From positions 1 through 64,000 of the forward strand of contig NZ_FYDJ01000006.1 in assembly GCF_900187425.1 (NCBI RefSeq): a stretch of 64,000 nt of DNA. Direction: 5' to 3'. The notes under the pieces are model-generated. The model was not told where the DNA came from and ran no database searches. It was given only the letters and a program-made list of their open reading frames with translations. The translations under genes were made by a program, and so were the position numbers. The stretch comes from Pseudomonas sp. Irchel s3h14 (GTDB lineage: Bacteria; Pseudomonadota; Gammaproteobacteria; Pseudomonadales; Pseudomonadaceae). Of the stretch, positions 1-64,000 are shown one piece after another. How positions within the stretch are numbered: position 1 is the first letter of the stretch; each line of letters begins with the position of its first letter.

Positions 1-333
1 GGCTTCCTCGAGTAGGCCTGATACATAGATGCAACGGGGCGGCAGTTTTTTTAAAAGCGGGTAGACAGTGGGGGCGAGTCCATACATAGCAGCTGGCGCA
101 GCCTGCGTTCGGCTGCGCAGCAGTCGTGAAATCAGGCGACGCGGTGCTTCAGTAATACCGTGCATGCAGGTTTTACGACTGCTGCGCAGCCGAACGCAGG
201 CTCCGCCAGCTGCTACAGGTTTGCCTTGGATCCGGCATTAGTGCTTTGGCCGATATTCAGAAGCACTTGGCCGGTGCTCGTCGCGACCGATCTCTAGACT
301 CTGGGCCTATCTTAATTAGCCACGGAGTCCGCC
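1..333. other. Intergenic region at the window start
   Basis: No gene is supported here. It holds one copy of a long inverted repeat (87-217) and, after it, the leader of the XapX-family gene at 334. A short reading frame that begins near 246 has low-complexity Arg/Ser/His content and no ribosome binding site, so I treat it as a shadow. The left gene of this interval is outside the window. Confidence 0.6.
87..217. repeat. Long imperfect palindrome, TAGCAGCTG family, copy 1
   Basis: The outer arms read TAGCAGCTGGCG and its complement CGCCAGCTGCTA. The inner arms carry TTCGGCTGCGCAGCAGTCGT and its complement. A central unpaired stretch of about 35 bases separates them. Three more copies lie at 11331-11475, 19388-19529 and 23249-23382. 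The size and exclusively intergenic placement resemble non-autonomous palindromic (REP/MITE-like) elements of fluorescent pseudomonads. Confidence 0.8.
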
Positions 334-507
334 ATGAGCTACCTCATCTCATTGGTCATCGGTCTGGGCGTCGGTCTGCTCTACGGCGCTCTGGATTTTC
401 GTTCCCCCGCACCACCGGCCATCGCGCTGGTAGGGCTGCTCGGCATGTTGGCCGGTGAGCAGTTGTGGCCAATGGGCCGGCAACTGGTCACTGGCTGGAT
501 CTCCTGA
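334..507 (+). CDS. XapX domain small membrane protein
   Basis: This 57-residue protein is too short for most ORF callers. It has a hydrophobic N-terminal helix with glycine spacing (LVIGLGVGLLYG), then the family signature SPAPPAIALVGLLGMLAGE, which I recognise as the XapX (DUF1427) domain. It is probably an inner-membrane protein with two short helices. GGAG six bases upstream of the ATG at 334 supports the start. It lies 28 bases before the following oxidoreductase and probably shares its transcript. The biochemical role of XapX proteins is unknown. Confidence 0.8.
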   Translation: MSYLISLVIGLGVGLLYGALDFRSPAPPAIALVGLLGMLAGEQLWPMGRQLVTGWIS

Positions 508-535
508 ACCGTTTATTCATTCGAGGGAAATGCTC

Positions 536-1492
536 ATGAAAGCACTGCAATTCGACAAGATCGGTGACCTCTCGGCCCTGCGCTACGTTGAGGTGCCTAC
601 CCCTGTGCCCAGCACCGATGAAGTGCTGGTCCAGATCAAGGCGGCCGGCCTCAACCCCAGCGATGTGAAGAACGTGCTGGGGCGCTTTCCCTACACCACA
701 CTGCCGAGGATTCCCGGTCGTGATTTCGCCGGTGTAGTCGTTGAAGGCCCGCAGACGCTGATCGGTCAGGAAGTCTGGGGCACCGGCCGTGAACTGGGCT
801 TTTTCGCCGATGGCTCGCATGCGCAATTCGTCAAACTGCCGGCCAATGGCGTGGCGCAAAAGCCGACCCATCTGAGTTTTGCCCAGGCTGCCAGCCTCGG
901 TGTGCCTTACACCACGGCGTGGGATGCGTTGGAACGCAGTCTGGTGACGGCCGAAACCCGGTTGCTGGTGATCGGTGGCGGGGCGGTTGGCACTGCGGCG
1001 CTGGCGCTGGCCAAGGTGCGTGGCGCTCAAGTACTGGCAGCGGCGCGGCGGCCGGAGCAGGTCAAGGATTTGCAGGCCCTGGGGTATCAGACGCTGCAAC
1101 TGGATAAACCCGAGGACCTCGGTGCGCAGGTGAGCGCCGTGTATGCCGGCGGCGCTGATGTAATTTTCGACACCACCGGTTTCTGGCTGCCGGCCTCGGT
1201 CCCGGCTCTGGCCGCGTTCGGTCGCATCGCGATCATCGCCGCGCCGGTGGACGGCATGGTGCAATTGCCGGCCTTGGCGCTGTATCGCAAGGGCGGTTCG
1301 GTGGTGGGGATCAACTCGTTGCTGTACGGCGTCCAGGCGTGTGCGGCGATGCTTGAGCAGTTCGGCACGTTCTTCGATCAGGGCTTGTTGCCGTTGCCCG
1401 AAGGCTTGTTTGAATCGCCGTTGGCCGAAGGTCTGGAGCGGTATGCCGAGGTGAGCCAAGGCAGTGGTGACAAGGTGATTTTGTTGCCGTAA
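536..1492 (+). CDS. Zinc-independent alcohol dehydrogenase / quinone oxidoreductase-like (MDR family)
   Basis: This 318-residue medium-chain dehydrogenase/reductase has the N-terminal GroES-like fold (PGRDFAGVV at about residues 61-69) and a nucleotide-binding motif LLVIGGGAVGTAAL in the middle. The structural and catalytic zinc cysteines of true alcohol dehydrogenases are absent, which points to the NADPH quinone/enone reductase branch. Two ATGs lie close together at 530 and 536. GAGGG at 523-527 is correctly spaced only for 536. It likely reduces quinones or unsaturated carbonyls in the cytosol, but the substrate cannot be read from sequence. Confidence 0.8.
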   Translation: MKALQFDKIGDLSALRYVEVPTPVPSTDEVLVQIKAAGLNPSDVKNVLGRFPYTTLPRIPGRDFAGVVVEGPQTLIGQEVWGTGRELGFFADGSHAQFVKLPANGVAQKPTHLSFAQAASLGVPYTTAWDALERSLVTAETRLLVIGGGAVGTAALALAKVRGAQVLAAARRPEQVKDLQALGYQTLQLDKPEDLGAQVSAVYAGGADVIFDTTGFWLPASVPALAAFGRIAIIAAPVDGMVQLPALALYRKGGSVVGINSLLYGVQACAAMLEQFGTFFDQGLLPLPEGLFESPLAEGLERYAEVSQGSGDKVILLP

Positions 1493-1540
1493 CCGGCATT
1501 GATGTTGGATGCTCTGGCCTCTTCGTCGGAACGCCGCCCG

Positions 1541-1599
1541 GAGCAAGCTCGCTCCCACAAGGATGGCGCTGAACCTGTGGGAGCGAGCTTGCTCGCGAT
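1541..1599. repeat. REP-type inverted pair, copy 1
   Basis: Two facing copies of the motif GAGCAAGCTCGCTCCCACA and its complement are separated by about 20 bases. It is the shortest spacing of the six pairs in the window. It follows the stop of the oxidoreductase and precedes the convergent porin gene, so the transcript hairpin may also limit read-through. Confidence 0.85.
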
Positions 1600-1687
1600 G
1601 GCGTCCTCAAGCCGAACTCAAACCTCGGGAACACCGTTCTCCCACGCCGACCAATTCTTCAAAATCTCCTCCTGATTCAAACAAAAC

Positions 1688-2644
1688 TTAAAACTGATAA
1701 CCAACGCCGGCGTAGTAACCCCAGCCGTCGGAACGGGCGCGGAAGTTACCGTCGCCGAAATTCAATTCGCTGCCATCCTCCCAGTTGCCGCCGTTGTGGA
1801 AATAACGACCGACCAGGGTGAAACGCAAGTGGGTGAACGAGTACAGCAAGACGTTGGTGGCGACGGTGGCGTTGGCGGTGCGGGCCGGGTTGTCCTTGTG
1901 CAGGTCCGAGCCGAAGTCGAAGTTGGTGAACCCGATGTAGGTCAGTGACGCGCCATTGCTGAAGCTGCTGATCGGCACGATGTATTTGAGTTGGGCGCGA
2001 TAGCCGTCCCACGAATACTCGTTGCTGGCGCCGTAGTTTTCCCACTGGTAGCGCCCATAGAAGTTGGCCGACAGGTTGACCCGCGAATGGGTGTCGATGT
2101 CGGTGCCCAAACCGCTGTACAGCGTATTGGCGCGGTTGGCGCTGTTACTGCCGTGGTCGTAGATCCAGTCGAAGGCGACGTACCATTCCTTGAACGGCCC
2201 GATGGCCAGGCTGCGGCCGGCGAGGTAGTCGATAGAGATTCTCGGTTCGTGCTCCATGAACACCGGCGAGCCGTGGTCCCACACGCCTTTGTCATGGCTG
2301 TTGCCGATGTCGAAGATCTTCGGGATGTCGATGTAGCCATACAACTCGAACGGCCCCTTGCGCCCGAAGTACTCGTATTCCAGGTAGATATCGTCGGCCG
2401 GTTGCGGGCCGAAACTGATGTCTTTACTGCCGATGACCGTCAGGTCCTGGTTGAACCAGTCCGAGAGGTACACGCCTTTTTTCGGTGGGCTCGCTTCGGG
2501 GCTGAGGGTTTCGCCTTGGGCGGATTCTTCGGCGGGGGCGGGTTGCGCCAAAACGGTGCTGCTGAGTAGTCCTGTAACGCTGGCCAGCAGCAAGGAAACA
2601 GCAAAAGTGCGCGAGCAAGTCACGCGGCTGGACGTGCGGTGCAT
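1688..2644 (-). CDS. Tsx-like nucleoside-specific channel-forming outer membrane protein
   Basis: The 318-residue protein has a signal peptide (about residues 1-34, ending ...STVLAQ) followed by a beta-rich region full of alternating aromatics that ends in Phe (GYYAGVGYQF), the C-terminal signature of outer-membrane barrels. The spacing of motifs such as WFNQDLTVIG and GPFKEWYVAFDWIYDHG matches the nucleoside-channel Tsx/OmpW-size family. An upstream in-frame start at 2764 would put 40 residues before the signal peptide. AAAAGGGA before the ATG at 2644 favours the shorter form. A LacI/PurR-type palindrome 83 bases upstream suggests purine or nucleoside control. Confidence 0.82.
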   Translation of the reverse strand: MHRTSSRVTCSRTFAVSLLLASVTGLLSSTVLAQPAPAEESAQGETLSPEASPPKKGVYLSDWFNQDLTVIGSKDISFGPQPADDIYLEYEYFGRKGPFELYGYIDIPKIFDIGNSHDKGVWDHGSPVFMEHEPRISIDYLAGRSLAIGPFKEWYVAFDWIYDHGSNSANRANTLYSGLGTDIDTHSRVNLSANFYGRYQWENYGASNEYSWDGYRAQLKYIVPISSFSNGASLTYIGFTNFDFGSDLHKDNPARTANATVATNVLLYSFTHLRFTLVGRYFHNGGNWEDGSELNFGDGNFRARSDGWGYYAGVGYQF

Positions 2645-2726
2645 TAAAAGTCCCTTTTCGTGCGGATCGAAGGCCCGGTTCTGCGGGCTTGCGCGGTTAT
2701 GTAGCGAAAATGCTTGTATCAGCGAC

Positions 2727-2742
2727 ACGCAAACGTTTGCAC
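2727..2742. promoter_or_regulatory. PurR/LacI-type operator upstream of the Tsx-like porin
   Basis: ACGCAAACGTTTGCAC contains a perfect 12-base palindrome, GCAAACGTTTGC, with the central CG step typical of LacI-family operators. It matches the E. coli PurR box (ACGCAAACGTTTNCGT) at nearly every position. It lies upstream of the minus-strand nucleoside-channel gene. The cognate repressor is not in the window. Confidence 0.65.
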
Positions 2743-2887
2743 AAGGCATACCAATTTTGCTCAAGGCACGGAAAAGGCTAGGAAATTGGTGGTTTAACTG
2801 TCCTTTCGGTCAACGATTCGCGGGACCTCAGGGGAGACGACGTTGATGTAGACTCCTCGGCACTGACTTCACGAGGTGTCCCCCCCC

Positions 2888-3922
2888 ATGAGCGAGCCGA
2901 TTCGTCTGACCCAATACAGCCACGGCGCAGGATGCGGCTGCAAAATTTCCCCGCAGGTGCTGGAGGTGATTCTGGCCGGCAGCGGGGCGCAGAACCTTGA
3001 CCCGAAACTCTGGGTCGGCAACGCCTCGCGCGATGACGCGGCGGTGTACGCCATTGATGAAGAACGCGGCGTGGTGTCGACCACCGACTTCTTTATGCCG
3101 ATCGTCGACGACCCGTTCGATTTCGGTCGCATCGCCGCCACCAATGCCATCAGCGACATCTACGCCATGGGCGGCGATCCGCTGATGGCGATTGCGATCC
3201 TTGGCTGGCCGGTCAACGTACTGGCGCCGGAGATTGCCCGGGAAGTGATTCGCGGCGGGCGTTCGGTCTGCGATGAAGCCGGTATTCCGTTGGCCGGTGG
3301 GCATTCCATCGACGCGCCGGAGCCGATCTTCGGCCTCGCCGTGACCGGTCTGGTGGAAAAGCGCCACATGAAGCGCAACGACACCGCCACCGCCGGTTGC
3401 CTGCTCTACCTCACCAAACCGCTGGGCATCGGCATCCTCACCACCGCCGAGAAGAAGGGCAAGTTGCGCCAGGCCGACATCGGCCTGGCTCGCGACTGGA
3501 TGTGCACCCTGAACAAACCCGGCAGCCGTTTCGGCAAACTCGAGTGCGTCACCGCGATGACCGACGTCACCGGTTTTGGTCTGCTGGGGCATTTGGTGGA
3601 AATGGCCGACGGCAGCAACGTGACCGCTCGCATTGAGTACGATCGCGTGCCGCGTCTGCCGGGTGTTGAGTATTACCTCGACCAAGGCTGCGTGCCGGGC
3701 GGGACGTTGCGCAACTTCGACAGCTACGCCAGCAAGCTTGGGCGTATTCAGGAAATGCACAAACGCGTGCTCTGCGATCCGCAGACCAGCGGTGGCCTGT
3801 TGGTTGCGGTCACCCCCGAAGGCAACGAACACTTCCTCAAAGTAGCCGCCGAGCTGGGCCTGACCCTTGAGCCGATCGGTGAACTGATCGAGCGACAGAC
3901 GAACGCGGTTGAGGTGTTTTGA
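2888..3922 (+). CDS. selD: Selenide, water dikinase (selenophosphate synthetase)
   Basis: The 344-residue enzyme makes selenophosphate from selenide and ATP for selenocysteine and 2-selenouridine synthesis. The N-terminus reads [14 protein letters not shown], the diagnostic SelD active-site loop. The catalytic position (residue 16, equivalent to E. coli Cys17) is cysteine, not selenocysteine, and Lys19 is present. The AIR-synthase-like ATP-binding region ([13 protein letters not shown]) follows. The ATG at 2888 matches family starts; CGAGG lies 11 bases upstream, separated from it by a run of eight C. The stop overlaps the start of selU by one base, so the two are translationally coupled. Confidence 0.96.
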
Positions 3923-5025
3923 TGTCCATCGAATTCACCGATTACCGCGACATTTTCCTCAACGACCGACCGATGATGGATGCCCGTGCGCCGGTCGAAT
4001 TTCTCAAAGGCTCATTCCCCGGCGTGATCAACCTGCCGCTGATGAATGACCATGAGCGGCAACGGGTTGGCACTTGTTATAAGCAACACGGCCAACAAGC
4101 GGCCATTACGCTGGGGCACCAGTTGGTGTCCGGCGAGATAAAAGCCGAGCGCATCCAGGCCTGGGCCGATTTTGCCCGGGCTCATCCTGATGGGTATTTG
4201 TATTGTTTTCGCGGCGGTTTGCGTTCGCAGATCGTCCAGCAATGGCTCAAGGACGAGGCGGGCATCGACTATCCGCGAGTGGGTGGCGGTTACAAGGCGA
4301 TGCGCAGCTTCTTGCTCGACACGCTCGATCAGGCGGTTGCCCAGTGTGATTTCGTCTTGCTGGGCGGCATGACCGGCACCGGTAAAACCGAAGTGCTCAC
4401 GCAGTTGCGCAACGGCCTGGACCTTGAAGGTCACGCCCATCATCGCGGCTCCAGTTTTGGTAAACGCGCCACCGGCCAACCTTCCAACATCGATTTTGAG
4501 AACCGCCTGGCGGTGGACCTGCTGAAGAAGCGCGCCCACGGTATCGAGCAGTTTGTGCTGGAAGACGAGAGCCGCGCGATCGGCAGTTGTGCGCTGCCGT
4601 TGCCGCTGTTTCAGGGCATGCAACAGTTTCCGATGGTCTGGCTTGAAGACAGCCTGGAAGGGCGGGTCGAACGGATCCTGCGTGACTATGTGGTGGACTT
4701 GTGTGCCGAGTTCATCGGCGTGCATGGCGATGAAGGCTTCGCGCTGTTTTCCGAGCGCTTGCTGGAGAGCCTGAACAATGTGCAGAAACGTCTGGGCGGT
4801 GAACGCCATCGGCGGATGCTGATATTGATGGAAGATGCGCTGGCGGAGCAGGCGAGCAGCGGGGCGGTGGACTTGCACCGGGGCTGGATCGAAGGGTTGC
4901 TTCGCGAGTATTACGACCCGATGTATGCGTTTCAGCGGGAGAAGAAAGGGGGTCGTATTGAGTTCGCGGGGGAGCGGGTTGCTGTCCTTGAGTATCTGCG
5001 AGAGCGCGTTTCCCAGCGAGGATGA
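3922..5025 (+). CDS. selU: tRNA 2-selenouridine synthase (MnmH)
   Basis: This 367-residue enzyme replaces the sulfur of 2-thiouridine at the wobble base of Lys, Glu and Gln tRNAs with selenium, using selenophosphate from SelD. An N-terminal rhodanese domain carries the active-site cysteine in [12 protein letters not shown] (Cys95). The C-terminal P-loop domain begins with [12 protein letters not shown] (Lys155). The ATG overlaps the selD stop as TGATG, and the pair forms an operon. The length is normal and no key residue is missing. This gene shows that selenium is used for tRNA modification; selA/selB for selenocysteine are not in the window. Confidence 0.95.
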
Positions 5026-5045
5026 TGTCGTATTTGCCGGCCCCT

Positions 5046-5126
5046 TCGCGAGCAAGCCCGCTCCCACATTAAACCGAGTTGCGGCAAAGGTACGCGGTCT
5101 AATGTGGGAGCGGGCTTGCTCGCGAA
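5046..5126. repeat. REP-type inverted pair, copy 2
   Basis: TCGCGAGCAAGCCCGCTCCC and its complement face each other across about 35 bases. The pair separates selU from the convergent phosphatase-fold gene. It belongs to the same family as the pairs at 15485, 25595, 31392 and 36784, in the variant with GGGCTTG in the core. Confidence 0.85.
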
Positions 5127-5151
5127 AAGGCCCGATCAGGCACTGCACCAC

Positions 5152-5826
5152 TCAAGTCGGACAGGTCTCCCGCCCATTATCCAGCCCTTGCTTGTAGGCG
5201 TGGCTCTGCACACTGGCCTTGCCGTTGTGCCAGGTCAGGGTGAGCACATACAGCGAGTCGTAGTCGCTGGATTCCCAGTCATCGGTGATGTTCTGTTTCT
5301 TGCCGACGGCTTTTCCCGCGACCTTGTTGATCAGCTCCGGCAGGTAGCCGTGGGACCAGGCGGTGTAGATGACCGAGTTGTGATACTTGTCGTGGAGCAA
5401 TTCATCGGCCAGGTCGCTGGTGTCGTTGGCCGAGAAGTTGATGTTCACCGGCAAACCAAGCTTGATCGCGCTGGGGCTGATGGTCATCAGGGGACGGATG
5501 TAACTGTAGGAATTGTCCAGTTCGCCTTCTTCGACATTGCGCGTCGGATTGGCGGCAAACACGTAGTTGGCCTTGCCGAATTTTTCCGGCAGCAAGGTGG
5601 CAAGGTCGATGGCGCGGTTCAGGCCCTGGCAGTTGAGCTGGCCGAGGCCGCCGGCGGGTTTTTCCGCGTGGCGCAGGAACACCAGCGTCTGGGTGCCGTC
5701 CGCCGGTTGGGCGCGGCTTTCGCTGGACTCAAGGGACAGGAACAGCGCGCTGACCGCCAACAGGGAGGGCAGGACAACATACGCGCGATGTTTGAAGCGT
5801 TTGGCGAATTTCAAAAGGTTCATCAT
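5152..5826 (-). CDS. Exported histidine-phosphatase-fold protein
   Basis: The 224-residue protein begins with a basic N-terminus and one hydrophobic segment (about residues 14-32), which acts as a signal peptide or anchor. It then shows the histidine phosphatase signature LVFLRHAEKP (about residues 48-57), where the His would be phosphorylated. A second conserved His lies in AWSHGYLPEL. This fits the phosphoglycerate mutase-like superfamily, and the export signal suggests a periplasmic phosphatase. The substrate is unknown. It is convergent with selU and has no operon partner. Confidence 0.75.
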   Translation of the reverse strand: MMNLLKFAKRFKHRAYVVLPSLLAVSALFLSLESSESRAQPADGTQTLVFLRHAEKPAGGLGQLNCQGLNRAIDLATLLPEKFGKANYVFAANPTRNVEEGELDNSYSYIRPLMTISPSAIKLGLPVNINFSANDTSDLADELLHDKYHNSVIYTAWSHGYLPELINKVAGKAVGKKQNITDDWESSDYDSLYVLTLTWHNGKASVQSHAYKQGLDNGRETCPT

Positions 5827-6197
5827 TTGAATAGGTGATCTTCAGCGCATTCGGTTAAGGCTGACAAACCTTTACACCGCGAGCTCCCAGCTTCGGGTGT
5901 TTTCCATGTCGTTGGGCCGGTCCGTTTCCAAAAGGGCAATGCTCAGAGTCCTCTGAAGCCCATTTGGTTCGATCCGAGTGAGTGCGCAGCACTGTAGCGG
6001 CAACCTGAGATGGGTTAGTGCAGAGGTTATCGACAGGATGTTGCGGATTTATGGACACAGTACACGTGTCGGCGCCACTGACAGGCTGCGATCTTTTGAT
6101 CTTGCTCATCAGCAACATTGATAACGCCAAAAAATCGCAGCCTTCGCCAGCCCCTACATTATGATCAGCGTCTATTTTTTCCGTGTGGATGCTTCCC
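5827..6197. other. Intergenic region with a palindromic repeat
   Basis: About 370 bases lie between the divergent phosphatase-fold and GST genes. An inverted repeat at 6084-6158 is the only clear structure. A minus-strand frame across it has no ribosome binding site and reads through the repeat, so I do not call it. Confidence 0.6.
6084..6158. repeat. Short palindromic repeat (GCTGCGATCTTTTGATC type)
   Basis: AGGCTGCGATCTTTTGATC is followed about 30 bases later by AAAATCGCAGCCTTCGCCAG, so GGCTGCGAT pairs with ATCGCAGCC. The flanking CTTCGCCAGCCCCTACA is a typical end of a second repeat family in fluorescent pseudomonads. Only one copy occurs here. Confidence 0.7.
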
Positions 6198-6911
6198 ATG
6201 ACCGATCTGTCCGCGTTCCCGATTACCCAAAAATGGCCGGCTCAATACCCCGAGTGGATCCAGCTGTACTCCTTGCCGACACCCAACGGCGTCAAGGTGT
6301 CGATCATGCTCGAAGAGATCGGACTGCCCTACGAGCCGCATCGTGTGGGCTTCGACACCCATGATCAGATGTCCCCCGAATTTCTTTCGCTGAACCCCAA
6401 CAACAAGATCCCGGCAATCCTCGACCCCCACGGTCCTGGGGACCAACCCCTGGCGCTGTTCGAGTCCGGGGCGATTCTGATTTACCTGGCCGACAAGAGC
6501 GGGCAACTGCTGGCCCAGGAATCGGCGGCGCGATACGAGACCATTCAATGGCTGATGTTTCAGATGGGCGGCATCGGGCCGATGTTCGGCCAGGTCGGTT
6601 TTTTCAACAGATTTGCCGGCAAGGACTACGAGGACAAACGTCCCCGCGACCGCTACGTCGATGAAAGCAAACGCCTGCTTAATGTGCTCGATAACCGCCT
6701 GGAAGGGCGCGACTGGATCATGGGCGAGCGCTACACCATCGCGGACATCGCGGCCTTCCCCTGGGTGCGCAACCTGATCGGCTTCTATGAGGCTGGCGAG
6801 CTGGTGGGCATCGAGAACTTCCCGAACGTCACGCGAGTGCTGGAGCGCTTTCTGGCGCGGCCGGCGGTGATGCGTGGGCTGGAAATTCCCAAGCAAAACG
6901 CTTCGATTTGA
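6198..6911 (+). CDS. Glutathione S-transferase (Ure2/YghU-like)
   Basis: The 237-residue protein has an N-terminal thioredoxin fold (PNGVKVSIMLEEIGLPYE, LNPNNKIPAILDP, FESGAILIYLADKSG) and a helical C-terminal domain (RYTIADIAAFPWVRN). The ESGAI motif binds the gamma-glutamyl end of glutathione. The extended N-terminus before the PNG motif resembles the YghU/YfcG group, which often act as disulfide-bond reductases. The ATG at 6198 was chosen over an in-frame start five codons earlier because the shorter form matches family N-termini. It lies 18 bases before the PhzF-like gene, probably in one operon. Confidence 0.88.
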   Translation: MTDLSAFPITQKWPAQYPEWIQLYSLPTPNGVKVSIMLEEIGLPYEPHRVGFDTHDQMSPEFLSLNPNNKIPAILDPHGPGDQPLALFESGAILIYLADKSGQLLAQESAARYETIQWLMFQMGGIGPMFGQVGFFNRFAGKDYEDKRPRDRYVDESKRLLNVLDNRLEGRDWIMGERYTIADIAAFPWVRNLIGFYEAGELVGIENFPNVTRVLERFLARPAVMRGLEIPKQNASI

Positions 6912-6929
6912 TCAAGACCAAGGCAGGCC

Positions 6930-7772
6930 ATGCACTCATTCGATTTCAAGCAAGTAGATGTCTTCAGCCGTGTTGCGCTCAAGGGCAATCCGTTGGCGGT
7001 GGTGTTCGGCGCCGATGAGCTCAGCGATGAGCGCATGGCGGCGTTCGCCAGCTGGACCAACCTCAGCGAAACCACATTCATACTCGAACCGCGCGATCCT
7101 CGCGCCGATTATCGTGTGCGGATCTTCACCACCCTGAACGAATTGCCGTTCGCCGGCCATCCGACACTGGGCACCTGCCATGCGTGGCTGGAGGCCGGTG
7201 GCGTGCCCAGGGGCGAAGAGATCATTCAGGAGTGCGGCGTGGGGCTGGTGCGGGTTCGTCGACAAGGGACAGAGCTGGCCTTTCTCGCACCGCCATTGCT
7301 CAAAACCGGGCCGGTGGAGGCGGATGTGGTGGAACGGGTACGGCGGGGGCTCGGGCTGGAATCGGGGGCGATTGTGCGCACTCAGTGGGTCGACAACGGT
7401 GCCGGATGGCTGGCCGTGATGGTCGAGGATCGCCAGCAGGTGCTGGACCTGCAACCGGATCACTCGCAAATGCTTGGCCTGGCCGTCGGTGTCATCGCGC
7501 CATGGCATCCCGAGCGAGATGGCGATGGCGCACAGTTCGAAGTGCGGGCGTTCATCTCCGGGGATGGCATGCCGGAAGACCCCGCCACCGGCAGCCTGAA
7601 CGCCGGGATCGCCCAATGGTTGCTCAACGAAGGGCTGGCGCCGGCGTCCTATGTGGTCAGCCAGGGTCTGACCATGGGCCGCGCCGGACGCATTCAGGTC
7701 GAGCAAGTGGGCGACGAGATCTGGATCGGCGGCGCGGTGGTGACCTGCATCAGCGGAACCTTGAGTCTGTAG
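6930..7772 (+). CDS. PhzF family isomerase/epimerase
   Basis: The 280-residue protein has the two-domain diaminopimelate-epimerase-like fold of PhzF. Its N-terminus, FKQVDVFSRVALKGNPLAVVF, and a GHPTLGTCHAW motif are family hallmarks, as is the C-terminal GMPEDPATGSLNAGIAQWL. A catalytic Glu lies in NLSETTF. No other phenazine gene is nearby, so a role in phenazine synthesis is unlikely. AAGGCAGG precedes the ATG, and the gene probably shares a transcript with the GST upstream. The substrate is unknown. Confidence 0.88.
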   Translation: MHSFDFKQVDVFSRVALKGNPLAVVFGADELSDERMAAFASWTNLSETTFILEPRDPRADYRVRIFTTLNELPFAGHPTLGTCHAWLEAGGVPRGEEIIQECGVGLVRVRRQGTELAFLAPPLLKTGPVEADVVERVRRGLGLESGAIVRTQWVDNGAGWLAVMVEDRQQVLDLQPDHSQMLGLAVGVIAPWHPERDGDGAQFEVRAFISGDGMPEDPATGSLNAGIAQWLLNEGLAPASYVVSQGLTMGRAGRIQVEQVGDEIWIGGAVVTCISGTLSL

Positions 7773-7788
7773 CGCTGAGCGTCGCGGC

Positions 7789-8409
7789 CTAACGGTTACT
7801 CGCCGCCAGTTTGATCCCGAACCCGACCAGCGCCATACCGGCGACGCGGGACGCGATTTTTCGCGCCATGGGGATGGCTTTCAAACGACGGGCCGCGGCA
7901 TTGCCCAGCAGAACCAGCAAACCCTGATACAGCGCGCTGATGAACGAAACATGCAGCATCATCGCGACCAGGGTCAGGCTGGAGGCATCGGGGCGAATGA
8001 ACAGCGGAAAAAACGCCACAAAAAACAGGATGACCTTGGGGTTGGTCAGGCTCACCGCCAGGGCAGTGCGAAAGTAAACCCGGGCCGACCGTTTCGGCTC
8101 CAGCCCCGCCGAGTCCCGAGCCGCCGGCGTGCGCAGCAATTGCACGCCGATCCAGCACAAGTACGCAGCGCCGAACCACTGCAGCATCTGGAACAACAGG
8201 GGATTGGCTTGCATCACGGCCGCCAGACCGATGGCCGCCGCAATCATGTACGTCGCATCCCCCAACAGCGTGCCACCCACGGCGCCGAACCCGGCGCCCA
8301 GTCCATTGCGGGCGGTGGCGTTGAGAATGGCGAAGGTGCCCGGCCCTGGCATTAACTGGAAGATCAGAATCGCGGCAATGAAGCTGCCGTAATTTTGGAT
8401 ATCAAACAT
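7789..8409 (-). CDS. LysE/RhtB family amino-acid exporter
   Basis: The 206-residue membrane protein has about six hydrophobic segments. The N-terminal ILIFQLMPGPGTFAILNATARNG motif is the LysE/RhtB signature, and NPKVILFFVAFFPLFI in the middle is the second conserved block. It should export amino acids or derivatives such as homoserine lactone across the inner membrane. It faces the PhzF-like gene tail to tail with a gap of 16 bases and is divergent from hemB. Confidence 0.9.
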   Translation of the reverse strand: MFDIQNYGSFIAAILIFQLMPGPGTFAILNATARNGLGAGFGAVGGTLLGDATYMIAAAIGLAAVMQANPLLFQMLQWFGAAYLCWIGVQLLRTPAARDSAGLEPKRSARVYFRTALAVSLTNPKVILFFVAFFPLFIRPDASSLTLVAMMLHVSFISALYQGLLVLLGNAAARRLKAIPMARKIASRVAGMALVGFGIKLAASNR

Positions 8410-8597
8410 GCTGCGTCACTCCCTGTGTTGGTTTTGCTCAATCCTGAACGTTGTCTTTAGCTGGCGCAATGAGGTCGGATTATTGCCGGGCCCGTAACAA
8501 AGTCTTCCACAATCGATGTTTGTGCCCCTGACCGTTGAGGGAATAAGCTTCGCCCCCTACGACTTTCGTCTCGTCCTCCGTTTTTCAGGAACCCCTC

Positions 8598-9572
8598 ATG
8601 TCCAGTCAGTTCCCCGAAGCACGTCCACGCCGTCTGCGCCGCAATGCGAGCCTGCGCAGCCTGTTCCAGGAAACCGAGTTCAGCTTGAACGATCTGGTGC
8701 TGCCGATTTTCGTCGAGGAAGAGATCGACGACTTCGTACCGATCAAAAGCATGCCCGGCGTGATGCGTATTCCGGAGTCGAAACTGGCGGGTGAGATCGA
8801 GCGTTATGCCCGCGCCGGGATCAAGTCGGTGATGACGTTCGGCGTGTCGCACCATTTGGACGGCAACGGCAGCGACACCTGGAGCGACAACGGTCTGGTG
8901 TCGCGCATGTCGCGCATCGCCAAGGACGCGGTGCCGGACATGATTGTGATGTCCGACACCTGCTTCTGTGAGTACACCGACCACGGCCATTGTGGCGTGC
9001 TGCACAACCATGAGGTCGACAACGACCAGACCCTGATCAATCTCGGCAAACAGGCGGTGGCCGCGGCCCGTGCCGGCGCCGATGTGATTGCCCCGTCGGC
9101 CGCCATGGACGGGCAGGTTCAGGCCATTCGCCGGGCGCTCGATGAAGCGGGTTTCAACCAGACCGCGATCATGGCCTATTCGACCAAGTTTGCCTCGGCG
9201 CTCTACGGTCCGTTCCGTGAAGCCGGCGGCAGCGCGCTCAAGGGCGACCGCAAAAGCTATCAGATGAACCCGATGAACCGCCGCGAAGCCGTGCGCGAAT
9301 CACTGATGGACGAGCAGGAAGGCGCCGACGCGCTGATGGTCAAACCGGCCGGCGCGTACCTGGACATCATCCGCGACATCCGTGACGCCTCGCGTTTGCC
9401 GCTGTCGGCGTATCAGGTGAGCGGCGAGTACGCGATGATCAAATTCGCCGCGCAGGCTGGGGCGATCGATGAAGATCGCGTGGTGCGTGAGAGCCTTGGC
9501 GCGATCAAGCGGGCCGGAGCGGATTTGATCTTCACTTACTTCGCGATGGACCTGGCCCTGGCCGGGATCTGA
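8598..9572 (+). CDS. hemB: Porphobilinogen synthase (delta-aminolevulinic acid dehydratase), zinc-type
   Basis: The 324-residue enzyme condenses two 5-aminolevulinate molecules to porphobilinogen in heme synthesis. The Schiff-base lysines lie in [14 protein letters not shown] (Lys197) and [11 protein letters not shown] (Lys249). The metal loop reads [17 protein letters not shown], with Cys122, Cys124 and Cys132, the three-cysteine site of zinc-dependent HemB. From memory, the P. aeruginosa enzyme has the cysteine-free magnesium-type loop, so this may be one of two HemB paralogues in the genome. The ATG at 8598 fits the family N-terminus. It stands alone, closed by a large hairpin. Confidence 0.95.
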
Positions 9573-9583
9573 AGTCTTGATGT

Positions 9584-9692
9584 GATCGTTCCCACGCTCC
9601 GCGTGGGAATGCCTCCGGTGACGCTCTGCGTCACGCCTTTTGGGACGCGGAGCGTCCCGGGCTGCATTCCCACGCAGAGCGTGGGAACGATC
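9584..9692. repeat. Nested palindromic repeat between convergent genes
   Basis: GATCGTTCCCACGCTCCGCG at the left end is mirrored by GCGTGGGAACGATC at the right end, and inner palindromes (GACGCTCTGCGTC, GGACGCGGAGCGTCC) sit between. It fills the whole gap between hemB and the convergent monooxygenase gene. Either transcript would fold into a long hairpin, so it may act as a two-way terminator. No second copy occurs in this window. Confidence 0.75.
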
Positions 9693-9693
9693 A

Positions 9694-11229
9694 TTAGCTG
9701 GCGCCGAAAAACGGCCTGATTCCGTGATCCTGGAAGTACCGCTCGATCACCTTGGGATCGGCAGAATTGTCGGCAATCGCCACATACGTATCCGGCCGCA
9801 ACAGGTAAAACCCGTTACGCCCCAGGCCAGCCGCTTCAAACGCCGGCCGCCAGTCAAACACATGCAAGGGCAAATGATGTTCGTGGCACCAGTCGATCAT
9901 TTCGTCGCTGGTGTCGCCATACACATGCACCTGCCAGGTCGGACATTTCAGCGATTCGAAACTGTCCCCCTCACCATCGTGAGCCCAAGGCAGGCGGTCG
10001 CCACCGTGAACATGACCGGCAACGCCCGTGCTCAACGGCATCCCGCGATAATTCAGGGTGATCTGCGACACCGTGCGAAACAGGAATTCACGGGACGCCT
10101 CAAACGATGCCATTTTCGGAATCACGAACGGCGCCAGGCGCGTGCGCAGTAAATCGGCCATGCGCCCTTCGGCCGTGACGAAACTGAACACCCGATCGGT
10201 GGTGGCGACCAGTTTGCGGGCAAACGCGATGCGCTCGGTTTCGTAAGTGTCGAGGAGTTTGGCCTCAGCGCCGCCGCTCAACACCGCCGCGAGTTTCCAG
10301 GCGAGGTTGATGGCATCGCCAATGCCGGTATTCATCCCCTGGCCACCGGCGGGGCTGTGGACGTGGGCGGCGTCACCTAATAGAAACGCGCGCCCGGTGT
10401 GAAAATGATCCGCCACCCGATGATGCACGCGGTAGGTCGAGAACCAGTTCAGTTGCTCGATCTTTACTTTCATATGCTCGATGGCCCGGCTGCTGACGTC
10501 TTCAAATTGCAGGGTTTCGGCTTGCTCGGCGCGCTCGTCGCGTACGGTGCCGATCAAACGGGCGCGGCCTTCACCGGCCAAGGGAAACACTGCGAGAAAA
10601 TCCGCTTCATCGAGATCCACGTGCAGTTCGCCGTTGAACGTCGGCCCGCTGCCCTGCACGTCGGCGACGTAGAAAATCTGCTGGTAGGTGCCACCGGGAA
10701 ATCCGGTGTCCAGGGTCTTGCGCACGATCGACCGGGCACCGTCGCAACCCGCCAGATAGCAAGCCTGGCAGGTTTCCTCCTGACCATCGGCCAAGCGCAG
10801 ATAGGCGGTGATGCCGTCACCGGTTTCCATGAAACTCTCAAGTTCAGTGTTGCGCTCCACCTTGATGCCAAAGGCTTCGAGGCGGTCTATCAGCAGCCGT
10901 TCGTGTTCGTCTTGAGGAAAGATTTCGAGGAACGCATAAGGCGTCAGGCCTTCGCCGATGCGGCTCAGCGGCAAGCGCGCCACGGGTTCGCCCTTCACCC
11001 AGAAGTTCGCCGCGGCCACTCGATGACCGTTCTGCACCACCGCGTCGCTGAGGTCGAGCTGGCGATACAGCTCCAGCGTCCGCGCCTGGACGGCCAGCGC
11101 CCGCGAAGTGGTTCCGGGTGCCGACGTCTTGTCGATGATGCGCACTTGCACGCCAAGTTTGCTCAGCCACAGCGCCAACACCAGCCCGGTCGGGCCGGCG
11201 CCGATGATCAGTACGTCGCTACGGTTCAT
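9694..11229 (-). CDS. FAD-dependent aromatic-ring monooxygenase (PheA/TfdB type)
   Basis: The 511-residue flavoprotein begins with the FAD-binding motif LIIGAGPTGLVLALWLSKLG. It carries the second FAD motif GDAAHVHSPAGGQGMNTGIG around residues 283-302, and a C-terminal thioredoxin-like tail. This layout matches class A flavin monooxygenases such as 3-(3-hydroxyphenyl)propionate or pentachlorophenol hydroxylases. No ring-cleavage gene is adjacent, so the natural substrate is unclear. It is transcribed alone towards hemB. Confidence 0.85.
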   Translation of the reverse strand: MNRSDVLIIGAGPTGLVLALWLSKLGVQVRIIDKTSAPGTTSRALAVQARTLELYRQLDLSDAVVQNGHRVAAANFWVKGEPVARLPLSRIGEGLTPYAFLEIFPQDEHERLLIDRLEAFGIKVERNTELESFMETGDGITAYLRLADGQEETCQACYLAGCDGARSIVRKTLDTGFPGGTYQQIFYVADVQGSGPTFNGELHVDLDEADFLAVFPLAGEGRARLIGTVRDERAEQAETLQFEDVSSRAIEHMKVKIEQLNWFSTYRVHHRVADHFHTGRAFLLGDAAHVHSPAGGQGMNTGIGDAINLAWKLAAVLSGGAEAKLLDTYETERIAFARKLVATTDRVFSFVTAEGRMADLLRTRLAPFVIPKMASFEASREFLFRTVSQITLNYRGMPLSTGVAGHVHGGDRLPWAHDGEGDSFESLKCPTWQVHVYGDTSDEMIDWCHEHHLPLHVFDWRPAFEAAGLGRNGFYLLRPDTYVAIADNSADPKVIERYFQDHGIRPFFGAS

Positions 11230-11330
11230 GAGCCTGTCCTCCTCGGTGTGTGGCTCAAGTATGGTTCAGCCGCGACAGACGGGCAGGTTGTCTGCCAAAC
11301 GGAAAAAGCCCCCGCAGCCCTTATTGCCGC

Positions 11331-11475
11331 GTAGCAGCTGCCGAGCCTGCGAGGCTGCGTTCGGCTGCGCAGCAGTCGTAAACCCTGCATTCACGGTTCG
11401 TCTGAAACACCGCATTGACTGTATTGACGACTGCTGCGCAGCCGAACGCAGCCTCGCAGGCTCGGCAGCTGCTAC
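11331..11475. repeat. Long imperfect palindrome, TAGCAGCTG family, copy 2
   Basis: The arms are GTAGCAGCTGCCGAGCCTGC and its complement, about 60 bases each, with a variable centre of roughly 35 bases. It lies between the divergent monooxygenase and DUF1615 genes and so overlaps their promoter region. Confidence 0.85.
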
Positions 11476-11562
11476 GGAACAGGGCGCGGCGGCGAGAGTC
11501 ATAGCCTGCGCCATGCCATTGATCGTATGGTTACCCCGGCTCAACGGATTTGATGGAGCAAC

Positions 11563-12657
11563 ATGCAAGCCAATCGATTGATGATGAGCGTCGCCGCGCT
11601 GCTGGTGCTGGCGGGTTGCGGTACTCAGCGCACGCAAGAGCTCCCTGCGCGCAAGCCTGCCGAGGTCAAGGCCGAGATCGTGCGCCTGCTGCCGGCCAAA
11701 ACCACCGATCGCCAGGGCTGGGCTACCGATATTTACGCAGCATTTGCTGCCCAGAACATTTATCCATCCACCCAAAACCTGTGCTCGGTACTGGCGGTCA
11801 CCGAGCAGGAGTCGACCTTTCAGGTGGACCCACCGGTACCGGGCCTGGGCAAAATCGCCCGCGAGGAAATCGACCGCCGAGCCGACAAAGTCCACATTCC
11901 CGGCCTGCTGGTGAGCGGTGCGCTGCAGGTGAGTTCATCCAACGGCAAAAGCTATAGCGACCGACTCAATGCGGCGCGCAGCGAGAAAGAACTCAGCGCG
12001 ATCTTCGATGACTTCATCGGCATGGTGCCCATGGGGCGGACGCTGTTCGGTGGGTTCAACCCGGTGCACACCGGTGGGCCAATGCAGGTCAGCATCGATT
12101 TCGCCGAGCAACAGGCGAAGGCGTATCCGTACCCGGTGGACGGCTCGATCCGTCATGAAGTGTTCAGCCGTCGCGGCGGCATGTACTTCGGAGTCGCCCA
12201 CTTGCTCGGTTATCCGGTGAGCTACAAACAACCGCTGTATCGCTTTGCCGATTTCAATGCCGGCTGGTACGCCAGTCGCAATGCCGCGTTTCAGAACGCG
12301 GTGAGTCGCGCATCGGGCATACCGCTGGCGCTGGATGGTGACCTGGTCCGCTACGATTCGATCATGCCTGGCACCACGGAATTGGCGGTGCGTACCCTCG
12401 GCAAGCAACTGGGCATGCGCAACCCGACCATTCGGGACCAATTGGAGGAGGGCAAAAACTTCGAATTCGAGGACACCCAGCTCTATGCACGGGTTTTCGC
12501 CCTGGCCGAAAAGGCGGAAGGTCGGCCATTACCGCGCGCGGTGTTGCCGGGGATTGCGCTGAAAAGCCCGAAAATCACCCGCAAACTCACCACGGCGTGG
12601 TTTGCCAAGCGGGTCGATGAGCGTTATCAGCGTTGCATGGCCCGAGCCGGCAAGTGA
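11563..12657 (+). CDS. DUF1615 family lipoprotein
   Basis: The 364-residue protein starts with a lipoprotein signal peptide with lipobox VLAGC (Cys19). The rest resembles DUF1615: an N-terminal segment with LCSVLAVTEQESTFQVDPPVPGLG, reminiscent of a lysozyme-like glutamate (EQEST), then GMVPMGRTLFGGFNPVHTGGPMQVS and YFGVAHLLGYPVSY. Its function is not established; a cell-wall role is only inference from the lysozyme-like motif. TGGAG seven bases before the ATG supports the start. A hairpin follows at 12679. Confidence 0.85.
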   Translation: MQANRLMMSVAALLVLAGCGTQRTQELPARKPAEVKAEIVRLLPAKTTDRQGWATDIYAAFAAQNIYPSTQNLCSVLAVTEQESTFQVDPPVPGLGKIAREEIDRRADKVHIPGLLVSGALQVSSSNGKSYSDRLNAARSEKELSAIFDDFIGMVPMGRTLFGGFNPVHTGGPMQVSIDFAEQQAKAYPYPVDGSIRHEVFSRRGGMYFGVAHLLGYPVSYKQPLYRFADFNAGWYASRNAAFQNAVSRASGIPLALDGDLVRYDSIMPGTTELAVRTLGKQLGMRNPTIRDQLEEGKNFEFEDTQLYARVFALAEKAEGRPLPRAVLPGIALKSPKITRKLTTAWFAKRVDERYQRCMARAGK

Positions 12658-12678
12658 CCGAACGCAAAAAACAGGCGT

Positions 12679-12710
12679 AAAAAAAACCGGCTGATAAGGC
12701 CGGGTTTTTC
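12679..12710. terminator. Bidirectional intrinsic terminator
   Basis: CCGGC and GCCGG pair around a short loop. A T run follows on the plus strand and an A run precedes, so it can end both the DUF1615 transcript and the convergent repeat-protein transcript. Confidence 0.75.
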
Positions 12711-12737
12711 ATTGAGTCCCGCGGTAAAACCATTCAT

Positions 12738-13139
12738 TTATACAGCGCGGCTTTCGATCAGGCGGTCCGAACCACCTTCAGCAACGCGGTTCTCGATCAA
12801 ACGATCCGAACCACCTTCGGCGACGCGGTTCTCGATCAGACGATCCGAACCACCTTCAGCCACGCGGTTTTCGATCAGACGATCCGAGCCGCCTTCGGCA
12901 ACGCGGTTCTCGATCAGACGATCCGAACCACCTTCAGCGACGCGGTTCTCGATCAGACGATCCGAACCACCTTCAGCAACGCGGTTTTCGATCAGACGAT
13001 CCGAACCACCTTCAGCCACGCGATTTTCAATCAGACGATCCGAGCCGCCTTCAGCGACAACCGGGTGAGCAGAGGTAGCGGCGAAAGCGTTAACTGCAAA
13101 AACCGAGAAAGCGATGCTGAGGATGGTTTGGCGTTTCAT
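12738..13139 (-). CDS. Secreted protein of eight identical 13-residue repeats
   Basis: The 133-residue protein has a clear signal peptide (MKRQTILSIAFSVFAVNAFA, cleavage probably after Ala20), a seven-residue linker, then eight tandem copies of VAEGGSDRLIENR, the last one ending ESR. Nothing else is encoded. The copies are identical in protein up to that last unit but differ at silent sites; the valine codon changes between neighbouring units, so the peptide is under selection. Each unit ends in Arg, so trypsin-like cleavage would release 13-mers. The start at 13139 was chosen because it begins the signal peptide. Similar Pseudomonas proteins carry automatic labels such as phage infection protein, as I recall, without known support. 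The function is unknown. Confidence 0.85.
   Translation of the reverse strand: MKRQTILSIAFSVFAVNAFAATSAHPVVAEGGSDRLIENRVAEGGSDRLIENRVAEGGSDRLIENRVAEGGSDRLIENRVAEGGSDRLIENRVAEGGSDRLIENRVAEGGSDRLIENRVAEGGSDRLIESRAV
12747..13058 (-). repeat. Eight 39-bp tandem repeats inside a coding region
   Basis: Eight in-frame units of 39 bases fill all but the ends of the secreted repeat protein. Units differ mostly at third codon positions. The array could vary in copy number by slippage or recombination without breaking the frame. Confidence 0.95.
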
Positions 13140-13292
13140 GATGGTGTGCTCCGGGGTGTAGTTGTTGGGTCTGGAGCTGATGTTACGCCGCGGATTTTTT
13201 ATGAGAACTTCATTGCCGTGATGGTGAACATCGACGGCAATGATAGGAAGGACGACGCACCCCACGCGAGCATGATGGTTCAGTTCAACGAC

Positions 13293-14087
13293 TCACGTGC
13301 GACGGCGAACAAACTTGCGCCACAACCAGACCCACAGCATGAACAGCGGGAAGGCCAGAATCAGGAAGGGCAGGGCATAGCTGACTTTTTCCAGCGCATC
13401 GGCGGCGCCATCGGCCAGGTTGTCCAGTAAATTGCTGAACGCTTGACTCAGGTGCGACGAGCGACTGCTGGCGCCGGTCGGCAGAAACGACAGCGTGACC
13501 CGATTGGTGTCCAGTCGGCGCTGGTGTCCGGCGGCGATTTGGGCCAGGGCTTGCAGGTCGTTTTCGATCCCGGCCTGTTCCTTGCTCAAGGTGATCAGAT
13601 CCGTAACGCTGATGTCTTTGCGGGTCGCCAACTCATCCAGACGTTGCTGCTGAGCCTTGAGCCGCTCTTGACGCCGACGAGTGTCGTCCACAGCATCGGC
13701 CAGGTCTTCGGCACTGGTGATCCGTTGACCCAGTTCTCCACCCTCGGCCGCCATCGTGACCAGCGGCTCGACGCCAGCGGGGGCAATGCGCAAAGTGATC
13801 TCGGCGCGGCCGGCGCCTTGCTCGATACGCAGAACGTTACAGGCCCCGAAGCGGGCGGTTTCGCAGGCCTCGCGTGTGGCCTGCAAGCGCGGCCCGATTT
13901 GCGCCTGGGGCAGCAACAGTTGCAGTTCGTGCTCATAGGCGAGCATGGCGCCACCGCGCCCTTGTTCACCGGCTAGACTGGCCGAAGACGAGTGTTCGCT
14001 CGGCGAGCAGCCACTCAGGGCCAGGCCAGCCAGAAGAAACCCATAGAGGCGAAGAAACGGGGCGAGACCGCCATCCTGTTGGCGCAT
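13293..14087 (-). CDS. DUF4349 family lipoprotein
   Basis: The 264-residue protein has a lipoprotein signal peptide with lipobox ALSGC (Cys27), an extracytoplasmic domain with a coiled-coil stretch (DDTRRRQERLKAQQQRLDEL, about residues 134-153), and one C-terminal transmembrane helix (LPFLILAFPLFMLWVWLW) followed by Arg/Lys. This order matches DUF4349 proteins, whose function is unknown. AAGGAA lies six bases before the ATG. It reads towards the repeat-protein gene, 153 bases away. Confidence 0.8.
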   Translation of the reverse strand: MRQQDGGLAPFLRLYGFLLAGLALSGCSPSEHSSSASLAGEQGRGGAMLAYEHELQLLLPQAQIGPRLQATREACETARFGACNVLRIEQGAGRAEITLRIAPAGVEPLVTMAAEGGELGQRITSAEDLADAVDDTRRRQERLKAQQQRLDELATRKDISVTDLITLSKEQAGIENDLQALAQIAAGHQRRLDTNRVTLSFLPTGASSRSSHLSQAFSNLLDNLADGAADALEKVSYALPFLILAFPLFMLWVWLWRKFVRRRT

Positions 14088-14250
14088 GTTCTTTCCTTGA
14101 TGTGTGCAGTAGGGCTTGAACCGCGACGGGTAGTCATGAGTGCGGCCCGGGAGGCGTATCTTACCTGTATCGCCCGGCCCAATGGCAGGGAACGTGCCTT
14201 GCGCCCAATCGTCTGCTGACTCTATTTTCGTTTCGCCAGGAGCGCGCGAT

Positions 14251-14874
14251 ATGTACCAGTTATACGGACACCAGAATTCCGGCGCTGCCGCGATAGAAGC
14301 GGCACTGGAGCTTTGCGAAATTCCTTACCGCTTCATCGACGTTGAATCCTCTCCTGAGGCGACCCACGCGCTGGAGAAGCTCAATCCGCTCAAACAGATC
14401 CCGACACTGCAATTGCCCGATGGCAGCGTTCTCACCGAGAGCGCGGCGATTCTGATTCACCTGGGGCTCACGTTTCCCAAAGCAAATCTGCTGCCGAAAA
14501 ACACCGCCGCGCGGGATCAGGCCATTCGCGGCCTGGTGTACATCGTCAGCAATTGCTATTCGGCCATTGGCATCATCGACTACCCCGAGCGCTGGTTGGC
14601 CGAGGCGGATGAATCGTCCAGGCAAAACCTCATGATCGGCGCCCGCGCGCGACTGCACAGGAACTGGGAGGTGTTTGCCGATCAGTTTTCGGGCGATTTG
14701 TATCTGGGTGACGAGACGCCGGGAGCCCTGGATGTGCTGGCGGCGGTGGTTTCCAGATGGGCGGGCAGCCGGGAACATTTACGCAGTGCAAGGCCCGGGT
14801 TTTTCGCGTGGCTTACGCGCATCGACCGGCACCCGACATTGGCACCGGTCTTCGCGCGGCATTGGCCGGATTGA
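14251..14874 (+). CDS. Glutathione S-transferase family protein
   Basis: The 207-residue protein has the thioredoxin-fold half (MYQLYGHQNSGAAAIEAALEL, LNPLKQIPTLQLPDGSVLTESAAILIHL) with the glutathione-binding TESAA motif, then the helical half ending FAWLTRIDRHPTLAPVFARH. The ATG at 14251 starts directly at the family N-terminus, with AGGAG ten bases before. It is unrelated at sequence level to the GST at 6198. Convergent with the CBS protein, with a one-base gap. Confidence 0.86.
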   Translation: MYQLYGHQNSGAAAIEAALELCEIPYRFIDVESSPEATHALEKLNPLKQIPTLQLPDGSVLTESAAILIHLGLTFPKANLLPKNTAARDQAIRGLVYIVSNCYSAIGIIDYPERWLAEADESSRQNLMIGARARLHRNWEVFADQFSGDLYLGDETPGALDVLAAVVSRWAGSREHLRSARPGFFAWLTRIDRHPTLAPVFARHWPD

Positions 14875-14875
14875 T

Positions 14876-15316
14876 CTATTCGCCGCGAATGTACTGCTCC
14901 AACTGGCGAATCAGCTCAGCCTGTTCGGCGATGGCCTCCTTGACCAGGTCGCCGATCGACAGCAAACCGATCAATGTGCCGTTTTCCACCACCGGCAAGT
15001 GGCGCAGGCGTTTGTCGGACATGATGCCCATGCAGGTTTCTACGGTTTGATGGGTGTCCACGGTGATCACCGGCGACACCATGATGTCTTCGACTGGCGT
15101 GCCGACGGAGGAGCGGCCCTTGAGCACGAGTTTGCGCGCATAGTCACGCTCGCTGATGATGCCGACGACCTCGCCATTTTTCACGACCGGCAAGGCGCCG
15201 ACGTTTTTCGCGGCCATGACCATCAGCGCTTCCAGCACCATTTGATGCGGTGCAATGGTGTGGACTTCATGGTTCTGTTCAGCCTTTAACTTCAGCAGTT
15301 GGGCGACGGTTTTCAT
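14876..15316 (-). CDS. CBS-domain pair protein
   Basis: The 146-residue protein consists of two CBS domains. The first contains GALPVVKNGEVVGIISERDYARK and the second HLPVVENGTLIGLLSIGDLVKE. Such stand-alone Bateman modules bind adenine nucleotides and act as energy or stress sensors. No enzymatic domain is attached. It is probably cytosolic, single-gene transcribed. Confidence 0.9.
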   Translation of the reverse strand: MKTVAQLLKLKAEQNHEVHTIAPHQMVLEALMVMAAKNVGALPVVKNGEVVGIISERDYARKLVLKGRSSVGTPVEDIMVSPVITVDTHQTVETCMGIMSDKRLRHLPVVENGTLIGLLSIGDLVKEAIAEQAELIRQLEQYIRGE

Positions 15317-15484
15317 GGCAGTTTCTCAGGTGTTGTCGTTGTCCTTGAAGAATCGTAGACACGGGCGCTGAGGGCAAGGCAGAAAGCGGCAGATAACGCG
15401 CAAAAAACGCCATTCAGCGGTTTTTCTTCGGTAAACCTGAAAATTTTCACAGTTATTCATTGATCCATGGGCTCCATCAAACCC

Positions 15485-15576
15485 TGTGGGAGCGAGCTTG
15501 CTCGCGATAGCGGTTTGACAGGCAATAGAGATGTCGAATGCTATGGCCTCATCGCGAGCAAGCTCGCTCCCACAGG
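15485..15576. repeat. REP-type inverted pair, copy 3
   Basis: TGTGGGAGCGAGCTTGCTCG and its complement face each other across about 45 bases, upstream of polB. Same family as the other pairs. Confidence 0.85.
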
Positions 15577-15669
15577 TTCTAAGTCTGTCCGAGACGTTGG
15601 AGCCAGACGGGCTATCGCCTTCGATGACGCGTAGAATTGCGCCTTGAATCAAATCTTGAGGTTGCAGTG

Positions 15670-18030
15670 GTGGATTTACAGCGGGGCTTCGTCCTGACCC
15701 GGCATTGGCGCGATACCCCGGCCGGTACGGAAGTCGAGTTCTGGCTGGCGACCGACACCGGTCCCCAGCGGATCCGCCTGCCTCATCAACCGTCGGTGGC
15801 GTTCATCCCCGCCGCCCAGCGCGAGCAGGCCGAAGCGCTGCTGCGCGGCGAAAAGAACGTCGAGCTGCGGCCGTTGGCGTTGCTGGATTTCGAGCACCGT
15901 CCGGTGCTCGGTCTGTATTGCCAGCAGCACGGTCAGTTGATGCGCCTGGAAACCGCGCTGCGCAAGGCCGGCGTCGACATGTTTGAAGCCGACGTGCGCC
16001 CGCCGGAACGCTACATGATGGAGCGCTTCATCACCGCGCCGGTCCGGTTCAGTGGCACGCCGAACGCCGAAGGCCTGCTGCTCGATGCGCAGATGAAACC
16101 CGACCCAGACTATCGCCCGAGCCTCAGGCTGGTCTCACTGGACATCGAAACCACCGCTCAGGGCGAGCTGTATTCCATCGCCCTGGAAGGCTGCGGCGAG
16201 CGCCAGGTCTACATGCTCGGCCCGCCCAATGGCGACGACAGCGAGGTGGATTTTCAGCTCGAATACTGCGACTCCCGAACCCTGCTGCTGAAAAGACTCA
16301 ACGAATGGTTCGCCCGCCATGACCCCGACGCGATCATCGGCTGGAACGTCGTGCAATTCGACCTCCGCGTGCTCCACGAACACGCGCGGCGCCTGGCGGT
16401 GCCGCTGAAACTGGGGCGGGGAGGCGAAGAAATGCAGTGGCGCGAACACGGTAGCCGCAACCATTACTTCGCCTCGGCCGCCGGCCGGCTGATCATCGAT
16501 GGGATCGAATCCCTGCGTTCGGCGACCTGGAGTTTTCCTTCGTTCAGCCTGGAAAACGTCGCACAAACCCTGCTTGGCGAGGGCAAGTCGATCGACAATC
16601 CGTACCAGCGCATGGACGAAATCAACCGCATGTTCGCCGAGGACAAACCGGCCCTGGCCAAGTACAACCTCAAGGATTGCGAGCTGGTGACGCGGATTTT
16701 CGCCAAGACCGAGCTGCTGACCTTCCTGCTGGAACGGGCCAGCGTCACCGGTTTGCCGGCGGATCGCAGCGGCGGCTCGGTGGCGGCGTTCACGCACCTT
16801 TACATGCCGCTGATGCACCGCCAGGGTTTCGTTGCGCCGAACCTTGGGAACAAGCCTGCGCAGGCCAGCCCCGGCGGTTTTGTCATGGACTCGCAACCGG
16901 GCCTGTACGAGTCGGTGCTGGTCCTCGACTACAAAAGCCTCTATCCATCGATCATCCGAACCTTCCTCATCGACCCGGTGGGCTTGATCGAGGGGCTTAA
17001 ACATCCCGCTGACAGCGAGTCGGTGCCAGGTTTTCGCGGTGCGCGTTTTTCCAGAACCCGGCATTGCCTGCCCGCCATCGTCGCCCGGGTCGCCGAAGGT
17101 CGTGAAACCGCCAAGCGCGAACACAACGCGCCTTTGTCCCAGGCCCTGAAAATCATCATGAACGCCTTTTACGGCGTGCTCGGTTCCAGCGGTTGCCGCT
17201 TCTTCGACACACGCCTGGCGTCGTCCATCACCCTGCGCGGTCACGAGATCATGCTGCGTACGCGCCAGCTGATCGAAGCCCAGGGCCATACGGTGATTTA
17301 CGGTGACACCGACTCGACCTTCGTCTGGCTGCGCCGTGCCCACGGTCAACAGGAAGCAGCACTGATCGGCCACGCTCTGGTGGATCACGTCAACCAGTGG
17401 TGGCGCGAACATGTGCAGCAGCAATACGGTCTGGAAAGTGCCTTAGAGTTGCAGTTCGAGACCCACTACAAGCGCTTTCTGATGCCGACCATTCGCGGCG
17501 CCGAGGAGGGTAGCAAGAAGCGCTATGCGGGGCTTGTGACCCGCGCCGATGGCACCGACGAAATGGTCTACAAAGGCCTGGAAACCGTGCGCACCGACTG
17601 GTCGCCGCTGGCCCGGCAATTCCAGCAGGAGCTGTACCTGCGCATCTTCTATCGCAAGCCTTATCAGGATTATGTGCGCGACTATGTGCGCAAGACCTTG
17701 GCGGGGGAGTTCGACGATCGCCTGATCTACCGCAAGCGCCTGCGCCGCACCCTCGATGACTATCAGCGCAACGTGCCGCCGCATGTGCGGGCCGCGCGAA
17801 TGGCCGATGATTACAACGACCGGCAGGGCCGTCCGCGGCAATACCAGAACGGTGGCTGGATCAGTTACGTGATCACCGTCGCCGGGCCTGAACCGCTGGA
17901 AATCCGCAGCGCGCCCATCGACTACGACCACTACGTCACCCGGCAACTGCAACCGGTGGCGGACGCCATTCTGCCCTTCGTGGACGACGACTTTTCAACC
18001 TTGATTGGTGGGCAGTTGGGCCTGTTTTGA
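15670..18030 (+). CDS. polB: DNA polymerase II (family B)
   Basis: The 786-residue enzyme is an SOS-type replicative/bypass polymerase. The 3'-5' exonuclease motif LDIETT (Asp158, Glu160) and polymerase motifs DYKSLYPSI (420-428) and YGDTDS (Asp546, Asp548) are all intact. I chose the GTG at 15670 because TTGAGG lies nine bases upstream and it gives the usual [14 protein letters not shown]-terminus; an in-frame GTG at 15667 is the alternative. The last 36 bases overlap the convergent DUF1810 gene. Confidence 0.95.
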
Positions 18031-18465
18031 GTCCAGCAGCAACAACGTCCAGTCATCCAGGATGCCGTGGAAATACTGGTCCAGCGCTTGATGAAAGTCG
18101 CTGTTGGCGCCGGCAACCTGGGCGAACAGCGTCATGGAAGAGTGAAACTTGAGATCGTCGGGGTGGCCGAATATGCCCGCAATAGAGCGCTTTTCGATGT
18201 TCAGCACCAACTGCGTGCAGGTGCGCAACCGTGAACCCAGCAGCGGATGATTGAGGTACGCCTCGGCTTCCTCTTTGGAACGAATGGCAAAGTGGCGGGA
18301 CATCTCGCTGCCGCCCAACCCTGCAAATTGCGGAAAAATGAACCACATCCAGTGACTGCGCTTGTGACCGGCAGTCAGCTCGTCCTGGACCCGTTTGAAC
18401 ACTTTTTCCTGTGCCTGGACAAAGCGTTGCAGATTAAAGGAATCGAGCTGATCAGTGCTTCTCAT
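17995..18465 (-). CDS. DUF1810 family protein
   Basis: The 156-residue protein matches DUF1810: [33 protein letters not shown] and a conserved [23 protein letters not shown] region. Members are cytosolic, of unknown function. Its 3' end overlaps the end of polB by 36 bases on the opposite strand, so the two transcripts are complementary there. Confidence 0.88.
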
Positions 18466-18494
18466 GCCGAAGCCCTCTGACAGACTGCGATGGC

Positions 18495-19316
18495 TCAGAC
18501 CATGGCCAACCGCTGTTTGCGTTGTGGCGCGTGAAACGCCTGGTCCAGCGCCTCCAGATCCCCTGCCTCCAGTTGTAATTGTGCGGCTTGCGCGTTGAGT
18601 TGCACGTGTTCGGGTCGGATCGCTTTGGGGATGGCGATCACGCCTTCCTTACGCAGCATCCATGCCAGCGCTACCTGGGCCGGCGTCACACGGTGACGGG
18701 CGGCTATTTGTTTGAGCATTGTATGGTTCAGCATAGGCCCACCCTGACCGATCGGACAGTAGGCCATGATCGGCATTCGATGCTGGCGGCTCCAGGGCAG
18801 TAAATCAAACTCGATGCCGCGTTCTTCCAGGTTGTAGAGCACCTGATTGGTGGCACAGGCCGGTGAGGCCAGTTCCTCCAGGTCCTCGACGTCGAAATTG
18901 GAGACGCCCCAACGACCGATCTTGCCTTCTTCGCGCAGTCGTTCGAAGGCTTCGACCGTTTCTTCGAGGGGATACTGGCCACGCCAGTGCAGCAGGTAGA
19001 GATCGATGTAGTCGGTATCCAGCCGCCGCAGACTGCGTTCGCACGCCTGGGGGATGCCTTTGCGGCTGGCGTTGTGCGGGTACACCTTGCTCACCAGAAA
19101 CACTTCGTCACGCCTGCCGGCGATGGCTTCACCGACCACTTCCTCAGCGCCGCCCTCGCCGTACATTTCAGCGGTGTCGATGAGGGTCATGCCCAATTCG
19201 ATGCCCAGGCGCAAAGCCGCCACTTCCTGGGTGTGCCGGGAACGATCTTCTCCCATGCGCCAGGTGCCTTGGCCGATGACCGGTACGTTGACGCCGGCCA
19301 GTTCGAGGGTCCGCAT
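18495..19316 (-). CDS. Aldo/keto reductase
   Basis: The 273-residue TIM-barrel reductase has the AKR signature: LIDTAEMYGEGGAEEVVGEAI with catalytic Asp and Tyr, Lys in VSKVYPHNAS, and His in LLHWRGQYPLEE. The C-terminal IPKAIRPEHVQLN binds NADPH. AAGGAG six bases before the ATG supports the start. It lies directly upstream of DUF1810 on the same strand, with a gap of 29 bases, so they may be cotranscribed. The substrate is unknown. Confidence 0.9.
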   Translation of the reverse strand: MRTLELAGVNVPVIGQGTWRMGEDRSRHTQEVAALRLGIELGMTLIDTAEMYGEGGAEEVVGEAIAGRRDEVFLVSKVYPHNASRKGIPQACERSLRRLDTDYIDLYLLHWRGQYPLEETVEAFERLREEGKIGRWGVSNFDVEDLEELASPACATNQVLYNLEERGIEFDLLPWSRQHRMPIMAYCPIGQGGPMLNHTMLKQIAARHRVTPAQVALAWMLRKEGVIAIPKAIRPEHVQLNAQAAQLQLEAGDLEALDQAFHAPQRKQRLAMV

Positions 19317-19724
19317 TCAAATCTCCTTTCTGAATTTCGATCGATACTTCAATGGGCAGCAGAATAGCCCGGTGGTTCCGTCGATGTGTAGCAGCTGTCG
19401 AGCCTGCGAGGCTGCGTTCGGCTGCGAAGCAGTCGCCGAATCAAACAATGGGGTGTTTGAACACCGCGTGCGTAGGAATTGCGAGGACTTCGTCCTCGGA
19501 CGCAGCCTCGCGGGCTCGGCAGCTGCTACGGGATGGCGTTGGGCCGGAATGTTTACTGGGCAGAAAACTTCATCACAGTGCTTTGGGCATAGCCTTACCC
19601 TTGACCGAACGGTTGCCAACGCTTACGGACCGTCGGCACTGCACTTTTTCAGGATTCACGGCTCTATTCTTGGCCAGCCTGCGGCGAATCCCCACCGCCG
19701 GCCCATGCCCAAGTTCAATAACCC
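19317..19724. other. Intergenic region with a long palindrome
   Basis: About 400 bases between divergent genes are mostly a TAGCAGCTG-family palindrome (19388-19529). The remaining 195 bases before 19725 should contain the lipoprotein promoter, but I see no convincing consensus. Confidence 0.6.
19388..19529. repeat. Long imperfect palindrome, TAGCAGCTG family, copy 3
   Basis: GTAGCAGCTGTCGAGCCTGC opens the element and GGGCTCGGCAGCTGCTAC closes it. The right inner arm is altered (GAGGACTTCGTCCTCGGACG replaces the usual ACTGCTGCGCAGCCG), so this copy is partly rearranged. Confidence 0.8.
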
Positions 19725-20474
19725 ATGGCTCGAGTTTTACCCCTCACCACCACACCCATCCGCCGCCGTTGCCTGCTGTTGGCCTGCTTGTCGATGCTCG
19801 CCGCCTCTGGGTGCAGTCAGCAGCAGGGCAGCGACATCGTCAGCCAGTTTCGTGAAGGCAAACCCCAGGAACTCCTCCAGACCAGCGTCGACCGCATGGC
19901 GACCCTGGCGATGCGCGACAACCTCGACAGCCTCTACCTGCTGATGAGCAAGCTCTACCTGCGCAACCCGGACGAGCTGAAAAAATCCGGCTTCCTCGAT
20001 GCCCGCACCGCTGGCAAGCAAGTGCGCATGGCCATCGAACAGCAACAGCCGCTGCCGACCCTGGGTGGCAAAAAAGACCTGGCAGCGCTGAGTTATGCCA
20101 TGAGCCCGGAGTTTCTCGGCGACCGGGTCGGTGCCTTCATCTATGCCATCGGCAGCATGCTCGTCACCGCCCACGGCAATCGGCTCGAGTTCTACATGAC
20201 GGATGCGATCAACCCGACGTTCGTCAGCAACGCCGCCCGCAACATCGAGAAAGCCACCTGGATACTCAGTCAGCGGCAAAACAAGAACGGCGAGCCGTTG
20301 CTGTTCTCCAACGAAATCTCGGAGGAGGGCAGCAATCTTAGTTTTGCCGTGGAGTTCGGCAAGATCGTTGCGCGGCTGGACCTGCTGACGCAGATGCTGG
20401 ACGAACGCTACCGCCGGATCGGTTTGAATTACGCGCAGAGTTTGCTGTTTTTGAATTTCTTGCCAGTGCAGTAA
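19725..20474 (+). CDS. Putative lipoprotein of unknown function
   Basis: The 249-residue protein has a basic N-terminus, a hydrophobic stretch and a lipobox-like AASGC (Cys30). The mature part is helical, with no motif I recognise. No good ribosome binding site is visible before the ATG at 19725, so the start is uncertain. It precedes the TauE-like permease by about 100 bases on the same strand. Confidence 0.7.
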   Translation: MARVLPLTTTPIRRRCLLLACLSMLAASGCSQQQGSDIVSQFREGKPQELLQTSVDRMATLAMRDNLDSLYLLMSKLYLRNPDELKKSGFLDARTAGKQVRMAIEQQQPLPTLGGKKDLAALSYAMSPEFLGDRVGAFIYAIGSMLVTAHGNRLEFYMTDAINPTFVSNAARNIEKATWILSQRQNKNGEPLLFSNEISEEGSNLSFAVEFGKIVARLDLLTQMLDERYRRIGLNYAQSLLFLNFLPVQ

Positions 20475-20576
20475 GCGAAGAAGTGCATAAAGATAGATCG
20501 CATCGATATAAGTGGTTATAAGAAAAATCGCTATGCTGCGGGCCAGATTTTTCATGCGTTTTTTGTGGGCGTGTTA

Positions 20577-21362
20577 ATGGAATTCGGTAATTTCGGTTTA
20601 GTCGTGGCAGGTCTGGTGGTCGGCTTTATTGTCGGGATGACTGGGGTTGGTGGCGGTTCGTTGATGACTCCCATTCTGTTGTGGTTCGGCGTCAATCCGG
20701 CCACCGCAGTGGGGACGGATTTGCTGTACGCGGCGATTACCAAGTCCAGTGGCGTGCTGGTTCATCGAAAGAACAAGAACATCGACTGGGCCATTACCGG
20801 TTGGCTGACCCTCGGCAGTGTGCCGGCGGTGGCGCTGACGTTGTGGTTCCTGAGCACCTTGCAAACGTCGCCCGAGGCGATGAACGCGGTCATCAAACAG
20901 GCCTTGGGTTTTGTCCTGTTTGCCACGGCGTTGGCTATTTTCTTCAAGAAACGCCTGCTCGATTTCGCCCACAAACGCGCGGGCGGTCATTACAACCCCA
21001 GCGGCAACCGCTTGAATGCGCTGACCGTGATCACCGGCCTGGTCCTCGGCACCATGGTTGCCCTGACCTCAATCGGCGCTGGCGCCCTGGGCACCGTTGC
21101 GTTGTTCATTCTCTATCCGCTGCTGCCGACCCGCCGCCTGGTCGGCACGGAAATCGCGCACGCCGTACCGCTGACCCTGGTGGCCGGCCTCGGCCATGCG
21201 AGCATGGGCAACATGGATTGGCACGTGCTGGGTTACTTGCTGGTCGGTTCGCTGCCGGGGATTTACCTGGGCAGCCACCTGACTGGCCGTATCTCCGATG
21301 AAGTGCTGCGGCCTTGCCTGGCCACGATGCTGGTGCTGATCGGGTACAAACTGGCCTTTTAA
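20577..21362 (+). CDS. TauE/SafE family sulfite-type exporter
   Basis: The 261-residue membrane protein has about eight hydrophobic segments. It contains two inverted glycine-rich repeats typical of TauE/SafE: GFIVGMTGVGGGSLMTPILLWFG near the start and VLGTMVALTSIGAGALGTVALFILYP in the second half. It should transport sulfite, organosulfonate or a similar anion. The ATG at 20577 fits the family N-terminus; GTG codons at 20565 and 20571 are alternatives. Confidence 0.88.
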   Translation: MEFGNFGLVVAGLVVGFIVGMTGVGGGSLMTPILLWFGVNPATAVGTDLLYAAITKSSGVLVHRKNKNIDWAITGWLTLGSVPAVALTLWFLSTLQTSPEAMNAVIKQALGFVLFATALAIFFKKRLLDFAHKRAGGHYNPSGNRLNALTVITGLVLGTMVALTSIGAGALGTVALFILYPLLPTRRLVGTEIAHAVPLTLVAGLGHASMGNMDWHVLGYLLVGSLPGIYLGSHLTGRISDEVLRPCLATMLVLIGYKLAF

Positions 21363-21404
21363 TCGGGTAGAGGTTCCAGAAACAAACCAGCTTGGCAGGC
21401 GCCC

Positions 21405-21773
21405 TTAGGCCCGAGTCAGAATCTCCAGCAGATGCCCGTCCGGGTCATCGAAATAAACCCGCCGGCCACCGCCGTAATCGTTGATCTCGTTTGGTCGTTG
21501 TTTGCCGGGGTCGGCCCACCAGGGTTGCTTTCTGGCTTGCAGGCGGGCGAAGGCCGCATCGAAATCCTCGTCACCGATCAAAAACGCATAGTGCTGGGAG
21601 GCAATCGGCGGGTCATTGTCGTAGAAGTCCAGCGACACACCGTTGTCGAACTTGACGATCAGCATCGGGCCGAAGGGTTCGGGGCAGGGCAGACCGAGGA
21701 TGTTTGCCAGATAGTTGGCTGATGTCTGTTTGTCGCGACACCAGACGATGGTGTGGTTCAACTGAGCGCTCAT
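21405..21773 (-). CDS. VOC family (glyoxalase-fold) protein
   Basis: The 122-residue protein begins MSAQLNHTIVWCRDKQTSANYLANILGL and ends GGRRVYFDDPDGHLLEILTRA. These are the paired beta-alpha-beta modules of the vicinal oxygen chelate fold, with metal-ligand candidates His7 and the Glu of LLEIL. It may be a dioxygenase, isomerase or resistance-type binding protein; the substrate is unknown. Confidence 0.85.
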   Translation of the reverse strand: MSAQLNHTIVWCRDKQTSANYLANILGLPCPEPFGPMLIVKFDNGVSLDFYDNDPPIASQHYAFLIGDEDFDAAFARLQARKQPWWADPGKQRPNEINDYGGGRRVYFDDPDGHLLEILTRA

Positions 21774-21952
21774 GCACAGGTCCTCACGGCGGATCAGGGC
21801 TTGGTTGTTGAGCTATGAGATTAGCTCAGCCTGTTGCGCAATGACCGCCCTGACCTAAGCTTGGGGCAAGGCGAGACATAATTGCGGGCGTCACCCGGAA
21901 CGAACGCCGCGATGCGCAATCATTAGAGCGTGGATATCAAAAGGAGATGCGC

Positions 21953-22525
21953 ATGCTCATCAGGTCATTGACCCTGACTACCCTGCTGGCTTTCGCCGGC
22001 CCCTTGTTCGCTGCCGATGACGGCTCACCGCTGGATATGGACAAGGGCAGGTCCCGGCCACTGATTGTCATCGCTCCAAGTACGGTCGATCCCACGTGGG
22101 TCAGCCTGAAAAAGTCGCTGGATGAGCCGGCCAACCGCAAGGGTTTCACCGAGCGAAACATGGTCCTGTATACCGTGCTCAATTTGATGGGCCAGCGCGA
22201 GGGCAAAGACCTGGGGCCACAAGACACGGCGGCATTGATCCGCTCGCTCAAGTTGGGTGCGGGCGCGAAGAGCAAAATCATCCTGGTGGGCAAGGACGGC
22301 GAGAAGAAACTTGAGAGTTCGGGGGATGAATCAAAATCAGTCGATTTGAAGAAAATTTTCGACACGATCGACGCCTTGCCAGCGACTGAGAAAGAAGCCG
22401 CAGCGCCGACGGTCGCGATGCCTGTTGATGCGGCTGAACCGGTCAATGGTGCAAAGGGCACCAAGGGCGCAAAACCAGGCAAACCGGCGAAACCCGTCAA
22501 GCCGCCTGAAATGCCGGATGATTAA
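21953..22525 (+). CDS. DUF4174 family exported protein
   Basis: The 190-residue protein has a signal peptide (MLIRSLTLTTLLAFAGPLFA) and then a thioredoxin-like DUF4174 region (RPLIVIAPSTVDPTWVSLKK, SKIILVGKDGEKKLESSG). The C-terminal tail is rich in Lys, Pro and Ala. AAGGAG at 21941-21946 is spaced six bases from the ATG at 21953 and abuts the ATG at 21947, so the second is the start. A strong terminator follows. Confidence 0.8.
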   Translation: MLIRSLTLTTLLAFAGPLFAADDGSPLDMDKGRSRPLIVIAPSTVDPTWVSLKKSLDEPANRKGFTERNMVLYTVLNLMGQREGKDLGPQDTAALIRSLKLGAGAKSKIILVGKDGEKKLESSGDESKSVDLKKIFDTIDALPATEKEAAAPTVAMPVDAAEPVNGAKGTKGAKPGKPAKPVKPPEMPDD

Positions 22526-22550
22526 ACGCAGACTTTTGTAGCAACAATCA

Positions 22551-22585
22551 AAAATGGGCGACTTCAAGAGGTCGCCCATTTTTTT
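22551..22585 (+). terminator. Intrinsic terminator after the DUF4174 gene
   Basis: ATGGGCGAC and GTCGCCCAT form a nine-pair stem around TTCAAGAG, followed by seven T. The upstream A run would allow function on both strands. Confidence 0.9.
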
Positions 22586-22812
22586 GCTCGGTAACGGCTA
22601 CAAAAAACCGGGTGTTTCGGGGTGAGATGTATTGGCTTCTATTAGTCTCGGAAGTTTCCTGCAAGTTCTGTCGGTCTTGATGAACTGGTTTCTGTCAGAG
22701 AGCACCGCTAGCCTTCGTCAGCCACCGCAAAATCGCGGTCGGACGTGGGAATCCGCGACACTGAGGGATCCAGGGACGAAAAACACCAATGGCACAAAAA
22801 GGAGCCTCGTCT

Positions 22813-23181
22813 GTGAAAAAGTTCAGCAAGCATCAACCGCAAACCCCAACCGACGCCGATCATCCTGATCCCGCGAACCTGTGTGAAACCGCAAAAGGCG
22901 CAGTCACCCGAAGCCCCAGGCGTACCGCCACGACCCAGCAGATTTTCACTGTCGCTCCTGGTGTCGACACACTAACCCTGCTAAATCAGGCCTGCGAAAA
23001 CCTTGCCTCCCTGACCGTCCTGATTGCGAATTTTGCCGGGAAACTGGAAGGCTCGAACCGCAAGGTGCTGCTGTCGATTCAGCATTTGGCGGCGGTCACC
23101 GAGTTGTTGGTGAATCAGGCACGGGAAAATCTTGATCCGGGAAGCGCTGCACCTGACGCTCAGCCGCCGACTCGGCATTGA
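22813..23181 (+). CDS. DUF6124-like small protein
   Basis: The 122-residue protein starts at GTG 22813, with AAGGAG eight bases before it; an ATG at 22789 lacks such a site. The first half is polar and rich in Pro/Thr. The second half (TLLNQACENLASLTVLIANFAGKLEGSNRKVLLSIQHLAAVTELLVNQARENLD) is two amphipathic helices and resembles the Pseudomonas-specific DUF6124 family. Its function is unknown. Confidence 0.75.
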   Translation: MKKFSKHQPQTPTDADHPDPANLCETAKGAVTRSPRRTATTQQIFTVAPGVDTLTLLNQACENLASLTVLIANFAGKLEGSNRKVLLSIQHLAAVTELLVNQARENLDPGSAAPDAQPPTRH

Positions 23182-23201
23182 GCTGACGCAGTAACGACAA
23201 C

Positions 23202-23230
23202 GGGCGACCTCAAAGGGGTCGCCCATTTTG
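23202..23230 (+). terminator. Intrinsic terminator after the DUF6124-like gene
   Basis: GGGCGACC and GGTCGCCC pair around TCAAAG, followed by ATTTTG. The stem is almost the same as the terminator at 22551. Confidence 0.85.
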
Positions 23231-23248
23231 TTTGCCTACTGGAGATCT

Positions 23249-23382
23249 GTAGCAGCTGTCGAGCCTGCGAGGCTGCGAAGCAGTCGTAAAACCTGCAACC
23301 GCGTTCTTTCAAAAAAACCGCATTTTCCGGATCACGACTGCTGCGCAGCCGAACGCAGCCTCGCAAGCTCGACAGCTGCTAC
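23249..23382. repeat. Long imperfect palindrome, TAGCAGCTG family, copy 4
   Basis: GTAGCAGCTGTCGAGCCTGC and its complement enclose a variable centre. The left arm lacks about 12 bases present on the right (TTCGGCTGCGCA), so the element is asymmetrical. It sits just beyond the stop of ampC. Confidence 0.85.
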
Positions 23383-23400
23383 GAGATTTGCGTTTCTTGG

Positions 23401-24543
23401 CTACTTCGCCAGTGCGCTCAATATCGTATGAGCAATCTTGATCCGCTCAGGGTTCGGGTAGTTTTTGTTGGCCAGGATCACAATGCCGATGTCTTTCGAC
23501 GGCACGTACGCCACGTAAGCACCGAAGCCGCTTGTTGAGCCGGTTTTGTTGATCAATACGTTTTCTGGTTGAGGTTGCGGCGGGGTCAGCCACTGGACTT
23601 CGTGAGCCTCCATCGCCATCTGCGTCGAGTTACCCGCCAGCAATGTATCGAGGGTGACCGGGTAGTGGTAGAACTCCCAACCCAGCCCCTGAGTCATCTC
23701 GCCCACCTTGTAGTAACCGGTATGAGTGGTGGCGATCGCCCGCTGCATCGACGCTTCAAGCCCCGACGGTTTCATGTTCGCCTCAACATACCGAATCAGG
23801 TCCGCCGCGCTGGTTTTGACGCCATAAGCCTCCGAATCCAGTGCCCCCGGCCCGACTCGCACCGGTTTGTCTTCCTTGTTGTAACCCTGAGCGTAAAGCC
23901 CCATTTCAGCCTGCGGCACTGTGAGGTAGGTGTGTTTCAGCCCGAGTTTCGGCAGCAGGATTTTTTCCATCACGTCATCAAACGGCGCGCCCATGCTTTG
24001 GGCGGCGAGGTAGCCGAACAACCCCAGGCTCGGGTTCGAATACTGCCGATGGGTGCCTGCGGCATAAGTCGGTTTCCACTGTTTGAAATAGCCGAGCATC
24101 GTGTCCGGTGCATCGGCATCGTCGGGGAATTGCAGCGGCAGGCCACCGGCGCTGTAGGTGCCCAGTTGCAGCACGCTGATGGTGTCGAACGCGCTGCCAC
24201 GCAGCTCCGGCAGCACGCTGCTGGCCTTGTCCGACAGGGACAGTTTGCCGGTGGCCTGAGCGTAGGCGGCGAGGGTGGCAGTGAAGGTTTTGCTCACCGA
24301 GCCGATCTCGAACAGGGTGTCTTCGGTGACGGCTTTGCCGTTTTCCTTCGAGGCCACGCCGTAGTTAAAGTAATGCGGTTGGCCGTTGACGGTAATTGCG
24401 ATCGCGACACCGGGGATCTGCTGTTGCTGCATCACCGGTTCGATGGCGGCCTTCACGATGGCTTCGATGCGGTCGTCAGCAACGCAATGACCGGCGCTGA
24501 GGAACAGTGCGAAAGCGCTGTAGAATGCGAGCTTGTTATGCAT
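23401..24543 (-). CDS. ampC: Class C beta-lactamase (AmpC)
   Basis: The 380-residue periplasmic serine beta-lactamase hydrolyses cephalosporins and penicillins. It has a signal peptide (to about residue 22) and all three active-site elements: S82-V-S-K85, YSN in HRQYSNPSLG, and KTG in LINKTGSTSGFG. I chose the ATG at 24543; an in-frame ATG at 24561 would lengthen the signal peptide by six residues. The divergent ampR gene makes it the chromosomal inducible enzyme. Confidence 0.95.
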   Translation of the reverse strand: MHNKLAFYSAFALFLSAGHCVADDRIEAIVKAAIEPVMQQQQIPGVAIAITVNGQPHYFNYGVASKENGKAVTEDTLFEIGSVSKTFTATLAAYAQATGKLSLSDKASSVLPELRGSAFDTISVLQLGTYSAGGLPLQFPDDADAPDTMLGYFKQWKPTYAAGTHRQYSNPSLGLFGYLAAQSMGAPFDDVMEKILLPKLGLKHTYLTVPQAEMGLYAQGYNKEDKPVRVGPGALDSEAYGVKTSAADLIRYVEANMKPSGLEASMQRAIATTHTGYYKVGEMTQGLGWEFYHYPVTLDTLLAGNSTQMAMEAHEVQWLTPPQPQPENVLINKTGSTSGFGAYVAYVPSKDIGIVILANKNYPNPERIKIAHTILSALAK

Positions 24544-24703
24544 GATTGAGTCACTTTCCATGAGGTTCAAGGGTACTAACCGCTACACTCCGAGCGGCTT
24601 TTCAATTCGGGTTGCTGATAGGCGAGCCAAATCTATGCAGTCTGCCGAAGTTCGACAACCGATGATATTTCGGACGAGCCATTAGAAAAATTTTGGAGTT
24701 GTC
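24544..24703. promoter_or_regulatory. ampC-ampR divergent control region
   Basis: 160 bases separate the two divergent starts. In all described AmpR systems the regulator binds such a region, repressing or activating ampC depending on the murein fragment bound. I could not pick a single T-N11-A operator with confidence. TTGGAG at 24693-24698 is the ampR ribosome binding site. Confidence 0.7.
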
Positions 24704-25582
24704 ATGATCCGGCCTCAATTACCGCTCAATGCATTGCGCGCCTTCGAGGCCTCTGCCCGGCACTTGAGTTTCACCCGGGCGGCCGTTGAGTTGTGCGTCA
24801 CTCAGGCGGCGGTGAGTCATCAGGTCAAGAGCCTGGAGTCTCAACTTGGCGTGACCCTGTTCAAGCGCTTGCCCCGCGGGCTTATGCTGACCAGCGAAGG
24901 CGAAACACTGCTGCCGGTTTTGCGCGAATCTTTCGACCGTATCGCGCAAACCCTTGAGCGATTCGAAGGCGGACATTTTCGCGAGGTATTGACGGTCGGC
25001 GCGGTGGGGACGTTCGCGGTGGGCTGGTTGTTGCCACGGCTGACCGACTTCCAGGCGAAACATCCGTTCATAGATTTGCGCCTGTCGACCCACAACAATC
25101 GAGTGGATGTGGCGGCTGAAGGGCTGGATTACGCGATTCGTTTTGGCGCGGGGGCGTGGCATGGCATTGAAGCAGTGAGGTTGATCGAGGCACCGTTATC
25201 GGTGTTGTGTGTGCCCGAGATTGCCCGGCAACTGAAAACACCGACAGACCTGTTGCAGCAAACGCTGTTGCGTTCCTATCGCACGGACGAGTGGCCCGAA
25301 TGGTTCCAGGCCACCGGCCTATCGACCCACACAGCGTCGCCCCGAAGCATCGTCTTCGACTCATCGCTGGCAATGATGGAGGCAGCGCTGCAAGGGGCGG
25401 GCGTGGCATTGGCGCCGCCGTTGATGTTCGGCCGGCAACTGGCGGCGGGTGCAATCGAACAACCGTTCGCTATCGGGATCACTACCGGCAGTTACTGGCT
25501 GACCCGCTTGCAGTCCCGCCCCGAAACATCGGCGATGGAGGCGTTCAAGGGCTGGTTGCTGCAAACGGCAAAACTGAATTAA
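24704..25582 (+). CDS. ampR: LysR-type beta-lactamase regulator AmpR
   Basis: The 292-residue regulator has an N-terminal winged helix-turn-helix nearly identical to P. aeruginosa AmpR as I recall it (LPLNALRAFEASARHLSFTRAA, VTQAAVSHQVKSLE). The substrate-binding-like domain follows and senses muropeptides. It is divergent from ampC, the classical arrangement. Confidence 0.94.
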   Translation: MIRPQLPLNALRAFEASARHLSFTRAAVELCVTQAAVSHQVKSLESQLGVTLFKRLPRGLMLTSEGETLLPVLRESFDRIAQTLERFEGGHFREVLTVGAVGTFAVGWLLPRLTDFQAKHPFIDLRLSTHNNRVDVAAEGLDYAIRFGAGAWHGIEAVRLIEAPLSVLCVPEIARQLKTPTDLLQQTLLRSYRTDEWPEWFQATGLSTHTASPRSIVFDSSLAMMEAALQGAGVALAPPLMFGRQLAAGAIEQPFAIGITTGSYWLTRLQSRPETSAMEAFKGWLLQTAKLN

Positions 25583-25594
25583 CGAACGCCACTC

Positions 25595-25685
25595 CTGTGG
25601 GAGCGGGCTTGCTCGCGAAGACGGCGGCACATCCAGCATCAATGTGGCTGATAGACCGCTTTCGCGAGCAAGCCCGCTCCCACAA
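25595..25685. repeat. REP-type inverted pair, copy 4
   Basis: CTGTGGGAGCGGGCTTGCTC and its complement face each other across about 45 bases. It fills the gap between the convergent ampR and glucarate dehydratase genes. Confidence 0.85.
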
Positions 25686-25708
25686 GAATTGCAGTGTTTC
25701 TGAACGGG

Positions 25709-27052
25709 CTAGCGCACCAGACACGGCCGCTTGTTATCGAACTTCCATCCCGGAATCAGAAACTGCATCGCCACGCTGTCATCCCGCGCGCCCAATCCCA
25801 TGCCTTTGTACAGCTCATGGGCCTTGGCCAGCTGATCCATGTCCAGTTCGACGCCCAACCCAGCCTTCTTTGGCACCTGCACGCAGCCGCCGATGATTTG
25901 CAGCGGCGCTTTGGTCAGGCGCTGACCGTCCTGCCAGATCCAATGCGTGTCGATGGCGGTGATTTCACCCGGTGCGGCGGCCGCGACGTGGGTGAACATG
26001 GCCAGGGAAATATCGAAGTGGTTGTTGGAATGCGAACCCCAGGTCAGGCCCCATTCATGGCACATCTGCGCCACACGGACCGAGCCCTGCATCGTCCAGA
26101 AGTGTGGGTCGGCCAGCGGAATGTCCACTGATTGCAGCTGGATCGCGTGGCCCATTTCCCGCCAGTCGGTGGCGATCATGTTGGTGGCGGTTTTCAGGCC
26201 AGTAGCTCGACGGAATTCAGCCATGACTTCACGTCCCGAATAACCGTTTTCCGCGCCGCACGGGTCTTCGGCGTAAGCCAGGACGTGATGCTGATCCCGG
26301 CACAGGCGAATGGCTTCTTTCAGCGACCACGCGCCATTCGGATCGAGGGTGATACGCGCATCGGGGAAGCGTTCGGCCAGGGCGGTGACGGCTTCGATTT
26401 CTTCATCGCCACTGAGTACGCCGCCCTTGAGTTTGAAGTCCTTGAAACCGTAGCGCGAGTGAGCCGCTTCGGCCAGACGCACCACGGCGTCGGCGGTCAT
26501 GGCTTTTTCGTGACGCACGCGGAACCAGTCGTTATCGGCGTCCGGTTCGCTGCGGTAGGCCAGGTCGGTTTCGTTGCGGTCACCGACATAAAACAGGTAG
26601 CCGAGCATCTTCACTTCATCGCGCTGCTGACCTTCGCCGAGCAGGGCGGCGACCGGCACGTCCAGATGCTGACCGAGCAGATCGAGCAGGGCGGCTTCCA
26701 GGCCGGTGACGGCGTGGATGGTGATGCGCAAATCGAATGTCTGTAACCCGCGACCGCCGGCATCGCGATCGGCGAAGGTCTGGCGCACTTGATTGAGGAT
26801 CTTCTGATACGTGCCGATCGGGCTGCCAACCACTAATGAGCGAGCGTCTTCGAGGGTCTGGCGAATGCGCTCGCCGCCCGGTACTTCACCGACGCCAGTG
26901 TGACCGGCGTTGTCCTTGAGGATCACAATGTTGCGGGTGAAAAATGGCCCGTGAGCGCCGCTCAGGTTGAGCAACATGCCGTCGTGGCCGGCCACCGGAA
27001 CAACCTGCATGCTGGTGATGATCGGGGCTTTGGCGGTTTCTGGTGTGTTCAT
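25709..27052 (-). CDS. gudD: D-glucarate dehydratase
   Basis: The 447-residue enolase-superfamily enzyme dehydrates D-glucarate to 5-keto-4-deoxyglucarate. It shows the mandelate-racemase-type layout: capping domain at the N-terminus ([30 protein letters not shown]), catalytic KLKGG, metal site region [11 protein letters not shown], and [13 protein letters not shown] with the catalytic His. The ATG at 27052 has GAAGGA seven bases upstream; ATGs at 27058 and 27067 do not. It follows the permease by 37 bases in the same operon. Confidence 0.95.
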
Positions 27053-27089
27053 TGTCATGTCCTTCAAAACAGTGCTCTTACATGAGTGT

Positions 27090-28436
27090 TCAGGCGTGGT
27101 TGGGCGCTGGTTTGGCCAGTGCAGCGGCAGGTGCGGATTTCGGTTTATTGCGTGCGGCGAAGACGATGATCGCGGCGATGATCGAGGTCGCGGCCAAGCC
27201 GTACAGCCCGCCCTGAATCGAGCCGGTGCGTTCTTCCAGCAGGCCGAACGTGGTCGGCGCGACGAAGCCGCCGAGGTTGCCCACCGAGTTGATCAGCGCG
27301 ATCACACCCGCCGCGATCCGTGCGTCCAGATAGGCCTGCGGAATCGGCCAGAACAGCGACGACGCCGATTTGAAACCCAGCGCAGCAAAGCAGATCGCAA
27401 TGAAGGCGAAGATCGGCCCGCCGGTGGTGGACATGAACATCCCGGCTGCTGCGATCAGCAGGGCCGCGGCGACCCAGGCTTGTTGATGCTTCCATTTGGC
27501 TGACAGCGAAGCGAAGGCGTACATGCCGACGATCGACAGCAACCACGGAATCGAGTTGAACAGCCCGACTTGAATATCGCTCAGGTCGCCCATCTTTTTG
27601 ATGATGCTCGGCAGCCAGAAAGTCGCGGCGTAGATGGTCAATTGGATGAAGAAGTAGATCAGGCAGAACAGGATGATCTGGCGATCCTTGAGCAGCTTGC
27701 CCAACGACGGTTTGATCGGCGTCGCGGCTTCACGGGCCAGTTGTTCGTCGTCGATGGCTTTGACCAGCGCGTCTTGTTCGGCGCGGCTCAGCCATTTGGC
27801 GTCGTGGGGTTTGGAGTCCAGCCAAAACCAGACGAACACGCACAGCCCCACCGAGAACATCCCTTCGATGAAGTACATCCACTGCCAGCCGTGCATGCCG
27901 AAACCGCTGATTTGCAGCAGTAACCCGGACAACGGGCCGGAGATCAGCGAAGCAATCGCTGAACCGCTGAGGAAGATGGCAATCGCCTTGCCGCGTTCAA
28001 CGCCAGGTAACCAGCGGGTGAAGTAGTAAATCACTCCGGGGAAGAAACCTGCTTCGGCCACGCCCAGCAGGAATCGCAGGATGTAGAAGTGGGTTTCGTT
28101 CTGGATGAACGCCATGCAAGCGGCGACCAGGCCCCAGGTCAGCATGATGCGGGTCAGCCAGATTCGCGCGCCGACTTTTTGCAGGAGGATGTTGGAGGGG
28201 ACTTCGAACAGCGCGTAACCGATGAAGAACAGACCGGCGCCAAGGCCGTAGGCGGCAGCGCCGATGCCCAGGTCATGTTCCATGTGGGCGCGGACGAAGC
28301 CGATGTTCACGCGGTCGATGTAGTTGACGATGAACATGATCACGAACAGCGGCAGTACATGGCGTTTCACTTTCGAGATGGCGGATTTCAGGACCGAATC
28401 GGCGCCATCGTTCATCCCGGATATGGATGTATTCAC
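27090..28436 (-). CDS. gudP: MFS D-glucarate/galactarate permease (GudP type)
   Basis: The 448-residue transporter has 12 hydrophobic segments and the ACS-family major-facilitator motif ([20 protein letters not shown] near the start). Together with the downstream glucarate dehydratase it forms an uptake and catabolism unit. The GTG at 28436 has GGGAG eight bases upstream and is preferred to the GTG at 28451, which overlaps that site. Transcription runs from the region shared with the divergent GntR regulator. Confidence 0.9.
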
Positions 28437-28630
28437 TGCGTTATCTCCCACTGATTATTTTTATGCGGGGTGTGACTGGGTGTTGCGATGTTAATAGACA
28501 TCATACAACTACGTTTTTTCATACCGCAAGAGTGATTGCCCAACAAAATGGCGATTTATGGAGCATTTATTATTCTTTTGCGCTGATGCGTGACCTTTCT
28601 GATGGTCTCGAATACCCTATTTGTTGAGTG

Positions 28631-28641
28631 TTGTCATACAA
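28631..28641. promoter_or_regulatory. Candidate GntR (FCD) operator of the glucarate operon
   Basis: TTGTCATACAA has palindromic arms TTGT/ACAA around three bases, the usual form of FCD-type GntR operators. A related half (ATCATACAAC) lies at 28500-28509, closer to the permease start. Both fall between the divergent regulator and gudP. Confidence 0.5.
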
Positions 28642-28708
28642 GCTGGTTGGCGTTTTCCTGAGATTCCCATCGAGCGCAGTGCTACGATTCCGATAGTTCT
28701 GCTTCCGG

Positions 28709-29431
28709 ATGATCGCCATGCAAGAAGACCTCGACGCGCCTGCCCGCAAACGCACCCACAACCTGGCTCATGACCTGGTCGCCAAACTGACCCAGAGCAT
28801 CTTGCTCGGCCAGATGCTGCCCGGGGACAAGCTGCCGTCCGAGAACACGATTGTTCAGGAGCACGGGGTCAGTCGCACGGTGGTGCGCGAGGCGATCTCG
28901 AAATTGCAGGCGTCCGGGTTGGTGGAAACCCGGCACGGTATTGGCACCTTTGTTATCGAGCGAGCACCGGAGCAGGGTCTGCGTTTGAACGTCGATACCG
29001 CGCTGGGAGTGCGCAGCATTCTGGAGTTGCGCATGGGCCTGGAAACCCAGGCCGCCGCTTTGGCGGCAACCCGTCGCACGGATCATCAATTGGCGCAGAT
29101 GCGCGAAGCGCTGGACGACTATCAAAGCCTGCTGGCCAACAACGACAGCTGCGTCGAAGCCGACAAGCGCTTCCACCTGCTGATCGCCGAAGCCACCGGC
29201 AACGTGTGCTTCACCGAAATCATGCAGCACCTGGGCAGCGCCATGATCCCGCGCACCCGCGTCAATGCCGCCGAGCGCGGCGCAGTGGACTTGAGCAAGC
29301 TCGGGCAACTGGCCAACCTTGAGCACGAGGCGATTCTCAACGCGATCAAACGCCAGGATCCGGATGCGGCGCGGGCAGCGATGTGGCTGCACCTGACCAA
29401 CAGCCGCGACCGGTTTTCGGCCGATCGCTGA
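28709..29431 (+). CDS. GntR-family (FCD) transcriptional regulator of glucarate use
   Basis: The 240-residue protein has an N-terminal winged helix (ILLGQMLPGDKLPSENTIVQEHGVSRTVVREAISKLQASGL) and an FCD ligand domain with metal-binding acidic/His positions (FHLLIAEATGN, HEAILNAI). Its divergent placement next to gudP-gudD implies control of that operon by a sugar acid. ATGs at 28709 and 28718 are both possible starts; neither has a strong ribosome binding site. Confidence 0.88.
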   Translation: MIAMQEDLDAPARKRTHNLAHDLVAKLTQSILLGQMLPGDKLPSENTIVQEHGVSRTVVREAISKLQASGLVETRHGIGTFVIERAPEQGLRLNVDTALGVRSILELRMGLETQAAALAATRRTDHQLAQMREALDDYQSLLANNDSCVEADKRFHLLIAEATGNVCFTEIMQHLGSAMIPRTRVNAAERGAVDLSKLGQLANLEHEAILNAIKRQDPDAARAAMWLHLTNSRDRFSADR

Positions 29432-29446
29432 CCAGCGCCGAGATCC

Positions 29447-29466
29447 GTGTGGGAGCGAGCTTGGTC
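29447..29466. repeat. Solitary half of a REP-type repeat
   Basis: TGTGGGAGCGAGCTTG appears once with no facing partner before the EamA gene. It looks like a decayed or half element of the REP family. Confidence 0.6.
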
Positions 29467-29515
29467 TGGGCGGCATTCCGACGATAGCGCCAGACGCCTC
29501 GACACAAATCAATGA

Positions 29516-30424
29516 TCAGACGCTAACCACCGAAACCACCACCCGCCGTTCCAGATTCAAGGCCAACACGCTGACCAGCACCACCAGTGCTCCCCCAACG
29601 ATCATCAACGTCGGTCGCTCGCCCAGCGCAAAAGAGGCAATCGCCATGGCGGTTGGTGGAATCAGATACAGCGTCATCGTTGCACGGCTCAAATCCACAT
29701 GAGTGAGCACATAGGCCCAGGCGAGATACGCGAGGGCACTTGGAAAAATGCTCAACCCGATGACCGCAAGCTGCACTTCAACCGGAGCGGTGATGACCTG
29801 GCTCACCAGCCCCGGGAGATAAACCAACAGCAGCAACGTCCCGAACCAAACCGTGTAACACACCAACGTCAGCCCGTCGTAGCGCCGCGAGTGATGCTTC
29901 TGCAAGGCAAAGTAAAAACTCCATGACACCGCCGCCAACACAATCAGCCATCCATGGGCGTCGATGCTCCCCAGTCCGTGATCACCGGCCACCACAATCA
30001 ACACGCCGATCAATCCCAGGAAAACGCAGCCCCAGCGCCACGCGCTAACCCGGTCCTTGAAGACGAAGCGCGCCAGTAACGTGCTGAACAACGGTGTCGA
30101 TTGCGCCAACACACTGGAGGCGCCGGCGCTGACACTTTGCTGGCCGAAGTTCAGCGCGACATGGTGCAGGCTCACGGCAAAGAAACCGAGCGCGAACAGC
30201 AGCGGCAGGTCACGCCTGTTCGGCAGGCTGATGCCCCGGAGCACCGCGACCACCGCCATGAATGCCGACGCCAGTAGAAACCGCAGCAAGGCCAGATGAC
30301 CGGGATCATAGGCCTGCAAACCGATGTGAATGCCGGTCGGTGAGTAACCCCAGCAGCCGACCACAAATGCCATGGCCAGGATGATTTTGACGGGAGAACC
30401 GGGTGAGGGCGTGAGAGGCTTCAT
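29516..30424 (-). CDS. EamA/DMT-family exporter
   Basis: The 302-residue protein has ten hydrophobic helices in two EamA repeats (first half ending LGLIGVLIVVAG, second with YLAWAYVLTHVDLSRATMTLYLIPPTA). It is a drug/metabolite-type permease, substrate unknown. The ATG at 30424 gives the usual short N-terminus; a start at 30481 would add 19 residues. It is divergent from the LysR regulator at 30521, with 96 bases between, suggesting that the regulator controls it. Confidence 0.87.
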   Translation of the reverse strand: MKPLTPSPGSPVKIILAMAFVVGCWGYSPTGIHIGLQAYDPGHLALLRFLLASAFMAVVAVLRGISLPNRRDLPLLFALGFFAVSLHHVALNFGQQSVSAGASSVLAQSTPLFSTLLARFVFKDRVSAWRWGCVFLGLIGVLIVVAGDHGLGSIDAHGWLIVLAAVSWSFYFALQKHHSRRYDGLTLVCYTVWFGTLLLLVYLPGLVSQVITAPVEVQLAVIGLSIFPSALAYLAWAYVLTHVDLSRATMTLYLIPPTAMAIASFALGERPTLMIVGGALVVLVSVLALNLERRVVVSVVSV

Positions 30425-30520
30425 GATCGGGCACCTGTAGGCGGATGCACCCAGTATCAGAAGCCTGACTGTTCGCCACAACTGACTTATAGTGCGTCAA
30501 CTCTTCACTTTGGGTGATGT

Positions 30521-31384
30521 ATGGAGCTGGCACAGATACGCATGTTCAAGACCGTCGCCGAGGTCGGCAGCATCGCCCGGGCGGCCGAGTTGTTGCATTG
30601 CGTGCCGTCGAACATCACGGCACGAATCAAGTCCCTGGAATCGGAGCTGGGCGTCGCGCTGTTTCTGCGCGAGGGCCGAGGGCTGCGAATCAGCCCGGCG
30701 GGACAGACCTTTCTGGTTTATGCCTCGAAAATTCTCGCCCTGACGGCGGAAGCCAAGCGCGCGGTGGACCCTTCGGCCGAGCCGTCCGGGCCGTTGCGCA
30801 TTGGCGCCATCGAGTCGTCGGCGACCGGGCGATTGCCGCGTTTACTGGCGAAATTCCACAAGCGTTTTCCGGCGGTGGCGCTGGAGCTGACCACCGGCAC
30901 CTGGAGCCAATTGCTCGACGACACACTCAATCACCGGCTCGACGGCGCGATCGTCGCGGTGGATGTCGAGCGCTCACACCTCAAGCGCACGCCGATGTAC
31001 CGTGAGGAGCTGCTGCTGATTGCCTCGACGTCCCTGGGGCCGGTAAGGGACATCGCAGATTTGCAGGACAAGACCGTGTTCATGTGGCCTCAGGGCTGTC
31101 CCTACCGGGCGGCGCTGGAGCATTGGTTGCTGCGGCAGGGCCAGGCGTTGCCGATTGTCAGCCTGGCCAGTTACGGGGCGATTGTCGGCTGCGTCAGTGC
31201 CGGGGCGGGTGTCGCGCTGGTGCCAAAAGGCGTGTTTGATCAGTACGCCAAAGGGGCGGGTTGCGCGGGGTATGAGTTTCCCGAGCTGACGGCGATCGAC
31301 AACCTGTTTTACTGGCATGAAAACGCCGGGGTTCACCCGGCGCGTGAGGCATTTGTGGGGATGTTGCGGGAGGAGTTCGCGTAA
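30521..31384 (+). CDS. LysR-family transcriptional regulator
   Basis: The 287-residue regulator has the LysR helix-turn-helix (MFKTVAEVGSIARAAELLHCVPSNITARIKSLESELGVALF) and a periplasmic-binding-like effector domain (GPLRIGAIESSATGRLPRLLAKFH). It is divergent from the EamA exporter, the common regulator-target pair arrangement. The effector is unknown. Confidence 0.9.
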   Translation: MELAQIRMFKTVAEVGSIARAAELLHCVPSNITARIKSLESELGVALFLREGRGLRISPAGQTFLVYASKILALTAEAKRAVDPSAEPSGPLRIGAIESSATGRLPRLLAKFHKRFPAVALELTTGTWSQLLDDTLNHRLDGAIVAVDVERSHLKRTPMYREELLLIASTSLGPVRDIADLQDKTVFMWPQGCPYRAALEHWLLRQGQALPIVSLASYGAIVGCVSAGAGVALVPKGVFDQYAKGAGCAGYEFPELTAIDNLFYWHENAGVHPAREAFVGMLREEFA

Positions 31385-31391
31385 CGGCTTA

Positions 31392-31485
31392 CCTGTGGGA
31401 GCTTACCTGCTCGCGAAAGCGGTTCAACATTCAACAATGATGTTGGCTGAGAGTCCGTCTTCGCGAGCAGGCTCGCTCCCACAAG
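31392..31485. repeat. REP-type inverted pair, copy 5
   Basis: CTGTGGGAGCTTACCTGCTC and TCGCGAGCAGGCTCGCTCCC face each other. The left arm has diverged from the family core (TTACCTG for GGGCTTG). Confidence 0.8.
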
Positions 31486-31506
31486 TTTTGTGTCGCTTGA
31501 TGATAT

Positions 31507-32832
31507 TCAGCTTACGCTGACATCGCGCATCAACAACCCAAACCGCAAATCCACTGCATCCGGAATCGGCAGATACACCGTATGCCCGTCCCCCGGCGCC
31601 ACCTCGATCGGCTCGCCTTTAACGTTTTGCAGCTCATGCAAGTCGAATTGGAAGTTGCCCTTGGGCGTCATCAGTTCCAGGTGGTCGCCCAGACCAAATC
31701 GATTCTTCACCTTGACCTCCGCCATCCGGTCACGCCGCTCGCCGGTCAGCTCGCCGACAAACTGCTGTCGCTCCGACACCGAACTGCCGTGCTGGTAGTT
31801 CTGGTATTCGTCATGCACATGCCGCCGCAGAAAACCTTCGGTGTAGCCGCGCTGGGCGAGGGATTCCAGATCCGTCATCAGGCTGCGGTCGAACTCGCGA
31901 CCGGTCACCGCGTCGTCGATCGCCCGACGATAAACCTGAGTGGTCCGCGCGCAATAAAAGTGGGATTTGGTCCGGCCCTCGATTTTCAGTGAATGCACGC
32001 CCATCTGCGTCAGACGCTCGACATGCTGCACCGCGCGCAGGTCTTTGGCGTTCATGATGTAAGTGCCGTGCTCGTCTTCGAAGGCCGGCATCAATTCGTC
32101 GGGCCGATTGGCTTCCTGCAACAGGAACACCTGATCGGTCGGGGCGCCGATGCCCAGGGTTGGTTCGGGCTGGAAGGTCTGCACGATCTCGCCGAGCTGA
32201 TTTTCCGTGGCCTCTTGCGCCGAATATTTCCAGCGACAGGCATTGGTGCAACTGCCCTGATTGGCGTCTCGCTTGTTCATATAGCCCGACAACAGGCAGC
32301 GACCGGAATAAGCCATGCACAAGGCGCCGTGGACGAACACTTCCAGCTCCATCGCCGGAACTTGCTCGCGGATTTCGGCGATTTCTTCCAGGGACAGTTC
32401 CCGCGACAGGATGATCCGGCTCAAGCCTTGTTGCTGCCAGAATTCGACACTGGCCCAGTTCACCGTGTTGGCCTGCACCGACAAGTGGATCGGCATCTGC
32501 GGATAATGCCGGCGGACCAGCATGATCAGTCCTGGATCGGACATGATCAGCGCGTCAGGCGCCATGGCAATTACCGGCGCCAGGTCTTTGAGGAAGGTTT
32601 TCAGTTTGGCGTTGTGCGGGGCGATGTTCACCACCACATAGAAGCGCTTGCCTTGAGCCTGGGCCTCGTGGATGCCGAGGGCCAGATTGGCGTGATCGAA
32701 TTCGTTATTGCGCACCCGCAGGCTGTAGCGCGGCTGACCGGCGTACACCGCATCGGCGCCGTAGGCGAAGGCGTATCGCATGTTTTTCAAGGTGCCGGCG
32801 GGGGCGAGCAGTTCTGGAGGCAGGAGAGTCAT
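31507..32832 (-). CDS. trhP: tRNA uridine-34 hydroxylation protein TrhP (U32 family)
   Basis: The 441-residue U32-family protein (formerly YegQ) takes part in prephenate-dependent 5-hydroxylation of uridine 34 in tRNA. The N-terminus PPELLAPAGTLKNMRYAFAYGADAVYAG is diagnostic. The iron-sulfur cluster cysteines occur in HGALCMAYSGRCLLSGY and SCTNACRW. The ATG at 32832 fits the family; a GTG at 32847 would add five residues. It stands alone, opposite the AI-2E permease. Confidence 0.93.
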   Translation of the reverse strand: MTLLPPELLAPAGTLKNMRYAFAYGADAVYAGQPRYSLRVRNNEFDHANLALGIHEAQAQGKRFYVVVNIAPHNAKLKTFLKDLAPVIAMAPDALIMSDPGLIMLVRRHYPQMPIHLSVQANTVNWASVEFWQQQGLSRIILSRELSLEEIAEIREQVPAMELEVFVHGALCMAYSGRCLLSGYMNKRDANQGSCTNACRWKYSAQEATENQLGEIVQTFQPEPTLGIGAPTDQVFLLQEANRPDELMPAFEDEHGTYIMNAKDLRAVQHVERLTQMGVHSLKIEGRTKSHFYCARTTQVYRRAIDDAVTGREFDRSLMTDLESLAQRGYTEGFLRRHVHDEYQNYQHGSSVSERQQFVGELTGERRDRMAEVKVKNRFGLGDHLELMTPKGNFQFDLHELQNVKGEPIEVAPGDGHTVYLPIPDAVDLRFGLLMRDVSVS

Positions 32833-32953
32833 GGCAGAGTCGGTCACAAAAGCCGCCGAGAGTAAGCGGCTTGCCCGCGGGGTTCATTGATCTGGATCTA
32901 TGCTTGATGAACAAACGGATGGCACTCGCGCGAACCGTGGCGGACTAAGCATC

Positions 32954-32973
32954 AGGACACGACATTGTGTCCT
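32954..32973. promoter_or_regulatory. Inverted repeat upstream of the AI-2E-family permease
   Basis: AGGACAC and GTGTCCT form seven-base arms around GACATT, 22 bases before the ATG. It could be an operator or a leader hairpin. Confidence 0.4.
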
Positions 32974-32995
32974 TGCGGACTGACATGGATCGGAC

Positions 32996-34057
32996 ATGAA
33001 CGAAGAGACAGTACAAAACAAATCACTGGTGATTTTGCTGGGGCTGGTCACCGCCGCTTTCATCTGGATTTTGCTGCCGTTTTACGGCGCGGTGTTCTGG
33101 GCGGTGATCCTCGGCATCCTCTTCGCGCCCATGCAGCGACGACTGCAACTGAAGTTCGGCTGGGAGCGCAACCTGACGTCGCTGCTCACCCTGAGCATCT
33201 GCCTGATGATCGCGATTCTGCCGGTGATCGTCCTCAGTATCTTGCTGGTCCAGGAAGGGGCCGCGGTTTACAAGAGCATCGAAAGCGGCGAACTGGACAT
33301 CGCCGGGTATGTGACGCATTTCAAACACAGCCTGCCGCCGTACTTCCAGCACTTGCTCGATCGGGCCGGGGTTGGCGAGCTGGACGGACTGCGGGAGAAA
33401 ATCATCAAGAGTGCGGTGACAGGCAATGAGTTTATCGCCACGAAGGCTTTCAGTTTCGGCCAAGGCACGTTCGAATTTGTGGTGAGCTTTTTCATCATGC
33501 TCTACCTGCTGTTCTTCTTTCTGCGGGATGGGGCGGAGCTGGCACGTAAAGTTCGCGCCGCGGTGCCGCTGCAGGAGCACCAGAAACGTCGTTTGCAACT
33601 CAAGTTCAATCGCGTGGTGCGCGCCACGGTGAAGGGCAACCTGCTGGTGGCGATCACGCAGGGCGCATTGGGCGGTTTGATTTTCTGGTTTCTGGATATT
33701 CCGAGCGCATTGCTCTGGGCGGTGCTGATGGCGTTTCTGTCGCTGTTGCCAGCGGTGGGGGCGGGGCTTGTCTGGGCGCCGGTGGCGGCGTTTTTCCTGT
33801 TCGCCGGAGCGATCTGGCAGGGCGTAGTGCTGGTGCTGTTCGGGATTTTTGTGATCGGCCTGGTGGATAACGTACTGCGACCGATCCTGGTAGGGAAGGA
33901 TACCAAGATGCCGGACTATCTGATCCTGATCTCGACCCTTGGCGGTCTGGCGATCTTCGGCCTCAATGGCTTTGTGATCGGGCCGCTGATCGCTGCGCTG
34001 TTCATGTCGAGCTGGGCAATTTTCATTGAAACCAAGCCGCGGGTGCAGCTGCCTTAA
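32996..34057 (+). CDS. AI-2E family transporter (PerM-like permease)
   Basis: The 353-residue inner-membrane protein has about eight hydrophobic segments with a soluble loop (YKSIESGELDIAGYVTHFKHSLPPYFQHLLDR). The C-terminal DNVLRPILVGKDTKMPDYLILISTLGGLAIFGLNGFVIGP is the family signature. Members have been linked to AI-2 release or Na/H exchange; the substrate here is unknown. The stop overlaps the end of a convergent small gene by four bases. Confidence 0.88.
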   Translation: MNEETVQNKSLVILLGLVTAAFIWILLPFYGAVFWAVILGILFAPMQRRLQLKFGWERNLTSLLTLSICLMIAILPVIVLSILLVQEGAAVYKSIESGELDIAGYVTHFKHSLPPYFQHLLDRAGVGELDGLREKIIKSAVTGNEFIATKAFSFGQGTFEFVVSFFIMLYLLFFFLRDGAELARKVRAAVPLQEHQKRRLQLKFNRVVRATVKGNLLVAITQGALGGLIFWFLDIPSALLWAVLMAFLSLLPAVGAGLVWAPVAAFFLFAGAIWQGVVLVLFGIFVIGLVDNVLRPILVGKDTKMPDYLILISTLGGLAIFGLNGFVIGPLIAALFMSSWAIFIETKPRVQLP

Positions 34058-34236
34058 GCGCTGAGTTGGCCTTGGCCGATGCGTTGCGACAGTGCCTGGG
34101 CGGCCGGCAGCGAGGTGAGCGGACCGCTGATCGGTTCGCCGTCCTGCACCAGGTACCAACAGGCGAGCAATCCTAGCTCTCTAAGCGGTGCGGGAACGGC
34201 GCTGCCGATAACGGACATGATCTGAACCTGGGACAT
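34054..34236 (-). CDS. Small hypothetical protein (60 aa)
   Basis: I do not recognise the family. GGAGG is spaced five bases from the ATG at 34236, which is better than the start at 34251. The sequence is mildly hydrophobic (VIGSAVPAPLRELGLLACWYLVQ) without a clear transmembrane helix or signal peptide. The strong ribosome binding site and the tight end-to-end fit with the permease gene support it. Confidence 0.65.
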   Translation of the reverse strand: MSQVQIMSVIGSAVPAPLRELGLLACWYLVQDGEPISGPLTSLPAAQALSQRIGQGQLSA

Positions 34237-34336
34237 AAGTACCTCCATCAATCTGTGGAGCTACCTTACGGACCGGACGCTTGAACGGACAATCAACGCT
34301 TTCGATAGTCGTCATTGATGCCAATGAGGCTTCGCT

Positions 34337-34531
34337 TCAGTCGACCACCAGATCCAGCATATGAACCACTTCCTGCTCGTTGAGCAGGCCTTTTCGCACC
34401 AGGTTTTCTGCCAGCAGCGAAAGAAACTTGGCGCTGCGATGGCCTTCCAGGTGCTTGAGTTCGGTCAGTGCGTTGTACACCTTGCTGGAAGTGCACAAGC
34501 CGACAATGCGGTGCGGGTTTTGCGTGGGCAT
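34337..34531 (-). CDS. Small helical hypothetical protein (64 aa)
   Basis: AAGGACG lies six bases before the ATG. The protein looks like three short amphipathic helices (SSKVYNALTELKHLEGHRSAKFLSLLAENLVRKGLLNEQEVVHMLDLVV). It has no signal peptide and no family I recognise. It is probably a real cytosolic protein because of the start site and ordinary codon usage. Confidence 0.65.
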   Translation of the reverse strand: MPTQNPHRIVGLCTSSKVYNALTELKHLEGHRSAKFLSLLAENLVRKGLLNEQEVVHMLDLVVD

Positions 34532-34725
34532 GAGGTCGTCCTTGTTTTTATCAACCTGTTGTTAACGGACAGATCCAAGATTGCGGACCCGACATGACAT
34601 AAATATGACCGTTTTCCCCAAAGTGGGGGAAGGGTGGCGAGTCAATCTTGCCAACTTGCACCGCAAAGACTGTCCCGACAGCGACCTTGGCGAGATTTAT
34701 CCAGACCTCTGCCGACGGACGGTCA

Positions 34726-34756
34726 CAAAAAAGGCCCCGTTGTTGAGGCGGGGCCT
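34726..34756 (-). terminator. Intrinsic terminator of the YGPP-repeat gene
   Basis: On the minus strand, AGGCCCCGCC and CGGGGCCT form the stem, followed by six T. It lies just past the stop of the exported repeat protein. Confidence 0.88.
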
Positions 34757-34766
34757 GATGATTGCG

Positions 34767-35138
34767 TTACCAGCGGCCATAGCCGCGGGGAGGGCCGTAG
34801 TAACCGCGCGGTGGACCGTAATAACCACGTGGCGGGCCGTAGTAAACCGGCGGTGGGCCGTAATAGACCGGTTGTTGCACGTAGACCGGTGCCGGCTGGT
34901 AATAAACCGGGGGCGGGCCGTAGTAAACCGGTTGTGGTTGAGCGTAAACCGGTTGCTGTACATAGATCGGCCGGTTGCTATTGATGATGGCCGAACCGAC
35001 GATGGCCGAGCCAACGATCGCACCAAATACCGCCGGCCCTTCCCAACCGTGACCGCCGTGACCGCCGCCAGCTTCTGCCTGCCCTGCGATAGCAAGAGCA
35101 CCGATCAGCAAGGCTACTGTGGGGATTTTACGGATCAT
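34767..35138 (-). CDS. Exported Tyr/Pro/Gly-rich repeat protein
   Basis: The 123-residue protein has a signal peptide (MIRKIPTVALLIGALAIAGQAEA), a Gly/His stretch (GGGHGGHGW), a glycine-zipper-like segment (AIVGSAIVGSAI), then repeats of YVQQPVY, VYYGPP and three RGYYGPP-like units. Such composition suggests an envelope or surface-exposed protein of low structure; the function is unknown. A terminator follows. Confidence 0.8.
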   Translation of the reverse strand: MIRKIPTVALLIGALAIAGQAEAGGGHGGHGWEGPAVFGAIVGSAIVGSAIINSNRPIYVQQPVYAQPQPVYYGPPPVYYQPAPVYVQQPVYYGPPPVYYGPPRGYYGPPRGYYGPPRGYGRW

Positions 35139-35383
35139 GATAGTTCCTCGGTTCTTCGCCCCGGCGCTTGTGTCTGCAATAGACCCAAGGATTGTCGCGG
35201 GGATACTTCTAAGACAGCGTTTTTTTCAAAATCAGCACAGCCGTTGGGTAAATTTTGTGTAAGGTCTGTACTAGCTACTTTACGGTTCAGTGAGGCCGCG
35301 TGCAGACACACCGTTATGATCGATCAGACCCGATGGATTGGCTAATCCCGTCCATCTGAAAGTGCTATTCAAGGAGATTTTTC

Positions 35384-36235
35384 ATGCAGATGAACCCCAA
35401 CAGAGACACCCAGCTGTGCATGTCGCTTTCTGCACGTCCCGGGAACTTCGGCCTGCGGTTTCACAATCATCTGTATGAGCAACTGGACCTGAATTTTTAC
35501 TACAAGGCTTTCAGCAGTCAGGATCTGCCAGGCGCCGTTGGCGGTATTCGCGCCTTGGGGATTCGTGGTTGCGGCGTGTCGATGCCGTTTAAGGAGGCCT
35601 GCATTGCGCTGGTCGATGAACTGGACCCCTCCGCTGCGGCCATTCAATCGATCAACACCATCGTTAACACTAACGGCCATCTCAAGGCTTACAACACCGA
35701 CTACATCGCGATTGCCCAGTTGCTTGACACCCACCAGGTGCCGAAGGAATTGACCTTTGCCCTGCGCGGCAGCGGCGGCATGGCCAAGGCGGTGGCCAGC
35801 GCCTTGCGCGACGGTGGCTACAAAAATGGCCTGATTGTTGCCCGCAACGAGCGTTCCGGACGGGCGTTGGCCGACTCGCTGGGCTATCGATGGCAAGCGG
35901 AGCTGGGCTCGGAGCGGCCGCAGATGCTGATCAACGTCACACCGATCGGCATGTCCGGCCCCGAGGCCGATCAGTTGGCGTTCGATGTTGAAACCATCGC
36001 TGCTGCCGAGACTGTCTTCGATGTAGTGGCAGTCCCCTCGGAAACACCGTTGATTGTGCGCGCTCGTGCTGAAGGCAAGCGAGTGATCACCGGGCTGGAA
36101 GTGATCGCGATCCAGGCGCTGGAGCAGTTCGTGCTGTACACCGGCGTGCGGCCGACCGATGAGCAGTTTCACAAAGCCGTGGAATTTGCCCGCAGTGGCC
36201 TTGGCTATCCTGCTGCCCAGCAAGCGAAACCGTGA
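35384..36235 (+). CDS. Shikimate 5-dehydrogenase-like protein
   Basis: The 283-residue protein follows the shikimate dehydrogenase layout: N-terminal substrate region (CMSLSARPGNFGLRFHNHLYEQL, GCGVSMPFKEACI with Lys), a Rossmann motif (LRGSGGMAKAVASAL) and GLEVIAIQALEQF. It diverges from canonical AroE, for example LSARPGNFG in place of GNPIxHSxSP, so it belongs to the SDH-like group, whose substrate may differ from shikimate. AAGGAG seven bases before the ATG supports the start. The cupin gene follows after 12 bases. Confidence 0.85.
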   Translation: MQMNPNRDTQLCMSLSARPGNFGLRFHNHLYEQLDLNFYYKAFSSQDLPGAVGGIRALGIRGCGVSMPFKEACIALVDELDPSAAAIQSINTIVNTNGHLKAYNTDYIAIAQLLDTHQVPKELTFALRGSGGMAKAVASALRDGGYKNGLIVARNERSGRALADSLGYRWQAELGSERPQMLINVTPIGMSGPEADQLAFDVETIAAAETVFDVVAVPSETPLIVRARAEGKRVITGLEVIAIQALEQFVLYTGVRPTDEQFHKAVEFARSGLGYPAAQQAKP

Positions 36236-36247
36236 CTGAGGTGACTC

Positions 36248-36766
36248 ATGCATCCTGCCATTCTTAATCTGGATCAGGCCGAACTTGAGCCGCTGCCCGA
36301 AGCGTTTGCCCCGACGGGAGACACCGCCGACCGCTATCAGCAACGGCAGGCGCGCATCGGCCAGCAACTGGGCGCGCAGAAGCTGGGTTATCGCCTGTAC
36401 GCGCTGGAACCGGGGATGCGTGGCAGCCCGTTTCACAGTCATCGGGTCAACGAGGAGATGTTTTACATCGTGGCCGGAGAAGGGGAGATTCGTTTGGGCG
36501 CCGAGCGCTTTCCCGTTCGCGCCGGTGATGTCATTGCCTGCCCGCCGGGCGGCCCTGAAACCGCGCACCAGATCATCAACACCAGCAACGCTGAGCTGCG
36601 CTACCTGGCGGTCAGCACCCAGCAATCACCCGAGATTTGCGAGTACCCGGATTCCGGCAAGTATGCGGTGATGGACGACTTCAAGGTCGATGCCGAGGGC
36701 AATGCCTCGGGCTTCGTCGCCGTCGCCAGGCCGGCCGACGGCGTGGATTATTGGGACGGCGAGTAG
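36248..36766 (+). CDS. Cupin-domain protein
   Basis: The 172-residue protein has a single cupin barrel. The metal motif lies in GSPFHSHRVNEEMFYIVAGEGEIRLG (two His and a Glu), and motif 2 in FPVRAGDVIACPPGGPETAHQIIN. Likely an isomerase or binding protein; the substrate is unknown. It is placed 12 bases after the SDH-like gene, so they form an operon and may act on the same compound class. Confidence 0.88.
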   Translation: MHPAILNLDQAELEPLPEAFAPTGDTADRYQQRQARIGQQLGAQKLGYRLYALEPGMRGSPFHSHRVNEEMFYIVAGEGEIRLGAERFPVRAGDVIACPPGGPETAHQIINTSNAELRYLAVSTQQSPEICEYPDSGKYAVMDDFKVDAEGNASGFVAVARPADGVDYWDGE

Positions 36767-36783
36767 AAGCACCGCAAACCTAA

Positions 36784-36875
36784 TGTGGGAGCGGGCTTGC
36801 TCGCGAAAGCGGTATGACAGTCACCCATGATAGTGAATGTTATGGCCCCTTCGCGAGCAAGCCCGCTCCCACATT
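36784..36875. repeat. REP-type inverted pair, copy 6
   Basis: TGTGGGAGCGGGCTTGCTCG and its complement face each other across about 50 bases, between the convergent cupin and YceH genes. Confidence 0.85.
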
Positions 36876-36892
36876 CGATCTTTGTTGTTAGG

Positions 36893-37540
36893 TTATTCGA
36901 GGCGGGCCAGACGCTCTTCCAGCGCCGCAATTCGCGCCTCCAGCTCTTCGATCCGTTCAACCGATACGCCGCCACCCGCGCCACGCTCGGTCGGGTTCTG
37001 CCGTGCTGCCAGGATCACTTCGATGTCCGCCGGGTCGCCCAAGGCGTGCATGTAGCGGTCTTCGCGCTGACCGGCCTGGCGCGGGATCAGCAGCGCCAGA
37101 CCGCGAGCGATCAAGCGTTCCAGTTGATGCACCACCTGCTCGGCATCTTCGAAGTCATGCATGCGGCCGCTGCGGGTCAGCAGTTCATTGACCGTTTGCG
37201 GACCACGCAGGAATAGCAGCCCCGCAAGAATGACCTGAGCCGGCACCAGTTCCAGTGCCTTGTCGACTTTGTGTTCCCAGCGATCCGCACGACTGCCCAT
37301 CACCAGTTTGGTAAAGCCGCGTCCTTCGAGGGCGCGCAGGCTTTGGCCGACCTGACCCTGGGTGAGGTTCATCACCGGCTCGCGGCTGGTTTTCTGGTTA
37401 CAGGCAATCACCAGCGCATTGAGGGTCAGCGGATAGGTTTCCGGGCTGGTGGCCTGTTTTTCGATCAGCGAACCCAGAATGCGGATTTCCGTGCTGTTGA
37501 GTCGCGGCTCGTCGAAGGTCGTTTCTTGCTCAGTGCTCAT
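36893..37540 (-). CDS. YceH family protein (UPF0502/DUF480)
   Basis: The 215-residue protein matches Yce[45 protein letters not shown] opens a double winged-helix region, and a C-terminal coiled coil ([22 protein letters not shown]) may mediate dimerisation. The start at 37540 fits the family; the longer frame to 37648 does not. Function unknown, possibly DNA binding. Confidence 0.9.
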
Positions 37541-37794
37541 GATTCTGCATTCCTTCCCGGGTTCATGATTTTCTCCTGCTGGCATGCACTTTAGATTGAC
37601 GTGTGCCAATGGCAACTGAATTCGTCGCCGTACTTGGGCAATGGTCACAAAACCTAAATCAATCTGTTACGCCATCTTAACAATCAGACGTGCACCGTAT
37701 GCAGGGCTGCAGATGACTGCGGTTCATCACGGGTACGGCGAAAATTCCCATCGACGACGTCACCGGCCTTATTAATTGTGCAGTGGAGCAAGGC

Positions 37795-37854
37795 ATGAAG
37801 CTGACGTGGGTATCGACCCGCAATAATGCGCTGATCGGCGCGCGCCCGCTATGA
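37795..37854 (+). CDS. Possible 19-residue leader peptide coupled to the epimerase
   Basis: ATG at 37795 has TGGAG six bases before it and encodes MKLTWVSTRNNALIGARPL, ending in a TGA that overlaps the next ATG as ATGA. The downstream epimerase has no ribosome binding site of its own (CGCGCGCCCGCT precedes its ATG). So its translation probably depends on this ORF. The same frame stays open back to 37717, with a GTG at 37783. The peptide resembles no attenuator I know. Confidence 0.5.
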   Translation: MKLTWVSTRNNALIGARPL

Positions 37855-38828
37855 CCGTACTGGTCACCGGCGCCGCCGGTTTCATCGGGTATCACACGGT
37901 CAAGCGCTTGTGTCAGGAAGGTCTTGAGGTGGTCGGTATCGATAATCTCAACGACTACTACAGCGTGGAACTCAAACACGCACGGCTCAAGGAACTGAAG
38001 CCCTTTTCGGGCTTTCGTTTCCAGACGCTGGATATCGTCGACAAACCGGCCTTGATGGCATTGTTCAAGGATCACGGCTTCACAGAGGTTATCCATCTGG
38101 CAGCCCAGGCGGGCGTTCGCTACTCGCTGGACAACCCGGACGTGTATGCGCAATCGAACCTGGCGGGTTTTCTGAACGTGCTGGAAGCCTGCCGGCACCA
38201 CCGCCCCGAGCATCTGATTTATGCATCGAGCAGCTCGGTGTACGGCACCAACAGCAAAATGCCGTTCAGCGTCGAAGACCCCGTCGATCATCCGATTTCG
38301 TTGTATGCCGCCAGTAAGCGTGCCAACGAGCTGATGGCCCACAGCTATTGCCATCTGTATGGACTGAAGGCCAGCGGCCTGCGTTTTTTTACCGTTTACG
38401 GACCTTGGGGGCGCCCCGACATGGCGCTGTTCAAATTTACCGAAGCGATCCTCAACGGCAGGCCGATTGACCTCTACAACCAAGGCCAGATGTCGCGCGA
38501 CTTCACCTACATCGACGACATCGTCGAAAGCATTGCGCGCCTGCGCCCAAGACCGCCGTTATCGGACGGACCTGGCGATGGCGCCAACCGGATCTTCAAC
38601 ATCGGGCGCGGTACGCCAGTGGCGCTGCTGGATTTCGTCGAGTGTCTGGAGTCGGCATTGGACAGGGAAGCCCGGCGCAACTTCCTGCCGCTGCAGGCTG
38701 GCGATGTGGTCAAGACCTGGGCGGATGTGTCGGCATTGGCGCAGTGGGTCGATTTCCGTCCACAAGTGACGGTTGAGGCCGGCGTCGCGGAATTTGTGAA
38801 GTGGTACCGCCACTTTTATCAGAGATGA
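37851..38828 (+). CDS. NAD-dependent nucleotide-sugar epimerase (UDP-glucuronate 4-epimerase type)
   Basis: The 325-residue extended short-chain dehydrogenase has the NAD motif TGAAGFIG (residues 6-13) and catalytic YAASK (Tyr152, Lys156). GIDNLNDYYSVELKHARLKEL after the second strand is typical of UDP-glucuronate 4-epimerases, which make UDP-galacturonate. It heads the glycan operon with GT2, LAB_N and GT39 genes, which fits supply of a sugar nucleotide. Substrate specificity is inferred and could be another UDP-sugar. Confidence 0.85.
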   Translation: MTVLVTGAAGFIGYHTVKRLCQEGLEVVGIDNLNDYYSVELKHARLKELKPFSGFRFQTLDIVDKPALMALFKDHGFTEVIHLAAQAGVRYSLDNPDVYAQSNLAGFLNVLEACRHHRPEHLIYASSSSVYGTNSKMPFSVEDPVDHPISLYAASKRANELMAHSYCHLYGLKASGLRFFTVYGPWGRPDMALFKFTEAILNGRPIDLYNQGQMSRDFTYIDDIVESIARLRPRPPLSDGPGDGANRIFNIGRGTPVALLDFVECLESALDREARRNFLPLQAGDVVKTWADVSALAQWVDFRPQVTVEAGVAEFVKWYRHFYQR

Positions 38829-38873
38829 AACGTTGGCCCTTGATCATAAAAATCCAGGGTAATAGGGGCCTCT

Positions 38874-39614
38874 ATGAGCCAAGACATATTTGTATCCGTG
38901 CTGATTCCGGCAAAGAACGAGGCGAGTAATCTCACATCGCTGCTCGAAGAAATCCGTATCGCACTGGCCGATGAGGCCTATGAAATCATCGTTGTGGACG
39001 ATGGCAGTACTGACGCTTCCTTGCAGGAACTGCAGCAGACCCGGCACAGCGGCCTGAGCACGTTGCGTATCCTGCGCCATGAGCGTTCGCTGGGGCAGAG
39101 CACTTCGCTCTACCATGCGGCGCTCACCGCCCGGGGCCAATGGCTGGCCACGCTCGATGGCGACGGTCAGAACGACCCGGCGGATATTCCCGGCATGCTG
39201 GCATTAGTGCGCAGCGAGCAGGGGAGCGTCGACCTTCAGTTGGTGGCCGGGCACCGGGTCAACCGTCGCGATACCGCGAGCAAGCGTTGGGCCTCGCGTT
39301 TTGCCAACGGGTTGCGCAGCCGGATGCTCAAGGACCAGACGCCGGACACCGGCTGCGGGCTGAAACTGATCGAGCGGGCGGCGTTTCTGCGCTTGCCGTA
39401 CTTCGACCACATGCACCGGTTCATCCCTGCGCTGATCCAACGGCATAACGGCCGGATGATCACCCACCCGGTCAACCATCGGCCTCGCACGGCCGGGGTA
39501 TCCAAATACGGAAACATCGACCGCGCTCTGGTGGGCATTCTCGATCTGATCGGCGTCTGGTGGCTGATCAGGCGCACGCGTCTGCATGCCCATGCGCAGG
39601 AGATCGATGGATGA
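38874..39614 (+). CDS. GT2 glycosyltransferase (polyprenyl-phosphate type)
   Basis: The 246-residue GT-A enzyme has SVLIPAKNEASNLTSLLEEI, VVDDGSTDAS and the metal motif TLDGDGQNDPADIP, as in ArnC/DPM1-like transferases that load a sugar onto undecaprenyl phosphate. It lacks the two C-terminal transmembrane helices of ArnC, having only a short hydrophobic segment (ALVGILDLIGVWWLI). Its stop overlaps the following ATG (ATGA). The likely donor is the product of the upstream epimerase. Confidence 0.85.
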   Translation: MSQDIFVSVLIPAKNEASNLTSLLEEIRIALADEAYEIIVVDDGSTDASLQELQQTRHSGLSTLRILRHERSLGQSTSLYHAALTARGQWLATLDGDGQNDPADIPGMLALVRSEQGSVDLQLVAGHRVNRRDTASKRWASRFANGLRSRMLKDQTPDTGCGLKLIERAAFLRLPYFDHMHRFIPALIQRHNGRMITHPVNHRPRTAGVSKYGNIDRALVGILDLIGVWWLIRRTRLHAHAQEIDG

Positions 39615-39889
39615 ACCTGTCCCGCGAAACCCTGTGGCTGGTGGTCGGTTTCAGTGGCCAGATCGCCTTCACCGGTCGCTTTGTCCTGCAGTGGCTGTAC
39701 AGCGAATACAAGAAACGCAGCGTAATTCCGGTGAGCTTCTGGTACCTGAGCATCGTCGGCAGTGCGCTGCTGTTCGCTTACGCCATTTACCGACAGGACC
39801 CGGTTTTCATCGCCGGTCAGGCGTTCGGCTCCATCGTTTATTTGCGCAACCTGCAATTGATTGCCCGCAGCAAAACCTTGAAGGACTGA
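39611..39889 (+). CDS. LAB_N domain membrane protein
   Basis: The 92-residue protein resembles the N-terminal domain annotated on some lipid-A-disaccharide synthases (LAB_N). It has about three transmembrane helices: LWLVVGFSGQIAFTGRFVLQWL, PVSFWYLSIVGSALLFAYAIY and FIAGQAFGSIVYLRNL. Such small proteins often sit between GT2 and GT39 genes in LPS-modifying clusters. It may help hold the GT2 enzyme or carrier lipid at the membrane (inference). It overlaps the GT2 stop by four bases and precedes GT39 by three. Confidence 0.82.
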   Translation: MNLSRETLWLVVGFSGQIAFTGRFVLQWLYSEYKKRSVIPVSFWYLSIVGSALLFAYAIYRQDPVFIAGQAFGSIVYLRNLQLIARSKTLKD

Positions 39890-39892
39890 ACC

Positions 39893-41413
39893 GTGCGCCG
39901 AACCCTGTCACCCAGCGTCGAATGCCTGGGGCTGATGTTGCTTGCTCTGTTATTGGTTGGCGCCGGGTTCGGGCTGCGTCAGCCGCAGAATGTCGACGAG
40001 GAGCGATTCCTCGGCGTTGCGCTGGAGATGCTGCACAACGGTTCTTGGCTGATTCCGCACCGAGCCGCGGAGATCTACGGTGATAAACCACCGATTTTCA
40101 TGTGGACGGTGGCGTTTTTCACCTGGGTCACCGGGATGCCCGCCCTTGCCCTTTATATTCCGGGGCTTTTGTCTGCCACATCGGTCACGGCCATGCTCTA
40201 CGACCTGGGTCGCCGGTTATGGAATCAGCGGGCCGGACGAACAGCAGCGCTGTTGTACCTGGCCACGTATCAGACGTACAGCATTCTGCGGACCGGTCAG
40301 ATTGACAGCTTTCTGATTCTGTTCACTTCTCTGGGCCTGTACGGCCTGGCCCGTCACCTGTTGCTGGGGCCCGCCTGGCGTTGGTTCTACGTGGGTTGCG
40401 CGGCCATGGGCATTGGCGTGATCACCAAAGGGGTCGGCTTCGTTCCGGCGTTGATGCTGATTCCGTATGCCTACGCGGTGCGCAAAGGCTGGCCTGGCGT
40501 GGTGGCCATGCCGGGTGAGGCGCGCAAGTGGTGCCTGGGTTTTTTGTTGGTGCTTGGCGCCGTCGCGATCTGGCTACTGCCCTTGGCGGTGTCCATCGCA
40601 TTCAATGGCGCCGCTGACGAAATCGCCTACGCACGGGAAATTCTGCTGCGCCAGACGGCGGGGCGCTATGCCGCCGCGTGGGATCACCGAGAACCGTTCT
40701 GGTACTTCTTCGTCAACGTCATCCCGCAATACTGGTTGCCGTTGGTGCTGGCCTTGCCGTGGCTCGTGCCCGCCTGGCGCAGGCAGCTGCACAAGCGCGA
40801 CGGTCGAGTGCTGGTGCTGCTGGGTTGGGTCGTACTGGTCGTATTGTTTTTCTGCCTGAGCAGTGGCAAACGCAAGTTGTACATCTATCCGGCGTTGCCC
40901 GGGCTGGTGCTGGTTGCAGCGCCGCTGATTCCATGGCTGCTCAAGCGCTGGTTCGGCAAGCGCCCGCGCGGTCGGCGGGTATTCCAGGTGTTGGCCGTCA
41001 CGTGGTTCACGTTGTGGTTCGCTCGCGGTTTCATCGACCCGGTCAAGGACGGACCCAATCCCCACGAGGCGCTGATGGCGCAAGCAGCGGCAATGACCCA
41101 GGGCGCAGACCTGGTGTTGGTCAACTGGCGCGAAGGCCATTGGTTATTCGCCCGACAACCGATCGTGCATTTCGGGATGATCGGCTCCACGGTCGAGCAG
41201 GCCGCTCAATGGCTGCGCGAACACCGTCAGGCGTACGCCTTGGTGCCGGATGAACTGCTGAGCCGGTGTTTCAATCCACAGGCCGCCCATGAGCTGGGCG
41301 AAACTTCGCGCGCGCAGTGGTCGATCGTCGGTGCCGATGCTGATAACGGCCGTTGTCATCCCGGACAGCCAGCCAATATCTATCGCTTCACCTGGGACCG
41401 CGCATGGCTATAA
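39893..41413 (+). CDS. GT39/ArnT-like membrane glycosyltransferase
   Basis: The 506-residue protein has about twelve hydrophobic segments. It keeps the periplasmic-loop acidic motif NVDEERFLGVALEMLHNGSW near the first helix and the GDKPPIFMW motif, as in ArnT and other PMT-family enzymes using polyprenyl-phosphate sugars. It should transfer the sugar to lipid A, core or another envelope acceptor in the periplasm. GTG start with AAGGA eight bases upstream. Last gene of the operon. Confidence 0.88.
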   Translation: MRRTLSPSVECLGLMLLALLLVGAGFGLRQPQNVDEERFLGVALEMLHNGSWLIPHRAAEIYGDKPPIFMWTVAFFTWVTGMPALALYIPGLLSATSVTAMLYDLGRRLWNQRAGRTAALLYLATYQTYSILRTGQIDSFLILFTSLGLYGLARHLLLGPAWRWFYVGCAAMGIGVITKGVGFVPALMLIPYAYAVRKGWPGVVAMPGEARKWCLGFLLVLGAVAIWLLPLAVSIAFNGAADEIAYAREILLRQTAGRYAAAWDHREPFWYFFVNVIPQYWLPLVLALPWLVPAWRRQLHKRDGRVLVLLGWVVLVVLFFCLSSGKRKLYIYPALPGLVLVAAPLIPWLLKRWFGKRPRGRRVFQVLAVTWFTLWFARGFIDPVKDGPNPHEALMAQAAAMTQGADLVLVNWREGHWLFARQPIVHFGMIGSTVEQAAQWLREHRQAYALVPDELLSRCFNPQAAHELGETSRAQWSIVGADADNGRCHPGQPANIYRFTWDRAWL

Positions 41414-41452
41414 TCGCCCCACGTTTCCCTCCTGTCACAACACGAGACTGCC

Positions 41453-41962
41453 ATGACTATTTCCCTGTACGCCGCTTCCGTCCCGGTTTTCAAACAAATG
41501 CTCAACGCCCTGAGCGACGTTTTGAACAAGGCCGAAGCCCACGCCACCGCCAAGAACATCGACCCAAATGCTTTCCTGCAAGCCCGTCTGTACCCGGACA
41601 TGTTCCCGCTGGTCCGTCAGGTGCAGATCGCCGTTGATTTCGCCAAGGGCGTTTCCGCGCGTCTGGCCGAAGTTGAACTGCCGAAATACGACGACACCGA
41701 AACCACCTTCGCCGAGCTGCAAGCGCTGATCGCCAAAGTGCTGGCCTTCATCGGCGAGATCAAACCGGAGCAGATCGACGGCAAGGAAGGCATCGAAATC
41801 ATCACCCGTCAGGGCACGCCGAAAGAGAAGCGCTTCACTGGCCAGGCTTACCTGCTGAGCTACGGTCTGCCGCAATTCTTCTTCCACGTCACCACCACCT
41901 ACGCACTGCTGCGTCACAACGGTGTGGAAGTGGGCAAGCGCGATTACATGGGCGCGTTCTAA
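41453..41962 (+). CDS. DUF1993 family protein
   Basis: The 169-residue protein matches DUF1993 (MTISLYAASVPVFKQMLNALSDVLNKAEAH, LYPDMFPLVRQVQIA, FFFHVTTTYALLRHNGVEVGKRDYMG). Family members have a DinB-like four-helix fold and no known function. It lies 39 bases after GT39; whether it belongs to that transcript is uncertain. A strong terminator follows. Confidence 0.88.
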   Translation: MTISLYAASVPVFKQMLNALSDVLNKAEAHATAKNIDPNAFLQARLYPDMFPLVRQVQIAVDFAKGVSARLAEVELPKYDDTETTFAELQALIAKVLAFIGEIKPEQIDGKEGIEIITRQGTPKEKRFTGQAYLLSYGLPQFFFHVTTTYALLRHNGVEVGKRDYMGAF

Positions 41963-41980
41963 ACCTCCCGGATATACAAA

Positions 41981-42016
41981 AGCCCGCCAAGGTTCGCGCC
42001 TTGGCGGGCTTTTTTG
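41981..42016 (+). terminator. Intrinsic terminator after the DUF1993 gene
   Basis: AGCCCGCCAAGG and CCTTGGCGGGCT form a twelve-pair stem around TTCGCG, followed by six T. Confidence 0.93.
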
Positions 42017-42062
42017 ATCCTGCGGATCGGGGGATGTTCGGGATTGGCGGCTCATGCAATAC

Positions 42063-42132
42063 CTGTAGGAGCCAGGCTTGCCGGCGAAGGCGATCTCAGG
42101 TGCGCCTTCGCCGGCAAGCCTGGCTCCTACAG
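42063..42132. repeat. Perfect-armed palindromic repeat (CTGTAGGAGCC type)
   Basis: CTGTAGGAGCCAGGCTTGCC and its complement form arms of about 31 bases around a nine-base centre. It is the tightest palindrome in the window and a third repeat type, located between convergent DUF1993 and sstT. Confidence 0.85.
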
Positions 42133-42137
42133 ATACG

Positions 42138-43370
42138 CTATGCGAGACGCTCAGCCTTTTGCTCTTCACCCAGGCACGCCGCCGCAGTGAACAATACGTC
42201 GGTGGAGGAGTTCAGCGCGGTCTCCGCCGAGTCCTGCAGCACACCGATGATGAACCCGACCGCCACCACCTGCATGGCGATTTCGCTTGGAATGCCAAAC
42301 AGGCTGCACGCCAGTGGAATCAACAGCAACGAGCCGCCCGCCACGCCCGAAGCGCCACAGGCGCAGATCGCGGCGACGACGCTCAGCAGGATGGCGGTCG
42401 GAACGTCCACGGCGATGCCCAGCGTATGCACGGCGGCCAGGGTCAGCACGGTAATGGTGATCGCCGCGCCGGCCATGTTGATGGTCGCGCCCAACGGAAT
42501 CGAAACCGAGTAGGTGTCTTCGTGCAGGCCCAGGCGCTTGCTCAGTTCCAGATTGACCGGAATGTTCGCCGCCGAGCTGCGGGTGAAAAATGCAGTGATG
42601 CCGCTTTCGCGCAAGCACATGATCACCAGTGGATACGGGTTGCGACGCAGCTTCCAGAACACGATGACCGGGTTCATCACCAGCGCGACAAACAGCATGC
42701 AGCCCAGCAAAACCGCCAGCAGATGCACGTAGCCGATCAAGGCACCGAAACCGGAGGTGGCGAGGGTCGAAGCCACCAGGCCGAAAATGCCCAGCGGCGC
42801 AAAACGAATCACCAAACGCACGATCAGGGTCACGCCGTTGGACAAGTCGCCGAGCACCTCGCGAGTGGTGTCACCGGCATGGCGAATGGCAACGCCCATG
42901 CCAATCGCCCACGCCAGAATGCCGATGAAATTGGCATTCATCAGCGCGCTGACCGGGTTGTCGACCACGCTCAACAGCAGACTTTGCAGCACTTCACTGA
43001 TACCGCCCGGCGCAGTGACCGCAACGTCTTGAGTTGCCAATACCAGGCTCGACGGGAACAGCGTACTGGCGACAACGGCCACCACCGCCGCCGCGAAAGT
43101 CCCCAGCAGATACAGAAACAGAATCGGCCGGATGTGGGTTTCCTGGCCGTGCTTATGGTTGGCAATCGAGGCCATGACCAGCACGAACACCAGAATCGGC
43201 GCGACAGCTTTAAGCGCCGATACGAAGACTTTGCCGATAAACGCGGTGGACTTTGCCACCTCCGGCGCGAACAGGGCCAGGGCAATCCCGGCGATCAGGC
43301 CAATGATGATTTGTGTGACCAGGCTTAAGCGTTTCAGGCGTAACCATAGCGAAGGGGATGAGGCGGTCAT
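42138..43370 (-). CDS. sstT: Serine/threonine:Na+ symporter SstT
   Basis: The 410-residue permease belongs to the dicarboxylate/amino-acid:cation symporter family. [49 protein letters not shown] contains the serine-rich hairpin and TM7 NMAG motif. The sequence from [20 protein letters not shown]-like start to end resembles SstT closely. It imports serine and threonine with Na+. It stands alone between repeats and the MFS exporter. Confidence 0.92.
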
Positions 43371-43650
43371 AAAACGGCATCTCTGATTTTATTAGGTGCG
43401 GGGTATCGCGACATCAATGCCAATCAATGGCCGATGAACAGGGTGTACGTATCGCAGGGCGCGGACTTTATCACAGCGTGGTCTTCATCCTTCAGACCTG
43501 TGACGATCTGCCGCCCGAAGGGGCAACGAGATCGGCAGGTTCGTGCAACCCTGATTGGAAACACTCTGTTAAGATTCGCCATCCTCATTTTCAAGTCATG
43601 CCAGTGGGCCTTCGGGCTATCGCTGGTGTCGTCGTTTTCTGGAGTTCTGC

Positions 43651-44805
43651 ATGCTGTTGCCCATCCTTCTGTTGTCTGCTGCCGGTTTCACGGTGCTGAC
43701 CACGGAATTCATCATCGTCGGCCTGTTGCCAGCGATCGCTCGAGACCTTGAAGTCAGCATCCCCCAGGCGGGTTTGCTGGTGACTTTGTTCGCCTTTACG
43801 GTCGCCGCATTCGGGCCGTTCCTGACCGCGTATTTCGCAAGGTTCGAGCGCCGCAAATTGTTCATCTCGGTGCTGATCATGTTCGGCCTGGCCAACACCC
43901 TCGCGGCATTTGCGCCGAACATCTGGGTGATGTCCGTCGCCCGGTTGATCCCCGCGTTGGGGCTGCCGGTGTTCTGGGCGCTGGCCAGTGAAACCGCGGT
44001 GGACATTGTCGGCCCGGACTACGCCGGTCGCGCCATCGCCAAGATTGGTTTCGGCATTGTTTGCGCCACGGTGTTCGGCATTCCGGTGGGCACACTGATC
44101 TCCGATGCGTTCGGTTGGCGCAGTGCCTTCGGCATTCTGGCGGTGATCGCGTTTGCCAAGGCGTTGCTGCTGTTTATCTACCTGCCAAAAACAAATCTGC
44201 ATCAGCATCAGGTGAGCTTACGCTCGCAGTTCAGAATCCTGCGCAGCCCGCTGATGGTGGGGCATGTGCTGCTGTCGATCCTGGTGTTCAGCGGCATGTT
44301 CACCGCTTACACCTACCTGGCGGACATTCTTGAGCGACTGGCCGGTTTCAACGGCACGGTGGTCGGCTGGTGCCTGATGGGCTTCGGCGCGGTCGGGTTG
44401 ATCGGCAACTCACTGGGCGGCCGCGCGGTGGATCGTCATCCGTTGATCGCCTCGATGATGTTCTGCGCATTCATGATCGCCGGCCTGGTGGCGTTGGTGC
44501 CGAACATTCATTCGCCGCTGGGTCTGGCTGCGGCGATGGGGATCTGGGGCGTGACTCAGGCGGCGTTGTTCCTGGTCAGCCATGTGCGATTGATGAAGGC
44601 TGCACCCGAAGCGCCGGCGTTCGCGGCATCGCTGAACATTGCCGGGGCTAACCTCGGGATCGGCCTGGGCGCGATGATCGGCGGTCGGGTCATCGACGGT
44701 GTAGGGCTGCAAGGTCTTGGTTTCGCGGCGGCCGCTTTTATCCTCGCCTCGATCCTCTTGGCCATCGCGCTGATGACCTTCAAGCCCCGCGAAGTCTGCG
44801 CCTGA
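43651..44805 (+). CDS. MFS efflux transporter (AraJ/sugar-efflux type)
   Basis: The 384-residue transporter has twelve hydrophobic segments and the DHA1-like signature LTTEFIIVGLLPAIARDLEVSIPQAGLLVTLFA near the start. TGGAG lies seven bases before the ATG. Its substrate is unknown; related proteins export sugars or drugs. Convergent with nhaR, with a four-base gap. Confidence 0.88.
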   Translation: MLLPILLLSAAGFTVLTTEFIIVGLLPAIARDLEVSIPQAGLLVTLFAFTVAAFGPFLTAYFARFERRKLFISVLIMFGLANTLAAFAPNIWVMSVARLIPALGLPVFWALASETAVDIVGPDYAGRAIAKIGFGIVCATVFGIPVGTLISDAFGWRSAFGILAVIAFAKALLLFIYLPKTNLHQHQVSLRSQFRILRSPLMVGHVLLSILVFSGMFTAYTYLADILERLAGFNGTVVGWCLMGFGAVGLIGNSLGGRAVDRHPLIASMMFCAFMIAGLVALVPNIHSPLGLAAAMGIWGVTQAALFLVSHVRLMKAAPEAPAFAASLNIAGANLGIGLGAMIGGRVIDGVGLQGLGFAAAAFILASILLAIALMTFKPREVCA

Positions 44806-44809
44806 CACC

Positions 44810-45709
44810 TCACAGCTCGGTGAACAGCTCGCGTCGGGCACCTTCGGTAATCGCGACAATGCCGGGGTGCTTGACCTTGCGTTCCACCGAAATGGCGTAG
44901 AACGACTCGGTCACCGCGTCGGTCTGGCCAATCAACTCCACACCGTATTGGCGTATCACTTCATCGGCAATCACGCTCGGGCCGATGAAAATCCCGCTGC
45001 CGGATTGGCCGAAAGCCTGCATCAAGGCGCTGTCGTCGAACTCGCCGACGATGCGCGGCTGGATCTGCTGCTCGGCAAACCAGCGCTGCAAGCGACTGCG
45101 CACCACGGTCTCCGGCCCTGGAATCAGCAGCGGTGCGCCGTGCAGGCTGCGGGGGAAATCCTGACCGTATTGCGCCGCCAGTTCAGCAGTGGCGAAGAAG
45201 CTGATCCCGCATTCCCCGAGTTTCTGGCTGTAGCCCTTGATGTCCAGGTGCGAGGGCATCGGGCTGTCGGAGATCACCAGGTCGAGACGCTGGATCGCCA
45301 GGTCGGCGAGCAGGCGTTCCAGTTTGTCTTCGCGACAGGTGATGCGCAGCGGCTCGCTCAATTCCATGGTCGGCGCGATCAGGCGATAGACGATGGATTT
45401 GGGCACCACGTCGGCCACGCCAACCCGAAACAGAATCTGCTGTTCGTTGGGCTGAGCTCTTAGCATCAGCTCCAGTTCGCCGCCCAGCTGAAACATTTGC
45501 TCGGCGTAGGGCAGGGTCTGACGGCCGGCTTCGGTGAGCTCCAGCTGCCGGCCGACCCGGCGAAACAACTCGATGCCATAGGTTTGTTCGAGCAGGGAAA
45601 TCTGCCCGCTAATGGTCTGCGGCGTCAGGTTCAGCTGTTCGCAGGCGCGCACGATGCTGCCAGTCTTGGCCACCACCCAGAAGTAATGCAGCTGTCGATA
45701 GTTGAGCAT
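44810..45709 (-). CDS. nhaR: LysR-family activator NhaR
   Basis: The 299-residue regulator closely resembles NhaR: MLNYRQLHYFWVVAKTGSIVRACEQLNLTPQTISGQISLLE at the N-terminus and GVADVVPKSIVYRLIAPTMEL at the start of the effector domain. NhaR responds to Na+ in enteric bacteria. No nhaA gene is adjacent here, so the targets are uncertain. It is divergent from the small lipoprotein gene. Confidence 0.9.
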   Translation of the reverse strand: MLNYRQLHYFWVVAKTGSIVRACEQLNLTPQTISGQISLLEQTYGIELFRRVGRQLELTEAGRQTLPYAEQMFQLGGELELMLRAQPNEQQILFRVGVADVVPKSIVYRLIAPTMELSEPLRITCREDKLERLLADLAIQRLDLVISDSPMPSHLDIKGYSQKLGECGISFFATAELAAQYGQDFPRSLHGAPLLIPGPETVVRSRLQRWFAEQQIQPRIVGEFDDSALMQAFGQSGSGIFIGPSVIADEVIRQYGVELIGQTDAVTESFYAISVERKVKHPGIVAITEGARRELFTEL

Positions 45710-45843
45710 GGCGACCTACAGTTCGTTAAAACCGAAGTATAACCGCTAAAAATACGAATTTTCCTGAAGTGTTTGCCTCCATAGAATGCCCCGCTATCGA
45801 CGGGTGGCCTTTTCGCCCTGTCTGTTCTATCGAGGAAAGCATC

Positions 45844-46086
45844 ATGAAGCTTAAAACCACGGCACTGCTGATCACGTCTTTACTGGTATTGGCCGGTTGT
45901 GACCAGGCCGAAAAAAGCGCTCAGCAACTGATGGGCAAGGCTGCCGAAACCGCCAAACAAGCGATCGACGACACCCACAAAGCCGCAGAGCAGGCAATCA
46001 GTGATGCCACTGGCGGGCTGATCAGCAAAAAAGAACAACCGGGCAAAGAAACGGACAAAACCGAATCTTCGTCCCAGGAAATCTAA
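45844..46086 (+). CDS. Small putative lipoprotein (80 aa)
   Basis: The protein has a signal peptide with lipobox VLAGC (Cys19), then a charged, Ala-rich helical body (KSAQQLMGKAAETAKQAIDDTHKAAEQAI), reminiscent of LEA-like or Lpp-like helices. GAGGAAAG precedes the ATG at 45844. It lies 28 bases before the TerC gene, probably in the same operon. Function unknown. Confidence 0.8.
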   Translation: MKLKTTALLITSLLVLAGCDQAEKSAQQLMGKAAETAKQAIDDTHKAAEQAISDATGGLISKKEQPGKETDKTESSSQEI

Positions 46087-46114
46087 ACCGTCTTAAAAGA
46101 GTCAGGACTGACCC

Positions 46115-46864
46115 ATGGAATACCTTTTAGAACTTGCTGCAAGCCCCACCGCCTGGGTCGCCCTGGCCACGTTGATCGTCATGGAAATCGTGCTCGGCAT
46201 CGATAACCTGATCTTCATTTCGATCCTGACCAATAAACTGCCCGAGCAGCACCGGCAGAAGGCGCGGCGCATTGGTATCGGCATGGCGCTGATCCTGCGA
46301 CTGGCGTTGCTGAGCACCATCGCGTTCATCGTCCAGTTGACTGAGCCTGTGATCGATATCTTCGGCCAGACGTTCTCCTGGAAGGACATGATCCTGATCG
46401 CCGGCGGCCTGTTCCTGTTGTGGAAGGCGACCACCGAGATCCATCACAGCATGGACCCGGCGCCGGATGATCCGAAGTCGGCGACCTCGGCCGTGACCCT
46501 GGGCTTCGCTGCCGCGATCGGTCAGATCCTGATGCTGGACATGGTGTTCTCCATCGACAGCATCATTACCGCTGTCGGCATGACCGAGCATTTGCCGATC
46601 ATGATCATCGCGGTGGTGGTGTCGGTACTGGTGATGTTGCTGGCGGCTGATCCTCTGGCCAAGTTCATCAACGACAACCCGACGGTGGTGATGCTGGCGC
46701 TGGGCTTCCTGATCATGATCGGCATGACGCTGATCGCCGAAGGCTTCGGAGCCCATGTACCGAAAGGCTACGTGTATGCGGCCATGGCGTTCTCGGCAAC
46801 GATCGAGGGTTTGAACATGATGTCGCGACGGGCGAAGCAGAAGCGTTTAGCCGCTGAAGCTTAA
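46115..46864 (+). CDS. TerC family integral membrane protein
   Basis: The 249-residue protein has seven hydrophobic segments. [17 protein letters not shown] in the first and [21 protein letters not shown] in the second half carry the paired conserved acidic residues of TerC. TerC proteins have been linked to manganese export and tellurite resistance. A terminator follows. Confidence 0.92.
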
Positions 46865-46878
46865 CCTGCGTTAAACGA

Positions 46879-46920
46879 AACGGCCGCCTGCGCTCGAAAG
46901 AGCCAGGCGGCCGTTTTTGT
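46879..46920 (+). terminator. Intrinsic terminator after the TerC gene
   Basis: AACGGCCGCCTG and CAGGCGGCCGTT form a twelve-pair stem with a loop of about 14 bases, followed by a T run. Confidence 0.9.
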
Positions 46921-46941
46921 TTGGGTACATAAGGGTGTCGG

Positions 46942-47109
46942 TCAGTGCGCGGTAGCGTGCTGCTCAGCGGTTTTATCGGGTTTCGCCACCGGCGTCGACT
47001 GAGCCGGATGATGGTGCCGACGGGTAATACGCAGGACTCCCCATAACATGGCGGCGGCAACGGCCAGCCAGCCAGAAATCAACATCACAATGGTCATTGT
47101 CAGGCTCAT
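46942..47109 (-). CDS. Small single-helix membrane protein (55 aa)
   Basis: GAGGAGG is spaced six bases from the ATG at 47109. The protein has one strong transmembrane helix (MTIVMLISGWLAVAAAMLWGVL) and a basic, His-rich tail (RRHHHPAQ). It probably sits in the inner membrane with its tail in the cytosol. Family not recognised. Confidence 0.72.
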   Translation of the reverse strand: MSLTMTIVMLISGWLAVAAAMLWGVLRITRRHHHPAQSTPVAKPDKTAEQHATAH

Positions 47110-47334
47110 CAGTGCCTCCTCTTCGCCCTGCTGCGGGCACACACTCTTTGCACATGACAGTCTAGTCGCTGCTGTGTTTCAGACTATTGACCAAAGGTCG
47201 GCTGTCACCAATCAGTTCGCTCTATCGAATGCCATCATCTGCCGGTTAAGGCTATACCGCTGCCGCGCGGCGTCCTATGATCGACGGCCAAGCCGGAAGC
47301 GCGAATGCCTGGCGTCTAAATCAAGAGAGTGATG

Positions 47335-48006
47335 ATGGTGCGGGTATTTTCTCGAATTCGATCGTTAGTGCTGGTCGTTGGCTGTGTTGCAGGTCTGGCT
47401 GGCTGCGCGGGGAGTGTGGCGCCTGAAATCAAGCGTCTGCCGGAGCGAGTAGAGCTCAGTGGCACCTTCTACCGTGGCGTGGCGAATCAGAGTGGGCCGC
47501 AAGTGCTGGCCAGCATGTTGTCCCAGCAAGGCATTGTGATTACCCCGGGGTTGCTCGAAAAACCGTTGCATTTGCCGGGTGCCGAAGCCCAGTTGCAGCA
47601 GAACATGCAGAACCTCGCTCGCGAGTACGGCATGGTCGTCTATCCCCTCGACAGCAATCTGCCTGCACTGTTGACTCAGGTGGCGGCCGGTTACCCGGTA
47701 ATGGTGCGTTTCACGGAAGGCTCTGCGTTCTGGGCTGAACCGCGTTACGCCATTCTTGCCGGGTACAACCGTCAGAAGCAGACAGTGCTGCTGCGCTCGG
47801 GCATGAATCGTCGGGAGTTGATGGGCTTCGGTTCGTTTGAATCGGCGCTCAAGGATGCCGGTGGCTGGGCCGTGCTGATCCAGAAACCGAATCAACTGCC
47901 GGCCAATGTCGATCAACAACGATGGCTCAAGGCAGCGAGCGACCTTGCCCAGGCAGGTCAGGAGCAGGCGGCCGCCAGGGCGAAGAAAGCGCTGAACGCG
48001 CAATAA
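47335..48006 (+). CDS. C39-peptidase-like lipoprotein lacking catalytic residues
   Basis: The 223-residue protein has a lipoprotein signal peptide with lipobox GLAGC (Cys24). The body follows the C39 cysteine-peptidase layout: FYRGVANQSGPQVLASMLSQQG, where family members have QCGP, and EPRYAILAGYNRQKQ, where they have H-[YF]-x-V-x-x-GY. So the catalytic Cys is Ser and the catalytic His is Arg. It is probably an inactive binding version anchored in the envelope. GTG/ATG starts at 47329, 47332 and 47335 are all possible. A C-terminal Ala-rich helix (DLAQAGQEQAAARAKKALN) resembles a TPR half. Confidence 0.75.
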   Translation: MVRVFSRIRSLVLVVGCVAGLAGCAGSVAPEIKRLPERVELSGTFYRGVANQSGPQVLASMLSQQGIVITPGLLEKPLHLPGAEAQLQQNMQNLAREYGMVVYPLDSNLPALLTQVAAGYPVMVRFTEGSAFWAEPRYAILAGYNRQKQTVLLRSGMNRRELMGFGSFESALKDAGGWAVLIQKPNQLPANVDQQRWLKAASDLAQAGQEQAAARAKKALNAQ

Positions 48007-48100
48007 GTCCGTTCGTCATCTGTCGGGCACCCTTGCACTTTGCCGACCTCTAAAGAAGTAGGGCCCGGATTTCTCCGGGTCAGACTCAAAGGAGGCGCCC

Positions 48101-48307
48101 ATGGCACATTCCACTACCCCCGTCGGCCCGCACTCGTCTGAGCATTCTTCGGGTGATGAGTTGGGCTTCGATCCCGATTCGCCGGACCTCGCCGATCCTC
48201 AGGTCGACCCCATCGGACCTGCCAAGGCGCCCAGGGATGTGAAGCCGGGCGACAATCCCAAGGCTCCCGCGAAGCCTTACGATCCACTCGCCGATCTGAA
48301 ACCCTGA
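48101..48307 (+). CDS. Small Asp/Pro-rich hypothetical protein (68 aa)
   Basis: AAGGAGG lies seven bases before the ATG, a strong site. The protein is polar and unstructured-looking, rich in Asp, Pro and Ser, with repeated DP pairs (FDPDSPDLADPQVDPIGPAKAP). It has no signal peptide. The next gene starts 17 bases later and has a similar composition. Confidence 0.75.
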   Translation: MAHSTTPVGPHSSEHSSGDELGFDPDSPDLADPQVDPIGPAKAPRDVKPGDNPKAPAKPYDPLADLKP

Positions 48308-48324
48308 GCCTGAGTGAGGTGCGT

Positions 48325-48540
48325 ATGTCTACCGATTCGAGTTTCAACGACAAGCGTCCGGACAGCGTTCCAACCACCCCTGAAAAGGACATCGACCCCG
48401 TGATGGATCCGAACGATCCGTTAAGGGATCCCTTGGCGCGTCCGATGGTAGTGCCAACGGAACATCCCCACGGCACGAGAGATCCGAGTGCCGGGGACGG
48501 CATTCCAGATGACGACCAGATGCCGCTGCCCAATGACTGA
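48325..48540 (+). CDS. Small Asp/Pro-rich hypothetical protein (71 aa)
   Basis: GAGG lies six bases before the ATG at 48325. The protein is rich in Asp, Pro and Asn with DP repeats (IDPVMDPNDPLRDPLARP) and probably disordered. It forms a two-gene unit with the upstream protein and ends at a strong terminator. Family not recognised. Confidence 0.75.
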   Translation: MSTDSSFNDKRPDSVPTTPEKDIDPVMDPNDPLRDPLARPMVVPTEHPHGTRDPSAGDGIPDDDQMPLPND

Positions 48541-48550
48541 CGCCGGACGA

Positions 48551-48580
48551 AAAAAGCCCCGAATATTCGGGGCTTTCTTT
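48551..48580. terminator. Bidirectional intrinsic terminator
   Basis: AGCCCCGAATATTCGGGGCT is a perfect stem of eight or more pairs with T on the right and A on the left. It separates the small Asp/Pro-rich gene pair from convergent pbpG. Confidence 0.9.
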
Positions 48581-48594
48581 TATCTGTCGTTTAG

Positions 48595-49533
48595 TTATTT
48601 CGACGCTTCAACCACGCCGCTTTGACGATGCTTGAGGTTCTTGTCGGATTTGTACTGCAAGGCTACAGACGGCACGTTCGTGCCCTTGCCGGTTTCCACC
48701 CAGCTGCGAATGCGACTGGCATCGGCAAAGTGCGTGTACTTGCCAAAGGCGTCGAGGATGACCAGCGCAACCTGGCGATTGCCCATGCTGGTGACCAGCA
48801 CCAGGCAGTGACCGGCCTCGTTGGTGAAGCCGGTTTTCGTCAGTTTGATGTCCCAGTTCGGCTTCCTGACCAGATGGTCGGTATTACGGAAACCCAGGCT
48901 GTAATTGGGTTTACGGAACGAGACGGTTTTTTCCTTGGTCGTGCTCAGCTCAGTCAATAGTGGATACTTGTGCGCGGCGATCAACAGTTTGCTCAGGTCG
49001 CGGGCGGTGGACACGTTGCGAGGGGAGAGACCGGTCGGTTCGACGAAGTGGGTGCTGGTCATGCCCAGTGCCTTGGCTTTGGCATTCATCGCTGCAATGA
49101 ACGCAACATAGCCGCCACGGTAGTGATGGGCAAGGCTCGCGGCAGCGCGGTTTTCCGAGGACATCAGGGCAATCAGCAGCATTTCCCGGCGCGGCAATTC
49201 GCTTTTGAGTTTGACTCGGGAAAACACGCCTTTCATTTCCGGCGTGTCGCTGATGTTGATGGAAAGGTATTCGTCCATGTTCTGATTGGCTTCGACGACG
49301 ATCAGGCCAGCCATCAGTTTGCTGACGGAAGCGATCGGCACTACCACGTCAGGGTTACTGGCATAGATGACTTTGTTGGTCTGCATATCCAGCAGCAATG
49401 CGCTGCCGGACGCGATCTTGAGTTGTGAGGTGTCGCGGGGCGCCGAAGTGGTGTCGGCAGCGTTGACCATTGGCGTGGTGAAAGTCCCTGTAAATGCAAA
49501 AAAAAGGCTCAGGATGGAAAGACGGATTTTCAC
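48595..49533 (-). CDS. pbpG: D-alanyl-D-alanine endopeptidase (PBP7)
   Basis: The 312-residue penicillin-binding protein has a signal peptide (to about residue 26) and the S11-peptidase triad SVSK (Ser69, Lys72), SEN in [14 protein letters not shown] and KTG in [14 protein letters not shown]. It cleaves peptidoglycan crosslinks in the periplasm. I chose the GTG at 49533, which begins the signal peptide; the frame extends to 49647 without such a start. Confidence 0.92.
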
Positions 49534-49708
49534 GCTGGCGAACTCATAAGGGTGGATATGCCGTTTTGTTACGGGCTGTTTCTTAAAAACGACGCATTTT
49601 AGGAGTATGAGCCACGAAAGCGCTAGGCGCCCGTATGGCGAGAGCATTATATGAAAAAAAATTTAATGTTTTTGATGTCTGCCCTTGGTGAGCAGGCGCC
49701 GGATTGAC

Positions 49709-50509
49709 TTACTTTTGATCGTTGCGCCGTGGGTTGGGTTTGCGTTTGGTCAGAGGCACCAGCATTGCGACGTTCTGCTGATAGCGTCGGTATTGCTCCC
49801 CAAACAGACCCACCAGATCTTTCTCTTCAAAATGCACCCCAATCAGGATGTAGAGAGTGTTGAGCAGCGCAAACAGTAGATGTCCGGCTGTCATGTCGGG
49901 TGTCGCCCAGAACACCATCACAAACCCCAAGTACATCGGGTGGCGAACCAGCTTGTAGAGTAAAGGGGTTTTAAAGGCGGGGTTCTCGGGTCTGGCGGGG
50001 TAAAAGGCGTTGAGTGCCTGCTTTATGCCGAACAGTTCGAAATGGCTGATCAGGAACGTCGCGAGCACGACCAGCCCCAGGCCCAGCCAGAATAAAGCCA
50101 TGAGTAATCCGTGGCTCCATACAGACGTTACGCGCCAGATGGACGTTTCCATGGGTTGCCATAGCCAGAACAGCAGCGCGAGCGGCAGGCACGTCGACAA
50201 TACGTAGGTCGCGCGCTCGATGGGGGGCGGGACGAACCGGGTCCACCAGCGCTTGAAGCGTTTTCGCGCCATGCCGCTGTGCTGTACGGCAAACAGCGTA
50301 ATCAGCAAGGTGTCGACGAGGGCAGCCACGGGCCAGTCGAGGCTGGAGCCGGAGTTAATGTCTTTGGGCACTCCGATGCCTGAGAGAAAACCCGTCAGGT
50401 AAAGCGCGGTGAGCAGAAAACACAGGTAACAGAAGAGGCTGTAAAGCAGGCCGGCGAGTTTTCCAGTGAAAACGAAAAAGCGATGTTGAGTCAGGCCGCG
50501 GGGGTTCAT
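49709..50509 (-). CDS. mddA: Methanethiol S-methyltransferase (MddA type), NnrU-like
   Basis: The 266-residue membrane protein has about five hydrophobic helices. LFAVQHSGMARKRFKRWWTRFVPPPIERATYVL and YKLVRHPMYLGFVMVFWATPDMTAGHLLFAL match the isoprenylcysteine-methyltransferase/NnrU fold. They also match the MddA enzyme that methylates methanethiol to dimethyl sulfide in Pseudomonas deceptionensis. The RHPMY motif binds S-adenosylmethionine. It stands alone between pbpG and folD. The substrate call rests on remembered family similarity. Confidence 0.75.
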   Translation of the reverse strand: MNPRGLTQHRFFVFTGKLAGLLYSLFCYLCFLLTALYLTGFLSGIGVPKDINSGSSLDWPVAALVDTLLITLFAVQHSGMARKRFKRWWTRFVPPPIERATYVLSTCLPLALLFWLWQPMETSIWRVTSVWSHGLLMALFWLGLGLVVLATFLISHFELFGIKQALNAFYPARPENPAFKTPLLYKLVRHPMYLGFVMVFWATPDMTAGHLLFALLNTLYILIGVHFEEKDLVGLFGEQYRRYQQNVAMLVPLTKRKPNPRRNDQK

Positions 50510-50661
50510 GGATGATGCCTTTTCAGCGTCGCGCGTACCTCCCGATTCGCGTCTACGGTTTATGGGATGTTTCGATAATCAGTCTAGGACGATTTAAGGT
50601 TTTCGCCGTTGCTCTGTCTGGCAGTCCTTCAGGGGTATTACTTGTTCCATGGCTGAAAACG

Positions 50662-50694
50662 AGAAACCCCACCAGCGGCGGGGTTTCTTGTTTG
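50662..50694 (-). terminator. Intrinsic terminator of folD
   Basis: GAAACCCC and GGGGTTTC pair around a nine-base loop. It lies just after the folD stop on the minus strand, which supplies a short T run (TCGTTTT). Confidence 0.82.
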
Positions 50695-50713
50695 TTCGGC
50701 GTAGCCGGTGGAA

Positions 50714-51568
50714 TCAGCTGTGCAGTGTTTCGGCTGCGTACAGCGTGTTTTCCAGCAGGCAAGCGCGGGTCATCGGGCCAACGCCACCCGGGACTGGAGT
50801 GATCCAGCCGGCGCGGGGCAGGGCGGTGTCGTAGATCACGTCACCGACCAGTTTGCCGTCTTCCTGGCGGTTGATGCCGACGTCGATCACGATCGCGCCT
50901 TCCTTGATCCACTCACCCTTTACCAGGCCCGGCTTGCCGGCGGCGACCACCACCAGATCGGCGCGACCGACGTGGCCTGCCAGATCCTTGGTGAAGCGGT
51001 GGGTGACGGTCACGGTGCAGCCGGCCAGCAGCAATTCCATCGCCATCGGGCGGCCAACAATGTTGGAAGCCCCGACAACCACTGCGTCCATCCCGTAGAG
51101 ATCGACACCGGTGCTTTCCAGCAACGTCATGATGCCTTTAGGCGTGCACGGACGCAGCAGCGGAATACGCTGGGCCAGACGGCCGACGTTATAAGGGTGG
51201 AAACCGTCGACGTCCTTGTCTGGACGAATGCGCTCCAGCAATTTGGAGGCGTCCAGGTGTTCAGGTAGAGGAAGCTGAAGCAGAACGCCATCAATCGCCG
51301 GGTCGTCGTTCAGGCGATCGATCAGATCGGTCAGCGCTTCTTGAGTGGTTTCGGAAGGCAGGTCGTAGGCTTGGGAAATGAAGCCGACCTCTTCACAGTC
51401 TTTACGCTTGTGCGAGACATAAACCTGAGAGGCAGGATCGCTGCCGACCAGGATCACCGCGAGGCCGGGCGTGCGCAGACCTTGCTGGCGACGCTCGTTG
51501 ACGCGTTTGGCGATCTGCTGGCGCAGGCTGGCGGCGATCGATTTGCCGTCGATTAGTTGTGCAGTCAT
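50714..51568 (-). CDS. folD: Methylenetetrahydrofolate dehydrogenase/cyclohydrolase
   Basis: The 284-residue bifunctional enzyme converts methylene-THF to formyl-THF. [14 protein letters not shown] contains the catalytic Tyr and Lys; [13 protein letters not shown] and the NADP motif [18 protein letters not shown] are standard. It starts the conserved block that continues into the tRNA genes and tig on the other strand. Confidence 0.96.
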
Positions 51569-51699
51569 TGCGCGTGATTAACCATCGAGAGGGGAAAAAA
51601 AGAGAACGCATTCTCGCATGTCATGAGGTGAGGGCAAAGGCGCTTGGTCTGCAAATTCCCCTAACCCCTTTAATTAAATGAATTTTTTTTAAAAAAGAG

Positions 51700-51726
51700 T
51701 TGACGACCTTCAGGGTCACCTATAAC
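51700..51726 (+). promoter_or_regulatory. Candidate promoter of the tRNA cluster
   Basis: TTGACG and TATAAC are separated by 15 bases, shorter than ideal, about 120 bases before the first tRNA. An A/T-rich stretch (51671-51698) just upstream could serve as an UP element. Confidence 0.55.
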
Positions 51727-51847
51727 ATTCGTCGCACTTGTCGGGCACAGCCTAGCACTGGTTAAGAAGGTCGAGCAGAGTTGATGTTTAATTCGGTGAG
51801 ACTGAAAGCACTTAGTTTGTAATCGTCCAAGAATACAGATTAACAAG

Positions 51848-51924
51848 GCGCCCGTAGCTCAGCTGGATAGAGCATCCGCCTTCTAAGCGGATGGTCGCAG
51901 GTTCGAGTCCTGCCGGGTGCGCCA
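51848..51924 (+). tRNA. tRNA-Arg (anticodon TCT)
   Basis: A full cloverleaf of 77 bases with CCA encoded. The acceptor arms are GCGCCCG and CGGGTGC. The anticodon stem ATCCGC/GCGGAT holds loop CTTCTAA. T loop GGTTCGAGTCC is normal. Confidence 0.96.
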
Positions 51925-51964
51925 TTAGGCAGCTTTGGCACAAGTAACGCAACATGGCAATATG

Positions 51965-52040
51965 GTGGGCGTAGCTCAGTTGGTAGAGCACGGGATTGTG
52001 ACTCCCGTTGTCGAGGGTTCGATCCCCTTCGTCCACCCCA
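51965..52040 (+). tRNA. tRNA-His (anticodon GTG)
   Basis: A 76-base cloverleaf with CCA encoded. Acceptor arms are GTGGGCG and CGTCCAC. The anticodon loop is TTGTGAC. A G at 51964 pairs with the discriminator C, as required for the extra G-1 of tRNA-His. Confidence 0.96.
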
Positions 52041-52049
52041 TATTTAGAA

Positions 52050-52083
52050 AGGCGCCAGATTAACAGTCTGGCGCCTTTGCTTT
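52050..52083 (+). terminator. Hairpin between tRNA-His and tRNA-Leu
   Basis: GGCGCCAGA and TCTGGCGCC form a nine-pair stem around TTAACAG, followed by a weak T run. It may be a partial terminator or processing site. Confidence 0.7.
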
Positions 52084-52094
52084 AAAAGCTTGAT

Positions 52095-52179
52095 GCGGAT
52101 GTGGTGGAATTGGTAGACACACTGGATTTAGGTTCCAGCGCCGCAAGGTGTGAGAGTTCGAGTCTCTCCGTCCGCACCA
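52095..52179 (+). tRNA. tRNA-Leu (anticodon TAG)
   Basis: An 85-base class II tRNA with long variable arm and encoded CCA. Acceptor arms are GCGGATG and CGTCCGC. The anticodon loop is ATTTAGG, stem CTGG/CCAG. Confidence 0.96.
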
Positions 52180-52208
52180 TTACAAGTAGCTATTTAATAG
52201 CAGAAAAC

Positions 52209-52246
52209 GGCGCAGCACCTGAAAAGGGCTGCGCCTTTTTTGTTTT
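52209..52246 (+). terminator. Intrinsic terminator of the tRNA cluster
   Basis: GGCGCAGC and GCTGCGCC form an eight-pair stem, followed by TTTTTTGTTTT. Confidence 0.92.
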
Positions 52247-52601
52247 AGAAGTCTGAATTTTCAAAGCGGCCGCAGGTTCTGGGTCGAGAGGGTGGCTCGG
52301 ATCGTCGGATTTATGTTTCTCGATGATGCTGATTCGCCCGTTGGTCCCCTTGTGGGGTCGACTGTCAGGGATGGATTGCCGATGCCTTCTATATATAGAA
52401 GGATTGGTGCAGAGCCCTGGCATGATTGGCTGTATTTGCTAACAGGGCGAGGCACAACCGTTTGTCCCCGCCTATAAATTGCCTGCTGCTTTTTTACCCG
52501 TTTTCAGTAGGGTGACTTCTTGAGTTTGACCCACTAGAATGCATGCCCTTGATTCTGGGGTCGGAAACGGCCGGCTAACGTCTGTGCAACGAGGAATATC
52601 C
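52247..52601. other. Leader region of tig
   Basis: No gene is supported in these 355 bases. CCTTCTATATATAGAAGG at 52385-52402 is a perfect 18-base palindrome. I see no good sigma-70 consensus just before tig. GAGGAATATCC is the tig ribosome binding site. Confidence 0.6.
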
Positions 52602-53912
52602 ATGCAAGTTTCTGTTGAAAATACTTCTGCTCTTGAGCGCCGCATGAGCATCACCGTGCCGGCTGAGCGCATCGAGACTCAGGTCAACAAGCGTCTGCAG
52701 CAGACTGCCCAAAAGGCCAAGATTGCTGGCTTCCGTCCAGGCAAAGTGCCGATGAGTGAAATCAAGCGCCGTTTCGGTGCTGATGCACGTCAGGAAGCTG
52801 TTGGCGACGTGATCCAGTCTTCTTTCTACGAAGCTGTTGTAGAGCAGAAGCTGAACCCGGCTGGCGCTCCTTCGATCGAGCCGAAATCGCTGGAAGCTGG
52901 CAAAGACCTGGAATACGTCGCGATTTTCGAAGTGTTCCCTGAGTTCACCGTTGCCGGTTTCGAAGGTATCGCAGTTGAGCGCCTGAGCGCCGACGTGGCT
53001 GATGCCGATCTGGACAAAATGCTGGAAGTGCTGCGCAAGCAGAACACCCGTTTCGAAGTAGCCGATCGCGCTGCTCAAAACGAAGACCAGTTGAACATCG
53101 ATTTCGTTGGCAAGGTCGACGGTGAAGTGTTCGCTGGCGGTTCCGCCAAAGGTACTCAGCTGGTTCTGGGTTCCGGCCGCATGATCCCTGGTTTTGAAGA
53201 TGGTCTGGTTGGCGCTAAAGCCGGCGAAGAGCGCGTTCTGAACCTGACCTTCCCAGAGGACTATCAGAACCTCGACCTGGCAGGCAAAACCGCTGAGTTC
53301 ACCGTGACCGTGAACACTGTTTCCGAGCCAAAACTGCCAGAACTGACCGAAGAATTCTTCGCTCAATTCGGCATCAAGGAAACTGGTCTGGAAGGCTTCC
53401 GCACCGAAGTTCGCAAGAACATGGAGCGTGAACTGCGTCAGGCGATCAAATCCAAGGTCAAGAATCAGGTAATGGACGGTCTGCTGGCCACCAACCCGAT
53501 CGAAGTGCCTAAGGCTCTGCTGTCCAACGAAGTTGACCGTCTGCGCGTGCAGGCTGTTCAGCAGTTCGGTGGCAACATCAAGCCTGAGCAACTGCCGGCC
53601 GAGCTGTTCGAAGAGCAAGCCAAGCGCCGCGTTGTGCTGGGTCTGATCGTGGCTGAAGTGGTCAAGCAATTCGACCTCAAGCCTGACGAAGCCCGCGTTC
53701 GTGAAATGATTCAGGAAATGGCTTCGGCTTACCAGGAGCCTGAGCAGGTTGTGTCTTGGTACTACAAGAACGACCAGCAACTGAACGAAGTCCGTTCGGT
53801 TGTGCTGGAAGAACAAGTTGTGGATACTGTTCTGCAGAAAGCTAGCGTGACCGACAAATCGGTCTCTTACGAAGAAGCAGTCAAGCCGGTAGAAGCTCCA
53901 CAAGCCGACTGA
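52602..53912 (+). CDS. tig: Trigger factor
   Basis: The 436-residue ribosome-bound chaperone has the N-terminal ribosome-docking region with the GFRPGKVP signature, the FKBP-type prolyl isomerase domain ([33 protein letters not shown]), and the C-terminal chaperone arms. The ATG at 52602 has GAGGA eight bases before it; the upstream start at 52539 lacks such a site. It heads the tig-clpP-clpX-lon block. Confidence 0.97.
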
Positions 53913-54005
53913 TCGTTTTTGCGGTAAGAAGTACACACCATAAGCCAGCCTTCGTGCTGGCTTATGCGTATTCAAGACATAACTATTTGGGAGTGACTGC
54001 AGAGC

Positions 54006-54641
54006 ATGTTCCGTAATTCGTATATTCAGCAGAACTCTGATATCCAGGCCGCAGGCGGCCTGGTCCCGATGGTTGTCGAGCAGTCTGCTCGTGGTGAGCG
54101 CGCCTATGACATCTACTCGCGCCTTCTCAAGGAGCGAGTGATCTTTCTGGTTGGTCCGGTAGAGGACTACATGGCCAACCTGATCTGTGCGCAACTGCTG
54201 TTCCTTGAAGCGGAAAACCCGGACAAGGACATCCATCTCTATATCAACTCCCCGGGCGGTTCGGTGACGGCGGGCATGTCGATCTATGACACCATGCAGT
54301 TCATCAAGCCAAACGTGTCGACCACCTGTATCGGTCAAGCGTGCAGCATGGGTGCGTTTCTATTGACGGCCGGTGCTCCTGGCAAGCGTTACTGCCTGCC
54401 GAACTCGCGTGTGATGATTCACCAGCCACTGGGCGGTTTCCAGGGCCAGGCTTCGGATATCGAAATCCATGCCAAGGAAATCCTCTTCATTCGTGAGCGT
54501 CTCAACACGCTGATGGCCAAGCATAGCGGGCACACTCTTGAAGAAATCGAGCGCGATACCAACCGCGATAATTTCATGAGTGCAGAAGCAGCGCGTGAAT
54601 ACGGGTTGATCGATGAAGTGATCAGCCAGCGCCCCGCTTAA
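54006..54641 (+). CDS. clpP: ATP-dependent Clp protease proteolytic subunit
   Basis: The 211-residue serine peptidase has catalytic Ser114 (GQACSMGA), His139 (VMIHQPLGG) and Asp188 ([13 protein letters not shown]) in family spacing. It forms the tetradecameric degradation chamber used with ClpX, the next gene. Confidence 0.97.
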
Positions 54642-54753
54642 ATTAAGCAGCTCAAAATAAGGTTGGTCGGCGCGTCCGATCACCAGCGGGCTTGAAAAAG
54701 CCTGCAATAGCCTTCATCTTGTGTTGCAAGCCTATCGGATTTGGATCGAACGA

Positions 54754-56037
54754 ATGACTGACACCCGCAACGGCGAGGACAACGGCAAGCTGCTCTATTG
54801 CTCCTTCTGTGGCAAAAGCCAGCATGAAGTGCGCAAATTGATTGCCGGTCCCTCGGTCTTTATCTGCGACGAGTGCGTCGACCTGTGCAATGACATCATC
54901 CGTGAGGAGGTGCAGGAAGCCCAGGCCGAAAGCAGCGCGCATAAATTGCCTTCGCCTAAAGAAATCAGCGGCATCCTTGATCAGTACGTGATTGGTCAGG
55001 AGCGTGCGAAAAAGGTTCTGGCCGTAGCGGTGTACAACCACTACAAGCGCCTGAACCAGCGTGACAAAAAGAATGACGATGTCGAACTCGGCAAGAGCAA
55101 CATCTTGCTGATCGGCCCGACAGGCTCGGGTAAAACCCTGCTTGCCGAAACACTGGCCCGCTTGCTGAACGTTCCGTTCACCATCGCCGACGCAACCACC
55201 CTCACCGAGGCAGGTTACGTGGGTGAAGATGTCGAAAACATCATTCAGAAGCTGCTGCAGAAGTGCGATTACGACGTAGAAAAGGCCCAAATGGGCATTG
55301 TCTACATCGATGAGATCGACAAGATCTCGCGCAAATCTGACAACCCGTCGATCACCCGGGACGTTTCCGGTGAAGGCGTGCAGCAGGCCCTGCTCAAGTT
55401 GATCGAAGGCACGGTCGCTTCCGTTCCGCCACAAGGTGGTCGCAAGCATCCGCAGCAGGAATTCCTTCAGGTCGACACCCGTAACATCCTGTTCATCTGC
55501 GGTGGTGCGTTCTCCGGTCTGGAAAAGGTTATTCAAAACCGTTCCACCAAGGGCGGCATCGGTTTCAACGCGGAAGTGCGCAGCAAGGAAGAAGGCAAGA
55601 AAGTCGGTGAGTCCCTGCGTGAAGTCGAGCCTGACGATCTGGTCAAGTTCGGTCTGATTCCGGAATTCGTCGGTCGTCTGCCGGTACTTGCCACGCTGGA
55701 CGAGCTTGATGAGGCTGCGCTGATGCAGATTCTCACCGAGCCGAAAAATGCTCTGACCAAACAGTATGCCAAGCTGTTCGAGATGGAAGGTGTAGACCTG
55801 GAATTCCGGGCCGACGCTCTGAAATCGGTCGCCAAACGTGCCCTGGAACGCAAAACCGGTGCCCGTGGACTGCGTTCGATTCTCGAAGGTGTATTGCTCG
55901 ACACTATGTATGAAATCCCCTCGCAGTCCGAGGTGAGTAAAGTAGTGATCGACGAAAGCGTTATAGAAGGCAAGTCCAAGCCACTGTATATCTACGAAAA
56001 CAGTGAGCCGGCTGCCAAGGCAGCGCCAGACGCCTAA
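54754..56037 (+). CDS. clpX: ATP-dependent Clp protease ATP-binding subunit ClpX
   Basis: The 427-residue AAA+ unfoldase has an N-terminal zinc finger (Cys16, Cys19, Cys38, Cys41), Walker A GPTGSGKT (121-128) and Walker B IVYIDEID. The ATG at 54754 starts the zinc-finger domain; an earlier in-frame start at 54721 is unlikely. It lies 112 bases after clpP and ends at a terminator. Confidence 0.97.
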
Positions 56038-56059
56038 GCGTCACGCTGCTGGATTAAAG

Positions 56060-56086
56060 AAGGGGCCTTCGGGCCCCTTTGCTTTT
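56060..56086 (+). terminator. Intrinsic terminator after clpX
   Basis: AAGGGGCC and GGCCCCTT form the stem around TTCG, followed by TGCTTTTT. Confidence 0.9.
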
Positions 56087-56111
56087 TGCGCGTTTTAACA
56101 CCTTCTTTAAG

Positions 56112-56138
56112 CTTGTTTTTTTTGAAGGTAGCCCCCAT
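56112..56138 (+). promoter_or_regulatory. Sigma-32-like heat-shock promoter of lon
   Basis: CTTGTT at 56112-56117 and CCCCAT at 56133-56138 are separated by 15 bases, matching the heat-shock sigma factor form (CTTGAA, 13-17, CCCCAT). It lies after the clpX terminator and 60 bases before lon. Confidence 0.75.
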
Positions 56139-56198
56139 CTTGGTTTCAAGCTCACTTCCATCTGTTTACGGCCTTATGGCCGCCGTAGAGGCGAAATC

Positions 56199-58595
56199 AT
56201 GAAGACAACCATCGAATTGCCTCTCCTGCCATTGCGTGATGTTGTGGTTTATCCGCACATGGTTATCCCGCTGTTCGTGGGGCGCGAGAAATCCATCGAA
56301 GCCCTCGAGGCAGCGATGACGGGCGACAAGCAGATCCTTCTGCTGGCTCAGAGAAACCCTGCTGACGACGATCCCGGTGAAGATGCACTTTATCGCGTAG
56401 GTACCATTGCTACCGTTCTGCAGCTGCTCAAGCTGCCGGACGGCACGGTCAAGGTTTTGGTCGAAGGTGAGCAGCGGGGCGCCGTTGAGCGTTTCAGCGA
56501 AGTGGACGGCCACTGCCGTGCCGAAGTTTCATTGATCGACGAAGTCGACGCGCCAGAGCGCGAGTCGGAAGTGTTCGTCCGCAGCCTGCTGGCTCAGTTC
56601 GAACAATACGTACAGCTGGGCAAGAAAGTCCCCGCTGAGGTCCTGTCGTCGCTCAACAGCATCGACGAGCCAGGCCGCCTGGTCGACACCATGGCCGCGC
56701 ACATGGCCTTGAAGATCGAGCAGAAGCAGGAAATCCTCGAAATCATTGATTTGTCGGCCCGGGTCGAGCACGTTCTGGCGTTGCTGGATGCCGAGATCGA
56801 CCTGCTGCAAGTCGAAAAACGCATTCGCGGTCGCGTCAAAAAACAAATGGAGCGCAGCCAGCGCGAGTACTACCTGAATGAGCAGATGAAGGCCATTCAG
56901 AAAGAGCTCGGCGACAGCGACGAAGGCCACAACGAAATCGAAGAGCTGAAAAAGCGCATCGATGCCGCCGGTCTGCCGAAAGACGCCTTGGCCAAAGCCC
57001 AGGGTGAACTGAACAAGTTAAAACAAATGTCGCCAATGTCTGCGGAAGCGACCGTGGTGCGCTCGTATATTGACTGGCTGGTTCAGGTGCCGTGGAAGGC
57101 GCAGAGCAAAGTGCGTCTGGATCTGGCGCGCGCTGAAGACATTCTCGATGCAGACCACTATGGTCTGGAAGAAGTCAAAGAGCGGATCCTCGAATACCTC
57201 GCCGTGCAAAAACGCGTGAAGAAAATTCGTGGTCCGGTGTTGTGCCTGGTCGGTCCTCCAGGGGTGGGTAAAACCTCTCTGGCGGAGTCGATTGCTCACG
57301 CCACCAACCGCAAATTCGTGCGCATGGCCCTCGGCGGTGTGCGTGATGAAGCGGAAATTCGTGGTCATCGCCGTACTTATATCGGTTCGATGCCAGGAAG
57401 ATTGATTCAAAAGATGACAAAAGTGGGCGTCCGCAACCCGCTGTTCCTGCTCGATGAAATCGACAAAATGGGCAGCGACATGCGTGGCGATCCGGCGTCG
57501 GCGTTGCTGGAAGTGCTCGATCCTGAGCAGAACCACAACTTCAACGATCACTATCTGGAAGTCGACTACGACTTGTCCGATGTGATGTTCCTTTGCACCT
57601 CGAACTCCATGAACATTCCACCAGCCCTGCTGGACCGGATGGAAGTGATTCGCCTGCCGGGTTACACCGAAGACGAAAAGATCAACATCGCCGTCAAATA
57701 CCTTTCGCCAAAGCAGATTACTGCCAATGGTTTGAAAAAAGGCGAGCTGGAATTCGACGCCGAAGCGATCCGCGACATCATCCGCTACTACACCCGCGAA
57801 GCCGGCGTGCGTGGGTTGGAGCGCCAGATTGCCAAGGTTTGCCGCAAGGCGGTCAAAGAGCATGCAATGGAAAAACGCTTCTCGGTGAAGGTCACTGCCG
57901 AGATGCTGGAGCACTTCCTGGGCGTGCGCAAATTCCGCTACGGTCTGGCCGAATCGCAGGATCAGATCGGTCAGGTGACCGGGCTGGCGTGGACTCAAGT
58001 GGGCGGCGAATTGCTGACCATCGAAGCCGCAGTCGTACCGGGTAAAGGCCAGTTGATCAAGACCGGTTCCTTGGGTGACGTCATGGTCGAATCGATCACG
58101 GCGGCCCTGACTGTTGTTCGCAGTCGCGCGAAGAGCCTGGGGATTCCCCTGGACTTCCATGAGAAGCGCGACACGCACATCCATATGCCGGAAGGGGCGA
58201 CCCCGAAGGACGGCCCTAGCGCCGGTGTGGGCATGTGCACGGCTCTGGTGTCGGCATTGACCGGGATCCCTGTGCGTGCGGACGTTGCGATGACTGGCGA
58301 AATTACGCTGCGTGGTCAGGTGCTGGCGATTGGCGGTTTGAAAGAAAAACTGCTCGCTGCTCACCGTGGCGGAATCAAGACCGTGATCATTCCTGAAGAG
58401 AACGTACGCGATCTGAAGGAAATTCCTGACAATATCAAGCAAGATCTGCAGATTAAACCGGTTAAATGGATTGACGAGGTCCTGCAAATTGCGCTGCAAT
58501 ACGCGCCGGAGCCCTTGCCAGATGTAGCTCCAGAGATAGTTGCAAAGGATGAAAAACGCGAGTCTGACTCTAAGGAAAGAATTAGCACGCATTAG
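56199..58595 (+). CDS. lon: ATP-dependent protease La (Lon)
   Basis: The 798-residue protease has the LAN substrate domain (ELPLLPLRDVVVYPHMVIPLFVGREKSI), a coiled region, AAA+ module with Walker A GPPGVGKT (352-359) and Walker B FLLDEIDKM, and the C-terminal Ser/Lys dyad (Ser674 in DGPSAGVGM, Lys717 in GGLKEKLLAAH). Spacing equals that of E. coli Lon. The ATG at 56199 gives the standard N-terminus. A heat-shock-type promoter lies upstream. Confidence 0.97.
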   Translation: MKTTIELPLLPLRDVVVYPHMVIPLFVGREKSIEALEAAMTGDKQILLLAQRNPADDDPGEDALYRVGTIATVLQLLKLPDGTVKVLVEGEQRGAVERFSEVDGHCRAEVSLIDEVDAPERESEVFVRSLLAQFEQYVQLGKKVPAEVLSSLNSIDEPGRLVDTMAAHMALKIEQKQEILEIIDLSARVEHVLALLDAEIDLLQVEKRIRGRVKKQMERSQREYYLNEQMKAIQKELGDSDEGHNEIEELKKRIDAAGLPKDALAKAQGELNKLKQMSPMSAEATVVRSYIDWLVQVPWKAQSKVRLDLARAEDILDADHYGLEEVKERILEYLAVQKRVKKIRGPVLCLVGPPGVGKTSLAESIAHATNRKFVRMALGGVRDEAEIRGHRRTYIGSMPGRLIQKMTKVGVRNPLFLLDEIDKMGSDMRGDPASALLEVLDPEQNHNFNDHYLEVDYDLSDVMFLCTSNSMNIPPALLDRMEVIRLPGYTEDEKINIAVKYLSPKQITANGLKKGELEFDAEAIRDIIRYYTREAGVRGLERQIAKVCRKAVKEHAMEKRFSVKVTAEMLEHFLGVRKFRYGLAESQDQIGQVTGLAWTQVGGELLTIEAAVVPGKGQLIKTGSLGDVMVESITAALTVVRSRAKSLGIPLDFHEKRDTHIHMPEGATPKDGPSAGVGMCTALVSALTGIPVRADVAMTGEITLRGQVLAIGGLKEKLLAAHRGGIKTVIIPEENVRDLKEIPDNIKQDLQIKPVKWIDEVLQIALQYAPEPLPDVAPEIVAKDEKRESDSKERISTH

Positions 58596-58618
58596 TACGC
58601 ATTTGCCTGGGTGGCTTG

Positions 58619-58648
58619 TTGACAGCTTTTTAGAGCCCTTGTTATAAA
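58619..58648 (+). promoter_or_regulatory. Sigma-70 promoter of hupB with overlapping palindrome
   Basis: TTGACA at 58619-58624 and TATAAA at 58643-58648 are 18 bases apart. An inverted repeat (AGAGCC / GGCTCT) flanks the -10 box, so a regulator could bind there. Confidence 0.8.
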
Positions 58649-58742
58649 GCGGCTCTTAAGTGTCTGTAGGCCATTCAGCACTCGTTTTTGCTTTCACCAA
58701 AAAACTTAGAATCATACTCAGATAGATATAAGGGGACTTAGA

Positions 58743-59015
58743 GTGAACAAGTCGGAACTGATTGATGCTATCGCTGCATCCGCTGATATCCCGAAAGCTG
58801 CTGCTGGCCGTGCGCTGGACGCTGTAATCGAATCCGTCACTGGCGCTCTCAAGGCTGGCGACTCTGTTGTTCTGGTTGGTTTCGGTACTTTCTCCGTAAC
58901 TGATCGTCCAGCTCGCATTGGTCGTAACCCACAGACCGGTAAGACGCTGGAAATCGCAGCTGCTAAAAAACCAGGTTTCAAAGCCGGTAAAGCACTGAAA
59001 GAAGCTGTCAACTAA
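58743..59015 (+). CDS. hupB: DNA-binding protein HU-beta
   Basis: The 90-residue nucleoid protein has the full HU fold ([73 protein letters not shown]) with the RNPQTG DNA-intercalating arm. Its position after lon is conserved. GGGGAC precedes the GTG start. Confidence 0.97.
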
Positions 59016-59068
59016 GTTCGATTCAGGTTTTTGCCTATCCGGGTCGGGGTCATGCCTGACCTGGCAGC

Positions 59069-59146
59069 GGAGCGGTAGTCCAGTCGGCGAGTCGCCGATC
59101 CGAGACACCGAGGCTCGCAAGTTCGAGTCATCGGTCCGCTCCGCCA
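59069..59146 (+). pseudogene. Degenerate tRNA-Asp-like locus
   Basis: The ends look like tRNA-Asp: acceptor arms GGAGCGG and CCGCTCC pair perfectly, GCCA follows, the D-arm side reads TAGTCCAGTCGG, and the T loop GTTCGAGTC is intact. The centre does not fold as a cloverleaf: no D-stem partner, no anticodon stem with GTC, and T-stem sides GCAAG and CATCG do not pair. Alternative stems (CCGAT with ATCGG, CGAG with CTCG) form instead. A terminator follows directly, as for a true tRNA gene. Likely a decayed or recombined tRNA-Asp, or a structured RNA derived from one. Confidence 0.7.
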
Positions 59147-59153
59147 GTTACGA

Positions 59154-59184
59154 GAAGGCGCATCCTCGGATGCGCCTTTCTTCT
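59154..59184 (+). terminator. Intrinsic terminator after the tRNA-like locus
   Basis: AAGGCGCATCC and GGATGCGCCTT pair around TC, followed by TCTTCT. Confidence 0.85.
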
Positions 59185-59248
59185 ATCCGGATTCTACCCA
59201 CGCTCCACGGTTGCCTAATTTTGAAGTTCAACCGTTTCTGGGGGACGC

Positions 59249-61120
59249 ATGCTGCAGAATATCAGGGACAATTCACAAGGCTGGATTGCCAAGACCATTA
59301 TCGGGATCATCGTTGTACTGATGGCTTTCACCGGTATCGAGGCCATTTTCCAGGCGACGACCAACAGCCAGGATGCGGCCAAGGTCAATGGTGAAGAAAT
59401 CAGTCAAAACGAGCTGAACCAGGCGGTTGATATGCAACGCCGTCAGCTCATGCAACAGCTGGGCAAGGATTTCGATGCTTCCTTGCTCGATGAAAAAATG
59501 CTGCGCGAATCGGCCCTCAAAGGTCTGATCGACCGCAAGCTGCTGCTGCAAGGTGCAGAAGACTCGAAGTTCGCTTTTTCTGAAGCTGCTTTGGACCAGG
59601 TGATCCTGCTGACGCCTGAATTCCAGGTTGATGGCAAGTTCAGCCCTGAGCGTTTCGACCAGGTTATTCGCCAACTCGGCTACAGCCGCATGCAATTCCG
59701 CCAGATGCTGGCTCAGGAAATGCTGATCGGTCAGCTGCGTGCTGGTCTGGCAGGTAGCGGTTTCGTCACCGACGCACAGGTTCTGGCATTCGCCCGTCTG
59801 GAAAAACAGACCCGCGATTTCGCTTCGCTGAACGTCACGGCTGACCCGGCGGCTGTGAAGCTGACCGACGATGAAGTCAAAGCCTACTACGACGAACACG
59901 CCAAGGAATTCATGACGCCGGATCAGGTGGTCATTGATTACCTGGAGTTGAAGAAGGCTTCCTTCTTTGATCAGGTCAGCGTCAAGGACGAAGACCTGCA
60001 AGCGGCGTATCAGAAAGAAACCGCGAACCTGTCGGAACAACGCCGGGCCGCGCATATTCTGATCGAAGTGAACGACAAGGCGACCGAAGCACAAGCCAAG
60101 GTCAAGATCGAAGAGATCCAGGCGCGTCTGGCAAAAGGCGAGAAGTTCGAAGCTCTGGCCAAGGAGTTCTCCCAGGACCCTGGTTCGGCGAACAACGGCG
60201 GTGACCTCGGCTATGCCGGTCCTGGCGTCTACGATCCAGCCTTCGAAACCGCGCTGTATGCGTTGGCCAAGGATCAGGTCTCGGCACCGGTCCGCACCGA
60301 CTTCGGTTTTCACCTGATCAAGCTGTTGGGTGTCGAAGCGCCTGAAGTGCCGACGCTCGCCAGCCTGAAAGACAAGCTGACCCGTGAGCTGAAAACCCAG
60401 CAGGTCGAGCAGCGTTTCGTCGAGGCGACCAAGCAACTGGAAGACTCGTCGTTCGAAGCCTCCGATCTGGCTCAGCCGGCGCAGGACCTGAAGCTCACTG
60501 TTCAAACGTCCAAACCGTTCGGCCGTGAAGGTGGCGAAGGTGTTGCGGCCAACCGTGCCGTGATCGCTGCTGCGTTCAGCCCTGAAGTGCTGGATGAGGG
60601 TGCCAACAGCACCGCTATCGAGCTCGATCCGGAAACCGTGATCGTGTTGCGCGCCAAGGAGCACCTGAAGCCTGCGCAACTGCCGCTGGAAAGCGTTGCT
60701 GCCAGCATTCGCGTGCAATTGACCAAGGAGCACGCCAGTGCTGCCGCCAAGACCAAGGCTGAAGAGCTGATTGTCAGCCTGCGTGATGGCAAGACTCCGC
60801 TGGACAAGGCGATCGACGGTCAGAGCTGGAAAGTGACCCAGGCAGCCACTCGTGGCCAGGAAGGGGTTGACCCAACCGTGCTGCAGGCGCTGTTTCGCAT
60901 GCCCAAGCCTGTCGCCAAGGACAAGCCGACCTTCAGCAGCGTGACCCTGGCCGATGGTAGCCTGGTGATTGTGCGTCTGAACGGCGTGAACGAAGCTGCT
61001 GCGCCGACCGAAGAAGAGAAGGCTCAATACCGTCGCTTCCTCGCTTCGCGCATTGGCCAGCAAGACTTTGCGGCCTACCGCAAACTGCTGGAAAGCCAGG
61101 CTGAGATCAAACGCTTCTGA
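59249..61120 (+). CDS. ppiD: Peptidyl-prolyl cis-trans isomerase D
   Basis: The 623-residue periplasmic chaperone is anchored by one N-terminal transmembrane helix (IIGIIVVLMAFTGIEAIF). A SurA-like N-domain follows, then a parvulin domain (RRAAHILIEVNDKATEAQAK to DFGFHLIKLLG). It assists folding of outer-membrane proteins near the Sec translocon. Its place after hupB is conserved. Confidence 0.95.
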   Translation: MLQNIRDNSQGWIAKTIIGIIVVLMAFTGIEAIFQATTNSQDAAKVNGEEISQNELNQAVDMQRRQLMQQLGKDFDASLLDEKMLRESALKGLIDRKLLLQGAEDSKFAFSEAALDQVILLTPEFQVDGKFSPERFDQVIRQLGYSRMQFRQMLAQEMLIGQLRAGLAGSGFVTDAQVLAFARLEKQTRDFASLNVTADPAAVKLTDDEVKAYYDEHAKEFMTPDQVVIDYLELKKASFFDQVSVKDEDLQAAYQKETANLSEQRRAAHILIEVNDKATEAQAKVKIEEIQARLAKGEKFEALAKEFSQDPGSANNGGDLGYAGPGVYDPAFETALYALAKDQVSAPVRTDFGFHLIKLLGVEAPEVPTLASLKDKLTRELKTQQVEQRFVEATKQLEDSSFEASDLAQPAQDLKLTVQTSKPFGREGGEGVAANRAVIAAAFSPEVLDEGANSTAIELDPETVIVLRAKEHLKPAQLPLESVAASIRVQLTKEHASAAAKTKAEELIVSLRDGKTPLDKAIDGQSWKVTQAATRGQEGVDPTVLQALFRMPKPVAKDKPTFSSVTLADGSLVIVRLNGVNEAAAPTEEEKAQYRRFLASRIGQQDFAAYRKLLESQAEIKRF

Positions 61121-61149
61121 TGCCTGACTGAGTTTTGCGCTACACAAAG

Positions 61150-61177
61150 ACCCCGGCCGAAAGGCTGGGGTTTTTTA
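61150..61177 (+). terminator. Intrinsic terminator after ppiD
   Basis: ACCCCGGCC and GGCTGGGGT form the stem around GAAA, followed by six T. Confidence 0.9.
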
Positions 61178-61350
61178 TGGGTGAAACGAAAGCAGCGCGG
61201 GTTACCCGTCGCCTGAGGTATTTACCGCGCGACTTTTTCCTGTAAATGACAGTCAGTAGACTTGTAACTGTTTTAAGACACTAATCGATACTCCGCTAAG
61301 CATCGATCTGTTGCACAATACGCCCCGGACCGTTTTCCTCAGGATGTTCA

Positions 61351-62178
61351 ATGTTTAAATCATTTCCCATGCGTGTTGCAGGGCTGGCGTTGGTGCTGGC
61401 CGCCGCGGCCGGCTGCTCGTCGAAGAAAGCCCCTATCTACGAGCATGAGAACTTCGATGACTCCGGAACGTTTTCGCGCAGCTACCCGGTGACTGATGCG
61501 CAGACGTGCGAAGCCGCCCGTCGGGCGTTGCTCAGCCAGGGCTACATCATCACCAGCTCCGACCCGAAACTGGTCAGCGGACACAAAAGCTTCCAGCAGA
61601 CCGGCGAGACCCACATGGAGATCAGCTTCAGTGTGGTTTGCGCCGATGATGGCAGTGAAGGGCGCCACGCGACGATGTTCGCCAACGCCCTGCAAGACCG
61701 ATATGCGCTGAAGAAGACCAACAACTCCGCCAGCGTTGGTGTAGGCGTGCTGGGTTCTGTTTCGATGCCGATCGGCTCGTCCGACGACTCGATGGTCAAG
61801 GTCGCCAGCGAAACCGTATCGTCGCCCAAGTTCTACGAGCGTTTCTTCACCCTGGTCGAGTTGTTCCTGCCGCCGGAAGCGAAAAAGGCCGCGCACATCA
61901 AGGATAAGCCGAAACCCGATCTCGGCGTGCCTGAAGCCAAGGCCGCACCGGCTCCGTTGGCGCCGACCCCGGCACCTGCGGCAGAACCCGCGCCGGCACC
62001 CGCTGAAGCTGCTCCAGCAGCCTCTGAGCCGATTGCACCGCCGCCTGAAGCCGCTCCGATTGCTCCGGCCGAGAATGCCGAGCCGGCATCGACCACGGAA
62101 ACGGTCACTCCGCCGCCCCAATCAAGCCTGCCTCCACCCACCGAGCCTATTTCGGCCATTCCTGTATCAGGCCAGTAA
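61351..62178 (+). CDS. DUF2242 family lipoprotein with Pro/Ala-rich tail
   Basis: The 275-residue protein has a lipobox AAAGC (Cys22), then a conserved DUF2242 domain (FSRSYPVTDAQTCEAARRALLSQGYIITSSDPKLVSGHKSFQQ; SSPKFYERFFTLVELFL). Residues from about 190 on are low-complexity Pro/Ala/Glu, likely an extended linker in the envelope. Function unknown. Confidence 0.85.
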   Translation: MFKSFPMRVAGLALVLAAAAGCSSKKAPIYEHENFDDSGTFSRSYPVTDAQTCEAARRALLSQGYIITSSDPKLVSGHKSFQQTGETHMEISFSVVCADDGSEGRHATMFANALQDRYALKKTNNSASVGVGVLGSVSMPIGSSDDSMVKVASETVSSPKFYERFFTLVELFLPPEAKKAAHIKDKPKPDLGVPEAKAAPAPLAPTPAPAAEPAPAPAEAAPAASEPIAPPPEAAPIAPAENAEPASTTETVTPPPQSSLPPPTEPISAIPVSGQ

Positions 62179-62438
62179 TCGTGCTCTGACGCTGCGGGAT
62201 CGGGTCAGACGACACCGATCCCGAAGCGGCTTTTAAATTGATCCGCGTCAACCCAGGCCGTTGTCCTACGGCCTGTATCGAAAAAATCCTCCGATAAATT
62301 CCTGACGGCCTGCTACGTTTTATCAAGTAGCTGCTGAGCGGCGTGCCTGCGTCATTTTTCTTTCACGTGGGCACTTTATGCTCGGGGCGCTGGTCATTTA
62401 TTCAGGCGTTTTTTTCAACGAGCTGTGGGGGATTCGAA

Positions 62439-62525
62439 ATGGACGATTATCAAGAAGAGCTGCTCGAGTATCAGGCGTTTGAACTGGACCCACTGGAACC
62501 GGCCGAAGACGCTACCGAGCTGTAA
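62439..62525 (+). CDS. Acidic 28-residue peptide
   Basis: ATG at 62439 is preceded by GGGGGA with six bases between. It encodes MDDYQEELLEYQAFELDPLE and eight more residues (PAEDATEL). Eleven of 28 residues are Asp or Glu and only the initiator region is neutral. It is too short for most ORF callers. Function unknown; the conserved-looking acid/aromatic pattern suggests a protein-binding peptide. Confidence 0.55.
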   Translation: MDDYQEELLEYQAFELDPLEPAEDATEL

Positions 62526-62528
62526 GCG

Positions 62529-63569
62529 TCAAGCGGATTGGCGATGACTGCGGCGAAACTCGCCGGGAGTCTGGCCGCTCCAGCGTTTGAAGGCCCGTTG
62601 AAAGGCTTCGGCTGAGGCAAAGCCCAGCAGATAGGCGATTTCTCCGAACGCCAGTTCGGTATCGCGGATGTAGGTCATGGCCAGGTCGCGACGCGTGTCA
62701 TTGAGGATCGCGCGAAATTGCGTGCCTTCCTCGGCGAGTTTGCGGCGCAAGGTCCAGGTTGGCAGCTTCAGGCGTGCCGCCACTTCTTCCAGGTCGGGTT
62801 CCCGGCCACCATTGAGCAATGGCCCCAGTAACTGAGTGATGCGTTCACGCAGGCTGCGGGTGCGTGTCAGTTGCTCCAGTTCCCGCTCACACAGTTGCAG
62901 CAAGTGTCGCCAGGTGCTCGGGCAGTGTTCCGGGTTGCGCTGGGCGAGGCTGGCAAGGCTCAAGCGCAGTTGATTGTGCTCGCAGCCAAACTGGATCGGG
63001 CAGTCGCCCAACACCTCATAAGCCGTGCGGTAATCCGGCTCATCAAACTCGATCTCGATACGTTCGGCCCGCAACGGGGCAGGGCTTATGCTGGACAATT
63101 GCTGCAACCAGCCCGCGATGATCGAATCCACCACGAAGCGGTTGTAGGCGTTGTAAGGGCTGATGGAATAAAACCGCAGCCAGGCACCTTGGGCGTCTTC
63201 GTGAAAGCTCGATTGACCGCGATAGTTGGAGCCATACAAGGCTTCGAAGCGAATCAGGCACCGCGCGGCTTCTCGCACTGTTGGCGCCTGAGCGGCCGTG
63301 ACCCCGGCAAGGCCGACCTGGCTCAGGCGACTGAGCTGACCCATGCGCAAGCCAAGTGCCGGGTTGTCGGTCAGTTGAATGGCGCTGTGGCCCAGGCGCA
63401 TGTAGCGCGGGATCGAGAGTCGGGCGCTCGCTTCGCTCAGGCGAGCCGCGTCGAGGCCGTATTGTTCGAGCAACGGCTGAGGGTCTGCACCGTGGCTGCG
63501 CACGGCGTCGGCCAGGCTATGAACAAAGCCCACCGACAGATCGCCGAGGCGCATCGGTAACGGTTTCAT
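62529..63569 (-). CDS. AraC-family transcriptional regulator
   Basis: The 346-residue protein has an N-terminal ligand domain of the arabinose-binding-like type found in ArgR/OruR-like AraC proteins and a C-terminal double helix-turn-helix (LEEVAARLKLPTWTLRRKLAEEGTQF; FGEIAYLLGFASAEAFQRAFKRWSGQTPGEFRR). It follows the nitrilase-fold gene by three bases on the minus strand, so both are in one transcript. Confidence 0.9.
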   Translation of the reverse strand: MKPLPMRLGDLSVGFVHSLADAVRSHGADPQPLLEQYGLDAARLSEASARLSIPRYMRLGHSAIQLTDNPALGLRMGQLSRLSQVGLAGVTAAQAPTVREAARCLIRFEALYGSNYRGQSSFHEDAQGAWLRFYSISPYNAYNRFVVDSIIAGWLQQLSSISPAPLRAERIEIEFDEPDYRTAYEVLGDCPIQFGCEHNQLRLSLASLAQRNPEHCPSTWRHLLQLCERELEQLTRTRSLRERITQLLGPLLNGGREPDLEEVAARLKLPTWTLRRKLAEEGTQFRAILNDTRRDLAMTYIRDTELAFGEIAYLLGFASAEAFQRAFKRWSGQTPGEFRRSHRQSA

Positions 63570-63572
63570 CGG

Positions 63573-64000
63573 TTACAACCAGAGGTTCAGCAAACGCGCG
63601 CCACGGGCATTGCCGTCGGCGAACTGCTGCCCGTTGCTGCTGAGAAAACTTTGACCGGCGCTGCCCTGATCCCAGAACTGACCGCGCAGGAACACGCTCA
63701 TGCCGGCGATTGCCTGGCTGCTGGGCGGTTGAGCGGTGAGTGTCAGACGATGCCAGGCCTGGCCTTCGCTGAGTTCGCCGGCCTTGAGACTGACCGAGCC
63801 AGGCGTCGACAGCCCCTTGTAACCGCGCCACGGTTTGTCCCAGGTGCCGCGCCCGACCACAAACGCCGGGACTGCGACGAACTGCGCACCTTGGTCGTCG
63901 AGCTTGCGGTAATTGTCCGGGTACCAGCTGTCGCTGCCGATCAGCACGCCCAGGCGTCCGGCCGGGGTGTCGACGACGTTGAGCGTATGCTCGCCATTGG
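63573..64000 (-). CDS. Nitrilase-fold protein, cut by the window end
   Basis: The visible C-terminal 141 residues belong to the carbon-nitrogen hydrolase superfamily: GRLGVLIGSDSWYPDNYRKLDDQGAQFVAVPAF matches the conserved stretch around the active-site Cys (usually GVLIC-Y-D-S-W-Y-P). Here the Cys position is Gly (LIGSDSWYP), so the protein may be inactive or have a changed chemistry. The 5' part is outside the window. Confidence 0.72.
   Translation of the reverse strand, partial: NGEHTLNVVDTPAGRLGVLIGSDSWYPDNYRKLDDQGAQFVAVPAFVVGRGTWDKPWRGYKGLSTPGSVSLKAGELSEGQAWHRLTLTAQPPSSQAIAGMSVFLRGQFWDQGSAGQSFLSSNGQQFADGNARGARLLNLWL

Follow-up and report, generated by a model that had tools for sequence, protein, structure and literature searches.

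A protein of the kind studied here has already been noticed in P. aeruginosa as PA4881. PMC3557286 describes PA4881 as a tandem-repeat protein, not yet characterised, that is controlled by MexT, a redox-responsive LysR regulator. The same paper reports that it is also bound by the LysR protein PA2206, and that disc tests revealed no increased sensitivity to H2O2 in a PA4881 mutant. PA4881 also tops a list of MexT-dependent genes, with a log2 change of -6.5 in a mexT deletion (PMC12607905), and is much reduced in parS and parR mutants (PMC3848899). Together with several other hypothetical proteins, it ranks with the strongest targets of activation by MexT, which is also the regulator of the multidrug pump MexEF-OprN. 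Another small protein to be considered is PtrA, which is periplasmic and induced by copper and zinc (PMC8872213, PMC8531726).

Here we analysed a window of 64,000 nucleotides from Pseudomonas sp. Irchel s3h14, which contains a gene for an exported protein made of short tandem repeats. As read from sequence, this gene probably encodes a soluble, Sec-exported member of the stress regulon of MexT, or of a MexT-like LysR protein, and is of the PA4881 kind. What we add is how widespread the family is, that its units evolve in concert, and a conserved nod box that would place it in a MexT-type stress response. A preliminary description of the locus knew of no described function; this still holds for the function, but the family itself is not undescribed, as PA4881 is a MexT-controlled tandem-repeat protein (PMC3557286).

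A predicted exported chain of eight units

The preliminary description had given the coordinates of the gene correctly. The gene lies on the minus strand (Table 1), and the eight identical 13-residue units that it reported are indeed present, with N12S in the last unit, which ends in IESR, as the only deviation. Tandem Repeats Finder (TRF) gave a period of 39 bp, 7.9 copies and a score of 480; chance does not produce eight 13-mers so alike and all in frame. The array is followed by AV at the C-terminus, and at the other end the signal-peptide pattern MKRQ..FA is strongly conserved in the alignment of relatives. The mature chain has 113 residues, 16 of them Arg (two in each unit), and contains no Cys, Met, Lys or aromatic residues; the unit also has no His. 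Our best reading is a soluble, Sec-exported protein.

Table 1. Coordinates of the repeat gene, its control signals and candidate regulators
Feature	Position	Strand	Basis
133-aa exported tandem-repeat protein gene	12738..13139	-	ORF and sequence reading
Signal peptide, residues 1-20, MKRQTILSIAFSVFAVNAFA, Sec type	13080..13139	-	sequence reading; cleavage likely after AFA (inferred)
Linker ATSAHPV, residues 21-27	13059..13079	-	sequence reading
Eight 39-bp / 13-aa units VAEGGSDRLIENR, the last VAEGGSDRLIESR	12747..13058	-	sequence reading, repeat search
Shine-Dalgarno-like GGAG, 9 bases before ATG	13149..13152	-	sequence; conserved in relatives
Likely -10 element TAACAT	13180..13185	-	inferred; conserved GGCGTAACATC in promoters; not called as -10 by sigma-70 scan
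Likely weak -35 element GTTCTC, 17-bp spacer, within ATGAAGTTCTC	13203..13208	-	inferred; ATGAAGTTCTC in 87 promoters
LysR/MexT-type nod box ATCATTGCCGTCGATGTTCACCAT (ATCA-N7-CGAT-N4-ACCAT)	13221..13244	-	promoter alignment, motif counts, published consensus
Terminator-like hairpin, T-run on both strands, between repeat gene and convergent DUF1615 gene	12687..12703	.	terminator/promoter scan
MexT-like LysR regulators in own genome	C20:15579-16490, C26:92682-93584, C46:44652-45557, C28:246217-247116		85, 70, 67 and 62% identical to relative's MexT

Hydrophilins, or LEA-like proteins, are defined by more than 6% Gly and a GRAVY below about -1; the chain has 14% Gly but a GRAVY of -0.64, and we rejected this assignment. 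Structure prediction gave no usable fold for the window protein with 19 relatives (AlphaFold, pLDDT 36). A 21-unit relative folded alone yielded an all-beta model at 84.7, with its five models ranging from 84.7 to 25 and PDB matches at TM <=0.42 and rmsd >13. The five models disagreed, and as AlphaFold2 is known to return confident beta models spuriously when given perfect repeats, we gave the 21-unit model no weight.

The repeat gene sits between hemB-DUF1615 on one side, the DUF1615 gene being convergent, and a DUF4349 gene (13293-14087) on the other. The latter, on the same strand, ends about 150 bp before the repeat gene, and the conserved promoter is located in this gap. The immediate neighbours are DUF1615, DUF4349, GST-like and CBS-domain-like genes, the last two named from sequence reading. 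Separately, an exported-looking protein of 123 residues with YYGPPRG-type tandem repeats is encoded elsewhere in the window (34767-35138, minus strand).

Family breadth and selection on the unit

By scanning one genome per species, we identified 268 loci related to the repeat gene; the 80 top-ranking ones among them all belong to Pseudomonas. A second search, in 198 Pseudomonadaceae genomes, found relatives in 85 of them and in 8 of the 19 genera sampled, often as several paralogues and sometimes many per genome, which shows that such repeat proteins are not peculiar to P. aeruginosa. The own genome holds a near-copy with 7 units (C31:332770), a paralogue with 14-aa units and the same MKRQ start as the window gene (C32:140941, E 2.7e-13), a two-unit protein (C6:10890) and a weaker relative (C24:101273). 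Around C6:10507 (L144, ~297-1826) lie the genes of two small proteins with signal peptides, separated by about 1 kb and ending in a common tail, VAENRxEFGSKYQRY; one carries two AEGGxDR-type units and the other a strict nod-box match upstream. In distant relatives the units are 13-aa IAEGGSDRTGANR, 15-aa VAEGGADRLIEQSGR, 17-aa VAENGSSQTVDRLHKQL-like or 22-aa VADNGSERTIDRLHKQMDDAR-like. The exact 13-mer is therefore not the invariant; what the family keeps is an exported protein built as a chain of A[ED]xGS-type units.

Among the eight window units, 10 of 13 codon positions vary, nearly always silently, and the valine codons run GTC, GTG, GTT, GTC, GTT, GTG, GTC, GTT. Mean pairwise pS is 0.376 and pN 0.009, confirming the silent-site differences for which the preliminary description had considered purifying selection on the peptide the simplest reading. 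It had proposed comparing silent and non-silent change and copy number in homologues, and named random amino-acid change between repeats as a result that would refute its reading. We looked for such change in 87 relatives and did not find it: mean pS is 0.42 and mean pN 0.054, pN exceeds pS in none of the 87, and copy number ranges from 4 to 21 (7-12 at the 30 loci sharing the DUF1615 neighbour). Comparing 775 units, we observed that A2, G5, D7, L9 and R13 are nearly invariant (R13 in 770) and that the variation seen at positions 8, 10, 11 and 12 is conservative.

Units in the interior of an array are homogenised gene by gene: identity is 91% for units of one gene vs 79% between genes, which indicates concerted evolution with purifying selection. 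The few changes between units are conservative and lineage-specific, each lineage having its own interior variant (VAADGSDRLIENR, VAEGGSDKLLQNR, VAEGGSDRLLERR). The preliminary description was thus correct about selection, and copy number is loose. This looseness and the concerted evolution would also suit arrays that grow mainly by replication slippage or recombination, with repeats that do little and any length tolerated. However, silent change is plentiful where amino-acid change is rare, and promoter and signal peptide are conserved, so we regard an idle array as improbable.

The retention of R13, together with KR or RR unit ends in several lineages, could also suggest a repeat-precursor peptide, cut by proteases after each Arg to free 13-mers as signals or antimicrobials. 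This idea, raised in the preliminary description, did not fare well. First, the commonest unit ends are NR and SR, so there is no fixed dibasic site, and an Arg-specific enzyme would also cut at R8 inside the unit. Second, the Arg end is kept only within the subfamily, and relatives under the same nod box switch to 14-, 15-, 17- and 22-aa units with other ends. Third, we found no maturation, protease or export gene, and no RiPP maturation enzyme, among the immediate neighbours. Overall, release of free 13-mers appears very unlikely. A search of the literature found no report on the 13-mer peptide itself.

The second function that had been proposed, a decoy or ligand for phage or a surface factor, would fit an exported protein of variable copy number. 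The label "phage infection protein" has been given to certain Pseudomonas proteins (PMC5557065, PMC8490769), and it may denote the repeat family, but we could not tie it to the window sequence. Nevertheless, we obtained 0 matches in 50,697 phage records and no PADLOC model above chance; change is not diversifying, as pN lies well under pS in each of the 87 genes, and the promoter is of a stress type. The proposal thus gained no positive support, and we consider it extremely improbable.

A conserved nod box and its candidate regulators

The MexT nod-box consensus is quoted as ATYA(N7)YGAT or ATCA(N7)CGAT (PMC11432991 for P. poae, PMC11144800 for P. taiwanensis). Relatives show strong conservation over the 130 bp 5' of the ATG (..AT..NNgNCNTCGATNNTCACCATCANNNCAATGAAGTTCTC.TAAAAA....GGCGTAACATC..). 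In the window the upstream half of this stretch is ATCATTGCCGTCGATGTTCACCAT, which fits the MexT consensus, and a nod box stands about 105 bp 5' of the ATG in nearly every relative, including those with 14-, 15-, 17- and 22-aa units; in distant relatives the 15-mer box lies at about -102 to -114 despite the other unit lengths. ATC-N9-GAT is a general LysR pattern. The MexT literature also has a longer form of the box, ATCA(N5)GTCGAT(N4)ACYAT, which served as the expectation before the motif test. The pattern AT[CT][AG]-N7-[CT]GAT-N4-AC[CT]AT was matched by 82 of 88 repeat-gene promoters, 44 with strict ATYA and nearly half of the promoters having ATYG at the first half-site instead. As a 24-mer, it occurred 79 times in repeat-gene promoters, while 869 kb strand-bases of flanking sequence did not contain it once. 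A search of the whole own genome gave only seven strict matches, against zero with the reversed control. Two of the seven stand at repeat genes, namely the window gene and the C32 paralogue; the others are at a small secreted protein (C6:12007), an Ndh-like gene on C34 and three more.

The C34 match (L146, C34:227671-227694) lies upstream of the Ndh-like NADH dehydrogenase gene, which is divergent from an Rrf2-type regulator, and an exact match (L142, C23:79001-79024) precedes a short ORF, MIIHLLTCLALTAVTLSVFSWYVLSEERTS. Among relatives from another genus, L217, L219 and L221 keep the nod box with IAEGGSDRTGANR as unit, and some genomes of that genus have up to ten nod-box matches; in the other-genus relative L225 the box is absent.

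Is a suitable regulator present? In the genome of a relative from another genus, the LysR gene adjoining mexEF matches the PDB entry 6l33 "MexT protein" domain (E 9e-135); the own genome has an orthologue of it on C20 and three further MexT-like LysR proteins (Table 1). It also encodes MexE (NF045904 equivalog, 753 bits vs a cut-off of 714), with two ATYA-N7-YGAT boxes upstream of the gene. With a MexT orthologue and boxes at mexE in the genome, MexT or one of its close paralogues is the likely activator of the repeat gene, although one of the three further MexT-like proteins may read the nod box. Also counting against the MexT reading are the general LysR character of ATC-N9-GAT, the ATYG half-sites and the lack of an H2O2 phenotype in the PA4881 mutant.

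Taking these observations together, we infer the following course of events. Electrophile, disulfide or nitrosative stress would activate a MexT-type LysR protein, which would bind the nod box and switch on the promoter just downstream, thereby inducing the repeat gene. The exported protein would shed its signal peptide, leaving a chain of eight interchangeable units in the periplasm or the medium. Array length could vary freely, with unequal recombination and purifying selection keeping the units alike. Loose length and alike units suggest that the function resides in the short unit A-x-x-G-S-D-R-L-x-x-x-R, its repetition serving dose or avidity. Most likely, the chain would protect or bind something in the envelope under stress. 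One specific version, which we consider a long shot, is a sacrificial sink: the Arg-rich chain, induced by MexT, would trap electrophiles of the dicarbonyl type in the envelope, and MexEF-OprN would meanwhile expel others. If true, copy number would set its capacity, and cells would have a stress defence of a new kind.

Comparison with PtrA, other repeat proteins and PA4881

The window protein as a whole scores 76 bits against the PtrA model NF041599 (cut-off 31), and PtrA relatives start with AEGGGDR after the signal peptide. It might then be of the PtrA type, serving periplasmic copper/zinc tolerance or metal storage, each unit being the PtrA N-terminal AEGGxDR motif. Yet the score climbs with copies (70, 76 and 152 for 7, 8 and 21 units), meaning that the hit is inflated by repeats, and signal peptide plus one unit reach only 20.7 bits; on this single-unit score we rejected membership. 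Furthermore, no copper gene lies nearby (neighbours DUF1615, DUF4349, GST-like, hemB), unlike ptrA-PA2807 next to copRS, the unit lacks His, Cys and Met, and the PtrA pair of the own genome has no nod box. That pair (L102, C31:213211-213614) consists of two adjacent PtrA-like genes, each with AEGGGDR after the signal peptide. A PtrA-type role is thus unlikely, although the seven-residue motif itself is genuinely shared with PtrA-like proteins. PtrA (PA2808), like the window protein, is a small exported Pseudomonas protein with AEGGxDR, but it carries the motif once, at the mature N-terminus, instead of eight tandem copies with a nod box and no copper context.

A Pfam search of the window protein matched no family, and we rejected hits to TIGR03620 and FabG, whose scores fall well short of the cut-off and grow with the number of units. 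GGSDRLI of the unit loosely resembles part of the RTX nonapeptide repeat (GGxGxDxLx), but with a 13-residue period and no GxG we rejected RTX membership. Multi-core RiPP and pheromone precursors likewise combine a leader with identical short repeats; the window protein differs from multi-core RiPP precursors by its Sec signal peptide, the lack of adjacent maturation genes and a unit length that is not kept in the family.

The favoured reading, a MexT-type stress protein, rests in part on the comparison with PA4881. The C32 paralogue is flanked by an AsmA-like gene and a DesT gene (3lsj, E 2e-99); in PAO1, DesT lies near PA4881, as PA4890. In the genome of another relative (G172), the gene after the orthologue of PA4880 (8w1d, the PA4880 product, E 2e-95) encodes a repeat protein (L230) with 17-aa VAENGSSQTVDRLHKQLG units, has nod boxes at -176 and -110, and matches the repeat family weakly (E 2.7e-5); the AsmA-like neighbour is common to both neighbourhoods. 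By position, the C32 and G172 genes would correspond to PA4881; the window gene would be a paralogue that has its start and control site in common with them. With a family this widespread and a nod box better conserved than the repeat protein, the question of function should be approachable in harmless soil strains.

Like PA4881, the window gene encodes an exported tandem-repeat protein, with a signal peptide followed by short repeats, a comparison drawn from gene position and the published description. The window gene has a MexT/LysR nod box in its promoter and MexT in its genome, and the PA4881-syntenic genes of relatives carry a LysR nod box about 110 bp upstream, as it does. It differs by its 13-aa unit, VAEGGSDRLIENR, from the 17-aa VAENGSSQTVDRLHKQLG-like one next to the PA4880 orthologue, and by its site, hemB-DUF1615 / DUF4349, from the PA4881-like neighbourhood.
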